Assembly (NCBI RefSeq): GCF_000226975.2
Contig: NZ_CP019285.1
Location: 3,906,001 to 3,970,000 of the forward strand
DNA from: Halobiforma lacisalsi AJ5
GTDB taxonomy: Archaea > Halobacteriota > Halobacteria > Halobacteriales > Natrialbaceae
Direction of reading: 5' to 3'
Length of the DNA: 64,000 nt
Shown here: positions 1-64,000 of the stretch, one piece after another
Position numbering within the stretch: position 1 is the stretch's first letter
How the letters are laid out: each line of letters begins with the position of its first letter
Position numbers and translations under genes: made by a program
Notes under the pieces: generated by a model
The model's input: only the letters and a program-made list of their open reading frames with translations
Told to the model about the DNA's origin: nothing
Databases searched by the model: none

Positions 1-723
1 GCCGACCCAGGCGAACGCGAACCGATCGCTGTCGGTGAACTCCTCGCGCAGGCTCGCCTCGACGGACAGCGGCGAGGTAGCGTCGACCAGCCGCCGCCTG
101 ACGGCGGCGACGATCGACTCGAGGTCGGCCGTCGGGTTCGGTCGGTCCGGACTCGTATCGCTCCCCTCTTCGCGGTCGGAATCCTCGTGCTCGGAGGAGC
201 CGTCGTACACCTGTTCCACCACCGCCCGCGCGAGGTGCGCCGCGACGGTCGCGGCGTCGTCGGTCGACGGTCGATCGCTCTCGGTCAACACCGTGATACG
301 GCTCTCGAGCCGGCGGAGGTCGTCGGTGGACGGCACCGCGGGATCCCGCTCCGACACGTCCTCGCTCTCGAGTCCCCAGTGAACGATCGTCGGGGCTTCT
401 CGGGCCTCGGACTCGAGGGCCTCGAGCAGCGACGCGTCGGCCACGGCACGGTCTCCGCCGCGGGAATCTGTGTTCCCCTTCGTCGTGCCGGCCAGCGTCC
501 GCGCGTCGAGGACGATCCCGTCGATGGAGTCGCGCTCGAGTCTCGCGGCGGCTTTCCGGGCGGACTCCGCGACGGTCACGTCCACCGGATCGTCCGTCAG
601 CGCGAGAGCGACGGCGGCCCGCGTGGAGCGGTCGCTACTGACACAGAGGACACGAGGCCGCGTCGCGGCCGCCTCAGTGTCGGCCGAATCACTATCGTCC
701 GTGTGGTCGCGGACGGATCGCAT
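1..723 (-). CDS. Bat-like (bacterio-opsin activator type) regulator, 3' end outside window
   Basis: I translated this on the minus strand from an ATG at 723-721; it stays open for 241 codons to the window edge, so the C-terminus is missing. Residues about 15-120 look like a degenerate receiver-like domain (RVLCVSSD start, then DGIVLDARTL where the phosphoacceptor region would be). After an acidic linker, the segment LESIVAAVRRRLVDATSP to FAFAWVG resembles the start of the GAF-like domain found in haloarchaeal Bat-family regulators, which end in an HTH_10 DNA-binding domain. The HTH would lie beyond the window. Function as a light/oxygen or redox regulator is family knowledge only; the target is unknown. 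Confidence 0.6.
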   Translation of the reverse strand, partial: MRSVRDHTDDSDSADTEAAATRPRVLCVSSDRSTRAAVALALTDDPVDVTVAESARKAAARLERDSIDGIVLDARTLAGTTKGNTDSRGGDRAVADASLLEALESEAREAPTIVHWGLESEDVSERDPAVPSTDDLRRLESRITVLTESDRPSTDDAATVAAHLARAVVEQVYDGSSEHEDSDREEGSDTSPDRPNPTADLESIVAAVRRRLVDATSPLSVEASLREEFTDSDRFAFAWVG

Positions 724-801
724 CTGCCCGTAGCCTTTCTCTCGACACGGATCGTTCTTTCGGCCAGGAACGGGCGCGGGCGTCGGGTCGGACCGCCAGG
801 G

Positions 802-1950
802 CTAGGGGGCCTGCCCGTAGATCAGGTTCCGCTGGATCTCGTTTGCCCCCTCGTAGATGACGGGGATCCGGGCGTCCCGATACGCCCGGGCGATCCGACG
901 CTCGTCCAGGATCGACCGGCCACCGTGGAACTGCATTCCCTGCTCGGTGACGTCGACGGCCGTCTCGGTCGCCTTCGTCTTCGCCATCGCGGCCCAGTAG
1001 CCGGCGTTCTCGCCGCTCTGAACCTTCTCGCAGGCTCGCCAGGTCAGCGCCCGCGCGCTCTCGAACTCGAGGAGCATGTCCGCCAGTCCGTGCTGGACCG
1101 ACTGGAACTCGCTGATCGTCCGGCCGAACTCCTCGCGGTCGTGGGTGAACGCCCAGGCCTCCTCGAGGGCGGCGGCCGCGATCCCGAGACCGTGGCCGGC
1201 GACGATCACCCGGCCGTGGTTGAAGAACTCCGCGAGCATCCAGAAGCCCGCGCCCTCGGTGCCGATCAGGTTCTCCTCGGGGATCCGGCAGCCGTCGAAC
1301 TCGATGTGAGCCTGCTTGGAGGCGCGCATGGCCATCTTCTCGGGGATGTGTTCGGCGTCGTAGCCGTCGGCGTCGGTCGGGACGATGAACATCGAGTGGT
1401 TCCCGTACCGATTGTCCTCGTCGCCGGTCTTCGCGTAGAGGGTGATCCAGTCGGCCTCGACGCCGTTGCCGATCCAGTACTTCTCGCCGTCGATGACCCA
1501 CTCGTCGCCGTCCTTCTCGGCCGTCGTTTCCATCCCCGCGAGGTCGCTGCCCGTCTCGGGTTCCGAAACGGCCAGCCCGGAGAGCTGGTCGCCCTCCGCG
1601 ACCGGTCGGATGTACTCCTCGCACTGCTCGTCGGAGCCGTACTCGTAGGTAATCTCGCAGCCGAAACTCGCCAGCTGGAGGGTGAGCGCGATCCCCGCGT
1701 CGGCCCGGTAGAACTCCTCGGTGACTGCGAGCAACTGCGGGAGATCGAGCCCGCGGCCCCCCCACTCCTCGGGGATGTCCTGGGCGACGAGGCCGGCCTC
1801 CTGCCCGGCCTCGAGGATTTCGTGGGGGTACTCGCCGGACTGGAAGTACTCCTGGGCGTTCGGTTCGATGTGTTCGCGGGCGAACTCCGCGGCTTCCGCC
1901 TTGATCTCGCGGGCGTGCTCCGGGACGATGCTGTCGTCGAGCGGTTCCAT
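802..1950 (-). CDS. acyl-CoA dehydrogenase
   Basis: A 382-residue FAD flavoenzyme of the acyl-CoA dehydrogenase family, expected to oxidise an acyl-CoA to the trans-2-enoyl-CoA and pass electrons to ETF in the cytoplasm. The chain shows the N-terminal helical domain, the middle beta-domain (LSGLAVSEPETGSD, then YWIGNG) and the C-terminal helical domain ending in VIYEGANEIQRN, whose Glu before Gly is the usual catalytic base. The open frame extends further to 2046, but the ATG at 1950 starts at the conserved N-terminus and is preceded by an AT-rich box near 1971-1980, so I chose it. It is the first of three paralogues in the window (others at 32222 and 61595); substrate chain length cannot be read from sequence. 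Confidence 0.93.
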   Translation of the reverse strand: MEPLDDSIVPEHAREIKAEAAEFAREHIEPNAQEYFQSGEYPHEILEAGQEAGLVAQDIPEEWGGRGLDLPQLLAVTEEFYRADAGIALTLQLASFGCEITYEYGSDEQCEEYIRPVAEGDQLSGLAVSEPETGSDLAGMETTAEKDGDEWVIDGEKYWIGNGVEADWITLYAKTGDEDNRYGNHSMFIVPTDADGYDAEHIPEKMAMRASKQAHIEFDGCRIPEENLIGTEGAGFWMLAEFFNHGRVIVAGHGLGIAAAALEEAWAFTHDREEFGRTISEFQSVQHGLADMLLEFESARALTWRACEKVQSGENAGYWAAMAKTKATETAVDVTEQGMQFHGGRSILDERRIARAYRDARIPVIYEGANEIQRNLIYGQAP

Positions 1951-2042
1951 ACGCCCTCGACCACGGCCGGCGGAATATAGCCGCGGCCTCCATTGGATGG
2001 GATCAGGGGCCGCGGCTCGCGGGTTCGGGCGAGCGACCGCCG

Positions 2043-2477
2043 TCACCGCAGCGCCTGCACCAGTTCCTCATCGTCGGCGGAGGCCTCGATCTGCCGATCC
2101 AGCCGGCTGGCGTCCCAGGCGACGTCGGTGAGCAGGTGGACGTACAGGACGGCGGCGGTCAGCACGGCGAGCGGGACGCTCGCAAGTGCGAGCAACGCGA
2201 CCAGCAACCCGATCAGGACGAGGTGACTCAGGAGCCGCGAGAGCACGCCGACGTCGCCACGGTCGAAGATGCGACTCTGGTCCGCGACCGCCGCGGCGGG
2301 ATTGGACAGACAGAACCGCACGGCGTCCCAGCCACCCGTCTTGAGACGGGCAATGAGGAAGTGGTCGAGGTCGATCAGGACGCCGATCGCGGTGCCGTAG
2401 GCGACGAGCGCCGCGGCTGGGACGGCGTATCCGAAGGGCGAAACCGGGGGCAGAACGGCTACGACCGCCAGAGACAC
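2043..2477 (-). CDS. multi-pass membrane protein, YdjM/metal-dependent-hydrolase-like
   Basis: A 144-residue protein with about four hydrophobic segments and the pattern GVLIDLDHFLIARLKTG near residue 35, plus later His residues in LSHLVLIG and VHLLTD. The DxDH element and spaced His residues recall the membrane-bound metal-dependent hydrolase-like families of archaea; the enzymatic role is unproven. The start used is a GTG at 2477. In-frame codons upstream still read as a plausible protein (YSKHHAVVSL) until a TGA, while a GTG at 2523 with an AT-rich box about 29 bases before it lies in another frame, so an N-terminal frameshift is possible (see findings). Confidence 0.6.
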   Translation of the reverse strand: MSLAVVAVLPPVSPFGYAVPAAALVAYGTAIGVLIDLDHFLIARLKTGGWDAVRFCLSNPAAAVADQSRIFDRGDVGVLSRLLSHLVLIGLLVALLALASVPLAVLTAAVLYVHLLTDVAWDASRLDRQIEASADDEELVQALR

Positions 2478-2644
2478 GACCAGGGAGACGACGGCGTGGT
2501 GTTTCGAGTAGATCGGTACTCACCCGGCCGGGTAGATGACGGCGAGTCACTAAACGGTCCCGCCGTCTTGCACGCCTGCGGGCTCGGGACGTCCCGGCTT
2601 AGCCTCCGTCCGCTGGGTCACCGCGTCAGTTCGATCGGTCCGTC

Positions 2645-3022
2645 TCAGCCGGCGAACCCGGAGAGCAGCCACTCGTCGTCGCCACCCTCGTCGTCCCCGA
2701 TGCTCGGCGCGCTTACGAGCACGAACGCGCTCTCGGCGTCCCCGTTGCGGATCTGGCGCGTCGACTCCGGTGGGATCCAGAGGGCGTCACCGGTCTCCAT
2801 CTCGACCGGTTCGTCGTCGACGACGACCGTCGCCTCGCCCTCGATGAGTACGTACACCTCCTCGTGGTCGTTGTCCGTGTGGTCGTGGGGTTTGCTGTTC
2901 CAGCCCGGGTCACAGCGAGCGACGGTGACCCCCACCTGTTCGGTCTCGAGCGGGTCCGACAGGAAGTGCATCGCGCTCGAGACCTGGTCGACGTCCTCGT
3001 AGTTGACCTTCCGGTAGCTCAT
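2645..3022 (-). CDS. cupin-domain protein
   Basis: A 125-residue single-domain cupin. The first cupin motif is visible as KPHDHTDNDHEEVYVLIEGE (about residues 43-62), with His residues and Glu as the usual metal ligands, and the second half contains METGDALWIPP, the typical Gly/Pro turn of motif 2. The ATG at 3022 (MSYRKVNYED) was preferred over an upstream start because it begins at the conserved part. Small cupins of this kind bind a divalent metal and may be isomerases, dioxygenase-like enzymes or sensors; nothing in the sequence decides which. It stands alone, transcribed away from the NikR gene's direction of reading only by a 190-base gap. Confidence 0.8.
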   Translation of the reverse strand: MSYRKVNYEDVDQVSSAMHFLSDPLETEQVGVTVARCDPGWNSKPHDHTDNDHEEVYVLIEGEATVVVDDEPVEMETGDALWIPPESTRQIRNGDAESAFVLVSAPSIGDDEGGDDEWLLSGFAG

Positions 3023-3074
3023 GTCGTCCGCTTCGAGGGGAGGACGGTAAAATTGCGCGCACAGCGGCACGTAT

Positions 3075-3098
3075 TGTCGGTGTCGGTGTCGGTGTCGG
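3075..3098. repeat. four tandem TGTCGG hexamers
   Basis: Four perfect TGTCGG units in the gap between the cupin gene and the NikR-type gene, followed by degenerate copies. It lies upstream of the cupin start and is one of several short intergenic hexamer arrays in the window. Confidence 0.9.
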
Positions 3099-3212
3099 CG
3101 TCAGTGTTGCGGTCGGAGCCGACCGAACGGATCGGACGGTCTGTTGTAGTTCGGTACCGGTAATCGTCGTCCCGTCGGAGCGATCACCGGTAAACCGCTA
3201 CAACGATCCGTC

Positions 3213-3641
3213 TCAGTGATCCTGTGCGATCGGATCGAAGTCGTCGACCGGGATCACGGAATAGTCGACCGTCAGCGCGTCCTGGGTCGCCCGGATCTTC
3301 CCGACGAACGTCGAGATATCCTCGAGTTCGCCCTCCAGCACGAACAGTTCCATACAGTAGTGGTCGCCGACGTGGCTGTGGAAGTTCGAGGCCACGAGGT
3401 CCTCGTGTTCGTGTCGCAGGTGCATCATCCGCTCCTCGACGCTCGTGGTCTCGTAGTCGAACAGGACGGTGACGATCCCCATGAGTTCGCGGTCCTCGAG
3501 TCGGGTGTCCTCGAACTCGCCGAGCAGGTTCCGGGAGGCCTCCCGGACGACTTCGCTGCGGCCGGTGTAGCCGTGTTCTTCGGCGAACTGGTCCAGCCGT
3601 TCGAGGAGTTCGTCCGGCATCGAGACGCTTACGACTGCCAT
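3213..3641 (-). CDS. nikR: NikR-family nickel-responsive ribbon-helix-helix regulator
   Basis: A 142-residue protein with an N-terminal ribbon-helix-helix DNA-binding domain (residues 1-45, [20 protein letters not shown]) and a C-terminal ACT-like metal-binding domain. The four nickel ligands of E. coli NikR (His76, His87, His89, Cys95) have exact counterparts at His77, His88, His90 and Cys96, including the spacing HSHVGDHYC. This supports a tetrameric metal-dependent repressor. No nickel transporter or hydrogenase/urease gene lies next to it, so its target is elsewhere or it may be autoregulatory. Upstream sequence (3645-3680) is AT-rich and probably carries its promoter. Confidence 0.9.
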
Positions 3642-3765
3642 ATAATAACTCGACGGCAGTCAACTATTAAGGTTTACTATCACAGGAGGGAGCGGACGAC
3701 GGCTGCGGGCCTCGAGCGAACGCCCCGTCGCACAACGTTTTGTGGCTTCGCCGGGAGGTGAGGGT

Positions 3766-4557
3766 ATGTACCTGCCGCACCGAACCTGGCCCGAACTCGC
3801 GGAGCGTGTCGACGAGGAGTCGCTGGCCGTCGTGCCGCTGGGGTCGACCGAACAGCACGGCCCCCATCTCCCGGAGGGAACCGACTACCTGATCGCCGAG
3901 GCACTCGCGCGGGAGGCGGTCGATCGGACGGGATTCCTCTGTACGCCGCCGCTCCCGATCGGGGTGAGCTCCCACCACCGGCAGTTCCACGGGACGATGT
4001 GGGTCGAGCCGCCGGTCTTCCGGGACTTCGTCGAGAGCTTCTCGCGGAACCTCACGTACCACGGGATCGACCGGATCGTCTACGTCAACGCCCACGGCGG
4101 CAACGTTTCCCACCTCCGGGAGGTCGGCCGCCGGCTCCACGAGGACGGGACCGCCTACGCCATCGAGTGGATGTGGGACGAGTCGATCCCCGACCTGATC
4201 GAAGAGGTCTTCGAGACTCCCGGTCCCCACGGCGGCCCCAAGGAAACCGCGATGATCATGCACATCGCCGAGGAACTGGTCCGGAAGGACCGCCTCGAGG
4301 ACGCCCGCGATGGCGGGGCGACGTTCGACTACGACGCCGAGCGCGTCCACGGCGCGACGACGTTCTACGACGCCGTCGAGAACAGCCCGAACGGCGTCTT
4401 CGGTGACCAGACCGACGCGACTCCCGAGGTCGGCGCGGAGTTGTTCGAGGCCGCGACCGACCAGCTCGTCGCGTTACTCGAGTGGCTCGACGAACGACCG
4501 CTCGAGGGGTTGCTGCCGGATTCCCACGTCGAACCGCGGCCAAGGGATGGTTCGTGA
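3766..4557 (+). CDS. creatininase-family amidohydrolase
   Basis: A 263-residue member of the creatininase superfamily, metal-dependent amidohydrolases acting on cyclic or small amides. The metal-ligand motifs are present: GSTEQHGPHLPEGTD (Glu, His and Asp ligands, residues about 28-42), YVNAHGGN near 105, and GGPKETAMIMH near 160. The ATG at 3766 was chosen because GGAGGTG lies six bases upstream and homologues start with YLPHRTW-like sequence. In bacteria relatives include MftE of mycofactocin maturation and riboflavin-pathway ArfB; neither set of partner genes is here, so the substrate is unknown. An Lrp-type regulator follows 93 bases downstream in the same direction. Confidence 0.85.
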   Translation: MYLPHRTWPELAERVDEESLAVVPLGSTEQHGPHLPEGTDYLIAEALAREAVDRTGFLCTPPLPIGVSSHHRQFHGTMWVEPPVFRDFVESFSRNLTYHGIDRIVYVNAHGGNVSHLREVGRRLHEDGTAYAIEWMWDESIPDLIEEVFETPGPHGGPKETAMIMHIAEELVRKDRLEDARDGGATFDYDAERVHGATTFYDAVENSPNGVFGDQTDATPEVGAELFEAATDQLVALLEWLDERPLEGLLPDSHVEPRPRDGS

Positions 4558-4650
4558 CCGGGACGGACGGGAGGGTCGCGGGCCGGCGGCCGTTTCGCCG
4601 GATGCGGGACAACCGAACCTCTTTTGAATTGGGTCCGAAAGGGCCGCCTG

Positions 4651-5127
4651 ATGAGTTCCTTCGAACTCGACGACGTGGATCGCGGGATCCTCCACTTGCT
4701 CCAGGAGGACGCCCGCGACAACTCCCCGGCGACGATCGCCGAGGAGGTCGGGGTGGCACCGAACACGGTCCGGAACCGGATCGAGCGCCTGGAGGAACAC
4801 GGCGTGATCGAGGGATATCACCCACAGATCGACTACGAACGGGCGGGCTACCAGTTGCGCGTTATTTTCGTCTGTACCGTCCCGATCTCGGAGCGCCGGA
4901 CGTTCGCGGACGAGGCGTTCGACATCGACGGGGTCGTTCGGGTCGTCGAAGTTCTCTCGGGTCGGGAGAACCTGGCCGTCGAGGCCGTCGCGGAGGACAG
5001 CGACGGCGTAACCGGCATCGCCAGCGACCTCGAGGACCTGGGCTGTGAGATCGCGGACGAGTGGTTCGTCAAAAACGAGCGCGTGCAACCGTTCGACCAC
5101 TTCGGGATCGACGTGGCGGACGAGTGA
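4651..5127 (+). CDS. Lrp/AsnC-family transcriptional regulator
   Basis: A 158-residue protein with an N-terminal winged HTH (LDDVDRGILHLLQEDARDN, then TIAEEVGVAPNTVRNRI for the recognition helix, residues 5-50). The remainder forms the alpha/beta part seen in Lrp/AsnC proteins, but the RAM ligand-binding core is short and ends in a conserved-looking FVKNERVQPFDHFGI tail. The ATG at 4651 precedes the HTH directly; an upstream in-frame start would add nine unremarkable residues. It could regulate the creatininase-family gene just upstream or the divergent genes nearby; no operator was recognised. Confidence 0.85.
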   Translation: MSSFELDDVDRGILHLLQEDARDNSPATIAEEVGVAPNTVRNRIERLEEHGVIEGYHPQIDYERAGYQLRVIFVCTVPISERRTFADEAFDIDGVVRVVEVLSGRENLAVEAVAEDSDGVTGIASDLEDLGCEIADEWFVKNERVQPFDHFGIDVADE

Positions 5128-5527
5128 TCGACGCCTTTCGATCGACCTTCGTTCCACAGAAGACGTTGCGGATATCTTCAACGTATTTGCCTGCAGATTT
5201 ACTCAATATATCCTAATAGGATGCAGTATACCATGTATATTTGGTGTAAAAGTTATTTATTACGCATACAGATGGTGAAACGTATCGATGGGACGACGCA
5301 TGCAGTACGGCGACGGGAGCACCGGTAGACCGATGGGGAAAAGCCCGGCCGCAGTCTCCGCAGGTTCCCGCGACGGAATGGGATCGAGTCGCTACCGCGG
5401 GGAGACCTGCCGCCGGCCGACAACGGCCGACCGCGTCGCAGGGTCCATACCGGACGACCGCGGTATCGAGGTCATCGACGTCATCGAGGCCATCGATCGT
5501 TGCCGCACGTATCGCTCGAGTCACTGA
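5128..5527. other. 400-base gap with an AT-rich core; no convincing gene
   Basis: Bases about 5180-5280 are markedly AT-richer than the surroundings (runs such as TTTACTCAATATATCC and AAAAGTTATTTATTACGC) and probably hold promoters for the response regulator. Two small open frames exist, plus 5288-5527 (79 codons, its TGA immediately followed by the ATG of the response regulator) and minus 5213-5524. Neither resembles a family I know. The plus frame's abutting stop/start is compatible with a translated leader gene, but there is no other support. Confidence 0.4.
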
Positions 5528-5977
5528 ATGTCCGCGGATACTCAGTGCGACGTCCTCCTGGTCGAAGACGATCCGGGCGACGCGACCCTCGTGGAGGAGG
5601 CGTTCGCAGCGACGGCGGGGGACACTCGTCTCCGGGTCGCCGACGACGGCTACGAGGCGCTACACTACCTGAAACGGGCCGGAAACGCCGACCCGAATGC
5701 GCTCCCCGATCTCGCGCTCGTGGATCTACAGCTGCCGGGAAAGGACGGCTGCGAACTGCTCGAGGCAATCAGAGCGGATCCACAGCTCCGGTGTCTCCCC
5801 GTGATCATGCTCACCGGCTCGGACGACGCGGACGACGTCCGCCGCTGTTACGAGGCGTCGGCGAACGCGTATCTCACGAAGCCGACGGATCTCGACGGGT
5901 ACGTGGGAGTCGCGGAGTTGATCGAGCGGTTCTGGTTCGACCACGTCCAGTTGCCGCCAGTCTCGCAGTCCCCGTAA
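5528..5977 (+). CDS. single-domain response regulator
   Basis: A 149-residue stand-alone receiver domain of the type often called Rcp1-like. The acidic pocket is VEDDPGD (residues 12-18), the phosphoacceptor is Asp66 in LALVDLQLPGKDG, a Thr/Ser switch residue lies in VIMLTGSDD, and the conserved Lys is in AYLTKPTDLDG. There is no output domain; such proteins relay phosphate or bind target proteins. A large soluble histidine kinase follows 191 bases downstream on the same strand, so the two are the likely partners (inference). Confidence 0.92.
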   Translation: MSADTQCDVLLVEDDPGDATLVEEAFAATAGDTRLRVADDGYEALHYLKRAGNADPNALPDLALVDLQLPGKDGCELLEAIRADPQLRCLPVIMLTGSDDADDVRRCYEASANAYLTKPTDLDGYVGVAELIERFWFDHVQLPPVSQSP

Positions 5978-6168
5978 TACGGATTACTGGAACGATTTAT
6001 CGGCGCAACTGCGACCCGGGCGGCGGTTGCGCCGGAAATGACTTACAGGAAACCGTATAGGTATCCGCGAGCGTCGCCACGCGACGAGAGGAGAGCCGAC
6101 GACGGCAAGCGGGATTTTCTCCCGCAACGAGCGGTGAACTTATCCGGCCAAGCATCTTGGAACCGGCA

Positions 6169-9100
6169 ATGAGCGATCGTGGTGACTCGAGCGAGCGACG
6201 GGTCCCGGTCGTCGGCGGGGAACCCCCGTCCCGCCGGCAGTTCCGGACCCTCGTCGAGACCGTCGACGGCGGCGTCTTCCAGTTCGACGGCGACGGTCGC
6301 ATCGTCGCGATCGACGACAGTCTCGCCGAGTTGGTCGGACTCGGTCCCGAAGCGACCGAGCAGGCGAAGCGAAACGGATGCCGCGACCGATTGCTGGGCA
6401 ATTCCGTCGCCGACCTGGCGGCGGACTCAGACCGCGAGCTTCTCGAGGCGGCACTGGCGGAAAAAGAGGGAGACGCGGACGGCGACGGCGACGACGACGG
6501 CGAGGACGGCATAACAGAACTCGAGATCACGATTCGGACTCGTCGCGACGACCCGATCCCGTGTACCCTCCGGCTGAACGACGGCCGAGAACCGCGATCG
6601 GACGGCGGCGCCGACGAGACCGACGAGAGCCGCGGGTTCGGCATCGTCCGGCCGATGGTCCGAGACGACGACGCCGAGGCCGGGCCGACGGCATCCGCGG
6701 CGATCGATCCGATCATGGAGGCCCTCGAGACGGCGAACGTCGGCGCGTTCGTTCTCGACTCCGATTTCGACGTCGCCTGGCTCAACGAGGCGACGGAGCG
6801 GTACTTCGGCATCGAGCGGGGCGACGTCGTCGGGCGGAGCAAACGGGACCTCATCGAGGGCCAGATCCGAGAACGCATCGCCGACGAGGACGCCGACGAG
6901 TTCGTCGACACCGTTCTCGCGACGTACGACGACAACAGCAGCGTCGAACGCTTCGAGTGCCGGGTGACCGACGGGAGCGACGACGGGGTGCGCTGGCTCG
7001 AGCACCGAAGCAAACCCATCGAGAGTGGCCCCTACGAGGGTGGCCGGGTGGAGCTCTACTACGACGTGACCGACCAGCGCCAGCGTGCGTTGCAGTTGCG
7101 GCGGCTGAACGAAGCCGTCCGCGACTGGCTCGAGTGTGACACCTGGGACGAGGTCGCCGAACGGGCGTGTCGGAGCCTGCAGGACGTCCTCGGCCTCGAG
7201 ATCAACGGCGTCTACCGCTACGACGAGGAGGGCGAGACGCTTCGACCGACCGCCAAGTCCGACCGGGCCGAGGACCTGTTCGACGACCTGCCCGCGTTCG
7301 ACGCGGGCGATGGGATCGCCTGGCGGGTCTTCGAGACCGGCGACCTCGAGCTTTACGAGGACGTCCGGGCTGCCCCGAACGTCTTCAACCCCGAGACGCC
7401 GATCCGCAGCGAGATCGTCCTCCCGATCGGCAACCACGGGGTGCTCATCGTCGGCTCCGAGCGTGCCGACGCGTTCGGCGACGAGGAGGTCTCGCTTTCG
7501 AAGATCGTCGCCTCGAGCCTCGAGGTGATCTTCGATCGACTCGGACACGAACGTCGGCTGCAACGCGAGCAGGCCCAGACCGAGGAACTCCTGCGAACGG
7601 CGCCGGTCGGGATCGCCGTCGAGGACGCCGACGGCGAGACGGTCCTCGCGAACCGCTACGCGACGGAATCGCTCGGCTTGCCGGCGGGAACGAGCTTCGA
7701 AGAGATCGTGACCGGGGACCGGGAGGTTTACGACGCCGAGGGCGGTCCCCTCGAAGCGGTGGACGCGCCGTCGGCCCGTGCCAGACGGTCCGGCGAACCG
7801 GTCGTCGATCAGGAACTCGTCCTCGTGGACGAGACGGGACGCCAGCGGTGGTTCTCCGTCAACGCGGCACCTGTCACCGACCCCGACGGCGCCGTCGAAC
7901 GCGTCGTCATCGCCGCGGAGGACGTCACCGAGCGCAAGCAACGTGAGCGCCGGCTCGAGCGCCGCAAGAGCGAACTCGAGACGCAACTGAGCGAGATCCT
8001 GGGCCGCGTCTCGGACGCGTTCGTCGCCGTCGACAGCGACTGGCGGTTCACCCACGCCAACGAGCGGGCGGCCGAGATTCTCGGCCGCTCCGGGCAACCG
8101 GACGGCCTCCTCGGCGAGACCCTGTGGGAGCTGTACCCCGGGAAGACGGATCCCGTCCGGCGTCGGTTCCGCGATGCCATGCGGACCCAGCGGCCGGTCA
8201 GCTTCGAGCGGTACGTCGACGCGCTCGACTCGTGGCTCGAGTTCAACGTCTACCCCTCCGAGACCGGGCTCTCGGTGTACTTCCGGAACGTCACCGAGCG
8301 CAAGGAGCGGGAACGGGAACTCAGACGATACGAGACGATCGTCGAAACCGTCGAAGACGGCATCTACGTACTCGGCGGCGACGAACGGTTCACGACCGTC
8401 AACGAGGCCTATACGGAGATCACCGGCTACGGCCGCGAGGGGCTGCTCGGCGCGCACGCCTCCCTGGTCGCCAACGAATCGGTCATGGAGTACGCCCGGG
8501 AAGTCGCGGCCGACGACGACGCGTCGACGATCGAGACCGAAATCGAGAGCGCGTCCGGCGACTCCGTCCCGGTCGAAGCGACGGTCACGAGCCTGCGCCG
8601 GATCGACGGCGAGCGCGAGCGGATCGGCGTCGTCCGCGATATCACCGAGCGCAAGGAACGCGAGCGGCAACTCGAGGCCAGCGAGCAGCGGTACCGGACC
8701 CTCGTGCAGAACTTCCCGGACGGTATCGTCGCGCTCTACGACGAGAACCTCGAGTATACGGCCGCCGGCGGCGGGTTGCTCGAGGAAGTCGGCACCGACC
8801 CGGAGACGGTGATCGGACAGACCGTCCCCGAGCGGTATTCCGAGGAACTCGTCGAGGAGATCGAACCCCACTTCCGAGCCGCCCTCGAGGGGGAGGAACG
8901 CACCTTCGAGGTCGACTACCGCGGCCGGGAGCTGTCCGCCCGGACGCTCCCGGTCCGGATCGGCGAGGAGGTCGACGCGGGCATGATCGTTGCCCGGGAC
9001 GTCACCGAACGCAACGAGTACCAGCGCAAGCTCGAAGAGTCGAACGAGCGGTTGGAGCAGTTCGCGTACGCGGCTTCCCACGACCTGCAGGAGCCGTTGC

Positions 9101-9726
9101 GGATGGGGACGAGCTACCTGCAGTTGCTCGAGCGTCGGTACGGCGACGCCCTCGACGAGGACGGCGAGGAGTTCCTCGCGTACGCGGTCGACGGCGCCGA
9201 GCGGATGAAGGCGATGATCGACGGCCTGCTGGAGTACTCCCGGGTCGAAACCAGGGGAGACCCGCTCGAGCAGGTCGACCTGAACGCCGTTCTCGAGGAC
9301 GTGCGGGACGATCTGACGGTGCAACTCGCCGAGGCGGACGCGGACGTCGAGGTCGATTCGCTCCCGCGAGTTCGAGGCGACGCGGATCAACTCCGGCAGG
9401 TGTTCCAGAACCTGTTGTCAAACGCCGTCGAGTACAGCGGTGACGAACCGCCGCGGATCGAGGTCACCGCGGAGGAAAACCCCGGCGAGGGGACCTGGAC
9501 CGTCGCCGTCAGCGACGAGGGAGTGGGGATCGACCCAGCGGACCAGGAGCGGATCTTCGAGGTATTTCAGCGGCTCGAGGGTACCGGGCGGGGCTCCGGC
9601 ACGGGGATCGGGCTGGCGCTGTGCAAGCGGATCGTCGAGCGCCACGGCGGCGAGATCGCCGTCGAGTCGGAACCCGGCGAGGGAACGACGTTCTACGTGA
9701 CGCTCCCGGCGGCCGACGAGGTCTGA
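6169..9726 (+). CDS. multi-PAS/GAF sensor histidine kinase
   Basis: A 1185-residue soluble kinase. From the N-terminus: a PAS-like domain, an acidic Asp/Gly linker (about residues 102-115), further PAS domain, a GAF domain (about 310-460), then four more PAS domains each closed by a DVTERK-type PAC end, and finally HisKA and HATPase_c. The H-box is FAYAASHDLQEPL with the phosphorylated His at residue 971; N-box QNLLSNAVEYS, and G-boxes GVGIDP and GTGIGLALCKR follow. No membrane segment is seen, so it should sense cytoplasmic signals such as redox or ligands. ATG 6169 was chosen over a TTG at 6157. The kinase core is closely similar to that of the frameshifted kinase at 34.7-35.9 kb. Confidence 0.93.
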   Translation: MSDRGDSSERRVPVVGGEPPSRRQFRTLVETVDGGVFQFDGDGRIVAIDDSLAELVGLGPEATEQAKRNGCRDRLLGNSVADLAADSDRELLEAALAEKEGDADGDGDDDGEDGITELEITIRTRRDDPIPCTLRLNDGREPRSDGGADETDESRGFGIVRPMVRDDDAEAGPTASAAIDPIMEALETANVGAFVLDSDFDVAWLNEATERYFGIERGDVVGRSKRDLIEGQIRERIADEDADEFVDTVLATYDDNSSVERFECRVTDGSDDGVRWLEHRSKPIESGPYEGGRVELYYDVTDQRQRALQLRRLNEAVRDWLECDTWDEVAERACRSLQDVLGLEINGVYRYDEEGETLRPTAKSDRAEDLFDDLPAFDAGDGIAWRVFETGDLELYEDVRAAPNVFNPETPIRSEIVLPIGNHGVLIVGSERADAFGDEEVSLSKIVASSLEVIFDRLGHERRLQREQAQTEELLRTAPVGIAVEDADGETVLANRYATESLGLPAGTSFEEIVTGDREVYDAEGGPLEAVDAPSARARRSGEPVVDQELVLVDETGRQRWFSVNAAPVTDPDGAVERVVIAAEDVTERKQRERRLERRKSELETQLSEILGRVSDAFVAVDSDWRFTHANERAAEILGRSGQPDGLLGETLWELYPGKTDPVRRRFRDAMRTQRPVSFERYVDALDSWLEFNVYPSETGLSVYFRNVTERKERERELRRYETIVETVEDGIYVLGGDERFTTVNEAYTEITGYGREGLLGAHASLVANESVMEYAREVAADDDASTIETEIESASGDSVPVEATVTSLRRIDGERERIGVVRDITERKERERQLEASEQRYRTLVQNFPDGIVALYDENLEYTAAGGGLLEEVGTDPETVIGQTVPERYSEELVEEIEPHFRAALEGEERTFEVDYRGRELSARTLPVRIGEEVDAGMIVARDVTERNEYQRKLEESNERLEQFAYAASHDLQEPLRMGTSYLQLLERRYGDALDEDGEEFLAYAVDGAERMKAMIDGLLEYSRVETRGDPLEQVDLNAVLEDVRDDLTVQLAEADADVEVDSLPRVRGDADQLRQVFQNLLSNAVEYSGDEPPRIEVTAEENPGEGTWTVAVSDEGVGIDPADQERIFEVFQRLEGTGRGSGTGIGLALCKRIVERHGGEIAVESEPGEGTTFYVTLPAADEV

Positions 9727-9743
9727 CCCCGCCGACCAACAAC

Positions 9744-9750
9744 TATATAT
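9744..9750 (+). promoter_or_regulatory. TATA box for the following membrane-protein gene
   Basis: TATATAT centred about 32 bases before the GTG at 9779, a spacing that leaves almost no 5' leader, as is usual in haloarchaea. Confidence 0.55.
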
Positions 9751-9778
9751 CCGATCGCCTACACCTGCCGGCAAGGCG

Positions 9779-10261
9779 GTGCACGACGTGATCCACGCCA
9801 CCACCAGTTCGGGCTCGGACTCGGAGACGGGTCGGCTCTCGATCGCCGCATCGTTCGCCTCCTTCGTCGTCGCGGGCGGCGCGACCGCCAGCACCGACGC
9901 GATCGTTCCGACGCTCGGAGCGACGGCGCTGGCGGTGGGCGGCGTCTACCTGCTCGCGCTGTACGCGAAGGCCGTCTCGCGCCGAACTCTCGCCCAGCTG
10001 TCGGTCGCCCTCTGGGTCGGGTTCCTCGGTGTCGCCGGCCTCCACGCCGTCGGTCTCGAGACGGTCGGCGCAGCCGTCCCCGGGCCGACCGGGACGCTCG
10101 TCCTCTCGCTGACCGCGATCACGTGGGGGACCTTCCTGACGGCTTGCGGTTCGACCGCCTTCCTCGCCGCCCAGGAATACGGTTCCTCGGCCGGAACGCA
10201 GGTCGACGCCGAAGAGCAGGTTCTCGAGGGCGAGACCGGCACTACGCGACGCGGTAGCTGA
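9779..10261 (+). CDS. four-helix membrane protein of unknown function
   Basis: A 160-residue protein with four hydrophobic segments at about residues 20-40, 48-65, 72-92 and 105-130, a hydrophilic N-terminus and an acidic C-terminal tail. I do not recognise a family beyond a haloarchaeal conserved membrane protein. The GTG at 9779 fits the TATA box upstream; a second GTG at 9788 is an alternative. Its 3' end overlaps the convergent methyltransferase gene by 20 bases. Confidence 0.7.
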   Translation: MHDVIHATTSSGSDSETGRLSIAASFASFVVAGGATASTDAIVPTLGATALAVGGVYLLALYAKAVSRRTLAQLSVALWVGFLGVAGLHAVGLETVGAAVPGPTGTLVLSLTAITWGTFLTACGSTAFLAAQEYGSSAGTQVDAEEQVLEGETGTTRRGS

Positions 10262-10919
10262 CCGCGATTCCCTCGCCCAGCGGCAGGAGAACGGTCTCGA
10301 ACTCCGGATCTTCCCGCACCCGCGCCAGGTAGTCGGCGATCCCCCTGGTGTGTTCGTTGGCCTCGAGCGCGTCGGGATCGGCGTCCTCCTCGACGATTTC
10401 TCGCAGTTTGTCGAACTCGATGATCCCGGCAGTCACGGCGTTGTCCGCGACGACGACGCCCCCCTGTGGGACCTTCGAGCGGACGGCCTCGAAAGCGTCC
10501 ACGTACCGGCCCTTCTGGTGGTCGATCAGCACGGCGTCGAACGGGCCGTCGTAGGCCTCGATCGTCTCGAGGGCGTCCCCGAGTTCGTACCGGGCGAGAT
10601 CGTCGTAACCGCCCGCGGCCATGTACTCGCGGGCCAGCTCGAGTTCGTCCTCGTCGACTTCGGTCAGAACGATCTCGCCGTCGTCGGGGAGGGCCTCGGC
10701 GAGCCAGTAGGCCGAGTAGCCGTAGCCAGAGCCGAACTCGAAGATCCGCTCGGCGTCGGTCAGCCGGGCGAGCAACCGGAGGACGGCCCCGACCTCGGGC
10801 CCGACGTGGGGAAACCCCTCGCGCTCGGCGAACTCGTCCATCTCGACGAGCGTCTCGTCCGGCTCCGGACCGACCGCCCGGACGAACGCCTTGATTTCGT
10901 CGGCAAGTACGTCGACCAT
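10242..10919 (-). CDS. O-methyltransferase, SAM-dependent
   Basis: A 225-residue class I methyltransferase of the catechol/caffeoyl-CoA O-methyltransferase-like group. Motif I is FEFGSGYGYSAYWLAEAL (about residues 62-79), motif II the acidic LTEVDEDELELA, and the metal/substrate Asp appears in DAVLIDHQKGRY, followed by VVVADNAV. The ATG at 10919 was selected over one at 10943 because it starts at the conserved helix MVDVLADEIKAF. The acceptor substrate is not evident. It is convergent with and slightly overlaps the membrane-protein gene at 9779. Confidence 0.9.
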   Translation of the reverse strand: MVDVLADEIKAFVRAVGPEPDETLVEMDEFAEREGFPHVGPEVGAVLRLLARLTDAERIFEFGSGYGYSAYWLAEALPDDGEIVLTEVDEDELELAREYMAAGGYDDLARYELGDALETIEAYDGPFDAVLIDHQKGRYVDAFEAVRSKVPQGGVVVADNAVTAGIIEFDKLREIVEEDADPDALEANEHTRGIADYLARVREDPEFETVLLPLGEGIAVSYRVA

Positions 10920-10967
10920 GTCCGACGGTACGCGGCCGGGCACATCAAGTTCGGGGACGAATCGAGC

Positions 10968-12275
10968 CTACTCCCCGGCGAGACGCGCGATCGCCTCGCC
11001 CAGCACGCGCGCCGCGGTCGCACAGTCCGCCCAATCGGTCCATTCCCGGGGTGTGTGCGAGAGCCCGTCTTCGGACGGCGCGAAGAGCATCCCGGCGTCG
11101 GTGACCCGCGAGACGTACATCGCGTCGTGGGCCGCGCCGGAGTGCATCGAGAGCGAGTCGACGCCCGCGGCGTCGGCACCCGCCGCTACCGCCTCCCGAC
11201 ACCGCTCGCTCATCGGGGCCGGCTCCACCTCGAGTTCGACCTCGAGGTCGGTCTCGACGCCGCGGTCGGCCTCGAGGCGGGCGAGACAGCGGCGGGCGCG
11301 CTCGAGGAGCCGGTCCATCGTCGCGGCCTCGACGTCCCGGAGATCGACGCCCAGTTCGACCGCGCCGGGAACGACGTTGGTCGCGTTCGGCGTGACGTGG
11401 CTCTTGCCGACGGTGGCGACGGCGGTTCCGGTTTCGGTCTCGCCGTCCCTGCCGTCCATCGCGAACTCCCGTCCCGCCCGCTCTATGTCCAGGACGAACT
11501 CGCTTGCCGCCGCCAGCGCATCCGTCCGGTCGGCCATCGCCGTCGTCCCCGCGTGGTCGGCTTCCCCGACGAACCGCGCAGTCGCGTGGACGATGCCCGT
11601 GATCGTCGAGACGACGCCGACCGGAATCCCGCGCTCCTCGAGTCGGGTGTCCTGTTCGACGTGGAGTTCGAGGAAGCCGTCCCACTGGTCGGCCTCGAGC
11701 CGACCCTCCCCGCGATAGCCGATCTCCGCGAGCGCGTCCTCGAGGGTCGTCCCCTCGTCGTCGGTCACCGCGAGCGCGTCCTCGACGGAGCGATGGCCGG
11801 TCGCGACCGACGAGCCGAGCATTCCGCCGGCGAACCGGGTCCCCTCCTCTTCGGTGAACGAAACGACCGCGACCGGCCGCGCGGGTTCGACGTCGCTTTC
11901 CTGCAGCATGCGGACCGCCTCGAGCGCGGCGTAGACGCCCAGCGGTCCGTCGAAGATGCCGCCTTCGGGCACCGAGTCGAGGTGGCTCCCGGCCGCGACC
12001 GGCGCCGAGTCGGGGTCGGCCGAGTCGGGCGTCCAGGTGCCGACGACGTTCCCCACGGCGTCGACCGAGACGCTGAGGCCCGCGTCCTCGAGGCGATCGA
12101 CGAGGTAGTCGCGAGCCCGGCGGTTCGGCTCCGTACCGGTGAGGACCGTCCGGCCCCGCCCCTCCTCGGCGTCGATCGCGCCGAACTCGGCGTTTCGCTC
12201 GAGGTCGGAGCGGAGGCGCTCCGCGTCGACCGCGACCGGTTTATCGATCCCGTCCGCGTTTCGATCCGTGCTCAT
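10968..12275 (-). CDS. M20-type Zn hydrolase: N-carbamoyl-amino-acid hydrolase / allantoate amidohydrolase family
   Basis: A 435-residue dinuclear metal amidase of the hydantoinase/carbamoylase family. The N-terminal catalytic domain carries VAAGSHLDSVPEGGIFDGPLG (His and Asp ligands, about residues 93-113), the Glu pair SFTEEEGTRFAGG, and ELHVEQ; the lid/dimerisation domain follows, and the C-terminal His ligand is in MHSGAAHDAMY. It would hydrolyse N-carbamoyl, ureido or similar amide groups, linked to purine or pyrimidine catabolism. No other urea/allantoin gene is adjacent. Full length for the family. Confidence 0.88.
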   Translation of the reverse strand: MSTDRNADGIDKPVAVDAERLRSDLERNAEFGAIDAEEGRGRTVLTGTEPNRRARDYLVDRLEDAGLSVSVDAVGNVVGTWTPDSADPDSAPVAAGSHLDSVPEGGIFDGPLGVYAALEAVRMLQESDVEPARPVAVVSFTEEEGTRFAGGMLGSSVATGHRSVEDALAVTDDEGTTLEDALAEIGYRGEGRLEADQWDGFLELHVEQDTRLEERGIPVGVVSTITGIVHATARFVGEADHAGTTAMADRTDALAAASEFVLDIERAGREFAMDGRDGETETGTAVATVGKSHVTPNATNVVPGAVELGVDLRDVEAATMDRLLERARRCLARLEADRGVETDLEVELEVEPAPMSERCREAVAAGADAAGVDSLSMHSGAAHDAMYVSRVTDAGMLFAPSEDGLSHTPREWTDWADCATAARVLGEAIARLAGE

Positions 12276-12400
12276 ACGCCCGGGTTCGCGCTCCCCCCGG
12301 ATACCGTTTCGTCTCGCGGCAGCGCCGCGCCGTCGCGTCGACGGGGACGGGGACGGGGACGGTACGTTTTTTGACGCTCGGCGTCGTCAGTTTCGACCGA

Positions 12401-12868
12401 ATGTCCGCCGAACACGAACGCGAACACCCGCTGGTCGACTCCGTCGACAACCTGGTGTACGAACCCGTACAGGTCCACGAGCACGGGATCGACCTCACCG
12501 CGAGCGCGATCTACCGCGTCGCCGGTCCCGGCCGGATCGACTTCGGCGGCGACGAACTCGAGGACGCCGACCTCGAACCGGTCGAGACCACCCTCCGCGA
12601 TCCGGACGACGAGTACGGGTGGTGGGACCTCGAGGGCGGCCAGTACGTCGTCCAGCACAACGAGTTCCTCACCGACGCGGAGGAGCCGCTGTGGCTCCAG
12701 CCCCGGAACGAACTGCTCGCTCGCGGCGGCTCGCACCCGTCGATGCAGGTGGTCTCGCACCTGCCGCTGATCCCGCTTACGGTCGCCGACGGCGGGCTCC
12801 GACTGAAGGAGAACGCGCGGATCTCGACGCTGATGCCGCCCGGAACGCCTGCTGGACCGTCGGAGTGA
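12401..12868 (+). CDS. dUTPase / dCTP-deaminase-like protein
   Basis: A 155-residue protein of the trimeric dUTPase/dCTP deaminase fold. The signs are DLTASAIYRVAGPGRIDFGG near residue 28, the motif LQPRNELLARGG around 100-111, and the C-terminal GLRLKENARISTL, which matches haloarchaeal proteins annotated as dCTP deaminase/dUTPase family. It may limit dUTP or produce dUMP precursors for thymidylate; which activity it retains cannot be settled by eye. ATG 12401 begins the conserved region; three GGGGAC units lie just upstream at 12343-12360. Confidence 0.75.
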   Translation: MSAEHEREHPLVDSVDNLVYEPVQVHEHGIDLTASAIYRVAGPGRIDFGGDELEDADLEPVETTLRDPDDEYGWWDLEGGQYVVQHNEFLTDAEEPLWLQPRNELLARGGSHPSMQVVSHLPLIPLTVADGGLRLKENARISTLMPPGTPAGPSE

Positions 12869-12924
12869 GGCCGGAGGACCGTCTCGAGAGCGTTCGATTC
12901 GCGGAACTCACGCGTTTTCAGTTT

Positions 12925-13278
12925 TCAGTTCTCACAGCCCTCGCCGGAATACGTCAGCAGGTAGTACGTCTCGCCGTCGCGAGTCACCGCGTAGAGGGTC
13001 GTCGTATCCCAGTAGCGAAACTCCGGCGGTTCACCGCCCAGGTCGTCGGCCGTCGTCGAGTGGCTGCCGTTCTCGAGGGCTGCGTCGACCACCTGTTTGG
13101 CCTCGTCGCTCAACTCACCGTACTCGTAGCTCTCGCGGGGGTCGCCGTAGTCGTCCGACGAGTCGACGACCTCGTGGGACAGCCGGCAGTTCGCCGGCAC
13201 GTCCCCGTTCCCGGCGCAGCCGGCCGCGACGCCCGTGAGGGCGACGGCGGCGCCGGCCAGCATGGATCGACGGTTCAT
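12925..13278 (-). CDS. small Tat lipoprotein
   Basis: A 117-residue exported protein. The N-terminus MNRRSMLAGAA has a twin-arginine-like start, a hydrophobic stretch and a lipobox ending at Cys21 (VAAGC), so it should be lipid-anchored on the outer face of the membrane. The mature part has three more cysteines (in the segments NCRL and GEGC) and a beta-rich end resembling LYAVTRDGETYYLLTYSG; no catalytic motif is seen. The ATG at 13278 was used, since the longer open frame upstream lacks a signal peptide. Confidence 0.75.
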   Translation of the reverse strand: MNRRSMLAGAAVALTGVAAGCAGNGDVPANCRLSHEVVDSSDDYGDPRESYEYGELSDEAKQVVDAALENGSHSTTADDLGGEPPEFRYWDTTTLYAVTRDGETYYLLTYSGEGCEN

Positions 13279-13422
13279 GTCGTCGATGCTCTCTGCGGGG
13301 ACCAAGTCTCTTGTCCAAGGTGAAAGAGGGACTTGGGCGCGGTCACCCTCGAGCTCGAGCGACGGAAACGGAATACTGCGCCGAACTGAATACTTATCCC
13401 GGCGGTCGGAGAACATGTTAGC

Positions 13423-13887
13423 ATGGCAATCGATACAGTGCTACTGGCCGTCGGGCCGATGGACACGGTCCGGGCCGAGGGACTCGCCGAGACCGTCCTT
13501 GAGATCGCGGACCCGCTCGGGGCACGAGTGGTGATCGGACACGCGTTCACCGCACAGGAGTACGAGGAGTTCCGCGAGGATCTGGGCCTCGAGGCCCGCC
13601 TCGAGGACGTCGATCCCGACGAGGTCGCCGCCGAACGCGCGCCGGTAAGCGACCTCGCGGACCGGTTCGCGGAGGCGGGCGTCGACTACGAGATCCGCGG
13701 CTCCGTCGGCGAGATCGGCGACGCCGTCGTCGACATGGCACGAGCGGTCGACGCCGACCGGATCGTCGTCGGCGGTCGCCGCCGCTCGCCGGCGGAGAAG
13801 GCCGTCCTCGGGTCGGTCTCACAGGACATCATCCTCCAGGCCCCCTGTCCGGTGACGTACTTCCGGGATCTGGACGTAATGGAGTGA
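13423..13887 (+). CDS. universal stress protein (single Usp domain)
   Basis: A 154-residue UspA-fold protein. It begins MAIDTVLLAVGP, and the nucleotide-binding loop appears in DRIVVGGRRRSPAEKAVLGSVSQDI, a variant of the G-2x-G-9x-GS motif in which the first region is GGRRRSP. It ends with the usual CPVTYFRDL strand. Usp proteins of haloarchaea bind ATP or act in stress responses, but the role of this one is unknown. It is 87 bases upstream of a ROK glucokinase in the same direction. Confidence 0.88.
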   Translation: MAIDTVLLAVGPMDTVRAEGLAETVLEIADPLGARVVIGHAFTAQEYEEFREDLGLEARLEDVDPDEVAAERAPVSDLADRFAEAGVDYEIRGSVGEIGDAVVDMARAVDADRIVVGGRRRSPAEKAVLGSVSQDIILQAPCPVTYFRDLDVME

Positions 13888-13974
13888 ACGCGGCGACCCG
13901 CGGCTTCGAAGAGTACTCGAGACCGAGTCGTAATCTGGGTAGTTAAGTACGCCGACGGTCGTTTCTAAGACAGG

Positions 13975-14952
13975 ATGGTCTACTACGCCGGCGTCGACCT
14001 CGGCGCGACGAACCTGCGGGCGGCCGTCGCCGACGGCGACGGGACCACGATCGGTATCAGCCGTAACGCCACGCCACGCGGTCCGACGGGCATCGACGTG
14101 ACTGAGGGCGTCCTGCGAACGCTCCGTGAGGCGTGTGGCGACGCCGGGATCGCTCCCGACGCGATCACTGCCGCTGGGATCGGCTCGATCGGTCCGTTCG
14201 ACCTCGCGGAGGGCGCGGTGATCGACCCCGCCAACCTGCCGGACTCGATCGACCGCATCCCGCTTACGGGCCCGATCGAGAAACTGATCGACAGCGAGGA
14301 GGTCTACCTCCACAACGACACGACCGCCGGCGTCATCGGCGAGCGGTTTCACGCCGATCGCAACCCCGACGATATGGTCTACATCACGATCTCCTCGGGG
14401 ATCGGCGCAGGCGTCTGTTGTGACGGCGAAATCCTCGACGGCTGGGACGGTAACGCGGGCGAGGTCGGCCACGCCATCGTCGACCCGCGCGGTCGGCTGA
14501 CCTGTGGCTGCGGGCGCGACGGCCACTGGGAGGCGTACTGCTCGGGCAACGGCATTCCGGACTTCGTGCGGTTGCTGGCCGAGGACGACCCCACGATCGA
14601 CACCGACCTCCCGCTCGAGGACCCCGACTTCACCGCGAAAGACGTCTTCGAGTTGGCCGGCGAGGACGACCTAGCCGACTACGCGATCGACCAACTTGCC
14701 CACTGGAACGCGATCGGCGTCACCAACGTGGTCCACTCGTTCGCGCCCCTTCTGGTCTCGTTCGGCGGCGCGGTCGCGTTGCACAACGAGGAACTCGTCG
14801 TCGACCGCATCCGCGAGCGCGTCTCCGAGATGGTGATGACCAACGTCCCCGAGATTCGCGTGACCGACCACGGGGACGACGTCGTCCTCGAGGGGGCGCT
14901 GGCCAGCGCGATGACCGAGGGGACGGGCGACCGGAAACGGCTCGCGGATTGA
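13975..14952 (+). CDS. ROK-family glucokinase
   Basis: A 325-residue sugar kinase of the ROK family, expected to phosphorylate glucose with ATP in the cytoplasm. It shows the N-terminal phosphate loop GVDLGATNLRAAV, the catalytic HNDTTAGVIGE segment (Asp base), ITISSGIGAG, and the ROK zinc signature EVGHAIVD followed by LTCGCGRDGHWEAYCSGNG. Length is typical of archaeal ATP glucokinases. A regulator function is unlikely since there is no HTH. It fits glucose entry into a partly phosphorylating Entner-Doudoroff route. Confidence 0.92.
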   Translation: MVYYAGVDLGATNLRAAVADGDGTTIGISRNATPRGPTGIDVTEGVLRTLREACGDAGIAPDAITAAGIGSIGPFDLAEGAVIDPANLPDSIDRIPLTGPIEKLIDSEEVYLHNDTTAGVIGERFHADRNPDDMVYITISSGIGAGVCCDGEILDGWDGNAGEVGHAIVDPRGRLTCGCGRDGHWEAYCSGNGIPDFVRLLAEDDPTIDTDLPLEDPDFTAKDVFELAGEDDLADYAIDQLAHWNAIGVTNVVHSFAPLLVSFGGAVALHNEELVVDRIRERVSEMVMTNVPEIRVTDHGDDVVLEGALASAMTEGTGDRKRLAD

Positions 14953-15031
14953 CGACGCCTCCGATCCTGCCGGAAGACGGCGGCACGGATCGACCCGATG
15001 GTATTTTGCCATCCCCTCCGTGGTGGTTGGT

Positions 15032-16534
15032 ATGCAACGGCGAACGGTCCTCCGGCGGAGCGGTGCCGCCGTCGCCTCCACCCTCTCTCTCCCCGTAGTC
15101 GGCACGCGATCCGCGCGAGCAACGGCAGGCTCGTCCCCGCGAGTTGGATCGGGTCAGGACGAATCCGGATACGAACCCCTCGGCCGCCTCGAGATCGAGG
15201 GGGCCGCCGAGGCGGTCGTCGGCGACGACGACGTCGCCTACCTGGCGACCACGACCGGCTTCGCGACGGTCGACGTCAGCGAGCCGGCCGAGCCCGAACT
15301 GCTCTTTCTCGAGGACGATATCGAGGTCGACGGCGATCCGTTCCTCGAGATCCTCGACGTCGCGGTCGACGGCGACCGGCTGGTAGTCCCCGGCCCGGCG
15401 AACCGCACCTCGGGCCGGCTATTCGAGGGATTCTGTTGCTACGATGTCTCCGATCCCGCCGCCCCCGAACTCGTCGCCGAGCCCTACGAGACCGGCTTCC
15501 ACATCCACAACTGCTCCCTCGAGGACGACGTCCTCTACGTCGTCGGGAACGATCCCTCGGACAACGTGGTGGTCGTCTACGACGTCGCCGACGGCGTCGA
15601 ACGGATCGGCCGCTGGTCGCTGCTCGAGCACGAACCCGGCTGGGCCGACGTCGACTGGATCGCCCGCTACCTGCACGACGTCTCCGTCCACGACGACGTC
15701 GCGTATCTCGCCCACTGGAACCCGGGCACCTACCTGCTTGACGTGTCCGACCCCGCCGAGCCCGAGTATATCTCGCACGTCTCCGAGACGGACCTCCAGT
15801 CCCAGCGCAGCGTCGAGAACGACCTCGAGATCCGTCACGGCCTGCCGGGCAACGACCACTACGCGACGGTCGACGAGACGGGCGACCTGCTCGCCGTCGG
15901 CCGGGAAGCCTGGGCGACCGGCGGCGAGGAGCCCGACGGGCCGGGCGGGATCGACCTCTACGACGTCTCTAACTCCGAAGATCCCGTCAGCCGGGGGTCG
16001 ATCGAGCCCCTCGCGGCGGCCGACGAGAGCTACGACGCCGGCCTGTGGACGACCGCTCACAACTTCGAACTCCGGAACGACCGGCTCTACGCGGCCTGGT
16101 ACCGCGGCGGCGTGACGATCCACGACGTCAGCGACCCCGACGACCCCGAGCGCCTCGCCGCGTGGCGCGATCCCCACGTCGCCGGGTTCTGGACCGCACG
16201 CGTCCTCGAGCCCGGCGAGACCTTCGTCGCGAGCAGCACGCAGGCGATCCCCAACGCGCCGACCGAGGGCGCGCTCTATACGTTCCCGATCGAAACCGGC
16301 GAGCAGGCGGACCCGCCATCGCTGACCGATCCCGACGCGTTCGACCTCGATGGCGTCGACAGGGACGACGACGGGAACGAGTCGGCGGCGGACGCTGACG
16401 ACGGAGACGACGGGGCGGAGGGGAACGCGGACGACTCGATCCCCGGATTCACCGGCACAGCAGCCGGATTTGGCCTCGTAAGCGTCGCCGGCGGCGCGGC
16501 CGCCCTCGAGTGGGTACGACGCCGGCGACGGTGA
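15032..16534 (+). CDS. secreted LVIVD/beta-propeller-type surface protein with PGF-CTERM
   Basis: A 500-residue protein. The N-terminus MQRRTVLRRSGAAVAST is a twin-arginine signal. The body repeats units of the form YDVSDPAAPEL, VYDVADG, LDVSDPAEPEY, IHDVSDPDDPERL, typical of LVIVD-repeat propeller proteins. An acidic Asp/Glu linker (about residues 440-475) leads to a C-terminal PGF motif (SIPGFTGTAAG), a hydrophobic helix and a final Arg cluster, the archaeosortase A recognition layout. It is therefore probably a lipid- or membrane-anchored surface protein. Start ATG 15032 was chosen because it begins the Tat signal; a GTG lies at 15020. Confidence 0.88.
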   Translation: MQRRTVLRRSGAAVASTLSLPVVGTRSARATAGSSPRVGSGQDESGYEPLGRLEIEGAAEAVVGDDDVAYLATTTGFATVDVSEPAEPELLFLEDDIEVDGDPFLEILDVAVDGDRLVVPGPANRTSGRLFEGFCCYDVSDPAAPELVAEPYETGFHIHNCSLEDDVLYVVGNDPSDNVVVVYDVADGVERIGRWSLLEHEPGWADVDWIARYLHDVSVHDDVAYLAHWNPGTYLLDVSDPAEPEYISHVSETDLQSQRSVENDLEIRHGLPGNDHYATVDETGDLLAVGREAWATGGEEPDGPGGIDLYDVSNSEDPVSRGSIEPLAAADESYDAGLWTTAHNFELRNDRLYAAWYRGGVTIHDVSDPDDPERLAAWRDPHVAGFWTARVLEPGETFVASSTQAIPNAPTEGALYTFPIETGEQADPPSLTDPDAFDLDGVDRDDDGNESAADADDGDDGAEGNADDSIPGFTGTAAGFGLVSVAGGAAALEWVRRRRR

Positions 16535-16538
16535 CGGG

Positions 16539-16600
16539 CTCCCGGGCAGAGGGAAGGAGCCGAACAATGCTCCCGGGCAGAGGGAAGGGGCCGAACAATG
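16539..16600. repeat. tandem duplication of a 31-base unit upstream of leuS
   Basis: Two adjacent 31-base copies (16539-16569 and 16570-16600) differing at one position (A/G). Each carries CCCGGGCAGAGGGAAGG and ends in CCGAACAATG. It sits between the surface-protein stop and the leuS start. Confidence 0.95.
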
Positions 16601-16640
16601 ATATGAGACGCCAACCCAGAGAGAGTAACGACCGAACGCA

Positions 16641-19415
16641 ATGACAGGGTACGATCACGCGCAGGTGCAGGAGTTCTGGCAGTACGTCTGGGAACGGGAG
16701 GACGTGTACGAACTCGGGGACGACGCGACGGATCCGACCTACGTCCTCGGAATGTTCCCCTACACGTCGGGGACACTCCACATGGGCCACGTCCGCAACT
16801 ACGCGATCGCGGACGCGTACGCTCGCTATCGGCGGATGTGCGGCGACGACGTCCTCCATCCGATGGGGTGGGACGCGTTCGGCCTCCCCGCCGAGAACGC
16901 CGCCTACGAGCGGGCAAGCGACCCCGAATCCTGGACGCAGGCCTGCATCCGACGGATGCGCGAGGAACTCGAGACGCTGGGGTTCGGCTACGACTGGTCT
17001 CGGGAGATCACGACCTGCGAGCCGTCGTACTACCGGTGGAACCAGTGGCTGTTCAAGCGCTTCCACGAGGCGGGGCTGGTCGAGTACGACGCCGCGACGG
17101 TCGACTGGTGTCCGGACTGCGAGACGGTGCTGGCCGACGCCCAGGTCGTCGAACGCGATGGAGAAGGCGGGTCCAGCGACCGCGTCTGCTGGCGCTGCGA
17201 GACGCCCGTCGGCCGGCGGGACCTCGACCAGTGGTTCTTCACCATCACCGACTACGCCGACGAACTGGACGCGGGGCTGGACGACCTCGAGGGGTGGCCC
17301 GACGGCGTCCGGGAGATCCAGCGCAACTGGATCGGCCGCCGCGAGGGGGCCAGGATCTCCTTCGAGGTCGACCTCGCTCTCGGCGGGACGACGGCGGTCG
17401 ACGTCTTCAGCGCCCGGCCCGAGACGATCCACGGCGCGACCTACCTCGCGGTTTCGCCGGGTCACGACCTGGCGCGAGCCCTCGCGGAGGAGGACGAGGA
17501 CGTACAGGCGTACGTCGACGAGGTCCGCGACCGCGGGCCGGACGAGGTCGGCTACTCCGGCATCGTGACCGACGCGAGCGCGATCAATCCCGTGACTGGT
17601 GAGTCCCTGCCCGTCTACGTCGCGGGCTACGTCCTCGAGGACGTCGGCACGGGCGCAGTGATGGGCGTGCCGGGCCACAACGAGCGCGACTACGCGTTCG
17701 CCCGCGAGCACGACCTGCCGATCAAGCGGGTGATCGAACCGGCCGACGACGGGGGCGACGGAGGCAACGCGGACGACGCGGACGACGCGGACGGCGAACC
17801 CCCCTACACCGGCCACGGTACCCTGACTGAGAGCGGCGACTACACCGGTATCGGGACCGAAACCGCCCGCGAGCGACTGCTCGAGGACTACGACGCCCTC
17901 GAGGAAGACGTCACCTACCGGCTGCGGGACTGGCTGATCTCCCGGCAGCGGTACTGGGGAACCCCGATCCCGGTCGTCCACTGCGACGACTGCGGGCCCG
18001 TCCTCGTGCCCGACGAGGACCTGCCGGTCGAACTCCCCGAGTTCGTCCGGACCACGGGCAACCCGCTCGAGGAACACGCCTCCTTCCGCGAGACGGAGTG
18101 TCCGGAGTGTGGCGGGCCCGCGCGCCGGGAGACCGACACGATGGACACCTTCGTCGACTCCTCGTGGTACTTCCTGCGATTCCTCTCGCCCGACCTCGAG
18201 GACGCTCCGTTCGACTCGGATCGGGCCGAGGAGTGGCTCCCGGTCGACGTCTACGTCGGCGGTGACGAACACGCCACGCTACACTTGCTGTACGCCCGGT
18301 TCTTCGCGAAGGCACTGACCGACATCGGGCTGTTGGACTGTCGCGAACCGTTCCGGGAACTCGAGAGTCAGGGGACGGTGCTGTACGAGGGCGAGAAGAT
18401 GTCCAGTTCGAAGGGCAACGCCGTCGCTCCCGAGGAGTACGGCGCGGAGACGACGCGGCTGTTCGTCCTCTCGGCGGCCCACCCCGAACAGGACTTCGAG
18501 TGGACCGCGAACGACGTCCGCGGGGCCTACGACCTCCAGCAAACCCTCTACGGGATGGTCACCGCGTTCGTCGAGGGCGAGTCCGGGCGGAGCGAGCGGC
18601 TCCCGCGGGACGAGTACGTCGACCGGGAGATCGACCGGACGATCGCGGCGACGACCGAGGAGTACGAGCGGTTCCGGTTCCACCGGGCGGCGACCGAGAT
18701 TCGGGAACTCGCGGGGCTGTTGCGCCGCTACCGGGGGTTCGGTCCTCCCCACGAGGAGGTCAACCGGCGTGGCCTGCTGACGCTTTCCGCGCTGATCGCC
18801 CCGATGGCCCCTCACCTCGGCGAGGAACTGTGGAACAAGCTCCGGGGCGACGGGCTGGTGGCCGAGGCCGACTGGCCGGACGCCGGCGAGTTCGCGGACG
18901 ACACAGAAAGCGCACACGCGCCCGACTACCGCCGCGAGCGCCGCCTCGTGGAGACCACCCTCGAGGACGTCAGGGACATCGTCGACGTCGCCGCGATCGA
19001 CGACCCCGAGCGGATCGACCTGATCGTCGCCGACGAGTGGAAGTACCGGACGATGGAGTTCCTCCGAGAAGGCGACGCGAACGCGGACAGCGACCGCCCC
19101 GGCGATGACCCGCAGTCGGCGGTCGAACGCGTCGCCGACGCCCTCGAGAACGATCCCGAACTCGACACGCCGACTCGCGAAGCTATCGCCCGATTCCTCG
19201 AGCGAAGCGACGCGGCGGACGCTCGAGGCGGGTCCTCGTCGGGATCCGACTCCGGGGCGGCCGCTCTCGGCCCCGACCGCGAGCACGCGCTGCTCGAGCG
19301 GGCGGCCTGGCTCGTCCGGGACGAGTTCGACGCCGACGTGCGGGTGCAACGCGCCGACGACGGCGCGGCCGGCGGGAAAGCAAGACCTGGGAAACCCGCG
19401 ATCCGGATCGACTGA
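16641..19415 (+). CDS. leuS: leucyl-tRNA synthetase, bacterial-type catalytic body with archaeal-type C-terminus
   Basis: A 924-residue class Ia synthetase charging tRNA-Leu. HMGH is at residues 47-50 (TLHMGHVRNYAIADAY), the zinc-finger cysteines are in WCPDCET and CWRCETP, the CP1 editing domain follows it (FSARPETIHGATYLAV), and KMSSS is at 586-590. Up to this point the order matches bacterial LeuRS. After KMSSS the sequence instead resembles archaeal LeuRS: EDVRDIVDVAAIDD, ADEWKYRTMEFL, and the terminal KPAIRID. Two acidic Gly/Asp insertions (about 370-385 and 855-875) are probably halophilic linkers. A similar mixed architecture has been described in haloarchaea. Confidence 0.95.
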   Translation: MTGYDHAQVQEFWQYVWEREDVYELGDDATDPTYVLGMFPYTSGTLHMGHVRNYAIADAYARYRRMCGDDVLHPMGWDAFGLPAENAAYERASDPESWTQACIRRMREELETLGFGYDWSREITTCEPSYYRWNQWLFKRFHEAGLVEYDAATVDWCPDCETVLADAQVVERDGEGGSSDRVCWRCETPVGRRDLDQWFFTITDYADELDAGLDDLEGWPDGVREIQRNWIGRREGARISFEVDLALGGTTAVDVFSARPETIHGATYLAVSPGHDLARALAEEDEDVQAYVDEVRDRGPDEVGYSGIVTDASAINPVTGESLPVYVAGYVLEDVGTGAVMGVPGHNERDYAFAREHDLPIKRVIEPADDGGDGGNADDADDADGEPPYTGHGTLTESGDYTGIGTETARERLLEDYDALEEDVTYRLRDWLISRQRYWGTPIPVVHCDDCGPVLVPDEDLPVELPEFVRTTGNPLEEHASFRETECPECGGPARRETDTMDTFVDSSWYFLRFLSPDLEDAPFDSDRAEEWLPVDVYVGGDEHATLHLLYARFFAKALTDIGLLDCREPFRELESQGTVLYEGEKMSSSKGNAVAPEEYGAETTRLFVLSAAHPEQDFEWTANDVRGAYDLQQTLYGMVTAFVEGESGRSERLPRDEYVDREIDRTIAATTEEYERFRFHRAATEIRELAGLLRRYRGFGPPHEEVNRRGLLTLSALIAPMAPHLGEELWNKLRGDGLVAEADWPDAGEFADDTESAHAPDYRRERRLVETTLEDVRDIVDVAAIDDPERIDLIVADEWKYRTMEFLREGDANADSDRPGDDPQSAVERVADALENDPELDTPTREAIARFLERSDAADARGGSSSGSDSGAAALGPDREHALLERAAWLVRDEFDADVRVQRADDGAAGGKARPGKPAIRID

Positions 19416-19560
19416 CGCCGGGGCGACTCGAGCGTACCCGTCTACCCCGTTCCGTCGCGGCCCCGACCTTCGATGTCGAAGGAAAGCAGAGCCTAACGCG
19501 GCGGAACGGCGAACGACAAGGACAGCTTTATTCGACCGGATTCGAAAGGGTCGAGACATC

Positions 19561-19851
19561 ATGAAGGGTGGCGGCGACAGTATCGACGGAACGGTCAGGC
19601 AGCAGCCGAGTCAGGCGGTCGTCGAAGCCGTCGCGGCCGCGGAAGGGATCTCGTCCGAGGAGCTACGACCACCCGAGTACGAACCGTTACACGCGGTCGT
19701 CGATCCCGACGCCCTCGACTCGCTGTTTGCGAGTCACGCCGACGGGCAACCCCGTCCCGGTGGGGCCGTCACTTTCGAATTTTGTGGATACGAGGTCACG
19801 GTCGACGAACGCGGGGCGGTCTCGCTCGAGGACGGGGGGAGCGAACCGTAA
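19561..19851 (+). CDS. stand-alone HalOD1 domain protein
   Basis: A 96-residue protein consisting almost wholly of a halobacterial output domain (HalOD1). Typical marks are SQAVVEAVAAAEGIS, ELRPPEYEPLHAVVDPDALDSLF and VTFEFCGYEVTVDERG. The domain is found in haloarchaeal signalling proteins, alone or attached to receiver domains; its biochemical output is not established. An A/T-rich box (TTTATT, near 19527) precedes the ATG by about 33 bases. Two further solo HalOD1 genes occur in this window. Confidence 0.85.
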   Translation: MKGGGDSIDGTVRQQPSQAVVEAVAAAEGISSEELRPPEYEPLHAVVDPDALDSLFASHADGQPRPGGAVTFEFCGYEVTVDERGAVSLEDGGSEP

Positions 19852-19991
19852 CGGCAGCCCAACGCCCCACACCCCACACCTCTCACCCCACACCATACGC
19901 CACGTCGACCACACGACCTTCGCTAGCGGATTACGCCGTCCGGACGGCCGGAACGGCAAGACAGATACGGGACCTCTCCTAACTATCGACG

Positions 19992-20594
19992 ATGGCAACT
20001 GCGGACGCGAAACGTCGACTCCGAGAGCGGCCGATCGGCGCAACGGTGGCGTTGACGATCGTCGGGTACGCCCTGGTCGTCGGGACGTTCCTGCTCGACG
20101 TACCGCTGTATCCCGACCTGACCCAGGCACAGATCAACCTGCTCACCCACGTGATCGCGGTCATCAACACGGCCACGGTCGCGCTGTTGATCGCCGGCTG
20201 GTACTGGATCCGTACGGGCGACGTCGAGAAACACCGGGCGGCGATGGTCGGCGCGTTCTCCCTGATCCTGCTGTTCCTGGTCGTCTACCTGATCAGGGTC
20301 GGCGGGGGCGGCGAGAAGCTGTTCGTCGGCCCGCAACGGGTCTACTACGCGTATCTGATCATGCTGGCGATCCACATCGTGCTCTCGATCGTGGCGGTGC
20401 CGATCGTCCTCTACGCGTTGCTGCTCGGGCTGACGCACACGCCGTCGGAACTGCGCGAGACGGCACACGCTCGAGTCGGCCGGATCGCGGCCGCGACCTG
20501 GATCCTGAGTCTCGTCCTCGGGGTCGTGACCTACGTGTTGCTCAATCACGTCTACGACTACGAGTTCGCGGCGATTATCGTCCCGCTGTTCTAG
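19992..20594 (+). CDS. DUF420 membrane protein (CtaM-like)
   Basis: A 200-residue integral membrane protein with five hydrophobic helices and the DUF420 pattern, including INLLTHVIAVINT, DVEKHRAAMV, GPQRVYYAYLIMLAIHI and TWILSLVLGVVTYVLL. DUF420 proteins are frequently found near heme-copper oxidase genes and bacterial CtaM is needed for cytochrome oxidase assembly, so a role in respiratory oxidase biogenesis is likely but inferred. The stop codon overlaps the stop of the convergent zinc-finger gene in a shared CTAG. Confidence 0.88.
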   Translation: MATADAKRRLRERPIGATVALTIVGYALVVGTFLLDVPLYPDLTQAQINLLTHVIAVINTATVALLIAGWYWIRTGDVEKHRAAMVGAFSLILLFLVVYLIRVGGGGEKLFVGPQRVYYAYLIMLAIHIVLSIVAVPIVLYALLLGLTHTPSELRETAHARVGRIAAATWILSLVLGVVTYVLLNHVYDYEFAAIIVPLF

Positions 20595-20743
20595 CGCTCT
20601 CCGTCGCGAACGTACCGAACGACGCGTTCGCCCCAGCGGGACTCCTGCTCCGGGCGATCGCTCCAGACCCACTTGCAGTATCGTAAGTGTTCGATACAGT
20701 TCTCGTGGGATAACTGCCGACTGCAACCGGGGCACGTAGGCAT
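20591..20743 (-). CDS. 50-residue zinc-ribbon-like microprotein
   Basis: A 50-residue protein beginning MPTCPGCSRQLSH and carrying a second pair of putative ligands in HLRYCKW, so a Cys-x2-Cys / His-x-Cys zinc site is likely. It is positively charged at the C-terminus (RWGERVVRYVRDGER). Small single zinc-finger proteins are abundant in haloarchaea and some affect growth or biofilm formation, but the function here is unknown. It ends in the same CTAG that terminates the opposite DUF420 gene. The longer open frame upstream was not used because it lacks homology. Confidence 0.65.
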   Translation of the reverse strand: MPTCPGCSRQLSHENCIEHLRYCKWVWSDRPEQESRWGERVVRYVRDGER

Positions 20744-20890
20744 ACTGATACGGACGCCGGCGAGCGGAGAGTAGCTTCCGGTGGCGCTCGCCTCTCGTCG
20801 GTCGGAAAGAAAGAACGGCCACCGGAAGCGAGAGTCGCTGTAACCGAAAAACGGGGAAGCCCTTTTCGGGTCGGACATGGCCGTTAGGGT

Positions 20891-21955
20891 ATGCAGTTCG
20901 GCGCTGCGGCGATCGGACTCGGCGGACTCGGCCAACTCGCCCTCGAGGTACTCGTCGATCTCGAGGGGGTAGAACTCGTCGCCGGTGCCGACGTGGCTGC
21001 CGACGCACGGGACGTCTTCGAACGGGAGTTCGATGCACCGGCGTACGCCGATCACGAGTCGCTGCTCGAGGCGCACGGCGACGAGATCGACGTCGCGGTG
21101 ATCGTCACGCCCCACACACTCCACTACGAACAGGCCCGGACCTGTCTCGAGGCCGGCACCCACGTCTACCTCGAGAAACCGATGGTGACAGACGTCGGGG
21201 ACGCGGTCGACCTCCTCGAGACGGCCGACCGCGAGGGGCTCGAAATCCAGGTCGGCTACCAGCGCCACTTCCATCCAGGGTTCGCCGAGATCAAACGGCT
21301 GGTCGACAGCGGCCGTATCGGTGACGTTCACACTGCGAACGCGTACCTGGGGCAGAACTGGATCGACCTCCACGAAGGAACCTGGCGAGTCGATCCCTCC
21401 CTTTCGGGGGGCGGACAGCTGTACGATTCGGGTTCACACCTGCTCGATGCCTTGCTGTGGATCACGGGCGGGACGCCGAGGAGCGTCGCCGGACACATGG
21501 AGTACGCCGACGAGGACGAAGACGACCGGATCGACGTCAACAGTTCGCTCTCGGTGCGACTCGAGGCCGACGGAGAGAACCAGGACGACGGCCGGTCGAT
21601 ACTCGCGGGCGTCACCGTCAGCGGCGACGGCGTCAACCTCTCGCCGTCGGAGGGGTACGCGATCTGGGGGACCGACGGCCGGGTCACGTTCGACGGCGAG
21701 CGGATCCGGCTCGAGGAACGCGGCGCGACGGTCTACGAGAGCACGATCGAAGCGCCGACCGACTTTACGACGCTCACGGGCGCGAAGTTAGAGAATTTCC
21801 TCGAGACGATCGCCGGGGACTCCGAACCCGAAGTCCCCGGCGACGTCGGCCTCCAGGTGACTGCCTTGACGGAGGCGGCGTACCGGGCGGACCGTGAGAA
21901 ACGGCGGATCGACGTGCAGTCGCTGATCGAAAACGCGAGGGAAGACCGACTGTAG
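20891..21955 (+). CDS. Gfo/Idh/MocA-family oxidoreductase
   Basis: A 354-residue NAD(P)-dependent dehydrogenase of the glucose-fructose oxidoreductase/inositol dehydrogenase family. The N-terminal Rossmann domain begins GAAAIGLGGLGQLALEVL with the nucleotide-binding glycines; the active-site EKP motif lies in THVYLEKPMVTD; GYQRHFHPGF and SHLLDALLWITGG in the C-terminal domain supply the usual His/Asp residues. It should oxidise a sugar or cyclitol hydroxyl; the substrate is not identifiable from neighbours. Confidence 0.9.
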   Translation: MQFGAAAIGLGGLGQLALEVLVDLEGVELVAGADVAADARDVFEREFDAPAYADHESLLEAHGDEIDVAVIVTPHTLHYEQARTCLEAGTHVYLEKPMVTDVGDAVDLLETADREGLEIQVGYQRHFHPGFAEIKRLVDSGRIGDVHTANAYLGQNWIDLHEGTWRVDPSLSGGGQLYDSGSHLLDALLWITGGTPRSVAGHMEYADEDEDDRIDVNSSLSVRLEADGENQDDGRSILAGVTVSGDGVNLSPSEGYAIWGTDGRVTFDGERIRLEERGATVYESTIEAPTDFTTLTGAKLENFLETIAGDSEPEVPGDVGLQVTALTEAAYRADREKRRIDVQSLIENAREDRL

Positions 21956-22008
21956 TGGGGGAGCCGGCAGAACCGGGGCTGGCCGGGATCGGGGCCGGGA
22001 CCAGGGCT

Positions 22009-22050
22009 GGAACTGGAACTGGAACTGGAACTGGAACTGGAACTGGAACT
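22009..22050. repeat. seven tandem GGAACT hexamers
   Basis: Seven perfect GGAACT units, with degenerate copies on both sides, between the oxidoreductase stop and the next gene's ATG. The open frame through it encodes a Gly-Thr repeat, but I regard it as non-coding because the downstream ATG at 22111 starts the recognisable protein. Confidence 0.95.
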
Positions 22051-22110
22051 GGAATGGGGACCGGGCCAAGAGCCGCAACCGGGGCGGAACGGGGTCCGGG
22101 GTCACACGTT

Positions 22111-22635
22111 ATGTCGAGGGCCGTCCAAGGTTCGCCCGTGACCACGACCGTTCGCGGCGCGTTGACCCGTGAGGAACTGGCCGATTTCCTCGAGGATCGG
22201 GATATTCCGGTTCGGATCGCCTGTCGGACGCCGTCCGGCCACCTCTGGATGCTGTCGCTGTGGTATCGGTTTCTGCATGGCGACGAGGAGTCCGAGCCCT
22301 GGCTCCTCGAGTGTTCCACCGCGGCGGACGCGACCGTCGTCGACTACTTGAAACGCGACGACGGCTCCGCGACCGATCCCGAGGCCGAGGTCGCGTTCGA
22401 AGTCTCGACGAATCGCCCGCCGTACAGGGGCGTCCGTGGCCGCGGTACAGCGTCCGTCGCCCCCGACCCCGAGAAGGAGGTACTCAGGGACCTGCTCGAG
22501 CAATACCTGGGTGGAACGGACTCGCAACTGGCACGAACGCTGCTCCGGGAGGAGCGCGATGAGGTGACGATCGCGATCGAGCCAGCGGTCGTCTACGGCT
22601 GGGACTACTCCGACCGAATGGGCAATCCCGAATAG
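22111..22635 (+). CDS. pyridoxamine 5'-phosphate oxidase-like (flavin split-barrel) protein
   Basis: A 174-residue protein with the flavin-binding split-barrel layout: LTREELADFLEDRDIPVRIACRTPSGHLWMLSLWYRF at the start (strands 1-3, with the short segments written here as one description of residues 17-53), then DATVVDYLKRDD and a C-terminal AIEPAVVYGWDYSDR. The Trp-Asp-Tyr end is characteristic of the F420/FMN-dependent group. It may bind FMN or F420; catalytic activity is not established. The ATG at 22111 follows the hexamer array. Confidence 0.75.
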   Translation: MSRAVQGSPVTTTVRGALTREELADFLEDRDIPVRIACRTPSGHLWMLSLWYRFLHGDEESEPWLLECSTAADATVVDYLKRDDGSATDPEAEVAFEVSTNRPPYRGVRGRGTASVAPDPEKEVLRDLLEQYLGGTDSQLARTLLREERDEVTIAIEPAVVYGWDYSDRMGNPE

Positions 22636-22645
22636 ATCGGCGCCG

Positions 22646-23425
22646 TCAGTCCGTCCGCGGGATCGAGCGCGCGCCGAGCGCGAACGCGACGACCGCCAGC
22701 ACGGCGAGGATCGCCAGGTTCGCCAGCGCGGGGTCGATCCCGGTTCCGGCGACCGACGCCGGTTCGGCCGCCGGGTAGGCCACCGCCCGGACGCCGCGAG
22801 CGAAGTACGTCAGCGGCGAGAGATTCACCAGCGGCTCGAACCAGCCGGGCAGTTGCTCGAGCGTGATGAACGTCTCCGAGAGGAAAAGCAGGGGGAGCGC
22901 GATCGTGTTGCTGGCCGCGACGGCACCGTCGCGCGAACCGGTGTAGCTGCCGAGCATCGCGCCGATTCCACAGAAGGCGATCACGCCGACGAGGACGTAG
23001 GGGACGAGCAGCGGCGAGAAGACGATCTCGGCCCCTGTCAGCGCGATCACGAGCCCGAGAATGAGCAGGCCAGCCAGCCCGATGATGACGGCGTTGACGG
23101 CCGTCTGGGCCAGAAGCCACTCGCTTCGGGTCAGCGGCGTCGTCGCGAGTTTCTCGAAGCGGTTGCCCTCGCGGTGGCGGGCGACCTCGCTGCCCATCCG
23201 GGAAAGCGGCGTGAAGAGGACAACGGTGGCCAGGTACCCCGGGACGTAGTAGGCTGCCGGCTCGGCGAACAGCCCGCCGCCTGCGGGGTCGGTCCGGACG
23301 AGCGCGCCGAAGATGACGATCAGGATCACCGGGAAGAAGAACGTGAAGAAGACCGCGGTCCGGCGGCGGACGAACGACCGCCAGCCGGCGTCGACCTCCG
23401 AGCGAACGCGACCGAACCGGCTCAT
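22646..23425 (-). CDS. ABC-2 type transporter permease
   Basis: A 259-residue membrane protein with six transmembrane segments and the ABC-2 pattern: FVRRRTAVFFTFFFPVILIVIFG near the N-terminus, REGNRFEKLATTPLTRSEWLLAQ (the conserved cytoplasmic segment), LFLSETFI and NLSPLTYFARGVR. It forms an exporter with the ATPase encoded immediately upstream, the two genes overlapping by ATGA. Substrate unknown; related systems export drugs, lipids or polysaccharides. Confidence 0.92.
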   Translation of the reverse strand: MSRFGRVRSEVDAGWRSFVRRRTAVFFTFFFPVILIVIFGALVRTDPAGGGLFAEPAAYYVPGYLATVVLFTPLSRMGSEVARHREGNRFEKLATTPLTRSEWLLAQTAVNAVIIGLAGLLILGLVIALTGAEIVFSPLLVPYVLVGVIAFCGIGAMLGSYTGSRDGAVAASNTIALPLLFLSETFITLEQLPGWFEPLVNLSPLTYFARGVRAVAYPAAEPASVAGTGIDPALANLAILAVLAVVAFALGARSIPRTD

Positions 23426-24417
23426 GCCGTCTCACCCGGCGTCGCCGCGTCCGTCTCCGTCGGCGAATCGATCGGCTCCCGTTGTGTCCGTTCCCGCTCG
23501 GTTTCGTCGGCCAGCGCGAGGTAGACGTCCTCGAGGTCGGGTTCGGCCCAGGTCAGGCCCGTGTACTCGAGGCCGCGATCCTCGAGGTAGTCGACGATGG
23601 TACCGATCTCGACGGGCGTGACGTCGCGGACGACGACGCCGGCGGGCGTTCCGCCCCCGCGACCACGGCTGGAGACGCGACTCGCCCGCTCGACCGGATA
23701 CTCGAGGTCGGCGAACGCCTCGGGGTCGGCGTCGGTCTCGACGAGGACTCGGCTCCCGCCGCCGTGCTCGGCGACGAGCTCGTCGGGGGACCCCTGGGCG
23801 ATCAGCGAGCCGTCGGCGAGCAGGCCGACCCGATCGGCCAGTCGCTCGGCCTCGGCCATGTCGTGGGTGGTCAGTACGACGGTCGTCCCGCCGGCCGCGA
23901 GGTCCTCGATCAGCCGCCAGACGGTTCGGCGGCCGGCGGGGTCGATCCCGGTCGTGGGCTCGTCCAGAAAGAGCACGTCCGGGTCGTTGACCAGCGTCGA
24001 GCCGACGCAGACGCGGCGCTGCTGGCCGCCCGAGAGGTTCTCGTACCACGTGTCGCCGGCGTCGACGAGCCCGACGTCGGACAGGACCTCGTCGGGCCCC
24101 CTGGCGTCGTCGTACAGGCCTGCGTAGTAGTCGATCAGTTCGTGGGCGGTGAGCCTGTCCGGCGGGGCGAAGTCCTGCGGGAGTACGCCGAGCCGGTCCC
24201 GGTCGACGGCGGTCGGCGGTTCGCCGAAGACGCGAGCGGATCCCGCGTCGGGTTCCGTCGTCCCGGTCAGCGCCCGGACGAGCGTCGTCTTGCCGGCCCC
24301 GTTCGGGCCGATAAGTGCGAAGACTTCACCGCGGTCGACCGACAGCGAGGCCCCCGACAGCGCGGTCGTCTCGCCGTAGGATTTCCGCAGCTCGGTCGCT
24401 TCGACTACGGCTTCCAT
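23422..24417 (-). CDS. ABC transporter ATP-binding protein
   Basis: A 331-residue ATPase. Walker A is LIGPNGAGKTTL (about residues 38-49), the signature is ENLSGGQQRRVCVGSTL, Walker B is VLFLDEPTTGIDP, and the switch His is in LTTHDMAEAERLADR. A C-terminal extension of about 100 residues follows, as in DrrA/CcmA-type exporters. The ATG at 24417 was chosen since the longer frame adds a non-conserved tail. Its stop overlaps the start of the permease gene, so the pair is a single exporter operon. Confidence 0.94.
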   Translation of the reverse strand: MEAVVEATELRKSYGETTALSGASLSVDRGEVFALIGPNGAGKTTLVRALTGTTEPDAGSARVFGEPPTAVDRDRLGVLPQDFAPPDRLTAHELIDYYAGLYDDARGPDEVLSDVGLVDAGDTWYENLSGGQQRRVCVGSTLVNDPDVLFLDEPTTGIDPAGRRTVWRLIEDLAAGGTTVVLTTHDMAEAERLADRVGLLADGSLIAQGSPDELVAEHGGGSRVLVETDADPEAFADLEYPVERASRVSSRGRGGGTPAGVVVRDVTPVEIGTIVDYLEDRGLEYTGLTWAEPDLEDVYLALADETERERTQREPIDSPTETDAATPGETA

Positions 24418-24537
24418 GAGGTTCGGTAGCGACCGGTCCCGGGTAAGGGGTTCGGTTCCGGGGCTCTGGGGCGACGGGCTCCCGTGCTCGCACTCGCAGG
24501 CTCGAGCGTTATCCACCCGTTCGTGGTAGCGGCCGCC

Positions 24538-25494
24538 GTGACCGCCGTTGGATACGCCCTGTCAAGCGAGGAGCACGACCCGATGGAACTCGTCGCGAAC
24601 GCTGCCCGTGCCGAAGACGCCGGCTTCGACTTCTGTTCGATCTCGGACCACTTCCACCCCTGGGTGTCGGCGCAGGGCGAGTCGCCGTTCGTCTGGTCGA
24701 CGCTGGGCGGCATCGCGGCCGAGACGGACGAGATCGACGTCGGCGTCGGCGTCACCTGCCCGACGATCCGGATCCACCCGGTCAACGTCGCCCACGCGGT
24801 CGCGACGGTCGACGAAATGTTCGGCGACCGCTTCACGTTCGGCGTCGGCACCGGCGAGAACCTGAACGAACACGTCACGGGCGAGCGTTGGCCGGAACAC
24901 GACGTTCGGCTCGAGATGCTCGAGGAGGCGATGGAAGTGATGCGGAAACTGTGGACCGGCGAGACGACGAGCCACCACGGCGAGCACTACACCGTCGAGA
25001 ACGCCCGTCTCTACACGGTTCCCGACGAGCAGCCGACGACGGTCGCCAGCGCGTTCGGCCCTCAGACCGCCGAGTGGGCGGCCGACCACGGCGACGGGCT
25101 CTGGTGTTCCGGCCCGCAGGGTGAGGTCGTCGACGCATACGAGGACGCCGGCGGCGACGGGCCGATGCTCACCCAGATGCACGTCTGCTGTGCCGAGAGC
25201 GAGGACGAGGCGATCGATACGGTCCACGAGTACTGGCCCAACGGCTCGCTGCCGGGAGAACTCGCCCAGGTCCTGCCGACGCCGGCCCACTTCGAACAGG
25301 CCGCGGAGATGGTCGAGCGCGAGGATGTCGCCGAGTCGGGGACGACGACGGAGCAGGACGCCCAGGCCCACATCGACAGTATCCAGGAGGCGATCGACGC
25401 CGGCTACGATCACGTCTACGTCCACCAGATCGGGCCCGAACAGGAGCGGATGCTCGAGTTCTACGAGGCGGAGGTGTTGCCGTCGTTCCGGTGA
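24538..25494 (+). CDS. LLM-class F420-dependent oxidoreductase
   Basis: A 318-residue TIM-barrel flavin/F420 oxidoreductase of the luciferase-like family. It starts TAVGYALSSEEHDP, and shows FDFCSISDHFHPW, GVGVTCPTIRIHPVNVAHAVATVDEM, and FGVGTGENLNEHV, all close to the F420-dependent glucose-6-phosphate dehydrogenase-type/TIGR03557 group. GTG 24538 is the best start because the conserved strand begins two codons later; earlier GTG codons only add a hydrophobic stretch. Coenzyme F420 is present in haloarchaea. The substrate is unknown. Confidence 0.9.
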   Translation: MTAVGYALSSEEHDPMELVANAARAEDAGFDFCSISDHFHPWVSAQGESPFVWSTLGGIAAETDEIDVGVGVTCPTIRIHPVNVAHAVATVDEMFGDRFTFGVGTGENLNEHVTGERWPEHDVRLEMLEEAMEVMRKLWTGETTSHHGEHYTVENARLYTVPDEQPTTVASAFGPQTAEWAADHGDGLWCSGPQGEVVDAYEDAGGDGPMLTQMHVCCAESEDEAIDTVHEYWPNGSLPGELAQVLPTPAHFEQAAEMVEREDVAESGTTTEQDAQAHIDSIQEAIDAGYDHVYVHQIGPEQERMLEFYEAEVLPSFR

Positions 25495-25537
25495 CCGGAG
25501 CCGAAGCTTCAAGTGGGAGACGCGAGTCCGCCGAACA

Positions 25538-26104
25538 ATGGTCGATCCGAACGACGACCCGATCGAACTCGTTTCGTCGGGACACGACGCCTGGCGCGAG
25601 CGCTTCGCCGCCGAGCGCGACCGTGTTCGCGAGACGCTGCACGACGCGGCCCTCGAGTCCGCTCTCGAGCGCGTCGAACACGTCGGCTCGACGGCCGTGC
25701 CCGGACTCCCGGCGAAGGACATCGTGGACCTGGACGTGGTCGTCGCCGACGACGCGGTCGCGTCGGTGTCGCGCACCCTCGAGACCGAACTCGGCGGCAC
25801 CAGAATGGAGAACAGCGACGAGTGGCACCCGCTCTTCCGGCGGGAGAACGGCCAGCGGTTCAACGACCACGTGTTCGCTGCCTCGGCCGACGGCTGGCGG
25901 ATCAGCGTCGTCACACGGGACGTGCTGGCGTCCCGTCCCGACCTTCGCGAGGAGTACGCGGCGCTGAAACGCGACCTCGCCGGCGGCACCGACGACCTGA
26001 CGGAGTACTCCGTGGGGAAGACTGCCTTCGTCGAACGTGTCCTCGAGATCGCCCGAACCGACGAGGCTCTCTCGTTTGCATTCGAGGTACCGACCGTGGA
26101 GTGA
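25538..26104 (+). CDS. GrpB-family (UPF0157) nucleotidyltransferase-like protein
   Basis: A 188-residue protein of the GrpB/UPF0157 family, a nucleotidyltransferase-fold group. The marks are VEHVGSTAVPGLPAKDIVDLDVVV (residues about 47-70, containing the GS motif and the DxD metal pair), HPLFRRENGQRFNDHVF and YAALKRDLA. It is attached downstream of the F420 oxidoreductase, 44 bases after its stop. Substrate unknown; some relatives are fused to CoA-biosynthesis enzymes. Confidence 0.88.
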   Translation: MVDPNDDPIELVSSGHDAWRERFAAERDRVRETLHDAALESALERVEHVGSTAVPGLPAKDIVDLDVVVADDAVASVSRTLETELGGTRMENSDEWHPLFRRENGQRFNDHVFAASADGWRISVVTRDVLASRPDLREEYAALKRDLAGGTDDLTEYSVGKTAFVERVLEIARTDEALSFAFEVPTVE

Positions 26105-26149
26105 TCCGCTGCGGGGGTGAGCCCGAGCGGTGTGCGGGCGACGTGGTCG

Positions 26150-26488
26150 TTATCCCGCCGAATCGAGCGCCCGGACCCCGATCCGGCCGTCGTCGGAAAT
26201 TTCGACCGCGTAGACCTGGCCCTGGTCGTCCGACACATCGAACGAGACCACGACGTTACCGTCGCCAGTTCCGTCGCCGAGCAGCGTGTCGATCGCGCCC
26301 GGGTCGACGTGTTCGTGGAGGACGAAGCCGAGTGCCGTCGGGGCCTCGAGCGGGTCGACGTCGGCGACGGCACAGATCGCGTGGACGACGGCGATGCTGG
26401 CCGGCGTCTCCGCGTCGTACTCGTACTCGATCGCGTCCGGACTGGAGTCCGTGCCGAGTTCGCGGACGGCTGGGTTCGTCGCGTTCAT
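26150..26488 (-). CDS. stand-alone HalOD1 domain protein
   Basis: A 112-residue protein. The HalOD1 core is visible in SIAVVHAICAVADVDPLEAP, LHEHVDPGAIDTLLGDG and VSFDVSDDQGQVYAVEISDDGRI. An acidic N-terminal extension of about 30 residues contains EYEYDAET, common in these proteins. The ATG at 26488 lies in a divergent arrangement with the aldo/keto reductase (139-base spacer). Output role not known. Confidence 0.8.
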   Translation of the reverse strand: MNATNPAVRELGTDSSPDAIEYEYDAETPASIAVVHAICAVADVDPLEAPTALGFVLHEHVDPGAIDTLLGDGTGDGNVVVSFDVSDDQGQVYAVEISDDGRIGVRALDSAG

Positions 26489-26626
26489 CGTGGACCGTAC
26501 CCCTCCAGCCGGAAAGACGGCTGGGGATGCATTCGCAGGCGAGGCGCTCGAACGAGCGGGCCGCCGGTCGCCCACACGTTGGCCGCTTCCCAATCGGTTT
26601 TGGGTCCCGCGGGCGAACCCGGCGAC

Positions 26627-27625
26627 ATGGAGTACACCACCCTCGGTAACACCGGGACGACCGTCTCGAAGCTCTGTTTCGGCACCTGGCGGTTCGGGAA
26701 GACACACGGCGACACCGTCGAAACCGACCGCGAGGAGGCCCACGAACTCCTCGATACCGTCTGGGAGAACGGCATCAACTTCATCGACACCGCCAACGTC
26801 TACGGCGATCCGGACGGCACCAGCGAGGAGTGGATCGGCGAGTGGCTCGACGAGTACGACCGCGAGGACTTCGTGATCGCCTCGAAGGTCTACTTCCCGT
26901 TCGACGGCTGGGGCGAACCCGGGCCGAACGACTCCGGACTCGGCCGCAAGCACATTCGCGCACAGGTCGAAGGGACGCTCGAGCGACTCGGGACGGACTA
27001 CCTCGACCTCTACTACATCCACCGCTGGGACGACGACACGCCGATCAGGGAGACCCTCTCGGTGCTCACCGAACTCGTCCGCGAGGGGAAGGTCCACTAC
27101 CTCGGTGCGAGTTCGATGGCCGCCTGGAAACTCACGAAGGCGCTGTGGACGAGCGACGTCGAGGGTCTCGAGCGGTTCGACGTCACCCAGCCGATGGTCA
27201 ACGCCGTCGAGTACGACGACGTGAGCGACTACCTCGACGTCTGTGCGGACCAGGACGTCGCCGTCTGTCCGTACTCGCCGCTGGCTGGCGGCTTCCTCAC
27301 CGGGAAGTACGAGCGAACCGACGAGGGTGGATTCGAAGCGCCCGACGGCTCGCGGGGTAGCCTCGACGACATGTTCGACGAGTACTACGTCACCGAACGC
27401 GCCTGGGACGTCCTCGACGCCGTCGAATCCGTCGCCGACGAGGTCGGCGCGACGCCGGCCCAGGTCTCGCTGCGCTGGCTCATCGAGCAGGACCGGTTTA
27501 CCTGCGTCCCGATCGTCGGCGCGCGGACACCGGAGCAACTCGAGGAAAACGTCGGCGCGGTCGAGATCGACCTGACCGACGAGCAGTTCGAGCACATCGA
27601 CGCGGCGCGAGCCGATACCGAGTAG
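26627..27625 (+). CDS. aldo/keto reductase
   Basis: A 332-residue NADPH-dependent TIM-barrel reductase. The catalytic tetrad is visible: Asp in NFIDTANVYGDP (with Tyr), Lys in FVIASKVYFPF and His in DLYYIHRWDDDTP. The C-terminal cofactor segment reads CVPIVGARTPEQLEENVGAVEIDL, as in the KCNAB-like/YghZ-like aldo/keto reductases. Start ATG 26627 begins the conserved MEYTTLGNTGTTVSKLCFGT strand (given as a description). It probably reduces aldehydes or ketones of sugars or steroids; the substrate is not identifiable. Confidence 0.92.
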   Translation: MEYTTLGNTGTTVSKLCFGTWRFGKTHGDTVETDREEAHELLDTVWENGINFIDTANVYGDPDGTSEEWIGEWLDEYDREDFVIASKVYFPFDGWGEPGPNDSGLGRKHIRAQVEGTLERLGTDYLDLYYIHRWDDDTPIRETLSVLTELVREGKVHYLGASSMAAWKLTKALWTSDVEGLERFDVTQPMVNAVEYDDVSDYLDVCADQDVAVCPYSPLAGGFLTGKYERTDEGGFEAPDGSRGSLDDMFDEYYVTERAWDVLDAVESVADEVGATPAQVSLRWLIEQDRFTCVPIVGARTPEQLEENVGAVEIDLTDEQFEHIDAARADTE

Positions 27626-27644
27626 CGCCGACCGCCTGCTCGAA

Positions 27645-28349
27645 TTACAGCGCGTCCTCGATCGTCTCGACGACCGCGTCGGGATCCGTCGCCCGGTCGA
27701 CGCTCTCGCCGTCGACGAACACCGTCGGCGTTCCGGTAACGTCCCGTTCGTCGCCCCGTTCCCAGTCCGCGGCGAGCGTCGGGTAGTAGGTCTCGTTCTC
27801 GAGGGCGGTGGCGACTGCGTCCGGGTCGTTGTCGGGGTCGGAGTCGGGACCACCGGCAGCATCACTCTCGAGCGATTCCGCAAGCGTCACCAGCCCGTCG
27901 TCGGTCCAGTCCTCGTCGTCGCCGGTCATCACCGCCTGCTTGTAGTCGAAAAACAGCCCGTTCGGATCCCCGGAGCCGTCCTCGTCCTCGTCCTGCCCGT
28001 CGCCTCGGGTCCCGTCCTGCACCGCCCGCGCGGCGTTCGCCATCGCAATCGACTCGTCGGCGGCCATCACGGGAAAGTCGTAGTGGCGGAACTCGATCTC
28101 GTCGGTCGCGACGTACTCGTCCTCGAGGATCGGGAACACGTCAGTCTCGAAGTCCAGACAGTGCGAGCAGCCGAGGTCCTCGTACACTGCGACGGTCACC
28201 TGGCCGTCGCCCAGCGTCGGCGTCGGCACCTGACGGTCGGGATCGACGTCCTCGAGTGCGGCGGGCATCGAAGCATCGAACAGCGTGGCACAACCGGCGA
28301 GGGCGACCGACGAAACGCCCGCGGCGGCGAGAAACGAGCGACGGTGCAT
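27645..28349 (-). CDS. DsbA-like thioredoxin-fold lipoprotein
   Basis: A 234-residue exported protein. The N-terminus MHRRSFLAAAG leads to a lipobox ending at Cys20 (LAGC), so it is a membrane-anchored lipoprotein. A DsbA/thioredoxin-like domain follows with the active-site pair CSHC at residues 61-64 (YEDLGCSHCLDFETDVFPIL) and a cis-Pro region GTPTVFVDGE near the end. Between them lies an acidic loop rich in Asp. It likely catalyses thiol-disulfide exchange outside the membrane. The ATG at 28349 was chosen because it begins the signal. Confidence 0.88.
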   Translation of the reverse strand: MHRRSFLAAAGVSSVALAGCATLFDASMPAALEDVDPDRQVPTPTLGDGQVTVAVYEDLGCSHCLDFETDVFPILEDEYVATDEIEFRHYDFPVMAADESIAMANAARAVQDGTRGDGQDEDEDGSGDPNGLFFDYKQAVMTGDDEDWTDDGLVTLAESLESDAAGGPDSDPDNDPDAVATALENETYYPTLAADWERGDERDVTGTPTVFVDGESVDRATDPDAVVETIEDAL

Positions 28350-28525
28350 GGACCACCGTAGCGTTCGAACGGGGTTATCGGTGTCGACACGCCTGGAAGA
28401 CTCGAGGAGAGGGAAAGCGCGTCCGGGCAATCAGGACGTTAGCGGACCGGATGCGACTGAGAGTTCGGTTCGATTCGGGTTGCGATAGCGTTCATCGAGC
28501 CGTCGTTTCCGATGTCCCTCGCGGG

Positions 28526-28753
28526 TCATTCCGTGAGTGGGAGGAACACGCCGAACGTCCAGACCGAGACGAAACTGACGAGGATACCGAGTCCTTCGGC
28601 GTAGGTGAACAGCCGGTCCTCCCAGCCTGGTACTCCCCCGAGAACGAACTGGCCGAACAGTTCGCCGCCAGCACCGAGCGTGAGCAGCCCGATACCGAGC
28701 AGGAATCCGGTCTTGGTCAACGCAGCGTAATCCATACCGCGGTACCGACTCAT
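28526..28753 (-). CDS. small two-helix membrane protein
   Basis: A 75-residue protein with two hydrophobic segments (about residues 17-40 and 48-70), lacking recognisable motifs beyond a haloarchaeal-style DYAALTKTG start. It reads MSRYRGMDYAALTKTGF; an ATG at 28735 (MDYAALTK) is an alternative start. It lies between the DsbA-like lipoprotein and the heme-synthesis fusion gene, but shares no obvious function with either. Confidence 0.6.
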   Translation of the reverse strand: MSRYRGMDYAALTKTGFLLGIGLLTLGAGGELFGQFVLGGVPGWEDRLFTYAEGLGILVSFVSVWTFGVFLPLTE

Positions 28754-28807
28754 AATTGAGCATTCGAACGGGCTGGATTAACAGTTTTGTTCAACTCGCC
28801 GGACAGG

Positions 28808-30256
28808 TTAGAGCACGAGCGCGTCGACGAGGACGGCGACCAGCACTGCGCCGAGGAAGGCGTTCGAGGCGTGGAACGACCGGAACGCCGCAGACTCGGT
28901 CTGTTCGAAGTGAAGCACGACGGCGGTCCAGAGAAACACGGCGCCGAAGATGGCGACCGTCGCCGCGTAGATAGCTCCGAGTTCGGTGATCCAGGCCAGC
29001 GCGACCGTCCCCACGAGCGTCGCAGCGAGGTAGTAGACGATGTGTTTGCGAGTTTCGGTTTCGCCGCGCACCACGGGCATCATCGGGAACCCGCCGCGGG
29101 CGTAGTCGTCCTTGTACGCCAGGGCGAGGTTGTAGAAGTGCGCCGGGGTCCACAGGAAGATGACGCCGGCAAGCGCCAGTCCCGGCAGACCGATCTCGTT
29201 GGTGACGGCCGCCCAGCCGATCAGCGCCGGGAGCGCGCCCGCCAGGCCGCCGATCACGGTGTTTTGGACCGTGTTGGGCTTGAGCAAGAGGGTGTAGACG
29301 ACGCTGTAAAACAGGATCGCCGCGAGACCCAGCGCTGCCGCGAGCGTGTTGATGGTCAGAAAGACGCCGATCGAGGCGACGGTCAGCAGCCCGCCGAACG
29401 CCATCGCGTTGCGGACCGGGATCAGGTCAGTCGCCAGCGGGCGATCCGACGTCCGGGACATCTTCCGGTCGACGTCGCGCTCGAGGACGTGGTTGAACGT
29501 TCCGGAGGCGCCGATGGAGAGGACGCCGCCGCCGAGCGTGGCGACGATGGTGTAGACGTCGAGCGCCGGCCCCGCGGCCAGGGCCATGCCGGCGGCCGCG
29601 ACGAGACAGAGCAGCCACATCAGCCGCGGTTTCATCATCTTGAAATAGGCGAACGCGGTGAGCCTGGCGCGGGCCAGTCCCCCCGAGGGCAGCGTCCGTT
29701 TCTCGGCTTCCACGGGTTCGGGGGCGGTGGCGGTGGCGGGGGCGGAAGCTGGTGCCGCGTCGGGCTCGAGATCGATCGCGTCGTCCTCTTCGCCGGTCGC
29801 GAGCTCGAGGTCCCAGGCGAGCGCGAGGACGACGCCGCCGAAAATGACGACGCCGAGCCCGAGATGGAGTCCGGGAGCGACGGCGGCGGGACCGAGCGTG
29901 GCGGTTGCGGCACCGACGCCCACCTGGACGGCGTAGAGGGCGGCCGAAACCACCAGCGTCGAGCGGACTCGAACGGCGGCGTCGCCCCGGACGGCGACGA
30001 ACGCCGACGCCGCGACGAGCCCGCCGACCAGGAACGCGGCGATGCGGTGCCCCCAGGCGATCACGAGTTGCGTCTGGCTCAGGGGATCGGTCGGCGCGTG
30101 ACAGGTCGGCCACGTCGAACACGCCGCGGTCGCGTTCGTGATCGACGTCGTCGCACCGACGATCAACAGCAGGTACACGCCGAGCGCGGTCGCTGCGAGC
30201 AGTGCGGAGAAGCGTCGGTGAGTCCCGATCGGACGGGGGAACGACTCTGTTGCCAC
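28808..30256 (-). CDS. ctaB: CtaA-CtaB fusion: heme A synthase-like plus protoheme IX farnesyltransferase
   Basis: A 482-residue polytopic protein. Residues 1-150 are four transmembrane helices of the CtaA/Cox15 type, with CSTWPTC (paired Cys) and WGHRIAA (heme-binding His). A linker rich in Ala/Pro/Glu (about 158-188) joins it to a UbiA-type prenyltransferase with the motif NHVLERDVDRKMSRT and later YKDDYARGGFPMM, typical of heme O synthase. The protein should farnesylate heme b to heme O for oxidase assembly, and the half-size CtaA part may assist heme A formation. Half-length CtaA modules fused to CtaB occur in other haloarchaea. Confidence 0.9.
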   Translation of the reverse strand: MATESFPRPIGTHRRFSALLAATALGVYLLLIVGATTSITNATAACSTWPTCHAPTDPLSQTQLVIAWGHRIAAFLVGGLVAASAFVAVRGDAAVRVRSTLVVSAALYAVQVGVGAATATLGPAAVAPGLHLGLGVVIFGGVVLALAWDLELATGEEDDAIDLEPDAAPASAPATATAPEPVEAEKRTLPSGGLARARLTAFAYFKMMKPRLMWLLCLVAAAGMALAAGPALDVYTIVATLGGGVLSIGASGTFNHVLERDVDRKMSRTSDRPLATDLIPVRNAMAFGGLLTVASIGVFLTINTLAAALGLAAILFYSVVYTLLLKPNTVQNTVIGGLAGALPALIGWAAVTNEIGLPGLALAGVIFLWTPAHFYNLALAYKDDYARGGFPMMPVVRGETETRKHIVYYLAATLVGTVALAWITELGAIYAATVAIFGAVFLWTAVVLHFEQTESAAFRSFHASNAFLGAVLVAVLVDALVL

Positions 30257-30345
30257 GGCTATTCTCGTCTGAACCGTTCGACTCCGCGTATTTATGCGTC
30301 CCGCTTTTTCCCCCTATCTGGAGGTCGTTTAGGGCAGTACCGCCA

Positions 30346-30711
30346 CTACATCCCCATGTCTTCGGCCGCATCCGGAACCGGGAGTTCGTGCGGCGAGACC
30401 CCGAGCAGTTCCGCCGCGTGGTCGAGCGCCATGTCGAACCCGTAGTAGCGCTCGAGTTCGTCGCCCTCGGCTGTCGGGCGGACCTTCAGCATGGCGTAGC
30501 CCTCGATGTTCTGGGCGATGGCTGCGCTGGCTGCCGTAGTGGCGCCGGTCTCGGCTCCGGGTCCGGTCCCGGTCCCGGCACGCACAAACTCGAGAACACG
30601 CTCCTCGTCGGTTTCCGTATACGTGGCCTCGATGCCGTCGTTTGCTGCGGTTCGGTCGTCACCCGTGTCGGCGTCGTCCGCATCGTCGGCGGGGGAACCG
30701 TCTGCCGTCAT
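30346..30711 (-). CDS. haloarchaeal conserved hypothetical protein (DUF7111-like)
   Basis: A 121-residue acidic protein. The N-terminal 30 residues are an Asp/Ala-rich disordered run; after GIEATYTETDEERVLEFV comes a Gly-Thr rich insertion and a conserved C-terminal half, QNIEGYAMLKVRPTAEGDEL and HAAELLGVSPHELPVPDAAEDMGM. I recognise the C-terminal pattern from haloarchaeal proteins of unknown function, recalled as DUF7111. No catalytic residue stands out. Confidence 0.7.
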   Translation of the reverse strand: MTADGSPADDADDADTGDDRTAANDGIEATYTETDEERVLEFVRAGTGTGPGAETGATTAASAAIAQNIEGYAMLKVRPTAEGDELERYYGFDMALDHAAELLGVSPHELPVPDAAEDMGM

Positions 30712-30830
30712 ACGCTCACCTCGGGAATCGAGGACCGGGAATCTATCGGTTCCGGGGAGACAGGTGGGGTTGGGCGCTCGAGGGAAGGAAGACCGATACC
30801 GATTTTTCCCCGCCCGCGGGACGGACTGTC

Positions 30831-31769
30831 GTGAGCCGAACGGAGCCGTCCGGTCGACGCCCGCTCGCCGAGTTCCGTCTCACGCGCGCGGTTGCCGTCC
30901 AGTGGCTCGTCACCGCGGTCGTCGGCTTCTTCGCGTTCGCGTACGCGTTCGGCCACGTGCTGGCCGCCGTCCGGGGGGTGGCGCTCGAGCCGATCGTCGT
31001 CGATCCCTCGCCGCTCTTTCCGGAACTGTTCGTGCTCGCGCTCGCGCTGGTAGCGCCCGTCGTCGTCCTCCACGAACTGCTTCACGGGCTCTGTATGGCC
31101 CGGTATGGGACCGACGGCGGGAGCCGCCCTGCCTTCGGGATCGGGCTCTCCCACTTCGTGTTGCCGTACGCCTACGCCGGGACCGAAGGCACCCGGTTCA
31201 CCCGCAGAGAGATGCTCGTCGTCCTGCTCGCACCCTTCGCCGGCATCACGGTGATCGGCCTCGGCGCGATGGTCGTCTACCCCTCGCCGGTACTGCTCGT
31301 CCCGCTCGCGGCCAACGCCGCCGGCTCGATCGGTGACTTCTGGATGGCCGCGACGCTGTTGCAGTATCCCGCGGACGTTCAGGTGACGGAACTCGGACTC
31401 GAGGACGACTCCACTCCCGACCAGCAGGGGTTCGCGATCTACGGTTCACCGGCCGACTCCGGTTCGGATGGAAAACGACGCGTGAGTGTGGCGGTACTCT
31501 CGAGAGGTCTCGCGGGCGCGGTCGGGACGCTGGCTGCGATCGTCGGCGTCACGATCGTCGCCGTCTTCGCCTCGCTGGCGTTCGGGTCCGGCACCGTGGC
31601 CTTCGGCGATCCGAACGGCTGGTTCCTCTTCTATCACGAACTCCGTGGCGACGGGAGCGCCGTCCTCGAGGTTCGGGCCCCGCTCGTCCTCGCTTGCGCG
31701 ACGCTGGGCGGGGTCGGCTGGACGGTCGTCGCCGCCGTGCGGGACGGATTCGCCCTCGAGTTCGAGTGA
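30831..31769 (+). CDS. DUF3267-type membrane zinc metalloprotease
   Basis: A 312-residue integral membrane protein. The zincin motif HELLH is at residues 81-85 (VVLHELLHGLCM), the second half of the motif is expected near GTRFTRREML/NAAGSIGDFWMA, and there are five or six hydrophobic segments. This fits the DUF3267 family of putative intramembrane metalloproteases related to site-2 proteases. GTG 30831 was selected because the conserved region starts shortly after and an upstream frame is low-complexity Arg-rich. A PadR-like regulator follows 49 bases later on the same strand. Confidence 0.85.
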   Translation: MSRTEPSGRRPLAEFRLTRAVAVQWLVTAVVGFFAFAYAFGHVLAAVRGVALEPIVVDPSPLFPELFVLALALVAPVVVLHELLHGLCMARYGTDGGSRPAFGIGLSHFVLPYAYAGTEGTRFTRREMLVVLLAPFAGITVIGLGAMVVYPSPVLLVPLAANAAGSIGDFWMAATLLQYPADVQVTELGLEDDSTPDQQGFAIYGSPADSGSDGKRRVSVAVLSRGLAGAVGTLAAIVGVTIVAVFASLAFGSGTVAFGDPNGWFLFYHELRGDGSAVLEVRAPLVLACATLGGVGWTVVAAVRDGFALEFE

Positions 31770-31818
31770 CCGCCCGGAAACCGTAACGAACGACGGGTTG
31801 CGCGACGGCCCTCTATCT

Positions 31819-32112
31819 ATGACGAAGTGGCTCCAGAGCGGCCGGCGACGGGACGTCTGTTTCCTGCTCGCCGCGGACGGCGAACTGCGCGGACAGCAAC
31901 TCAAGTCCCGGCTCGAGGCCCACTACGACGAGCGGATCGATCCGAAGTCGTTCTACGGCTCGCTGTCCGCGCTGGTCGATTCGGGGTTCGTCGAGGAGCG
32001 AACGGAGGGGATCCACGACGCGTACGCGCTGACCGACGCCGGGCAGCGACGCGTCGAGGACCACTACGAGTGGGTACAGGGCTGTCTCGAGGACGACGCT
32101 GGGTCAGAATAG
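31819..32112 (+). CDS. PadR-like winged-helix regulator
   Basis: A 97-residue winged HTH: WLQSGRRRDVCFLLAADGEL, GQQLKSRLEAHYDERIDPKSFYGSLSALVDSGFVEER and IHDAYALTDAGQRRVEDHYEW, matching PadR-type or phage-like MarR-fold transcription factors. It has no extra domain. Likely a repressor, with the neighbouring metalloprotease gene as possible target. ATG 31819 precedes the fold directly. Confidence 0.82.
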   Translation: MTKWLQSGRRRDVCFLLAADGELRGQQLKSRLEAHYDERIDPKSFYGSLSALVDSGFVEERTEGIHDAYALTDAGQRRVEDHYEWVQGCLEDDAGSE

Positions 32113-32221
32113 CCGCTTGCGGTCGAAAAAGCGATTCCGATCGGGGGACACAACGCCCCCTCGAGGGTTCGTCACGCCGTTCGGCTCCGCGTAGACCTCA
32201 CGGAGCCGAACGCGGGGACGA

Positions 32222-33367
32222 TCACTCCTCGAGCAACTGGTCGCCGATCGTGTTCCGGAGCACTTCGCTGGTGCCCTCGTAGATCTCGTTGAGTTTGGCG
32301 TCGCGGTAGAACCGCTCCGCCGGGAAGTCCTTCGTGTAGCCGTAGCCGCCGTGGATCTGGATGCCCTCGTTGGCGACCTCGCGGCTGACCTCGCTCGCGT
32401 ACAGTTTCGCCTGAGCGGCGTCCTTGATGTAGTTCTCGCCGCGGATCTTCTTGTCCGCGGCCTTGTGCATCAACATCTTCGCGGCCTGGATCTTCGTGTC
32501 CATGTCCGCGAGCTTGTGTTTGATCGACTGGAACTCGCCGATCGGCTGGCCGAACTGCTCGCGCTCGTTGGCGTAGTCGCGGGCGTTCTCGAAGGCCGCG
32601 CGGGCGATGCCGACGCCGCGGGCCGCGATGGTGATGCGGCCGCCGTTCAGGGTCTTCAGTGCCTGGACGAAGCCGTCACCTTCGGCGCCCAGCAGGCGGT
32701 CTTCGGGAATCCGAAGGTCGTCGAACCGGAGTTCGGCGGTCGGACACCCCTTGTCGCCGAGTTTCTCCTCCGTGTTCTCGACGATGAACCCGTCGTCCTC
32801 CTCGGGCCGGACGACGAACGAGGAGATACCCTTGTTCCCGGCTTCGGGGTCGGTCTTGGCGAACACCGTGACCGTGTCGGCGACCGAGCCGTTCGAGATC
32901 CAGAGCTTGCTGCCCTCGAGGACGTACTCGTCGCCGTCCTTCTCGGCAGTCGTTTCCATGGCAGGAACGTCGCTGCCCGCGCCGGCCTCCGACAGGGCGA
33001 ACGCGCCGACGTCGCGGCCCTCGGCCAGCGGCGTGAGGTACTCCTCCTTCTGGGACTCATCGCCGAACTCGTAGAGCATGTTGCCCGCGAGCGAGGTGTG
33101 GGCGGCGACGATCGTTCCCAGGCCGCCCGATCCGCGCGAGATTTCTTCGAGGCCGATCGCGTAGGAGTGGTAGTCGAGGCCGGCGCCGCCGTACTCCTCC
33201 GGGAAGGGCATTCCCATCAGGCCGAGTTCGCCCATCTCGTCGACGAGATCCTGGGGGAACTCGTCCTCGTGGTCGATCTCGTCGGCGACGGGGACGACCT
33301 CCTCGTCGACGAATTCCGCTACCATATCCCGGATCTGGCGCTGCTCTGCCGAGAGTGCGAAGTCCAT
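32222..33367 (-). CDS. acyl-CoA dehydrogenase
   Basis: A 381-residue FAD enzyme, with the same three-domain plan as its paralogues: MDFALSAEQRQIRDMVAEFV at the start (segment described, short-chain-type), FALSEAGAGSDVPAMETTA and LWISNGSVADT in the beta-domain, and C-terminal QIHGGYGYTKDFPAERFYRD and EIYEGTSEVLRNTI, with Glu before Gly as catalytic base. This sequence resembles short-chain (butyryl-CoA) enzymes. ATG 33367 chosen at the conserved N-terminus. Confidence 0.94.
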   Translation of the reverse strand: MDFALSAEQRQIRDMVAEFVDEEVVPVADEIDHEDEFPQDLVDEMGELGLMGMPFPEEYGGAGLDYHSYAIGLEEISRGSGGLGTIVAAHTSLAGNMLYEFGDESQKEEYLTPLAEGRDVGAFALSEAGAGSDVPAMETTAEKDGDEYVLEGSKLWISNGSVADTVTVFAKTDPEAGNKGISSFVVRPEEDDGFIVENTEEKLGDKGCPTAELRFDDLRIPEDRLLGAEGDGFVQALKTLNGGRITIAARGVGIARAAFENARDYANEREQFGQPIGEFQSIKHKLADMDTKIQAAKMLMHKAADKKIRGENYIKDAAQAKLYASEVSREVANEGIQIHGGYGYTKDFPAERFYRDAKLNEIYEGTSEVLRNTIGDQLLEE

Positions 33368-33607
33368 GTGGGACGTATCGTGGGGTCGTCCCTTCATTGT
33401 TGGTACACTCGAGTCGCGTTCACTCCGGTGGACACGATCGATATCGTCGGAACGGCCGCTTGCACGCCGGGAACACCGTCGAACGCCCGCCCGGAGCCGA
33501 CGAGGACGACGGACGGAAACGGCGATCGGTCAGGCCCGCACGTGGCGACCGTATTCCGCCGGGACCGCGGCGTTTTTCCGGGAAGGGCTCAAAATAGTCT
33601 CGAGTAG

Positions 33608-34666
33608 ATGACCTCCGGCCAGCCCGAATACGGAATCCACGCCGACCTGGAGTGGTGTTTCGACGCGGTTCACGGCGTTTCGCGGACCTTCTCGATTACT
33701 ATCGATCGGCTCGAGGAGCCGATGGCGAGACACATCTGCGTCGGCTACCTCTTATGTCGAGTCGCAGATACGATCGAGGACGCGGGCCACATCCCGCCGG
33801 AGACCCAGACCGAGTTGCTCCAGGAGTACGATCGGCTGCTCGATCCCGAGACAGACACCGACCGAACGGTCGCGACGTTCATGGAGAAAGTCGAACCCTG
33901 GCTCCCCGCCCCCGAGGAGCGCGACCAGGACTGGGAAGTCGTCGCTCGGACACCACGCGTGCTGGGGACCTTCGAGTCCCTGGACGAGGAGCCCCGGGAG
34001 ATCATGCGCGATCCGGTCCGCGAACTCGTCGACGGGATGGCGATGTTTACCGATCGCTACGCCGACGAGGGCGGACTCCGCCTGCAGACGCTCGAGGAAC
34101 TCGAGGAGTACTGCTGGTACGCTGCGGGTACGGTCGGGACGCTGATCACGGGCCTGGTCGCTCGCGGCGCCTCCGAAGAGCGAGCCGAAGAGATGCGGGA
34201 CAACGCCCGCTCGTTCGCCCTGCTCTTGCAACTGGTCAACATCGCCAAGGACGTAGAAAACGACTACCACGAGGAGAACAACGTCTACCTTCCCGCCGAG
34301 TGGCTCGCGGACGAGGAGGTGCCGGCCGAGGCGGTCACCGACGCGGAGAACCACGGCGCCGTCACGAACGTCATCCGACGGGTCACCAGTCGCGCCGAGA
34401 CGTACGTCGACGACGCTCACCGCTACCTCGAGGTCGTCCCGGAGAAACACGGCAATCGGCTGTCGGCCTGGGCGATCCCGTACCTGCTCGCGGTCGGGAC
34501 GATGCGGGAACTCCGCGAACGGCCGGAAGACGTCGTCCGCGAGGGCGACGTGAAGGTGCCACGCGCGGAAGTCTACGCGCTGATCCAGCAGTTCGAGGAC
34601 GACATCTCCCGCTCCCGACTCGAGGAACTCCGTCAGGAGATGGCGGAGAAGCCGCTGCACCACTGA
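33608..34666 (+). CDS. squalene synthase (squalene/phytoene synthase family)
   Basis: A 352-residue isoprenoid condensing enzyme. The first Asp-rich motif is DTIED (residues 54-58, LCRVADTIEDAG), a second is in LQLVNIAKDVENDYHEENNVYLP, and the squalene-synthase-type block is EEYCWYAAGTVGTLITGLV. This layout favours squalene rather than phytoene synthase. It would join two farnesyl diphosphates for squalene, abundant in haloarchaeal membranes. The gene converges with a frameshifted histidine kinase seven bases away. Confidence 0.88.
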   Translation: MTSGQPEYGIHADLEWCFDAVHGVSRTFSITIDRLEEPMARHICVGYLLCRVADTIEDAGHIPPETQTELLQEYDRLLDPETDTDRTVATFMEKVEPWLPAPEERDQDWEVVARTPRVLGTFESLDEEPREIMRDPVRELVDGMAMFTDRYADEGGLRLQTLEELEEYCWYAAGTVGTLITGLVARGASEERAEEMRDNARSFALLLQLVNIAKDVENDYHEENNVYLPAEWLADEEVPAEAVTDAENHGAVTNVIRRVTSRAETYVDDAHRYLEVVPEKHGNRLSAWAIPYLLAVGTMRELRERPEDVVREGDVKVPRAEVYALIQQFEDDISRSRLEELRQEMAEKPLHH

Positions 34667-34673
34667 TCTCTCG

Positions 34674-35920
34674 TCAGCTACAGCGGATCGATCGAACTCG
34701 AGGGGCCGTGAGTCCGGCTACGCCGGGCCGCGTTCGCCGGCTCCGGCGGCCACTTCGGTGGTCGCCGCGGGCAACCGAAAACGTCGCCCCTTCTCCCGGT
34801 TCCGAGTCGACCCGGATCTCGCCGCCGTGACGTTCGACGATCCGCTTGCACAGCGCCAGTCCGATCCCCGTTCCCGGATGCTCCTCGTGACTGTGCAGTC
34901 GCTGGAACACCTCGAAGATTCGCTCCTGTTCTTCGGGGCCGATTCCGACGCCCTCGTCGCTGACCGAGACGATCCACTCCTCGCCGTCCCGGTCGGCGAC
35001 GACTTCGATCCGGGGCGGCTCGTCCCCGCTGTAGTCGATCGCGTTCGAGAGCAGGTTCTGGAACAGCTGTCGCAACTGGCTCGGGTCCCCTTCGACGCGG
35101 GGTAACTCGCCGACCTCGAGATCGGTGTCCGTCTCCTCGATCCTGAGCTCGAGGTCCTTCCGAACGTCCTCGAGGACGGCGTTCAGGTCGACCGGCTCGA
35201 GCGGCTCCCCGCGGGTCTCGACCCGCGAGTACGCCAGCAGGCCGTCGATCATCGCCCGCATCCGCTCGGCGCCGTCGACCGCGTACTCGAGGAACTCCTC
35301 GCCGTCCGCGTCCAGATCGTCGCCGCACCGCCGCTCGAGCAACTGCAGGTAGCTCGTCACCATCCGCAACGGCTCCTGCAGGTCGTGGGAAGCCGCGTAC
35401 GCGAACTGCTCTAACCGCTCTTCGCCTCCTCGAGTTGCGCTCGCGTCCGCTCGAGCAGTTCGTTCTGTCGCTCGAGGCGTCTGGCGTGAGTCTTTGCCCG
35501 GGCGGCGTAGAGCCCGACGCCGAACCCGGCGACGGCGCTGAAGCCGGTGAGTATCGGCAGCGACCGTGCGGGCTCCGAGAGGCCGGTATCCGGCTGGGCG
35601 TGGTACAGCGCGAGGATCGCGACCATTACCCCGATACCGACGAGACACCAGGTCGAAATGACGGGATAGAACAGCGGATCGATGTCCGTCCGGGGAAGCC
35701 GGTAGCCGCCGACGAAGATAACGGCCCCGGAGCCGCCGATGAACGCGAACACGACGAGGACCGCAACGAGCGAAGCGTCGTGGGACGTCGGGACGACAGC
35801 AGTCGCGACTGCGAGGAGGAGATACCACGCACCGATCGCCACGACCATCGGCCGACCTGCGGCTCTGGATCCCAGCCGGTTCGATGATCCCATCATTTCC
35901 ACTGTATCCTGAACGATCAT
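34674..35920 (-). pseudogene. membrane histidine kinase with frameshift(s)
   Basis: Two overlapping open frames together give a standard kinase. Frame one (35920 to 35411) has six or so transmembrane helices and ends RLERQNELLERTRAQLEEAKSG. Frame two supplies EERLEQFAYAASHDLQEPLRM and the rest of HisKA and HATPase_c (GVGIGP, GTGIGLALCKRIV). The sequence at 35420/35421 lacks one base relative to the paralogue at 6169 (expected GAACGAG, found GAAGAG). A second change near the C-terminus is discussed in the findings. Either a recent pseudogene, a sequencing error or programmed slippage; the first two are more likely. Confidence 0.85.
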
Positions 35921-35939
35921 AACCGTTCGGTGTGTGATC

Positions 35940-37166
35940 TCAACCCACCAGATCGGTCGCGAGGGCGCGACCGGTCAACGACAGTCGATAGCCGACGAGG
36001 CCGGCGACGACGGCCCAGGGAACGAAAAAGGCGCCCCCCGCGAGCGGTCCGAGACCGAGCACGTAGTAGGGCGCAAACGCCGTCGTCGCAGCGATCGGTG
36101 CCGCCGTCGCGAGCAATCCGATCCATCGGCCGCCGCCCCGCTCGAGGGCGTACCCGAACGGAAGGAACAGTCCCACAGCCAGCCCGAACGTACCGGTCAG
36201 GACGCCGAGCCCGGGACCGACGGTCAGCCAACAGCCGACCGCGACGACTCCGCTCGCGACGACGACGAGGGCGAACAGCGTCCGTCCCGTCGGTTCCAGA
36301 CCGACTGCGCCGGTGGCGCGCTCGAGCACGGCCCGCTCGAGGCCGCCGGCCACTCCCCGGTGCCGGCCGCCAAACCGCCCGGCAGCGAGGACCGCGAGCC
36401 CGACAACGGCGACCGGCGCGACGCTTGCGCGGACACCGTGATCGATCAGTTCCGGGCCGAAGACCGCGGCCGCCGAGCCCCAGGAGGCGACGGTTCCGTC
36501 GACGCCCGTCGGTCCGTAGGTGAGATAGGTACGCTTCGTAACCTCGGAATCGGGCGTCCACGTCGCCGAACGGCCTTCGACGGCGGCGTTCGTCGGGTCG
36601 TTCGTCACCACCATTCCCTCGGGTGCGTGTATCGTGACGCGATCAGCGCGCAAACCGTAGCGATACTGCGTGTCGGCGGCGTAGAAGTAGTCGACCACCC
36701 AGCCGTCGCCGACCCGGGACTGTGCGACGTCTGGGACGTCGTAGCCGACGCGAACCCGTCCGTCCTCGACCGACGCCTCGAGATCGGTCGCCTCGTCCGC
36801 GGCGACGTCGTAGCGGTACCAGGCCGCCTCGACGGCGGACTCGAGCGCGTCGGGATCGGTCCGGTAGGTCACTGCGGCGTCGTCGGCGACCGGGACGCGG
36901 GCGATAAAGCGGGCGTTGCCGCGCTCGTCGAGGTGGATATCCAGCGTCCCGGATCCGGTCGCGCCGTCGATCCCGTCGGAGCCACAGACCCCACAGACCG
37001 ACAGCGGGGGGTGGCCGGCCGTCACAGGGCCGACCCCGGCGACGGCGAGGACGGTAACGGCCGCGAGGGCGGCGACGAGGACGACCGCGAGGCCCGTGAA
37101 GAGCCGCGTTGGTGGGGACGACCCGCTGACTGTCGATCGGTCTCGAGGGGAGGGCGGAGGGGACAC
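35940..37166 (-). CDS. haloarchaeal exported/membrane protein of unknown function
   Basis: A 408-residue protein starting with GTG at 37166. Residues about 22-45 form a signal/anchor helix, followed by an ectodomain that contains VCGVCGSDG near residue 57 and an immunoglobulin-like beta-rich section (YRTDPDALESAVEAAWYRYD). The C-terminal third has five or six transmembrane helices (from ASVAPVAVVGLAVL). I know related haloarchaeal proteins of unknown role but no biochemical function. It is adjacent to the frameshifted kinase gene, 19 bases upstream of that gene's start. Confidence 0.7.
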   Translation of the reverse strand: MSPPPSPRDRSTVSGSSPPTRLFTGLAVVLVAALAAVTVLAVAGVGPVTAGHPPLSVCGVCGSDGIDGATGSGTLDIHLDERGNARFIARVPVADDAAVTYRTDPDALESAVEAAWYRYDVAADEATDLEASVEDGRVRVGYDVPDVAQSRVGDGWVVDYFYAADTQYRYGLRADRVTIHAPEGMVVTNDPTNAAVEGRSATWTPDSEVTKRTYLTYGPTGVDGTVASWGSAAAVFGPELIDHGVRASVAPVAVVGLAVLAAGRFGGRHRGVAGGLERAVLERATGAVGLEPTGRTLFALVVVASGVVAVGCWLTVGPGLGVLTGTFGLAVGLFLPFGYALERGGGRWIGLLATAAPIAATTAFAPYYVLGLGPLAGGAFFVPWAVVAGLVGYRLSLTGRALATDLVG

Positions 37167-37274
37167 GTCTCGACCGTCCGCTCGAGCGAAAATAAAAGTA
37201 TCCCAACACGTCCTGGCTGTCCCGAGGCTGTGGCTCGAAGCGGACGCGGCGGGACTGCGGCGGCGGGACTCGTA

Positions 37275-38129
37275 CTACTCGTACTCGTAGAAGCCCTTCC
37301 CGGTCTTCTTCCCGAGATCCCCCGCCTCGACCTTCCGTTTGAGGAGGTAGGCCGGCTTGTACCGGTCGCCCAGTTCCTCGTGGAGCGTCTCGGAGGCGTG
37401 CAGGCAGACGTCGAGACCGATGTGGTCGGCCAGCGTCAGCGGCCCCATCGGGACGTTCGTGCCGAGTTCCATCCCCGCGTCGATATCCTCCTTCGAGGCG
37501 ACGCCCTCGTCGTAGGCCCGGATGCCCTCGTTGATCCAGGGCATGAGAATGCGGTTGGTAACGAACCCGGGCTTGTCGTCGGACTCCCAGGTCGTCTTCC
37601 CGAGGTCCTCGGCGAGGTCGTGGGCCAGATCGGTGACCTCGTCGGTCGTCTTCTCCCCGACGACGACCTCGACACCCTCCATGATCGGAACCGGGTTCAT
37701 GAAGTGAAGGCCGATCACGCGCTCGGGGTGTTCGAGGTCGGAAGCGATCGAGGTGATCGAGAGCGTACTCGTGTTCGTCGCGAGGACGACGTCCTCGTCA
37801 CAGACCCGCTCGAGGTCGGCGAAGACGTCCTGTTTGACCTCGAGATCCTCGAGGGCGGCCTCGACCACGAGGTCGCGGTCGTCGAACGTCTCGATGTTGG
37901 TCGTTCCCTCGATGCGACCGCGGATCGTCTCGGGATCCTCTTCGAGGTCACCCCGGGAGTCCAGCCGCTCGAGGCTGTCCTCGATCGTCTCGAAGCCGTT
38001 GTCGACGAACTCCTGCTCGATGTCCCGCATCACGACGTCGTAGCCGTGGGTCGCCGCGACCTGGGCGATGCCGCTTCCCATCGTCCCTGCACCGACGACG
38101 CCGATCCGTTCGATCCGATCGCGAACCAT
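37275..38129 (-). CDS. 3-hydroxyacyl-CoA dehydrogenase (NAD-dependent)
   Basis: A 284-residue single-function dehydrogenase of the Hbd/PaaH type. The Rossmann loop is IGVVGAGTMGSGIAQVAA, acid dinucleotide partner in VVMRDIEQEFV, and catalytic His in VIGLHFMNPVPIMEGVEVV; the C-terminal domain carries KPGFVTNRILMPWINEG and GPLTLADHIGLDV. The ATG 38129 starts the conserved core; the longer frame to 38243 adds a low-complexity Pro-rich tail. It oxidises 3-hydroxyacyl-CoA in beta-oxidation, fitting the three acyl-CoA dehydrogenases in the window. Confidence 0.94.
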   Translation of the reverse strand: MVRDRIERIGVVGAGTMGSGIAQVAATHGYDVVMRDIEQEFVDNGFETIEDSLERLDSRGDLEEDPETIRGRIEGTTNIETFDDRDLVVEAALEDLEVKQDVFADLERVCDEDVVLATNTSTLSITSIASDLEHPERVIGLHFMNPVPIMEGVEVVVGEKTTDEVTDLAHDLAEDLGKTTWESDDKPGFVTNRILMPWINEGIRAYDEGVASKEDIDAGMELGTNVPMGPLTLADHIGLDVCLHASETLHEELGDRYKPAYLLKRKVEAGDLGKKTGKGFYEYE

Positions 38130-38314
38130 GCGCGGTGGTTCATCCGACGGTTCCGTAAGTGTGCCGGTCGAGGCCGCCGGTTCCGGGTCCTGAGCAGGCG
38201 GACCGGGGGGACGTCCGGTCGGGCCGCCCACTCCGGAGGCCACGCGGAATTCAGTTCAGCCGACAATAAAATTCAAGACTCGACAGTGTGAGATACGGGT
38301 AACTGGTGGATCGC

Positions 38315-38905
38315 GTGAGCAAGGAATACGTCGTCGAATCGGTCGGCTCCGAGGGCGGGGCCGAGGCGGACCCACAGGGGACGTCACTCGAGCCCGACGA
38401 GCGGGCCGCCCTCGAGGAGGCCGACCTCGATCCCGACGCAGTTCGCGAGAAGCACCACTCCTACCGGTCGCTGCTGGAGGCCGGCCTCGAGGAGTCGGTC
38501 GCGGACGCGCTGCGCAGGCGGTTCTCCCTGCCGTGGTCGTTCGTCAGCGACGCCGACGGGGACGGCGACCTCGACCGTCGCTCGAGCGAGGTTCGCGGCC
38601 TCGGCAAGGCCGAACGGGAGTGGATCGCCGTCAGCGACGACGAGGACTGGCAGTCCTTCGAGTACGAGGCCGAGTTCGACACCGTCGGCCGGGAGCGACC
38701 CGACGAGCGGCCGTACCCGAAGCCGACGCCGGTGACGGCGGTGACGGGCGTCGGTCCGGACGACGCCGACGCGCTGGCCGAGGGTGGGATCGTCTCCGCG
38801 GAGCGGTTGGCGACGGTCCACGCGAGCGAGGTGGCGGACGCGCTCGATCTGGACGTATTGCACGTCCGCGCGTGGCGACACAACGCCCGGGAATTGATCG
38901 ACTGA
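38315..38905 (+). CDS. helix-hairpin-helix-domain protein (DUF7409-like)
   Basis: A 196-residue protein. The C-terminal segment TPVTAVTGVGPDDADALAEGGIVSAERLATVH is a helix-hairpin-helix element (residues about 138-168), a nucleic-acid or protein-contact motif. The middle part contains DWQSFEYEAEFD and an HTH-like DALRRRFSLPWSF segment. I recall related haloarchaeal proteins of unknown function with this layout. GTG 38315 gives MSKEYVVE, preferred over an upstream GTG at 38306. Confidence 0.65.
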   Translation: MSKEYVVESVGSEGGAEADPQGTSLEPDERAALEEADLDPDAVREKHHSYRSLLEAGLEESVADALRRRFSLPWSFVSDADGDGDLDRRSSEVRGLGKAEREWIAVSDDEDWQSFEYEAEFDTVGRERPDERPYPKPTPVTAVTGVGPDDADALAEGGIVSAERLATVHASEVADALDLDVLHVRAWRHNARELID

Positions 38906-39050
38906 TCGCCCGACCCGGTGCGAACGGATCCGTTTCTCGAATCGCCCCTCGAGAACGCCGTTCCTACTGCGGGTAGGGGCCGTTCCGTCCCCCGATTTCG
39001 CCCACTATTACTACAGAAGTACGTAATTTCGATAATCCGGACCACCAGAG

Positions 39051-39057
39051 ATATATA
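39051..39057 (+). promoter_or_regulatory. TATA box for class I aldolase gene
   Basis: ATATATA centred 28 bases before the ATG at 39082, so the transcript is probably leaderless. Confidence 0.6.
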
Positions 39058-39081
39058 CTGGACTGTCGGACACTCTACCAG

Positions 39082-39876
39082 ATGCTCCCGATCGACGACT
39101 CCCCGATCGTCCGCGACGGCAAATCACTGATTCTCGCGATGGACCACGGACTCGAGCACGGACCGACCGACTTCGAGGAGGTTCCCGAAAAACTGGACCC
39201 CTCGACGGTGTTCGACACGGCGACCCACGACGCCGTCACCGCGATGGCGGTCCAGAAGGGGATCGCCGAGGGGTACTATCCGAGCTACGGGGACGACGTC
39301 AACCTGCTGGCGAAGGTAAACGGCACCTCGAACCTCTGGATGGGCGAGTACGACTCGGCCGTCAACTGGTCGGTCGATTACGCCGCCGAAATCGGGGCCG
39401 ACGCCGTCGGCTTCACCCTCTACGGTGGCTCGAACCACGAGGTCGAGATGGCCGAGGAGTTCCGCGACGTCCAGGAGGCGGCCCGCGAACACGACCTGCC
39501 GGTCGTCATGTGGTCGTACCCGCGCGGCCAGGGGCTGAAAAACGACACCAAGCCGGAGGTCATCTCCTACGCGACCCGTCTGGGGCTCGAGTTGGGCGCC
39601 GACATCGCGAAGGTCAAATATCCCGGCAGCCCCGACGCGATGGAACACGCCTGCAAGTCCGCGGGCGACATGAAAGTCGTGATGAGTGGCGGCTCCAAGA
39701 CCTCCGATTACGAGTTCCTCTCGACCGTCGAGGCCGCCATCAGCGCCGGCGCGAAGGGACTCGCCGTCGGCCGCAACGTCTGGCAGCGCGAGGACCCCAC
39801 CCGGATCCTCGACGCCCTCGAGAAGGTCATCTTCGAAGAGGAGACGGCCGACGCCGCGCTCGAGGCCACGGAGTAG
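39082..39876 (+). CDS. class I fructose-bisphosphate aldolase (archaeal FbaB/DeoC-like)
   Basis: A 264-residue TIM-barrel aldolase. The Schiff-base lysine is Lys179 in DIAKVKYPGSP, and LILAMDHGLEHGP near the N-terminus and VVMSGGSKTSDYEFLSTVEAAI near the phosphate site match archaeal class I aldolases. It interconverts fructose-1,6-bisphosphate with dihydroxyacetone phosphate and glyceraldehyde-3-phosphate. FBPase begins two bases after its stop, so the pair is a gluconeogenic operon. Confidence 0.93.
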   Translation: MLPIDDSPIVRDGKSLILAMDHGLEHGPTDFEEVPEKLDPSTVFDTATHDAVTAMAVQKGIAEGYYPSYGDDVNLLAKVNGTSNLWMGEYDSAVNWSVDYAAEIGADAVGFTLYGGSNHEVEMAEEFRDVQEAAREHDLPVVMWSYPRGQGLKNDTKPEVISYATRLGLELGADIAKVKYPGSPDAMEHACKSAGDMKVVMSGGSKTSDYEFLSTVEAAISAGAKGLAVGRNVWQREDPTRILDALEKVIFEEETADAALEATE

Positions 39877-39877
39877 G

Positions 39878-40759
39878 ATGAACGCTACCGATCCCGAACC
39901 TGACCCCGGTCTCGATCCCGTCGAGAACGTCGTCGCCACGATCGCCCGATCGGCGGCCGAGATCCGGCAGGGACTGGTCGGTCGCAGAGGAAAAGCCGGG
40001 GCGGAGAACCCCAGCGGCGAGACCCAGGTCGAGGCCGACGTCTGGGCCGACGAACTGCTCGCCGACCGGCTGACGTCGATCGACGGCGTCGCCCAGTACG
40101 CGAGCGAGGAGCGGTCCGAGATCATCGACGGCGGCGACGACCGGGTCTCCGTCGCCGTCGATCCGCTCGACGGTTCGTCGAACCTGAAGTCGAACAACAC
40201 GATGGGAACGGTGTTCGGCATCTACGACGAACCGCTCCCGGCGCCCGGGTCCGCGCTGGTCGCGTCCGGCTGGATCCTCTACGGGCCGATCACGACGATG
40301 GCGTACGCCCGCGACGGGTCGGTCACGAAGTACGAACTCACCGGCGGCGAGCGAACCGTCGTCGAAGAGGACGTCACCCTGCCCGACGATCCGCTCGTCT
40401 ACGGCTTCGGCGGCCGGGTACCCCACTGGCACGACGAGTTCCGGGAGTTCGTCCGGGAGATCGAGTCGAACCCCGACCACAAACTCCGGTACGGTGGGGC
40501 GATGATCGGCGACGTCAACCAGGTGCTGACCTACGGCGGGATCTTCGCGTATCCCGCCCTCGAGGGCAGCCCTCGCGGGAAACTCCGCCTGCAGTTCGAG
40601 GGGAACCCGATCGCGTACCTCATCGAGGCGGCCGGCGGTCGCTCCTCCGACGGTAGCACGTCGATACTCGAGATCGAACCCGACGACCTCCACGACAGGG
40701 TGCCGCTGCACGTCGGCAACGCCGAGTTCATCGACCGGCTCGAGGACGCGCTCGAGTAG
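39878..40759 (+). CDS. fbp: class I fructose-1,6-bisphosphatase
   Basis: A 293-residue class I FBPase. The metal/substrate signature VAVDPLDGSSNLKSN is at residues about 91-105, with the acidic cluster SEERSEI upstream (residues about 71-78) and later LRYGGAMIGDVNQVLTYGGIFAYP. It removes the 1-phosphate of fructose-1,6-bisphosphate in gluconeogenesis. Its ATG follows the aldolase stop by one base and it is almost certainly cotranscribed. Confidence 0.94.
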   Translation: MNATDPEPDPGLDPVENVVATIARSAAEIRQGLVGRRGKAGAENPSGETQVEADVWADELLADRLTSIDGVAQYASEERSEIIDGGDDRVSVAVDPLDGSSNLKSNNTMGTVFGIYDEPLPAPGSALVASGWILYGPITTMAYARDGSVTKYELTGGERTVVEEDVTLPDDPLVYGFGGRVPHWHDEFREFVREIESNPDHKLRYGGAMIGDVNQVLTYGGIFAYPALEGSPRGKLRLQFEGNPIAYLIEAAGGRSSDGSTSILEIEPDDLHDRVPLHVGNAEFIDRLEDALE

Positions 40760-40881
40760 CGGCGGGCGCGGTACAACCTGTGAGGTCACGTTTTCTCGGT
40801 GGAAGACGCTGTCGGAATCACTTCAAGAAACAACAGCCTGGGCATACTACCCATATTAGCTTAAACGTCTAAATTTTACTA

Positions 40882-41505
40882 TTATTCAATGTCTCCATAT
40901 ATTAATGAATAAGATATATCTACGCGGCATTCATCACTAACTAAAGTATTTGTTTCTGAAAATTTTATAGTATTTCCAATTTCAGCAATTCGCTCATCCA
41001 CACTTAGATCATCAACAGGATATATAGACTGGAAAAGAAAGTTCCTCGGAGTTGTATGGGCTTGTGTTAAATGAACGTTCCACTCGGCTTTATAAGATGC
41101 AGATGAGTTTCTAACAGTAGCCAAGCGATCCTCTCTCGAGCTCGGGACTAAGTTTGAATCCCACCCAAATAGCTCCTCGTCAAAATGGGACCAGTCATGT
41201 GTTTCACGGAAGTTTGTGAGCTTCCATTCCTGACCATTTGTCAAAACACGGTAATTTCCTATAGCTATAATATTTTCAGATTTTAGATTATCGTATGCTG
41301 CTACTGAGCCTTGAATTGAACCTGCACGGCTCTCTGAGTCTATCTTTCGTCTCGAAGCCAGATTTTCTTCAGGTGGAATAGAAAAAGATGGATCATCACT
41401 GAACGCTGCATCCGAACCCTCGGGTTCAGAATTACTAACACATCCAGCAAAAGAGAGACTAATAAAAGACCCTCCTGAAGCAAGTAGCTGACGCCGGAAC
41501 ACCAT
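40882..41505 (-). CDS. low-GC lipoprotein of unknown function
   Basis: A 207-residue exported protein beginning MVFRRQLLASGGS with a lipobox ending at Cys22 (FAGC), so a lipoprotein. Its base composition is far AT-richer than neighbouring genes, with codons such as ATA, AGA and TTA and poly-A/T runs. The body has no family I recognise; it contains YRVLTNGQEWKLTNF and HDWSHFDEELFGW. The compositional break points to recent acquisition. Confidence 0.72.
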   Translation of the reverse strand: MVFRRQLLASGGSFISLSFAGCVSNSEPEGSDAAFSDDPSFSIPPEENLASRRKIDSESRAGSIQGSVAAYDNLKSENIIAIGNYRVLTNGQEWKLTNFRETHDWSHFDEELFGWDSNLVPSSREDRLATVRNSSASYKAEWNVHLTQAHTTPRNFLFQSIYPVDDLSVDERIAEIGNTIKFSETNTLVSDECRVDISYSLIYGDIE

Positions 41506-41886
41506 ATGAGATCAAATCATTCTCGTAAGTAATAATTTTTGGTCGGTAGTTAAGATAGATATTTACTAATTCGCCCTATCAATACAGGGTAAAGCGCCGC
41601 GTTGAACGGCGGCATGGCCGACGAACACCTTTCTGGGTAACAGTCGAGGACGACTGAACCCCATTTTCGATATTACTCGAGACCGTCGTCCCTCCATTTG
41701 CCTTCGGTCGCCCTCCCCCGACGGCCTCCGTATCGTCGCCGCTCAACTCCTCTAGCCACCGGACGAACGTCTCCCGTGACATGGGTCTGTCGCTCGGAGT
41801 ACGCGGACGACAACGAGTTCGCAGGGGGCAACGAACGACGCGGGTACCCCAGGATTATCCCGCTGCGTCTGGGAGGGAGCCGTGCC
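41506..41886. other. 381-base spacer, possible degenerate remnants
   Basis: Bases 41506-41580 continue the AT-rich stretch. After about 41590 the composition returns to the local norm. A minus open frame 41579-41782 (67 codons, starting MSRETFVRWLEELSG) could be a gene remnant, but has no recognisable family. The ADP-dependent kinase promoter must lie here; I see no clear box. Confidence 0.4.
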
Positions 41887-43260
41887 ATGCAGGACGCCCA
41901 CGCCAGACTGGAAGCGGACGTCGCCGCACTCGAGGACCTCCCGGTATTCGTCGCCTACAACGCCAACGTCGACGCGATCGTTCGGGTCGACGAGGAACTG
42001 GAATCGTTCCTCGAGCGACCCCCGGATCCCGGATCCGAACTGCCGTCGGGCCCCCTCGAGTCGAAACGCGAACTCGCGGCGGCGATCGCACACACGATGG
42101 CTGCCGGCCGGGGGGACGAGATCGCGATGACCGACGAGTTCGCGACCGTGCTCGAGTCGGAGCTAGAACCCGACAGCCAGCAGATGGGTGGCCAGGCGGG
42201 GATCATGACCAACCTGCTTACCGCTCTGAACACCGCGCCGATCACGTACACGTACCTGCTCTCCGAGCGCCAACTCTCGATGTTCGAACACCCCGATGAG
42301 GTGCGGTACCCGGCCGTCGAAGACGGTCAGGTGCGCTACGTCCCCCTGCTCGAGGCCGTCGACACGGATCGGACGAAGATCAACTGGGTGTTCGAGTTCA
42401 GGAAGGGAGACGAGTTCTTCGGCGCGACTGCGACGGAGGACACCCGGTTCATCGCCGCCTCGAGGCCGCCGGAGTTCGACCTGACTGCCGGCGACCTCGA
42501 CGAGGCGATCGGCCAGGTCGGCGCGGACGTCGACGGCGCCCTCCTCGCGGGGTATCACAACCTCACGCCCGACCACGTCGAGGACGGGTACGAAGAGACC
42601 CACCGCCACGCACGCGAGGTCCTCCGCCGACTCCGCTCGGGGAGCGACGTCGACGTCCACGTCGAGTACGCCGTCACCCACGACGACGACCTCAGGCACA
42701 GCATGTACGAGTTGATCCTGCCGGAGGCGAACGTCGTCGGCGCGGACACACACGAGTTGGCGATGCTCCACGAGGACGCAGGGCTGGACGTGGTGACGGA
42801 TCCGCCGTCGGAGGCGACGCCGTTCGAACCGGCGGAGATCCTCGATCACTACCGGATGCTCGAGGCGGCACGCGAGGACCTCGACGTCGACTGTCTCCAG
42901 TTGCACGCGATGGAGTATCACCTCGCCGTGATGGAGTCGTACCACTCGCCGGAGGCGCTTCGGCGAGGGCTCGAGTTCGCCGCCGTCAACGCCGCGACGA
43001 AGGCGGCGCTGGGGCACATCTCGGAACCCGGGGACCTCGAGACGGGGCTGGCGTACGAGCCTTCGGAGATGGGACGGAAAGCGATCGAACTGCTGGCGGA
43101 TCAGCTGGGCGAGACGGCCGAGGAAGGCGTCCTCGAGACTTCGACGGTGGCTGCCTGTCCGAATCGCGTCGTCGACGAGCCGGCGGGGACGGTCGGCATC
43201 GGCGACATCGTCTCGTCCTCGAGTTTCGTTCTGGAACTCGCCGTGGCCAGCGATCGGTAG
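41887..43260 (+). CDS. ADP-dependent glucokinase/phosphofructokinase family sugar kinase
   Basis: A 457-residue kinase of the ribokinase-like ADP-GK/PFK family. It opens with VFVAYNANVDAIVRVDEELE, includes QQMGGQAGIMTNLLTAL, LLAGYHNLTPDHV and ends with the catalytic GIGD at residues 437-440 (VGIGDIVSSSSF). ADP serves as phosphoryl donor in characterised members, which phosphorylate glucose or fructose-6-phosphate. Which substrate this one uses is not readable from the motif. ATG 41887 is taken because the conserved N-terminus starts there. Confidence 0.87.
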   Translation: MQDAHARLEADVAALEDLPVFVAYNANVDAIVRVDEELESFLERPPDPGSELPSGPLESKRELAAAIAHTMAAGRGDEIAMTDEFATVLESELEPDSQQMGGQAGIMTNLLTALNTAPITYTYLLSERQLSMFEHPDEVRYPAVEDGQVRYVPLLEAVDTDRTKINWVFEFRKGDEFFGATATEDTRFIAASRPPEFDLTAGDLDEAIGQVGADVDGALLAGYHNLTPDHVEDGYEETHRHAREVLRRLRSGSDVDVHVEYAVTHDDDLRHSMYELILPEANVVGADTHELAMLHEDAGLDVVTDPPSEATPFEPAEILDHYRMLEAAREDLDVDCLQLHAMEYHLAVMESYHSPEALRRGLEFAAVNAATKAALGHISEPGDLETGLAYEPSEMGRKAIELLADQLGETAEEGVLETSTVAACPNRVVDEPAGTVGIGDIVSSSSFVLELAVASDR

Positions 43261-43269
43261 CCGACGGCG

Positions 43270-44163
43270 TCACGGCGAGTCGGCGCTCACCGGGACGCAG
43301 AAGACCGGTACCTCGGCCTGCCGAACCACGTTTTCGGTGACGCTTCCGAGGAACCACTGGCCGATCCCAGTCCGGCCGTGCGTGCCCATGACGATCAGGT
43401 CGACGTCGTTCTCGGTCGCATATCCCGGGATCTCGGCTACCGGGGAGCCTTTCGCGATCGCTCCCGAGACACTCACGCCGGCGTCCTCGCCGTACTCCCG
43501 GACCGCATCGATCGCCTCCTCGCCCCGATCCTCGAGGGCCTCGAGCAGGTCGTCGAACTCCTCGACATCGGCGAAGGAATCCGTATCGATCGAATAGAGC
43601 GTGTGCACGGACGACTCGAGGCGACTCGCGAGTGCGATCCCCCACTCGGTCGCGATCGCCGCCCCGTCGCTGCCGTCCGTCGGCAGGAGGAATCGGTCGA
43701 ACGCGACGTCGACCGCATCGAGTTCGACGGCCTTCGACGGGACGGCGAGGACCGGCGTTCGTGCCGTTCGGAGGACGTTCTCGGCCACGCTCCCGAGGAG
43801 CACCCTGTCGAGCCCCGTTCGGCCTTTCGTTCCCATCGCAATGACGTCGATGTCGCGCCGGTTGGCGTACTCCCTGATCGACTGGAACGGCGTCCCCTCC
43901 CTGACCCGGGTCGTGACCTCGAGGTCCTCGTCGTACTCCCCGGCGAGCCGTGCGATCTCCTCGACCGCCTCCTCGGCTTCCTCCGTAAACGGCGCGGACT
44001 CGAACTCCTCGGCGTCCACCGCGGGGGTTCGGGACTCGACGACCGACAGAACGTGAACGTCCGCTTCGGTCCGGGACGCGAGGGCGATCCCGCGTGTGGC
44101 CCCTGCGAGTGCCCCGTCGCTGCCGTCGGTCGGTATCAGTATCGAATCGATGAGCCGGCTCAT
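43270..44163 (-). CDS. tandem universal stress protein
   Basis: A 297-residue protein with two UspA domains. Each carries an ATP-type motif: MGTKGRTGLDRVLLGSVAENV in the first (residues about 112-132) and MGTHGRTGIGQWFLGSVTENV in the second (about 262-282), both matching G-2x-G-9x-GS/N. Both halves start with ILIPTDGSDGA- or LLPTDGSDGA-like strands. Haloarchaea encode many such proteins; the partner is not known. The convergent neighbour is the ADP-kinase gene, and TreT is 82 bases upstream. Confidence 0.93.
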   Translation of the reverse strand: MSRLIDSILIPTDGSDGALAGATRGIALASRTEADVHVLSVVESRTPAVDAEEFESAPFTEEAEEAVEEIARLAGEYDEDLEVTTRVREGTPFQSIREYANRRDIDVIAMGTKGRTGLDRVLLGSVAENVLRTARTPVLAVPSKAVELDAVDVAFDRFLLPTDGSDGAAIATEWGIALASRLESSVHTLYSIDTDSFADVEEFDDLLEALEDRGEEAIDAVREYGEDAGVSVSGAIAKGSPVAEIPGYATENDVDLIVMGTHGRTGIGQWFLGSVTENVVRQAEVPVFCVPVSADSP

Positions 44164-44244
44164 GGGAGCGTCCTGGGTCCCTTCACCGCCGCGGCGGATA
44201 ATGGTGTGGGGGTGCAGTTCCCTGGCGTCATCCGAGAGTGCCCG

Positions 44245-45486
44245 TCAGGAGTCCGGTTCCAGCGCCTCGACGAAAACCCCGAGGAGATCCTCGAGTTGCC
44301 GCGGGAGTAAGAATCGTTCGCGGACGTGTTCCCGGGCGTTCGCGCCGAATTCGGTCCGGCGCTCGTCGTCCTCGAACAGCGTGACGATCCGGTCGCCGGC
44401 GGCGGCAGCGTCGTCCGGCTCGACGAGGTAGCCGTTCCGGCCGTCTTCGACCTGTAGCGGGATGCCGCCGACCGTCGATCCGACGACCGGAGTACGCTTC
44501 CAGAGCGCTTCCGAGACGACGAGTCCGAACCCCTCGCGCAAGGATTTCTGGACGACGACGTCCGACAGTCGCTGGAGGGCGTTCACCGTCGTATCCGGGA
44601 GATCGGTCAGGACGTGGACGTCCGGATCGTCGACCGCCTCGCTGGCGACCTGCTCGTACAGTTCGAGCCCTTCCGGATCGTCGCCGGCCATGCCGCCGGC
44701 AAGCACCAGCTGGAGTCCTGGGACGGTTTCCCGGGCCCTGCGATACGCCTCGAGCGTGCCGAACTGATCCTTCCACGGGTCGAAGCGGGAGACCTGGGTC
44801 ACGACCGGCGCGTCGAACGAGAGCGGGTCCAGGCGGTCCCGTTCGGTCGCGAGCTCCGCCGCGTCGAGCGCCCGGTTCTTCTCGGTTACCGGATCGATCG
44901 AGGGATAGACGACGCTCGTCTCCGGGGCGTCGATTGCCGCGTACGCGGCACGGCTGAAAACGGCGTGATCGATCCGGTCCGCGTACGCCGACACGAACGC
45001 GAGGTACTCGTCGACCGGGTCGGTGAGATCGACGTGACACCGCCAGACGATCGGCGCGTTCGGCAGCCGCTCCGCGAGTCTCTCGAGCATGCCGAGTGGC
45101 TGTGGATCGTGAGCGACGACGAGGTCGTACCGCTTTTCGACCTCGGCCGCGTTCCGGTCGGTCACCGCCCGGTAGATCGCTTCCATCTCCGCCGTCAGCG
45201 GCTCGGCGCTCCCCTGGAGGCCGTTGTGGATCGCCTTCGTGACCTCGAAGAAGTCGTCATCGGCGTCCATGACGAGCCAGTCGGTGTCGATGCCGAGGTC
45301 GTTGCAGACCGGCACGATCGAACGGAGCAGTTCCGCCACCCCGCCGCCGGTCGCAGTCGAGTTGACGTGGAGGACGCTCGCGTCCGAGAGCGTCCCGGCG
45401 AGCGAACGGAGTCGCTCGAGGCGGTCGCGCTCCGTCACGGCGGCGTACGCGTCGAGCGATCGGTCCGGTAGCGAAGGGGCGTGCAT
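44245..45486 (-). CDS. treT: trehalose glycosyltransferring synthase (TreT-like)
   Basis: A 413-residue GT4 glycosyltransferase. Signature segments are LHVNSTATGGGVAELLRSIV near residue 40, YDLVVAHDPQPLGML and WRCHVDLTDP, VTQVSRFDPWKDQFGTLEAY and the GT4 Glu motif SLREGFGLVVSEALWK. This set matches TreT, which forms trehalose from NDP-glucose and glucose. Trehalose is a compatible solute in some haloarchaea. The neighbour gene is a Usp protein; the adjacent sugar genes supply G1P-type substrates. Confidence 0.85.
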   Translation of the reverse strand: MHAPSLPDRSLDAYAAVTERDRLERLRSLAGTLSDASVLHVNSTATGGGVAELLRSIVPVCNDLGIDTDWLVMDADDDFFEVTKAIHNGLQGSAEPLTAEMEAIYRAVTDRNAAEVEKRYDLVVAHDPQPLGMLERLAERLPNAPIVWRCHVDLTDPVDEYLAFVSAYADRIDHAVFSRAAYAAIDAPETSVVYPSIDPVTEKNRALDAAELATERDRLDPLSFDAPVVTQVSRFDPWKDQFGTLEAYRRARETVPGLQLVLAGGMAGDDPEGLELYEQVASEAVDDPDVHVLTDLPDTTVNALQRLSDVVVQKSLREGFGLVVSEALWKRTPVVGSTVGGIPLQVEDGRNGYLVEPDDAAAAGDRIVTLFEDDERRTEFGANAREHVRERFLLPRQLEDLLGVFVEALEPDS

Positions 45487-45626
45487 CGTCCGTACTCGTC
45501 CGGACGACGACGACGGTCGTATCAGTTTGGGGTACTCGAGAGAAGATAGCAGTTAGAAGGCTTTTATCTCCCGATTTCTAACGTTCGGGGGCAACTAATT
45601 TATCCGCCGGTAGCGGATTGCCGACC

Positions 45627-46700
45627 ATGGGGCCGAATCACAATGGCGGCAGTCAGGGAGCCGACGAAACGCTTCGAGTCGGACTCAACGGCTTCGGTCG
45701 AGTTGGACGGTGTCTCCTGCGTGCGTCGCTGACGCACGAGGACGTCGACATCGTCGCGATCAACGACGTGATGGACGACGACGACATGGAGTATCTCCTC
45801 CGGTACGATTCGGTTCACGGCCGGCTCGACGGCGTCTCCCGCCGCGGGGACACCCTCTTCGTGGACGACCAGGAGTTCCAGTTGCTCTCCGAGCGCGAGC
45901 CGTCGGAACTCCCGTGGGACGAACTCGAGGTCGACGTCGCCTTCGAGGCGACCGGGTTGTTCCGGACCCGCGAGGAGGCGGCCCAGCACCTCGAGGCCGG
46001 CGCCGACAAGGTCGTCATCTCGGCGCCGCCGAAAGGCGAGGAGGAGGTCCCGATGTTCGTCTACGGGGTCAACCAGGAGCAGTACGACGGCGCCGACGTC
46101 GTCTCGAACGCCTCCTGTACGACGAACTCCGTCGCGCCGGTTCTCCAGGTTCTCGACGACGAGTTCGAGGTCGTCTCGGGATTCCTGCTGACCGTCCACG
46201 CCTATACCGGCAGTCAAGAACTCGTGGACGCCCCGCTAGACAAACGGCGGCGCGGCCGCGCAGCCGCCGAGAACATCGTCCCCACGACGACCGGCGCCGC
46301 GGGCGCGACCAGCGAGATTCTGCCCGCCTTCGAGGGCAAACTCGAGGGGATGGCGATGCGCGTTCCGGTTCCGAACGGCTCGATCACCGACATCACCGTC
46401 AACATCAAGGAGGACGTGGAACGGGAGGAGGTGCTCGACGCGATCCGAGCGGCGGCCGACGACAGGCTGGCCGGTGTCCTCGGCTACACCGACGACGAGA
46501 TCGTCTCGCGGGACATCGTCGGCCTGCCGTTCGGCTCGTACGTCGATCTCGAGTCCGTGATGGTCGCGGCCAACGACACCGTGAAAGTGCTCGCCTGGTA
46601 CGACAACGAGTACGGTTTCTCGAACCAGATGATCAAACTCGCGACGCACGTCGCGGCGGAGACCGACAGTATCGATGCCGGAACGACCGTCGTTTACTGA
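45627..46700 (+). CDS. gap: glyceraldehyde-3-phosphate dehydrogenase (bacterial-type, phosphorylating)
   Basis: A 357-residue NAD-type GAPDH. The Rossmann start is RVGLNGFGRVGRCLLRA, the catalytic Cys lies in SNASCTTNSVAP, the assisting His in LLTVHAYTGSQ, and the C-terminal WYDNEYGFSNQMIK is typical. Halophilic archaea use this bacterial-type enzyme; the archaeal type has a different sequence. ATG 45627 was chosen (a TTG at 45618 is an alternative). A nucleotidyltransferase gene starts 24 bases downstream on the same strand. Confidence 0.95.
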   Translation: MGPNHNGGSQGADETLRVGLNGFGRVGRCLLRASLTHEDVDIVAINDVMDDDDMEYLLRYDSVHGRLDGVSRRGDTLFVDDQEFQLLSEREPSELPWDELEVDVAFEATGLFRTREEAAQHLEAGADKVVISAPPKGEEEVPMFVYGVNQEQYDGADVVSNASCTTNSVAPVLQVLDDEFEVVSGFLLTVHAYTGSQELVDAPLDKRRRGRAAAENIVPTTTGAAGATSEILPAFEGKLEGMAMRVPVPNGSITDITVNIKEDVEREEVLDAIRAAADDRLAGVLGYTDDEIVSRDIVGLPFGSYVDLESVMVAANDTVKVLAWYDNEYGFSNQMIKLATHVAAETDSIDAGTTVVY

Positions 46701-46724
46701 CATCGACGGCGGTCGGTTCTTCCC

Positions 46725-47714
46725 ATGAACGGAGCCACTACGACTACCACCGCCGTCGTCCTCGCCGGCGGGTACGCGACCCGGCTGTGGCTGATCACGA
46801 GGCACCGCCCCAAGATGTTCCTGCCGCTCGGGGAAACGACCGTCCTCGATCGGATCTACGCCGAACTCGAGGGTCTCGATCGGATCGACGAGGTCTACGT
46901 GAGTACGAACGAGCGGTTCGCCCCCGATTTCGCGGCCCACCTCGCTGACGGCCCGTACGACAAACCGCGGCTGTCCGTCGAGGAGACGACGCGCGAGGAC
47001 GAGAAACTCGGCGTCGTCGGCGCGCTCGCGCAGTTGATCGATCGCGAAGGGATCGACGGGGATCTGCTGGTGATCGCAGGGGACAACCTCTTCGATTTCG
47101 CCCTCGAAGAGTTCCTCGACTATTTCGACCGACGGGACGGGCCGGTGATCGCCGCCCACGACGTCGGCTCCCGGGACCGGGCGACGTCGTACGGCGTGGT
47201 CGATCTGGATGGCGAGCGCGTCGTCGACTTCCAGGAGAAACCGGACGAACCGGAGAGTACGCTCGTCTCGATCGGTTGCTACGCGTTCCCCGGGGAGACG
47301 CTGTCGCTGTTCTCCCCGTACCTCGAGGCGGGAAACGACCCGGACGAGCCCGGCTGGTTCGTCCAGTGGCTTCGGGAACGGGAGCCGACCTACGCCTACG
47401 TCTTCGACGACGCGTGGTTCGACATCGGCACCCGGGAGAGTTACCTCGACGCCGTCTCCTGGTACCTCGACGGAGACTCACAGGTGGCCGGGTCGGCGAC
47501 CGTTCGGGAGAGCACTGTCGGCGACGACGTCCACGTGATGGCGGACGCGACCCTCGTCCACGCCGACGTCGAACGCTCGGTGATCTTCCCGGACGCGGAC
47601 CTCGAGTCGACGAGCGTGCGCGACACCATCGTCGACGAAGGGGCCAGGATCAGCGGCTTCGACCTCGAGCGCGCCCTGATCGGCGCCCACACGCGAATCC
47701 CGGACGATCGATGA
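46725..47714 (+). CDS. sugar-1-phosphate nucleotidyltransferase
   Basis: A 329-residue NTP_transferase protein with a left-handed beta-helix C-terminus (repeats SATVRESTVGDDVHVMADA, ATLVHADVERSVIFPDADLEST). The nucleotide-binding motif is AVVLAGGYATRLWLITRHRPKMFLPLG, a variant in which the usual Pro before the Ile-Thr is Leu. The acidic catalytic residues appear in VIAGDNLFDF. It makes an NDP-sugar from a sugar phosphate and could feed glycosylation or TreT. Follows GAPDH by 24 bases. Confidence 0.88.
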   Translation: MNGATTTTTAVVLAGGYATRLWLITRHRPKMFLPLGETTVLDRIYAELEGLDRIDEVYVSTNERFAPDFAAHLADGPYDKPRLSVEETTREDEKLGVVGALAQLIDREGIDGDLLVIAGDNLFDFALEEFLDYFDRRDGPVIAAHDVGSRDRATSYGVVDLDGERVVDFQEKPDEPESTLVSIGCYAFPGETLSLFSPYLEAGNDPDEPGWFVQWLREREPTYAYVFDDAWFDIGTRESYLDAVSWYLDGDSQVAGSATVRESTVGDDVHVMADATLVHADVERSVIFPDADLESTSVRDTIVDEGARISGFDLERALIGAHTRIPDDR

Positions 47715-47782
47715 GTCGTGGCCATCAGTACGCTCCTTGAGTCCTTGGGCTCGGGAATTGGGGAACGCTCCGTTACGCTTCG

Positions 47783-48046
47783 TTACGCTCCGCCGTCGGC
47801 AGCCGCCGATTCCCACCAGCCGCTCGTGATCGACACGTAGACGCCGACGCCGAGCAGGAGCGTCCCGTAAAACGCCCAGCGCGGCCACCCGAACGCGAGG
47901 AACGCGAGGGTAAGCGCAAGCACCCACAGCGAAAGGATCAACAGGTCGGCGAGCACTCGAAGCCCGGCGCTCGTAACGGCCCGGAGCCGTCCACGGCTCG
48001 TTCGGTCGTCGTCCGGTCGCGGTCGGCGCTCGTCTTCCGTTGTCAT
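47783..48046 (-). CDS. small membrane protein
   Basis: An 87-residue protein with a hydrophilic, Arg/Asp-rich N-terminus (MTTEDERRPRPDDDRTS) and two transmembrane helices (LADLLILSLWVLALTLAFLAFGW, described, and FYGTLLLGVGVYVSITSGWW). No family recognised. It lies ten bases downstream of the trypsin-like gene on the same strand and may share its transcript. Confidence 0.6.
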   Translation of the reverse strand: MTTEDERRPRPDDDRTSRGRLRAVTSAGLRVLADLLILSLWVLALTLAFLAFGWPRWAFYGTLLLGVGVYVSITSGWWESAAADGGA

Positions 48047-48056
48047 CGCCGTTCCC

Positions 48057-49226
48057 TCAGAAGTGATAGCCGTGTTTCTCGGTCAGTCGATACGCGCTGA
48101 TGCCCCAGACATAGCTCTGTCCCGGCCACCAGGTCCGTGCGTTGTTGAAGCCGGCGACGAGGACGTCCTCGTCGTCCCCTTCCGGATCGGCGTAGTAGCT
48201 CACCGAGCCGCTGTCGCCGTCCGTGAGGTCCATCTCGCCGCCCCAGCGGATCTGGCCGCGGCGACAGAAGTCGTCCGTAAAGCAGGTCACCGCGTCGATC
48301 CCCTGTATCCGGCCGGTCGTGTGGCCGGTCAGCGCCCCGACCTTCTCGAGCCGTTCCTCTCGCGCGAGCAGGTCGGCGAGCCCGTACTTCGTGAGCTGGC
48401 CACGAACGCGAGCCGGCGTGGGCGCGTCGATCCAGCTCGCCGGCGCGACCGGACCGTTCGGCTCGACGACAGCCACGTCGGCGACCGGGTGCGCCCGAGC
48501 GACTCTCCCCAGTTCGATCCCTTTGGCTCCCCGGATCGGCAGCGATAGTGGCTCGCCGACCGGCTCCGGCATCCCTTCGTAGGCGTGTTCGGCCGTCACG
48601 AAGAACGAGCGCTCCTCCGGCGGGTAGTGCAGCGCCGGCCCGAGCGTCGCCAGACTCGAGGGTGTCTCGCAGGCGACCCCGGCGGGTGCGCCCTCCGCCG
48701 CGGTATCGAGGATGCGCGGCCGGGCCGACTCCGGGCGGACCTCCACGTCGTCGACATCGATGATCGTCTCCGTGTTGATCGAAACGTCGTCTGCGAACTC
48801 GCGGATCGCCTCCGGAATCGTCGCCCCCTCGCTCGAGACGCCGATCGAGACCGTGGCGGTGCCGCTGTCGTAGTCCCCGGGGACGACCGCGCTGCCGAGA
48901 TATCCCGTGAACCCGACCCGGGCGAGCAACTCGTTGAGTTCGAAGGCCTTCTCGACGGCCGCGTGCCAGTCGGCCGGGACGTGACGGACCCGCTCCTCGA
49001 TCGAGAACGGATCCTCGGGATCGGTACGGACCAGCGCGGTGACGATCCGCACCTCGCCGTCCCCGGCAGCGAGGAAGTCGTCCGCGCCGAGGACGTGGGC
49101 CACCCCCAGGGCGAACCCGCCGCTAACGGCCGTCCGGAGGAATGCGCGACGGTCTATCCCCCCGTTGGCCCGCTCTCGAGGCGACTCGAGGGACTGACGG
49201 GATCGGTCGCTACGTTCGCCTACCAT
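48057..49226 (-). CDS. secreted trypsin-fold serine protease, Tat-exported
   Basis: A 389-residue protein with a Tat signal (DRRAFLRTAVSGGFALG, residues 25-41). The C-terminal 180 residues have the chymotrypsin-type triad: His214 in VTAEHAYEG, Asp250 in ADVAVVEP, and Ser339 in GDSGSVSYY. GALTGHTTGRIQGI resembles the streptogrisin-type strand preceding the active Ser. The first 190 residues form a large propeptide-like domain with DFLAAGDGEVRIVTAL. It is expected to act outside the cell as an endopeptidase. No lipobox is seen. Confidence 0.8.
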   Translation of the reverse strand: MVGERSDRSRQSLESPRERANGGIDRRAFLRTAVSGGFALGVAHVLGADDFLAAGDGEVRIVTALVRTDPEDPFSIEERVRHVPADWHAAVEKAFELNELLARVGFTGYLGSAVVPGDYDSGTATVSIGVSSEGATIPEAIREFADDVSINTETIIDVDDVEVRPESARPRILDTAAEGAPAGVACETPSSLATLGPALHYPPEERSFFVTAEHAYEGMPEPVGEPLSLPIRGAKGIELGRVARAHPVADVAVVEPNGPVAPASWIDAPTPARVRGQLTKYGLADLLAREERLEKVGALTGHTTGRIQGIDAVTCFTDDFCRRGQIRWGGEMDLTDGDSGSVSYYADPEGDDEDVLVAGFNNARTWWPGQSYVWGISAYRLTEKHGYHF

Positions 49227-49554
49227 ATCGCCGGTACCGGTGTCGATTACCGCTGCACCCCGTTCGGGGAAAGCTAATGTTCACGTACACGGGGCGGTCC
49301 GATGACTATCGTAACTACCGGGCAACCGCGAAATAGCGATTGTGCCTGCATCTGCCGTAGCCCGACTGGCGGGGGCAACTCCCCTTTTCCCTCACCGCCA
49401 CCCGGACTTAATGACTGAACGACTGAACGCAAGCGTTGGTGTTGTCCCCCCGGAAAGATCCGTCTGTCTCCGTGTTGGTGACCGCGGAGACGACCACACC
49501 ACGACTCCGACCACGACACACCTGATCGCGCGATCCTCCCGACGCGCGACGCAG

Positions 49555-49589
49555 CCTCCGCGTTCGCCTCGCGGCGAACGTCTCGGAGG
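49555..49589. other. hairpin-capable inverted repeat
   Basis: CCTCCG pairs with CGGAGG, and internally GTTCGCC with GGCGAAC, around a four-base TCGC loop, with unequal bulges. It may be a transcription signal or a remnant of a mobile DNA end. Confidence 0.6.
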
Positions 49590-49741
49590 ATGGCACACGT
49601 TCGGCACGGCCACCGTTCTTTTCCATTTCTCTCGTTCGTGATCGACGCGGGCAAGCGATTCCGGTTGGTAGTTAGAGAGGGTTCCGACAGCGGGATCGCC
49701 ACGGATCTGACAGCGGGATCGCCACAAACCTCAGTGTTCCG

Positions 49742-49825
49742 CGTCCCACGACCTGCGTCCCGCGTCCCGCGTCCCACGTCCTGCGTCCCGCGTCCTGCGT
49801 CCCGCGTCCTGCGTCCCGCGTCCCG
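49742..49825. repeat. about twelve tandem CGTCCYR heptamers
   Basis: Continuous array of seven-base units CGTCCCG, CGTCCTG and CGTCCCA, the first two being slightly divergent, lying about 130 bases upstream of the carboxyltransferase ATG. Confidence 0.92.
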
Positions 49826-49958
49826 CGGTCCCCATCACCGGTGAAACCACCCGCTCCCGTCGCTCGAGTCCATCGTACGTTCGGGAACGTCCCTGGACGC
49901 GGGACGATCACAGAAAAATCGCGCTGGATTTTTTAGATGTCCCCGCACACGGGAGGGT

Positions 49959-51740
49959 ATGAAAGTCCGTATCGCGCCAGGGGCGACCGACGAGGAAGCC
50001 TCGGCGATCGCGGCCGCGATGGCCGAACACGTCGGAGACACGGTCGAAGTGTACGTCGGCGACGACGAGGAGCCGAAAGCCGTCCACGAACTCGCGAGCG
50101 CCGCCGGTTCCGGCAGGGGCGCACCTTCGCCCGTGGCGGCCGCCGACGGCGCGGCCCACGACGACCTCGGGCCGACCGAGCGCGAACGGAAACTGCGCGA
50201 GGAGATCGCCGACATCCTCGAGGGTGGCCCCGAGAAGTACCGCGAGGGCCTCGAGGACAAGCTGTTCGTCCGGGATCGCCTCGAACTGTGGTTCGGCGGC
50301 GAGGGCAGCGAGTTCCTCTTCGAGGACGGCAAGTTCGCCGCCTTCGACGACTGGCACGAGAGCGGCGTCGGCGAGGACACCGACGACCGCCTGCCCGCGG
50401 ACGGGATGATCACCGGCGCTGCCGAGTTCGAGGGTCGCGACGTCCACTTCATGGCCAACGACTACACGGTCAAACGCGGCAGCATGGCTGCCAAGGGCGT
50501 CGAGAAGTTCCTGCGAATGCAACAGCGAGCGCTGAAGACCGGCCAGCCCGTGCTCTACCTGATGGACTCCTCCGGCGGCCGGATCGACCAGCAGACCGGC
50601 TTCTTCGCCAACCGCGAGGGGATCGGGAAGTACTACTACAACCACTCGATGCTCTCCGGTCGGGTGCCACAGATCTGCGTGCTCTACGGCCCCTGTATCG
50701 CCGGCGCGGCCTACACGCCCGTCTTCGCCGACTTCACGATTATGGTCGAGGACGTTTCTGCGATGGCCATCGCTTCCCCGCGGATGGTCCAGATGGTCAC
50801 GGGCGAGGACATCGACCTCGAGGAACTCGGCGGCCCGCAGGTACACACGCGAGAGTCGGGATCGGCCGATCTCGTCGCGAAAGACGAGGAACACGCACGC
50901 GAACTCGTGGCCCAGCTAATCACGTACCTGCCCGATAACGCCGACGAGAAGCCGCCCAAGACGGAAACCCGACCGCCAGCACGCTCGCCGGCCGGGATCG
51001 ACTCCGTCGTCCCCGACCACCCCAACGAGGGGTACGACATGAAAGACCTCATCGATCGGGTGATCGACGACGGCTCGTTCTTCGAACTCCGGCCCGACTT
51101 CGGCAAGGAGATCATCACGGCCTACGCCCGGATCGACGGCCGACCCGTCGGCATCGTCGCCAACCAGCCCGCCCACCGCGCCGGAGCGATCTTCCCCGAC
51201 GCCGCCGAGAAGGCCGCCGAGTTCATCTGGAAGTCCGACGCGTTCAACATCCCGATCCTCTATCTCTGTGACACCCCCGGCTTCATGGCCGGCTCCCAGG
51301 TCGAGAAGGAGGGTATCTTAGAGCAGGGCAAGAAGTTCATCTACGCCACCTCGTCGGCGACGGTCCCCCAGCAGACCGTCGTCGTCCGCAAGGCCTACGG
51401 CGCGGGCATCTACGCGATGGGCGGCCCGGCCTACGAACCCGAGAGCGTCATCGGCCTGCCGAGCGGCGAGATTGCGATCATGGGCCCCGAGGCGGCGATC
51501 AACGCCGTCTACGCCCGCAAGCTCTCACAGATCGACGACCCCGAGGAACGCGAGCGCACGGAACAGGAACTCCGCGAGGAGTACCGCGAGGACATCGACA
51601 TCCACCGGATGGCCAGCGAGGTCGTCATCGACGAGATCGTTCCGCCCAGCACGCTCCGCGAGGAACTGGCTGGCCGGTTCGCCTTCTACGAGGACGTCGA
51701 GAAGTCGCTCCCGGACAAAAAACACGGTACGATCCTCTGA
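49959..51740 (+). CDS. acyl-CoA/propionyl-CoA carboxylase carboxyltransferase subunit, with N-terminal extension
   Basis: A 593-residue carboxyltransferase of the propionyl/methylmalonyl-CoA carboxylase beta type. The core starts at about residue 75 (TERERKLREEI) and has MDSSGGRIDQQTG, FIYATSSATVPQQTVVVRKAYGAG and the GGPAYEPE segment that line the two CoA/biotin sites. Residues 1-65 (MKVRIAPGATDEEASAIAAAMAEH) form an extra domain resembling the small PccX-like acc-operon protein of haloarchaea. It carboxylates propionyl-CoA with biotin-carboxylase subunits encoded elsewhere. SD-like GGAGGG precedes ATG 49959. Confidence 0.9.
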   Translation: MKVRIAPGATDEEASAIAAAMAEHVGDTVEVYVGDDEEPKAVHELASAAGSGRGAPSPVAAADGAAHDDLGPTERERKLREEIADILEGGPEKYREGLEDKLFVRDRLELWFGGEGSEFLFEDGKFAAFDDWHESGVGEDTDDRLPADGMITGAAEFEGRDVHFMANDYTVKRGSMAAKGVEKFLRMQQRALKTGQPVLYLMDSSGGRIDQQTGFFANREGIGKYYYNHSMLSGRVPQICVLYGPCIAGAAYTPVFADFTIMVEDVSAMAIASPRMVQMVTGEDIDLEELGGPQVHTRESGSADLVAKDEEHARELVAQLITYLPDNADEKPPKTETRPPARSPAGIDSVVPDHPNEGYDMKDLIDRVIDDGSFFELRPDFGKEIITAYARIDGRPVGIVANQPAHRAGAIFPDAAEKAAEFIWKSDAFNIPILYLCDTPGFMAGSQVEKEGILEQGKKFIYATSSATVPQQTVVVRKAYGAGIYAMGGPAYEPESVIGLPSGEIAIMGPEAAINAVYARKLSQIDDPEERERTEQELREEYREDIDIHRMASEVVIDEIVPPSTLREELAGRFAFYEDVEKSLPDKKHGTIL

Positions 51741-51993
51741 CCGGCGACTCGAGCCCGAGACACACCCGCGAGAGTACGGGCCGAAGCGATCGTTCTTCTC
51801 CCGTCGACTGTTCCTCCAGTCCCCAGAAACGGCCATCCACTGACGTACGACGACGTTACTGCGAGTAGCGGCCGATTAGCCGTCGATACGGCTCACATAA
51901 CAATGCCCGGTCTGCTGGAAGCGGCGCGTGCGGTCCTCCCGCACGCTCCCGATGGCAACAGTCTCGTTTCGGTTCGATTCCGGCGGGGAGCCT

Positions 51994-52356
51994 ATGAGTT
52001 CCGACGGCGCGGACGCCCGTTTGCGCCTCGAGCGGCCCGTCGAGATCGCAGTGACGCCGGCCCGACTCGAGCGCGGACTCTGGGTGCTGGTCGCGCTCTC
52101 GCTGGTCGGCGACATCGCGACGACGTTCGTCGGCCTCCATCTCGGACTGACCGAATCGAATCCCGTCGCGAACAGCGCGATCGACGGCTACGGGCTGGGG
52201 GGGATGCTCGCGCTAAAGGCTGCCGCCGTCGGTGTCGGGTTGGCGTGTCGGCCGCTGCTTCCGCGGCCGTATCGATCGATCGTCCCTGCGGGGCTCGCGC
52301 TTCCGTGGACCGTCGCCACGATGCTCAACCTGGCACTGATCGCGACCGTCGTGTGA
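51994..52356 (+). CDS. DUF5658-like membrane protein
   Basis: A 120-residue protein with three to four transmembrane helices. The pattern GDIATTFVGLHLGLTESNPVAN (residues about 42-63) matches the DUF5658-type family of haloarchaeal membrane proteins. No activity is known. ATG 51994 and an earlier ATG at 51952 are both possible; I prefer the shorter version since the longer N-terminus has no hydrophobicity or conservation. Confidence 0.7.
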   Translation: MSSDGADARLRLERPVEIAVTPARLERGLWVLVALSLVGDIATTFVGLHLGLTESNPVANSAIDGYGLGGMLALKAAAVGVGLACRPLLPRPYRSIVPAGLALPWTVATMLNLALIATVV

Positions 52357-52420
52357 ACGGTCCGCTCCCTGGAGACGACGCGAATCGAGTCTCCTCGAGA
52401 ACTCTCGTCCGCGAAGGGGG

Positions 52421-52738
52421 TTACTCCTCTTTCTCGGCTTCCGTCAGGATTTCGACGTCACCCGCCCCCGTTACGACGACCGTATGCCCGACGTACTGGA
52501 ACCGAACGACGGTATCGTCCGAAGCGGAGTCCGACGAAAAAAGGGCGTTTAGTGCGTCCGGATCGATTACGCGTGCAAGCGGCGGAAGATCACAGGGATC
52601 GTCCCCAGTTACGTCGGCCACGGCGGAAACGACGGCGTACACCGGCGTGTCCTCCTCGCGCTGTCCCCACATCCCGCGTCGTCCCCGCGAATTGGCCGTA
52701 GATTCTGCTCCCCCTATTTGCGCGTCTTCCACTGTCAT
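52421..52738 (-). CDS. stand-alone HalOD1 domain protein
   Basis: A 105-residue protein with the HalOD1 core VYAVVSAVADVTGDDPCDLPPL, RVIDPDALNALFSSD and VVRFQYVGHTVVVTGAGDVEIL. An N-terminal extension of about 28 residues is Gly/Arg-rich. The third solo HalOD1 gene in the window, with no adjacent two-component gene. Confidence 0.82.
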   Translation of the reverse strand: MTVEDAQIGGAESTANSRGRRGMWGQREEDTPVYAVVSAVADVTGDDPCDLPPLARVIDPDALNALFSSDSASDDTVVRFQYVGHTVVVTGAGDVEILTEAEKEE

Positions 52739-52961
52739 TATCCGTGGTCCAACGAACTCTCATAAATGGGTTTCCAAACGGCTGAGAAATTCACAGTGAT
52801 TTATTCTGTACCTTTTCGAAAGGCTCCGTTATGGCCCAGAGATAGTCGGCTGGAGATCGGTAGGTGACGCATACGGGCGATAAGAAGTGGGTGTTCGCTA
52901 TGGTCGCCCAATTATCCACCTGAATTCACGAACCGTCGGTCGGTTGGTTTTGTCTTCGTAA

Positions 52962-53420
52962 CTATGACTCCGCGTGCGAGCGCTTGAGCGACAACACCGT
53001 CCGGTCGAACTCACAGACGAGTTCGTCGTTCTGGTTGAACGCTTCGACGTGCATGGTGACGACGCCCCGCTCGCCGTCGCTGGTCTCCCGTTTGTCCGTG
53101 ACCGTAGACTGGACCCGGATCGTATCCCCGTGGAAAACGGGGTGTGGATGTTCAACGTTGTCGTACGAGAGGTTCGCAACGATCGTTCCGTCGGTCGTCT
53201 CCGGAATCGAGATGCCGACCGCCAGCGACATCGTATAGAGTCCGTTGACCAGTCGCTCGCCGAACTGGGTGTCCTCGGCGAACTCGGCATCCAGATGTAG
53301 CGGCTGCTGGTTCATCGTCATATCACAGAACCGCTGGTTGTCGCTCTCGCTGATCGTCCGCGTCCGCTCGTGTTCGATCGTCTCGCCGACTTCGAACTCC
53401 TCGTAGTAGAGTCCGGACAT
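52962..53420 (-). CDS. MaoC-family (hot-dog) dehydratase
   Basis: A 152-residue MaoC-like hydratase with the catalytic segment [37 protein letters not shown] (described: Asp and His at [13 protein letters not shown]). It is single-domain and shorter than double hot-dog mesaconyl-CoA hydratases. It hydrates an enoyl-CoA; the substrate may be a methylated dicarboxylyl-CoA given its neighbours, but this is inference. Confidence 0.88.
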
Positions 53421-53683
53421 ATACGTTCACGGTCGATCAAACGCTACAAAAACGTGGTGTTCGACGGGCCGCGTGTCGTTCCGTTCCGTTCCGTTCCCAG
53501 TCTCCCGAATCCCGTAGTCAGCATCTCAACCCGGCAAGCTGCAAGTATTGCATGAAACCGAGAGCATTGACAAGGGTTAAGAGCGGCCGTCGGAAAACTC
53601 AGGCAACAGGGAACCCCGACGCGTCGAAGCGGACCGGACGGGCGTCCGTCGCTCGCTTCGAACCGAGGGACCTGAAGCCGACT

Positions 53684-54961
53684 ATGACAGGATCTGACGA
53701 ACCAACGAAGGCGAACGCGGAGGAAAGCGCCGTCGAGACAGCCCGTCGTCAACTCGAACGGGCCGCCGCCCACCTCGACGTCGACGAAGGGACCGTCGAG
53801 CGACTGCGGTACCCGAAGGACGTCTATCGGGTGACGATCCCGGTCGAGCGCGACGACGGGACTACGGAGATGTTCACCGGGTATCGAGCCCACCACGACA
53901 GCGTCCGCGGTCCGTTCAAGGGCGGCCTCCGCTATCACCCCGACGTCACCGAGGACGAGTGCGTCGGCCTCTCGATGTGGATGACCTGGAAGTGTGCCGT
54001 CATGGACCTCCCCTTTGGCGGGGCGAAAGGCGGGGTCGTCGTCAACCCGAAGGAGTTGAGCGCCGAGGAGAAAGAACGGCTCACCCGCCGGTTCGCCGAG
54101 GAGTTGCGTCCGGTCATTGGACCGATGAAGGACATTCCTGCGCCCGACATGGGTACCGACCCCCAGACGATGGCGTGGTTCATGGACGCCTACTCGATGC
54201 AGGAGGGTCAAACCGAGCCCGGCGTCGTCACGGGGAAGCCGCCAGTCGTCGGCGGTTCCTACGGCCGCGAAGAGGCCCCGGGCCGAAGCGTCGGCATCAT
54301 CACCCGCGAGGCGATGAAGTTCTACGGCTGGGATCCCGAGGAGACCACCGTCGCCGTCCAAGGGTTCGGTAGCGTCGGCGCGAACGCCGCCCGCTATCTC
54401 GACGACCTCGGCGCGTCGATCGTCGCCGTTTCCGACGTCGACGGCGCGATCTACGATCCCGACGGTCTCGACACCAACGACGTCGAGGACCACGACGAGA
54501 CCCCCGGAATGGTCTCGGGTTACGACGCCCCACAGAGCCTGTCGAACGAGGAACTGCTCACGCTTGACGTCGACATCCTGATCCCCGCCGCGATCGGGAA
54601 CGTCCTCACCGGCGAGAACGCCCGCGACGTCAACGCCGACATGATCGTCGAGGGCGCGAACGGGCCGACCACCTCGACGGCCGATCAGATCTTCGAGGAG
54701 CGGGAGATTCCGGTCATTCCCGATATCCTCGCGAACGCGGGCGGGGTCACCGTCTCCTACTTCGAGTGGCTCCAGGACATCAACCGCCGCTCCTGGCGAC
54801 TCGAGCGGGTCAACGAGGAACTCGAGACGGAGATGCTCCGAGCCTGGAACGCGGTCTGCGAGGAGTTCGAGAACCGCGACGTCACCTGGCGGGACGCGAC
54901 GTACATCGTCGCCCTGTCGCGGATCGCAGAGGCCCACGAGTCACGCGGTCTCTGGCCGTAA
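53684..54961 (+). CDS. gdhB: glutamate dehydrogenase
   Basis: A 425-residue hexameric-type GDH. The catalytic Lys lies in [18 protein letters not shown] (residues about 105-122), with substrate region [11 protein letters not shown], and the NAD(P)-binding [13 protein letters not shown]. It interconverts 2-oxoglutarate plus ammonia with glutamate. ATG 53684 is chosen; the longer frame adds a basic, non-conserved segment. It is one of two GDH genes flanking the putative origin. Confidence 0.93.
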
Positions 54962-55060
54962 TCAGCCGTCGTCGGATCCCGGTTGTCCGGTTTTTCGGAA
55001 CGGATCTGCACGTCGAGCGGTGACAGACGCGTCCTCACCGCATGACGCGTGGGTCGGTTC

Positions 55061-55120
55061 ACATCCACATCCACATCCACATCCACACTCACACTCACAC
55101 TCACACTCACACCCACACCC
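55061..55120. repeat. ten tandem hexamers adjoining a predicted origin box
   Basis: Four ACATCC units, four ACACTC units and two ACACCC units run directly into the first 21-base origin-like element at 55116. The arrangement of three successive unit types suggests slippage and divergence. Confidence 0.95.
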
Positions 55121-55136
55121 CTCGTTCAGAGTGAAA
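55116..55136 (+). repeat. origin-box-like element, copy 1
   Basis: Perfect copy CACCCCTCGTTCAGAGTGAA plus A, downstream of the orc1/cdc6 stop. The inner TTCAGAGTGAA is an imperfect dyad and the C-string on one side is typical of haloarchaeal ORBs. Confidence 0.75.
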
Positions 55137-55183
55137 TCGGTTTCAGGGGTCAGGACAGTCCCGTCGGGACCATCGCTCGAGAC

Positions 55184-56467
55184 TCACGAAAACGTGGAGA
55201 GGTCGACGTCCCGGTCGCGCGCACCGGTGGCGCTGTCGGCCAGTTGATCGTAGGTCGGAAGTTCCTCGAGCGAGGCGTCCCGTCGAACGGCTTTCACGAT
55301 GTGTTTGGGATCCGTGACGAGCCTGTGGAGGAGGTAACTTCCCTGTGAGCGGCCGCCGCCGGTCTTTTCGGATTCGATGACGCCGAGGAAGGCCTGTTCC
55401 TTGAGTTGGCGGTAGAGCCCGTTCTCGGTGATCGGATCCGTCGCAACGAGTTCGCAGATGCTGACGTAGCGCTCGTAGATCTCGCGAGTCTTGTACGTCT
55501 CCCGATCCCCGGTGATGATCCGGCTCGCCAGCGCGTACAGGGCGAGTTTCGCGTGGACGGTCGCGCCGCTCGTGAGTTCCTCGATCCGGTTGATCTCGGC
55601 GACCTCCTGGGCCTGCTGGATGTGGCTCTCCGAGACGTTCTCGGAGCCGGTCCGACGGGCGAGTTCGCCGGCCTCCTTCAGGATCTCGATCGCCTTGCGA
55701 GCGTCGCCGTGTTTCTTCGCGGCCAGCGCGGCACAGAGTTCGATCGTGCCGTCTTCCAGTACGCCGGGCTGGAACGCGTCCTCGCGGTTTCGCATGATCT
55801 CCCGGAGCTGGGAGGCGTCGTAGGGGTGAAAGAAGAGTTCGCGATGGCCGAAGCTGCTGTCGATGCGTTCGTCCAGCGTCTCCCGGTACTTGACCTTGTT
55901 ACTGATGCCGATGACACCGATGTAGGCGTCGGTCTTCCGTGCCTCGCGGGCCCGGGAGAGTTGCATCAGAATGTTACTATTGTCGAGTTTGTCGATCTCG
56001 TCGAGGATGACGATGGTGGCATCGAAAAAACCCTCGAGGATGTCCCAGATGTGCTGGTAGTACTCCATCGTTCCCACGCCCCGAACCGGGATGTTGTCGT
56101 CGTAGCCGGTCTGGTCTTTCAGACTGAGCGCCATCTGCCGTGTCGCGCGGGTTTCCGTGTTCGCCTCGGAGCAGTCGACGTAGAGCACGCCGCAGTCGAT
56201 GTCGTTGCTGCGGGCGGCGTCCTGTGCCCGTGTCGCGACGTGACGGGAGATAAGACTCTTTCCGGTTCCCGTTTTGCCGTAGATCATCACGTTGTTCGGC
56301 GGATCCCCCCGAGTGATGGCCCCGACCTCCGCGGCGACGGACTGGATCTCGTCGTCCCGACCGACGATCCGATCCTCATCGGGGACGTGACCGACGTGGA
56401 GGAGTTCCTTCCGATTGAAGATCGGATCGTGTGATTGGAACAACGGGTCCCCTGCCTGGTCAGCCAT
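55184..56467 (-). CDS. orc1: Orc1/Cdc6 replication initiator
   Basis: A 427-residue AAA+ initiator. Walker A is GKTGTGKS at residues 64-71 (MIYGKTGTGKSLI), Walker B ILDEID at 154-159, sensor 1 is IGVIGISNKV, and the C-terminal winged helix runs from about residue 325 to 410 (LKEQAFLGVIESEKTGGG). It should recognise ORB elements, load MCM helicase and be regulated by ATP. ATG 56467 reads divergently away from the repeat-rich region upstream, which contains three more ORB-like copies. Confidence 0.96.
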   Translation of the reverse strand: MADQAGDPLFQSHDPIFNRKELLHVGHVPDEDRIVGRDDEIQSVAAEVGAITRGDPPNNVMIYGKTGTGKSLISRHVATRAQDAARSNDIDCGVLYVDCSEANTETRATRQMALSLKDQTGYDDNIPVRGVGTMEYYQHIWDILEGFFDATIVILDEIDKLDNSNILMQLSRAREARKTDAYIGVIGISNKVKYRETLDERIDSSFGHRELFFHPYDASQLREIMRNREDAFQPGVLEDGTIELCAALAAKKHGDARKAIEILKEAGELARRTGSENVSESHIQQAQEVAEINRIEELTSGATVHAKLALYALASRIITGDRETYKTREIYERYVSICELVATDPITENGLYRQLKEQAFLGVIESEKTGGGRSQGSYLLHRLVTDPKHIVKAVRRDASLEELPTYDQLADSATGARDRDVDLSTFS

Positions 56468-56628
56468 ATCTCCGTGCTCGAAGAGCGACCTAATAAAAGT
56501 ATGGAAGGTAGTTCAGACTGATATCCTCGAGGTAGACGTTTTTACACGCATCGTCTCGGAGCCTCCTCCGATCCGTTCCGTCCCCCCGAATGCAGACTGA
56601 ATTGCTCCTCCACTAGCCGCGGCCCCCG

Positions 56629-56649
56629 CACCCCTCGTTCAGAGTGAAA
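56629..56649 (+). repeat. origin-box-like element, copy 2
   Basis: Perfect copy of the 21-base element, on the same strand as copy 1, between the orc1 start and the AT-rich tract. Confidence 0.75.
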
Positions 56650-56891
56650 GCGGTTTCGAAAGCGGTGGTCCGAACGCGACGGTGGACCGCCCACGAGACG
56701 ATTACCGAAGTATCACGCGCCGTCGACACCAGCCCGGTACCGTCTTCGTGCCGTCTGCGTGATCTTCTAACACTCCGGAAGAAGAGTCACTCCTCGAGAA
56801 TCTCGAGAGAGACCGTTCCTCTTCGACCGAATTCCGCGGTCCGGGAGCGATCGTAAGTGTGGGTTCGATCCCCATACAACATCCGGGACGC

Positions 56892-56970
56892 CTCTAGATA
56901 ATTCTTATATTTTACTAATACAGCAACAATATCTTATTCTTATCTAGCTAGTTCTAGATCTAGATAGTGA
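56892..56970. other. AT-rich tract, candidate duplex-unwinding element
   Basis: Strongly AT-rich, including TTATATTTTACTAATACAGC and TATCTTATTCTTATCTAGC, with a 12-base perfect palindrome TCTAGATCTAGA at 56953-56964. It lies between origin-box copies that face inwards from both sides. Confidence 0.55.
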
Positions 56971-57079
56971 ATGAGAGAGTCGATTGGGAATCCACTCCAA
57001 CGTAACCACAACAGCTCTTCAAATCTCCCCGGTCTCCGATCGAGTCCGTCTCGAGAGACCGATCCCCTCTCGAGAGCGT

Positions 57080-57100
57080 TTTCACTCTGAACGAAGGGTG
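57080..57100 (-). repeat. origin-box-like element, copy 3 (inverted)
   Basis: Reverse-complement copy with one difference in the G-string (GAAGGG instead of GAGGGG). Confidence 0.7.
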
Positions 57101-57145
57101 GGAGACGGCAGCCGTGATCCACCTTCCTTGCTAGTCCAAACCACA

Positions 57146-57166
57146 CACCCCCTATTCAGAGTGAAA
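57146..57166 (+). repeat. origin-box-like element, copy 4 (degenerate)
   Basis: Dyad core TTCAGAGTGAAA is intact; the C-string is shifted (CACCCCCTA), three differences from the consensus. Confidence 0.6.
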
Positions 57167-57251
57167 ACGAAACCAGTTCGTCGCCAGCGCTCTCCGGCGA
57201 ATCGGACCCAGTCGAAATAGTCGGCCGAACCCCCTCCCTCGCCGATCCGGT

Positions 57252-57272
57252 TTTCACTCTGAACGAGGGGTG
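57252..57272 (-). repeat. origin-box-like element, copy 5 (inverted)
   Basis: Perfect reverse-complement copy of the 21-base element, closing the repeat cluster on the side of the CitE-like gene. Confidence 0.75.
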
Positions 57273-57485
57273 TCCCTTACCCCAGGCATCTCGTCCCTTG
57301 CATCTCGAGGCACGTTCGAGGGGATATCGGAGGGACCTGTCCCGTCTTCCCCCACGGGGGACCAGTGAGGGGATATCGGAGGAGACCACGTTCGAGAGGA
57401 TACCGTGAGTTACCATCTACACGGAGTAACGTCCGCCGAACATTCGGGTCTCGTATACTCCGGTTCCGGTCGCTGACGGCCATTT

Positions 57486-57492
57486 CTATATT
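57486..57492 (+). promoter_or_regulatory. TATA box for the CitE-like gene
   Basis: CTATATT centred about 25 bases before the ATG at 57514, giving a leaderless mRNA. Confidence 0.6.
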
Positions 57493-57513
57493 CGTGGCCC
57501 GTCGATACGACGT

Positions 57514-58371
57514 ATGGTCCGCAGAAGCGTACTGTTCACGCCCGGTGATCGTCCAGAAATGCTCCGGAAGGCTCCCCGCGCGGGAGCCGACGTGATCGTC
57601 TTCGACCTCGAGGACGCCGTCGCCCCCGCCCGGAAGGACGAGGCCCGTGAGGCCGTCCGCGACGTCCTCGCCGATCCCGAGTTCGACCCCGACTGCGAGG
57701 TCTGTGTCCGGGTCAACGCAACACTCGACGTGATCGAGGACGACCTCGAGGCTCTGTTCGCGGACGGCACGGAGCTCACGATAGACAGTGTGATGCTCCC
57801 GAAGGCCAACTCGGCCGAGGACGTCGATCGACTCGAGTCGGTCCTCGAGGGCCACGGTGTCTCGCTGCCCGTTCTCGCGCTGATCGAGAGCGCGGCCGGC
57901 GTCCTTACGGCGTCGGAAATCGCGGCTCACCCTGCCACCGACGCGGTGGCGTTCGGCGCGGAGGACCTCTCGGCGGACGTCGGGGCGACGGTCTCGGACG
58001 ATCGCTCGGAACTGAGTTACGCGCGCCAGCGGGTCGTCCTCGCAGCCGCTGCCCACGACTGTACGGCGATCGACACGCTGGTCACCGACTTTCAGGACGA
58101 AGAACGACTCCGGGAGGACGCTCGTCGGTCTGTTCGGCTCGGTTACGACGGCAAACTCGCGATCCACCCGGCACAGGTCGACCCGATCAACGAGGCGTTC
58201 ACGCCCGACGAATCCGACCTCGAGTGGGCCGAACGCGTCCTCGAGGCCAAACGCGAGGCCGATGCGGAGGGTCGAGGCGTCTTCGAAGTCGATGGGGAGA
58301 TGATCGACGCGCCGTTGATCGCCCAGGCGGAACGGATCGTCGCCCGAGCCGAGGCAGCGGATCGGCGGTAG
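57514..58371 (+). CDS. citE: HpcH/HpaI-family CitE-like lyase (malyl-CoA/beta-methylmalyl-CoA lyase type)
   Basis: A 285-residue TIM-barrel CoA-ester lyase. It shows RSVLFTPGDRPEML, VIVFDLEDAVAPARKDEAR, CVRVNA (Arg), and LALIESAAGVLTASEIA with catalytic/metal acids, then AFGAEDLSADVG. The family includes citrate lyase beta, L-malyl-CoA/beta-methylmalyl-CoA lyase and malyl-CoA thioesterase of haloarchaea. Given its neighbours (MaoC, glutamate dehydrogenases, carboxyltransferase) the methylaspartate-cycle role is plausible, but substrate specificity cannot be fixed by eye. Confidence 0.87.
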   Translation: MVRRSVLFTPGDRPEMLRKAPRAGADVIVFDLEDAVAPARKDEAREAVRDVLADPEFDPDCEVCVRVNATLDVIEDDLEALFADGTELTIDSVMLPKANSAEDVDRLESVLEGHGVSLPVLALIESAAGVLTASEIAAHPATDAVAFGAEDLSADVGATVSDDRSELSYARQRVVLAAAAHDCTAIDTLVTDFQDEERLREDARRSVRLGYDGKLAIHPAQVDPINEAFTPDESDLEWAERVLEAKREADAEGRGVFEVDGEMIDAPLIAQAERIVARAEAADRR

Positions 58372-58532
58372 CGGTATCGTAGCCCGTCCTGCCCGATCCA
58401 GAAGACACCTCCGTGCACGAACGCCTGCCGTCCGTTCACTATATTAATCGATCAAAATACCTTATATTGTATATTATGTACTATAACCAGCATTCGTCAT
58501 ACTTATTTCGATAACCTTGGAAAGAGAGGGCA

Positions 58533-59789
58533 ATGAGCGAACAAGCAAATCCGTTCGAGACGTTACAGTCCCAGATCGACGAGGCTGCGAACCACCTCGA
58601 GATCGGCGACGACGTGATCGAACGGCTCAAACATCCGGAACGGGTCCTCGAAACGAACCTGACGATCGAGCGCGACGACGGAGACCTCGAGCGGTTCAAG
58701 GCCTTCCGCTCGCAGTTCAACGGCGACCGCGGCCCCTACAAGGGCGGTATCCGGTACCACCCGGCAGTCAGCCGCGACGAAGTGAAGGCACTGTCCGGCT
58801 GGATGGTATACAAGTGTGCGGTGGTCGATATCCCCTACGGCGGCGGGAAAGGCGGTATCGTCGTCGACCCGAGCGAGTACTCCGAGAGCGAACTCGAGCG
58901 GCTCACCCGCGCGTTCGCGACGGAACTGCGACCGCTGATCGGTGAGGATCGAGACATCCCCGCGCCCGACGTGAACACGGGCCAGCGGGAGATGAACTGG
59001 ATCAAGGATACCTACGAGACGCTGGAAAACACCACCGAGCCTGGCGTCATCACGGGCAAGAACATCGCCAGCGGCGGCAGCGAGGGCCGGGTCGAAGCGA
59101 CCGGGCGCTCGACCGTGATCGCGGCCCGCGAGGCCTTCGACTACCTCGACAAGGACCTCGAGGGCGCGACCGTCGCCGTCCAGGGGTACGGGAACGCCGG
59201 CTGGATTGCGGCGAAACTGATCGACGAGATGGGGGCAACCGTCGTCGCCGTCAGCGACTCCAGCGGTGGGATCTACGACCCTGACGGCTTCGACCCGGCC
59301 GCGGCGAAACAGCACAAAAACGAGACCGGCAGCGTCGTCGGCTTCCCGGGGAGCGACGAGGAGATCACCAACGAGGACCTGCTTACGCTAGACGTCGACC
59401 TTCTGATCCCCGCCGCGCTCGAGAACGCGATCGACGGCGACCTCGCCCGCGAGGTCGAGGCGGACGTCATCTCCGAGGCCGCGAACGGTCCGCTGACGCC
59501 CGAGGCCGACCAGGTACTCGAGGACGAGGACGTCTTCGTCGTCCCGGACATCCTGGCGAACGCGGGCGGCGTCACGGTCTCGTACTTCGAGTGGGTCCAG
59601 AACCGCCAGCGGTTCTACTGGTCCGAAGAGAAGGTCAACACGGAACTCGAGGAACACATCGTCGAGGCCTTCGACTCGCTCGTCGAGACGATCGAGGCCC
59701 ACGACCTCGATAACCCCCGGACTGCGGCGTACGTGGTGGCGATCCAGCGGGTTGCGGACGCGTTCGAAGAAGCGGGCTCGTTCCCCTGA
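58533..59789 (+). CDS. gdhA: glutamate dehydrogenase, second copy
   Basis: A 418-residue GDH, paralogue of the gene at 53684. [19 protein letters not shown] carries the catalytic Lys; [11 protein letters not shown] is the substrate region and [16 protein letters not shown] is the cofactor loop. The cofactor loop differs from that of the other GDH (GYGNAG versus GFGSVG), suggesting different NAD/NADP preference. An AT-rich promoter lies at 58440-58510. The pair brackets the putative origin and CitE-like gene. Confidence 0.94.
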
Positions 59790-59877
59790 CAGGCGACGAC
59801 CTGACGGATGGGTGATACCTGTGGCACGGTCTCGGTAGCTTTTTGCCGCTCGCTACGGACCGACGGACAGAGTCCGA

Positions 59878-60354
59878 ATGCTACGGGATCGGCTCGGGAC
59901 CTACCGTGATCGGGCACGCAGGATGCTGACGCAGGCGTTCCGGACCGACCACACGCCGCGTCAGGTCGCGGCCAGTTTCTCTATCGGCGTTTTCGTTACG
60001 ACGTTGCCGACCGGCGGGATCGGCGTCGGGCTGTTCTTCGTGTTCGTCTCCCTCTGGCCGTGGATCAGCAAGCCCGCCATCTTCGCGTCAGTCGCCGTCC
60101 TCAACCCGTTCGTCAAACCAGTCGTCTACGTCGCGAGCTACCAGGTCGGGGGGACCGTGCTCGGGACGGTACCGCTCCTCTCGAGTGATATCTCGTCCGA
60201 GACAGCCCGCACGGCCGTCCGGCAACTGATCGTCGGCAACCTGCTCGTCGCTGTCGCGCTCGCGGGGATCGGGTACCTTCTCCTCCTTCGGCTCACGCTC
60301 GCCCACCGGCGACGCAGGGGCGCTCGTTCCGACCCGTCGGACTCGAGCGCCTGA
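59878..60354 (+). CDS. DUF2062 membrane protein
   Basis: A 158-residue membrane protein with a cytoplasmic amphipathic N-terminus, three or four transmembrane helices and DUF2062 pattern TPRQVAASFSIGVFVTTLPT and NPFVKPVVYVASYQVG. Related proteins occur with glycosyltransferases or as stand-alone proteins; the function is unknown. The C-terminus is Arg/Ser-rich. Confidence 0.88.
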   Translation: MLRDRLGTYRDRARRMLTQAFRTDHTPRQVAASFSIGVFVTTLPTGGIGVGLFFVFVSLWPWISKPAIFASVAVLNPFVKPVVYVASYQVGGTVLGTVPLLSSDISSETARTAVRQLIVGNLLVAVALAGIGYLLLLRLTLAHRRRRGARSDPSDSSA

Positions 60355-60445
60355 TCCGCGGGCGGACCGCGAGCCCGTTCCGTCGGCGTGCCGGACCGTC
60401 CTGAGATGAATAAACACTTGGCAACCGAAATTAGATTCCCCCGTG

Positions 60446-61288
60446 ATGCAACGACGAACCCTCATCACAGGCGCTGGAATCGGCTGTCTCGCGGCGCTCT
60501 CCGGTTGTCTCGGGGCGATCGGAATGGACGAGCACGCGTCGTCGCCCGCTGGTGTCGCGGCCGACACCCGCGCGGAGACTGGATACGACCGGACGGGCGT
60601 CGAACCGCTCGTCGTCGAGGAAGAAGTCGGGCCCGACGCCGTCTCGGAGACGGTGACGGTTCGCAACTACCTGACTGAACTCGAGAAAGCGGTCGAAGTC
60701 GGCCCGCTGGTCGACCAGCGGGCCGCCGTCTTCACCGTGCTGTCGACGCCACAGATCGGCCTGGCGGGTCGGCAGTTCAACCCTGTCGAGGAGATGTCCG
60801 CGGCCGAACTCGTCGAGCTGCTCGAGAGCAACTACGACGACATCAGTGACATCACGTTCGAGAGCGAGGAATCGGTGTCCGTCCTGGGACAGTCGACGAC
60901 TGTCTCTCGATTCACCGCGGACGCCGAGTTCGAGGGCACCGACCTCGAGGTCGACCTCCACATCACCGAGGCCGTCCGGACCGACGACGATCTGATCGTA
61001 ACGATCGGGGTCTATCCCCGGGAACTCCGCTCTCGAGAGGAAGCGCACGTCCGCATGCTCGCGGAGAACGTCGTCGAGGAGATCGACCCCGATGACGAAA
61101 CCGACGACGGGACCGAGGTGGAGCGAGAGGAGACTAGCGACGGCGACGAGGAAGACGGAACGGAAGACACTGATGGCTCGGAAGACGACGGAAGCGACGC
61201 CGAGGACGGTGACGGAGACGGTGACGGAAGCGAAGACGAAGACGAGGACGAGGACGACGGCATCGGCCTCACCCTCCCCCGTCCGTAG
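60446..61288 (+). CDS. acidic haloarchaeal lipoprotein (DUF6517-like)
   Basis: A 280-residue exported protein. The Tat-type signal MQRRTLITGAGIG ends in a lipobox with Cys21 (LSGC). The middle part (ETVTVRNYLTELEKAVEVG, QIGLAGRQFNPVEEMSAAEL) matches the haloarchaeal DUF6517-type family. The C-terminal 60 residues are almost pure Asp/Glu/Gly. A GTG immediately precedes the ATG at 60446. Function unknown. Confidence 0.82.
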   Translation: MQRRTLITGAGIGCLAALSGCLGAIGMDEHASSPAGVAADTRAETGYDRTGVEPLVVEEEVGPDAVSETVTVRNYLTELEKAVEVGPLVDQRAAVFTVLSTPQIGLAGRQFNPVEEMSAAELVELLESNYDDISDITFESEESVSVLGQSTTVSRFTADAEFEGTDLEVDLHITEAVRTDDDLIVTIGVYPRELRSREEAHVRMLAENVVEEIDPDDETDDGTEVEREETSDGDEEDGTEDTDGSEDDGSDAEDGDGDGDGSEDEDEDEDDGIGLTLPRP

Positions 61289-61295
61289 TAACGCC

Positions 61296-61514
61296 TCACA
61301 CGATTCCCGCACCGTACGCGACGAGAACGAACCCGACGACCGCCATTACGACGCCAGCCCCCTTCGTCACCGCGACGCGGTCGCTGGTTTCGATGCTCGA
61401 GTCCTCGATCGGAGTCATTCCCTGTCGGCGCTGTGTCTCGACGATCGCCGGCGCGTAGCGGACCCCGGCGAGACCGAGCGCGACGAGCAGGGTGCCGACG
61501 GCGAGTGTGAACAC
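61296..61514 (-). CDS. small two-helix membrane protein
   Basis: A 72-residue protein with hydrophobic segments at residues 1-20 and 50-72, separated by a hydrophilic loop (ETQRRQGMTPIEDSSIETSD). No family recognised. It converges with the lipoprotein gene eight bases away. Confidence 0.6.
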   Translation of the reverse strand: MFTLAVGTLLVALGLAGVRYAPAIVETQRRQGMTPIEDSSIETSDRVAVTKGAGVVMAVVGFVLVAYGAGIV

Positions 61515-61594
61515 GGGGAGTGCCTGGAGTCGATGGGGGTGAAACGGTTGCGTAGGCGGTAGTGGTAGTGGGAGCCGACTCGAGGATCGCGAGA

Positions 61595-62788
61595 TTACAG
61601 CCCCAGTTCCCGCCCGATCACGAGGTGCTGGATCTCGCTCGTCCCTTCGCCGATTTCCATGAGTTTGGCGTCACGGTAGAACCGCTGGGGCGCGAAGTCC
61701 GTCGTGTAGCCGTAGCCGCCGAGTACCTGGACCGCGTCCTCCGCGACCTCGCGGGCAGCCTCGCTGGCGTCGAGTTTCGCCAGCGCCGACTCCCGCGTGA
61801 CGGGTTCGCCCTGGTCGTACGTCGTGGCTGCCTGGTGGGTCAGCAGTCTGGCACGCTCGATCTTGCGGTGCATGTCGACGAGCTTGTCCCGAATGGCGTC
61901 GAACTCCGAGATCGGCTGGCCGAACTGCTCGCGCTCCTGGCTGTACTCCTTCGCGTGGTCGTACGCGCCCTGTGCGAGCCCGGTCGAGAGGGCGGCGATC
62001 GAGATCCGGCCGCCGTCGAGTGTCTTCTTCGTTTGCTCCCAGCCGTCGCCTTCCTCCCCCAGGAGGCGGTCTTCGGGCAAGCGGACGTTCTCGAGCTGGA
62101 TTTCACAGGTGGGGGAGGCGTTCAGCCCCATCTTGTCCCAGACCGTCGTCACCTCGAAGCCGTCGTCCTCGCGTGGGTCGACGATGAACGTCGAGATGCC
62201 GCCGTAGCCGGCGTCGGGGTCGGTGACGGCCTTGACGAGCACCGAGCCGGCCTCGCTGGCGTTCGTGATGAACTGCTTGGTGCCGTTGAGGACCCACTCG
62301 TCTCCGTCTTTCTCCGCGGCTACGCTGCCCCGTTCCGGTTCCGAGTCGCTTGCCTCCCGTTTCTCCGCGGTGGTATCCATGTCGGAGGCGTCGGAGCCAC
62401 TGCCCGGTTCCGTCAGCGCCCAGCCGCCCATATGTTCGCCCTCGGCCAGCGGCCGGAGCCATCGCTCCTTTTGCTCTTCGGTGCCGAAGAGTTCGATCGG
62501 CTTCGAGGCAAGCGAGATGTGTGCGACGTAGGAGAGCCCGACCGAACCCGAAACGCGCCCGATCTCCTCGGCGACCAGCGAGTACATGAGGGTGTCGCCG
62601 CCGAGGCCGCCGTACTCCTCGGAGATGGGGACGCCCATCATGTCCAGGTCGGCGAGTTGATCGAAGATTTCCTCCGGGAACCGGTGTTCTTCCTCGATCT
62701 CCTGGGCGATCGGCTCGATTTCGGTTTCACAGAAGTCTCGGACCGTCTCCTGGATCATCCGATGCTCGTCGGACAGCTCGAAGTCCAT
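61595..62788 (-). CDS. acyl-CoA dehydrogenase
   Basis: A 397-residue acyl-CoA dehydrogenase. It has the classic short/medium-chain pattern MDFELSDEHRMIQETVRDF (start at ATG 62788), WALTEPGSGSDASDMDTTAE, and the C-terminal QVLGGYGYTTDFAPQRFYRD and EIGEGTSEIQHLVI. An insertion of about 17 residues (KREASDSEPERGSVAAE) after the FAD-binding loop is unlike its paralogues. The catalytic Glu is retained in IGEGT. Confidence 0.93.
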   Translation of the reverse strand: MDFELSDEHRMIQETVRDFCETEIEPIAQEIEEEHRFPEEIFDQLADLDMMGVPISEEYGGLGGDTLMYSLVAEEIGRVSGSVGLSYVAHISLASKPIELFGTEEQKERWLRPLAEGEHMGGWALTEPGSGSDASDMDTTAEKREASDSEPERGSVAAEKDGDEWVLNGTKQFITNASEAGSVLVKAVTDPDAGYGGISTFIVDPREDDGFEVTTVWDKMGLNASPTCEIQLENVRLPEDRLLGEEGDGWEQTKKTLDGGRISIAALSTGLAQGAYDHAKEYSQEREQFGQPISEFDAIRDKLVDMHRKIERARLLTHQAATTYDQGEPVTRESALAKLDASEAAREVAEDAVQVLGGYGYTTDFAPQRFYRDAKLMEIGEGTSEIQHLVIGRELGL

Positions 62789-62952
62789 ACGCAATACTTG
62801 CCGGGCCGAAAAATAAACGCACCGACAACATTCGACGTGGGCTGTGTTCACAGGTCGAAGTGGTTCCCTCGAGCGATTTTTCCGTCGAGAATCGGTCGTC
62901 GAATCGCGTCGGACGAAGAAACTCGAGTCGCTACCGCGGCGGGGAAGCGCGG

Positions 62953-64000
62953 CTACCAGCCGCGATCGTCGTTATCGCGGTCGCTTTCGTCACCGTCTCC
63001 GTCTTCCCGATCCCAGAGCGGCGTCTCCTCGACCGAACCCTCGTCCCGGGAATCGCGACCCCAGCGACCGTCCGGCGTGCCCGGATCCGAGCCATCGTCG
63101 GGACCGGAGTCCGAGGAACTGACGGCTCCGGCCCCGCCGGTTCCCCCGCGCTCGCCCTCGCGGGCCGCGGCACGTCGTTCCGGGATCAGGTCGAGATCCG
63201 CATCGGTGTCGCCGAGCAGCAACAGCGCATAGTACTGGAAATACGTCCGGACCGGCATCTGGACGATCGCGACGACCAGCAGTACGGCGAGCACCGCGAG
63301 TACCACGACCGGTGCCGCGAGCCACACGCCGACGTCGCCAAGCGAGACCAACAGGAATCCCACGATCCCGAACGGGATGAGGACGACGATCGCCGCAAAC
63401 AGGATCAGAAAGCCCGCGGCGATGTTGACGACGATCCCGAGAATCCAGACGAGCACCAGGTAGACCGCGTACTCGCCGAGGTTCGACGTCAGGGCACCCC
63501 AGAACCGGCTCCACGCCGAGAGGACGCCCCGCTCCTCGAGCAACATCACCGGCGCGACGAACTCGGAGGTAAAGCGCATCACGATGGTGTAGACGAGCCC
63601 CAGGACGATCCCGAGGAGGACGATTCCGAGGAGTTCGCCGATCACCGCCTCGGGGGATGGAGCGCCGAGCAAGACGTATGCCAGCGGCACGCCGATCACC
63701 ACCAGCAGGACGAGGCCGGCGACGAGGCGGAAGCCGAACAGCCGCAGGCCGCGGCCGAGGTTCGCCCCGGCGAACCGCCGGATCCGGACCTCTCCGGAGC
63801 GCAGCGACTCGAGGAAGACGAACTCCATGATCGCGCTGATCAGGGAAAACACCAGCCACAGGACGATCGCTGCGACGACCAGAATCGCGGCGATCGCAAG
63901 CACGTCGTCGGGCAGTTCTCCGACGGGAGCGTCGACGCCGGGTTCCTGAACAGTCGGTTCGAAGTCACCGGTCGGCGCGCCGCTACCGCCACCGAGTCCC
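62953..64000 (-). CDS. multi-pass membrane protein, N-terminus outside the window
   Basis: The open frame continues in frame past the window edge, so only the C-terminal 348 residues are visible. It has about five long hydrophobic segments, for example ILVVAAIVLWLVFSLISAIM, LVAGLVLLVVIGVPLAYVLL and VVVLAVLAVLLVVAIVQMP, an EFVFLESLRSGEVRIRRF junction and an Asp/Gly-rich acidic tail. It matches a haloarchaeal conserved membrane family, recalled as DUF7544. Function unknown. Confidence 0.75.
   Translation of the reverse strand, partial: GLGGGSGAPTGDFEPTVQEPGVDAPVGELPDDVLAIAAILVVAAIVLWLVFSLISAIMEFVFLESLRSGEVRIRRFAGANLGRGLRLFGFRLVAGLVLLVVIGVPLAYVLLGAPSPEAVIGELLGIVLLGIVLGLVYTIVMRFTSEFVAPVMLLEERGVLSAWSRFWGALTSNLGEYAVYLVLVWILGIVVNIAAGFLILFAAIVVLIPFGIVGFLLVSLGDVGVWLAAPVVVLAVLAVLLVVAIVQMPVRTYFQYYALLLLGDTDADLDLIPERRAAAREGERGGTGGAGAVSSSDSGPDDGSDPGTPDGRWGRDSRDEGSVEETPLWDREDGDGDESDRDNDDRGW

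Follow-up and report, generated by a model that had tools for sequence, protein, structure and literature searches.

A predicted orc1/cdc6-associated replication origin with its own class of recognition elements in Halobiforma lacisalsi and other Natrialbaceae

Does an orc1/cdc6 gene accompanied by several copies of a short dyad element mark a replication origin in the chromosome of Halobiforma lacisalsi AJ5, and do gene and element form a pair with a recognition specificity of its own? Both suggestions came from an earlier reading of the sequence alone (the sequence-only reading) of the window, i.e., the whole 64-kb stretch analyzed here, which corresponds to positions 3906001-3970000 of the chromosome (C1). 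Judged by its structure, the locus is in all likelihood an Orc-dependent, orc1/cdc6-associated chromosomal origin that forms a self-contained replicator-initiator pair, and it is very probably one of several origins of this chromosome. An orc1/cdc6 gene with its own origin recognition boxes (ORBs) is an arrangement of a known kind: Wu et al. (2012; PMC3528665) predicted 102 origins of this type among 15 haloarchaea and described the linkage between Orc and ORB.

Anatomy of the locus

From left to right in the window, the locus is made up of the following parts:

53552..54961, + strand: gdh1, glutamate dehydrogenase-type gene (named from its sequence), conserved downstream neighbor by synteny
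55116..55136, + strand: perfect ORB copy downstream of orc1/cdc6, where this gene and gdh1 converge with their 3′ ends
55184..56467, - strand: orc1/cdc6 initiator gene, 427 aa, AAA+ plus winged-helix
56582..56602, + strand: weak sixth ORB-like copy, CCCCCCGAATGCAGACTGAAT, matrix score 15.5
56629..56649, + strand: proximal upstream ORB, perfect, facing the 57080 copy across the AT tract
56890..56970, no strand: AT-rich tract, candidate unwinding element, with five CTAG (56894, 56944, 56948, 56954, 56960)
57080..57100, - strand: distal upstream ORB with a single mismatch, paired in inverted orientation with 56629
57146..57166, + strand: upstream ORB in which the core is perfect and the linker altered, score 35.2
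57252..57272, - strand: outermost upstream ORB, perfect and inverted, score 39.1
57514..58371, + strand: citE-like gene of the HpcH/HpaI aldolase/citrate lyase family, conserved upstream neighbor (profiles and synteny)
58533..59789, + strand: gdh2, second glutamate dehydrogenase-type gene, conserved outer neighbor (synteny)

The reverse-strand reading frame encodes a full-length Orc1/Cdc6 protein with AAA+, lid and winged-helix domains, well above 300 residues and lying directly beside ORBs. It is matched by the Orc profile TIGR02928 (E 1.5e-117) and, above cut-off, by Cdc6_lid and Cdc6_C, and a Walker A motif (GKTGTGKS) and a Walker B motif (DEID) are visible in the alignment. Its best structural relatives are Sulfolobus Cdc6-1 (2QBY_A) and Aeropyrum Orc1 (2V1U_A), with homology extending over the AAA+ and winged-helix domains; no phage relatives of this Orc were found.

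By inspection, the element is of the ORB type, in which a CGA linker joins a TTC(N5)GAA dyad to an outward G-string (TTCACTCTGAA-CGA-GGGGTG when read on the opposite strand), so that the form ascribed to it beforehand is upheld. The canonical archaeal ORB is TTCCAGTGGAAACGAAGGGGT, and the order of dyad, linker and G-string appears from the sequence to be the very layout of archaeal ORBs. The Sulfolobus and Aeropyrum ORBs presumably share this layout of dyad, CGA and G-string with the Halobiforma element, but the five bases of the dyad center differ and the halophile G-string is longer.

Five copies had been proposed, and their positions proved exact: the 20-mer CACCCCTCGTTCAGAGTGAA has exactly five matches in the window at up to three mismatches, and zero matches in 100 dinucleotide shuffles. 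The copy at 57146, which the sequence-only reading called degenerate, is present with three mismatches, but its core TTCAGAGTGAA is perfect and the linker alone is altered. A 21-position weight matrix derived from orthologous loci assigns scores of 34-39 to these five copies and 15.5 to the weak sixth at 56582(+), and detects nothing beyond those six in the 64 kb; not a single position reaches a score of 24 in 100 Mb of simulated third-order Markov sequence. Five orthologous loci (L030-L033 and L062) have a similarly weak copy, at -131 to -135 relative to the start of orc. The whole-genome scan that had been suggested (4.38 Mb, including the 4.16-Mb chromosome) yielded merely three further matches at up to three mismatches. 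A literature search for the core sequence returned unrelated primers only, and neither Rfam RNAs nor rRNA were found in the window.

The copies are present in both orientations within the intergenic regions beside orc, and the copy at 55116(+) does lie past the 3′ end of the gene. A simple CACATC/CACTCA repeat (window 55060-55115) directly abuts this downstream ORB. The claim that copies face each other across an AT-rich tract is likewise borne out: 80 bp at 56895, located between 56629(+) and 57080(-), are 75% AT, with the G-strings facing away from this candidate unwinding element. In 27 of the 34 orthologous loci the AT maximum falls inside the facing ORB pair. The same interval is rich in CTAG, which occurs there at 6.3 per kb vs 0.32 per kb elsewhere in orthologous loci (110 observed vs 70 +/- 7 in dinucleotide shuffles) and at least once in 31/34 loci; at the Halobiforma origin the cluster spans window 56894-56963. 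Within the same genome, six CTAG lie between the ORBs of oriC1 (L020:255-387; P 0.007) and four between those of the origin of the C2 plasmid (L009:2807-2934; P 0.03), and genes for N6_N4 methylases, which bear on the question of a CTAG methylase, are present. High CTAG density at haloarchaeal origins has already been reported (Blow et al., as cited in PMC5867850), and the cluster is thus independent support rather than a discovery.

Linkage of the ORB core to the Orc clade

The sequence-only reading had also raised the possibility of a cognate Orc1-ORB pair of a separate specificity class, which would have been doubtful had the motif been common away from orc genes. In 41 genomes of relatives, 40 of the 45 matches with at most two mismatches, counted by hand, are no more than 4 kb away from an orc gene. 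The pattern CCCNNNRTTCAGASTGW has matches in all 30 tested genomes that carry the orthologue, mostly at the locus itself, and one match each in five of 15 genomes that lack it, with the reversed pattern serving as a control (one match in 45 genomes). Most relatives without the orthologue lack the element, and a relic locus, a sister Orc and isolated weaker matches account for the exceptions. The other ORB-bearing Orc paralogues of the same genome are associated with different elements, and the sister Orc clade (~54% identical) has an ORB core TCCAGAGTGAA or TCAAGAGTGTA instead of TTCAGAGTGAA. The element travels with the orthologue group and its core shifts with the Orc clade; the proposed class is supported, the ORB sequence being specific to the adjacent Orc family.

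Most of these properties recur in the non-oriC1 origins of Wu et al. (2012; PMC3528665, available in part), where inverted G-string ORBs lie in orc1/cdc6 intergenic regions with an AT-rich core, ORBs are linked to Orc families and sometimes flank the gene on both sides. Haloterrigena turkmenica and Natrialba magadii were among the species of that dataset, and since both carry this Orc family, the family was probably predicted before. What differs is the wide survey of the family, the relic locus and the distal ORBs described below, none of which was found in the available part of that paper.

On the Halobiforma chromosome, orc genes with ORB-like repeats close by are found at five loci (0.977, 1.55, 2.33, 3.06 and 3.96 Mb), which are spread around the 4.16 Mb at intervals of about 0.57-1.18 Mb. 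The one at 977 kb, with CACTTGAAACGAAGGGGTGG-type ORBs, is the oriC1-like locus of this genome. The insert in the Orc encoded there was considered as an intein and rejected, as it is a low-complexity acidic linker.

Retention and loss in the Natrialbaceae, and plasmid relatives

An orthologue with at least 83% identity is encoded in 59 of the 125 Natrialbaceae genomes, in a single copy except in one genome, and is lacking from the remaining 66. This distribution does not fit an ancestral oriC1, whose Orc would be conserved in all haloarchaea together with a canonical ORB core, and that identification was rejected. Orc and ORBs form a stable pair that about half of the family has kept. The protein is 100% identical to that of Halobiforma haloterrestris, a close relative of the source organism, and identity among Natrialbaceae (89-97%) exceeds that of most neighboring genes. 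The order gdh2-citE-ORBs-orc-ORB-gdh1 is widely retained in many genera, with citE or gdh1 missing from the locus in some of them. In all 34 orthologous loci a facing ORB pair precedes orc in the same orientation, with the proximal ORB at about -170 to -340 from the gene and its partner further upstream, and in 32 of them an ORB lies just past the orc stop codon.

One genome (G053) lacks the orthologue, yet it retains gdh2, citE and gdh1 in order, and the 370-bp gap at the site of the origin (L129:6338-6711; C1 near 2836524) contains three ORB cores, of which one is perfect and two have decayed. Its sequence identifies this locus as an origin whose initiator was lost and whose ORBs are decaying in place. 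With 66 genomes devoid of the orthologue and one bearing a relic, the origin is dispensable in evolution.

Three further observations were made among the relatives. In Natronorubrum bangense (G123) at least 79 kb including this origin (C1 from 255886 to at least 335000) are also present, inverted and 100% identical, on the 828-kb plasmid C2, which is due either to duplication in the very recent past or to an artefact of the assembly. Natronococcus pandeyae has six tandem copies of CAACCCTCGTTCAGCCCGAACA with a 27-bp period beside a perfect ORB (L054:2221-2377), and these look like amplified degenerate ORBs. A 1.47-kb segment with an ORB-like match is 92% identical in two distant genera (G054:C1 near 3027038 and G019:C2 near 444910) and is possibly a mobile element.

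The sister Orc clade includes many plasmid initiators. For instance, the 96-kb plasmid pJ7-1 of Natrinema has a sole orc match with seven sister-type ORBs upstream. Replicators of the pJ7-1 type resemble the Halobiforma locus in their ORBs (CACCCCTCGTCCAGAGTGAAA, with an inverted copy upstream of orc), but differ from it by the shifted dyad core mentioned above and by being located on plasmids without gdh synteny, whereas the Halobiforma pair is chromosomal and has this synteny. A plasmid of Halobellus ramosii encodes a 75%-identical Orc relative with the TTCAGAGTGAA element and ORBs on both sides. Because the sister Orc families with a shifted core are plasmid initiators, the sequences suggest that the locus is probably a plasmid-type replicator-initiator pair captured by an ancestral Natrialbaceae chromosome, which many lineages have kept and others lost.

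Predicted function, alternatives and distal sites

The mechanism that we infer begins with the binding of Orc (55184-56467) to the ORBs, with the TTC(N5)GAA dyad contacted by the winged helix and the outward G-string by the AAA+ domain. Once bound at 56629 and 57080, the two facing copies, the protein would distort the AT- and CTAG-rich tract in between, where the DNA would open and MCM would then be loaded, with the outer ORBs 57146 and 57252 adding to the assembly. At oriC1 of Haloarcula hispanica, mutating either the C6 or the G8 run abolishes function, and the G-strings there likewise point out from the AT tract (PMC3936714). The single downstream ORB 55116 may titrate the initiator, by analogy with H. 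hispanica oriC2-cdc6E and its oriC2D, where ORBs also occur both upstream and downstream of orc and the downstream ones titrate the initiator (PMC3936714). However, eleven downstream ORBs are found in that case and one here, and oriC2 has another Orc and, presumably, another ORB core.

Whether such an origin fires is a separate matter, as dormancy or deficiency in vivo has been found for several of the origins predicted in haloarchaea (PMC3936714; PMC4595724) and origin structure is consequently no proof of firing. We consider it rather probable that the predicted origin would fire in normal growth. It is also possible, albeit not likely, that the intact pair is bound by Orc and serves as a backup only, while the chromosome fires from oriC1 or others; the four additional ORB-bearing orc loci on the same chromosome, the loss of the orthologue in many relatives and the documented existence of dormant origins, with Haloferax mediterranei as an example (PMC4595724), are in line with such dormancy, but Orc, the ORB pair, the AT tract and the CTAG cluster have long been conserved across the family, which argues against it. 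Dormancy would be a sub-case of the structural claim, so the confidences attached to the readings sum to more than one. The GC skew that had been proposed as a check showed no inflection, either across the 324 kb that surround the locus or in 20 stretches sampled, which fits dormancy too, although skew is a weak proxy and uninformative in a multi-origin chromosome. Primers of the Natrinema J7 ARS vectors (PMC5350488), compared in order to learn whether this family had already been assayed for autonomous replication, have no match in the orthologous loci; one of them has a single two-mismatch match among the 125 genomes, at an unrelated place ~345 kb from orc (G060).

It is very unlikely that the repeats are instead operators through which Orc or another regulator controls orc and its neighbors. 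The upstream copies do lie between the divergent orc and citE-like genes, where either promoter could be affected, and a distal single copy (site A, below) is found 75 bp upstream of a NUDIX gene. The downstream copy is not a promoter operator, since a promoter is not to be expected where two genes converge with their 3′ ends, and the facing pair, the AT/CTAG tract and the outward G-string match origins; moreover, the citE-like gene is absent from several Natrinema loci, in which the ORBs are nevertheless present. The plasmid relationships of the sister Orc families and of the Halobellus ramosii relative could also point to the remnant of an integrated plasmid or mobile element with a replicator that no longer functions. 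This seems extremely improbable in view of the synteny between metabolic genes in many genera and of the high conservation of Orc and ORBs, as a dead remnant would decay in the way visible in G053. A structurally intact origin remains our preferred reading.

Two solitary ORBs are situated far from any orc gene: site A (C1:11450-11469), upstream of the NUDIX gene, and site B (C1:3590782-3590801), downstream of a cysteine synthase-like gene. Their location, 210 and 372 kb from the origin, respectively, together with their conservation, is new and unexplained. Both are conserved in three Halobiforma genomes with this orc (the source genome, G001 and G004; scores 28-33, the like of which do not occur in the 100 Mb of simulated sequence). 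They are missing from G002 and G003, two congeners that lack the gene, and from the other genera examined. Being confined to these three genomes, they were rejected as general features of the family. Site A forms a conserved island in an otherwise diverged intergenic region, and site B follows the same gene in relatives at 30 vs 105 bp. Similar single sites are present in G081, G120 and G023, which carry orc as well, the overall enrichment over genomes without orc not being firm. Selective maintenance of sites A and B for distal titration or regulation, as an archaeal analogue of the bacterial DnaA sites datA/DARS, is a speculative and rather doubtful suggestion, the evidence coming from three closely related genomes.

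If bound, distal single ORBs would be without precedent in archaea, judging from the literature searched. A clean Orc-ORB class with a sister group differing at defined bases makes an archaeal origin-recognition code testable. Finally, the plasmid-type sisters, the fixed chromosomal site and the decaying locus without orc trace what was likely the capture and loss of a replicon within one family.
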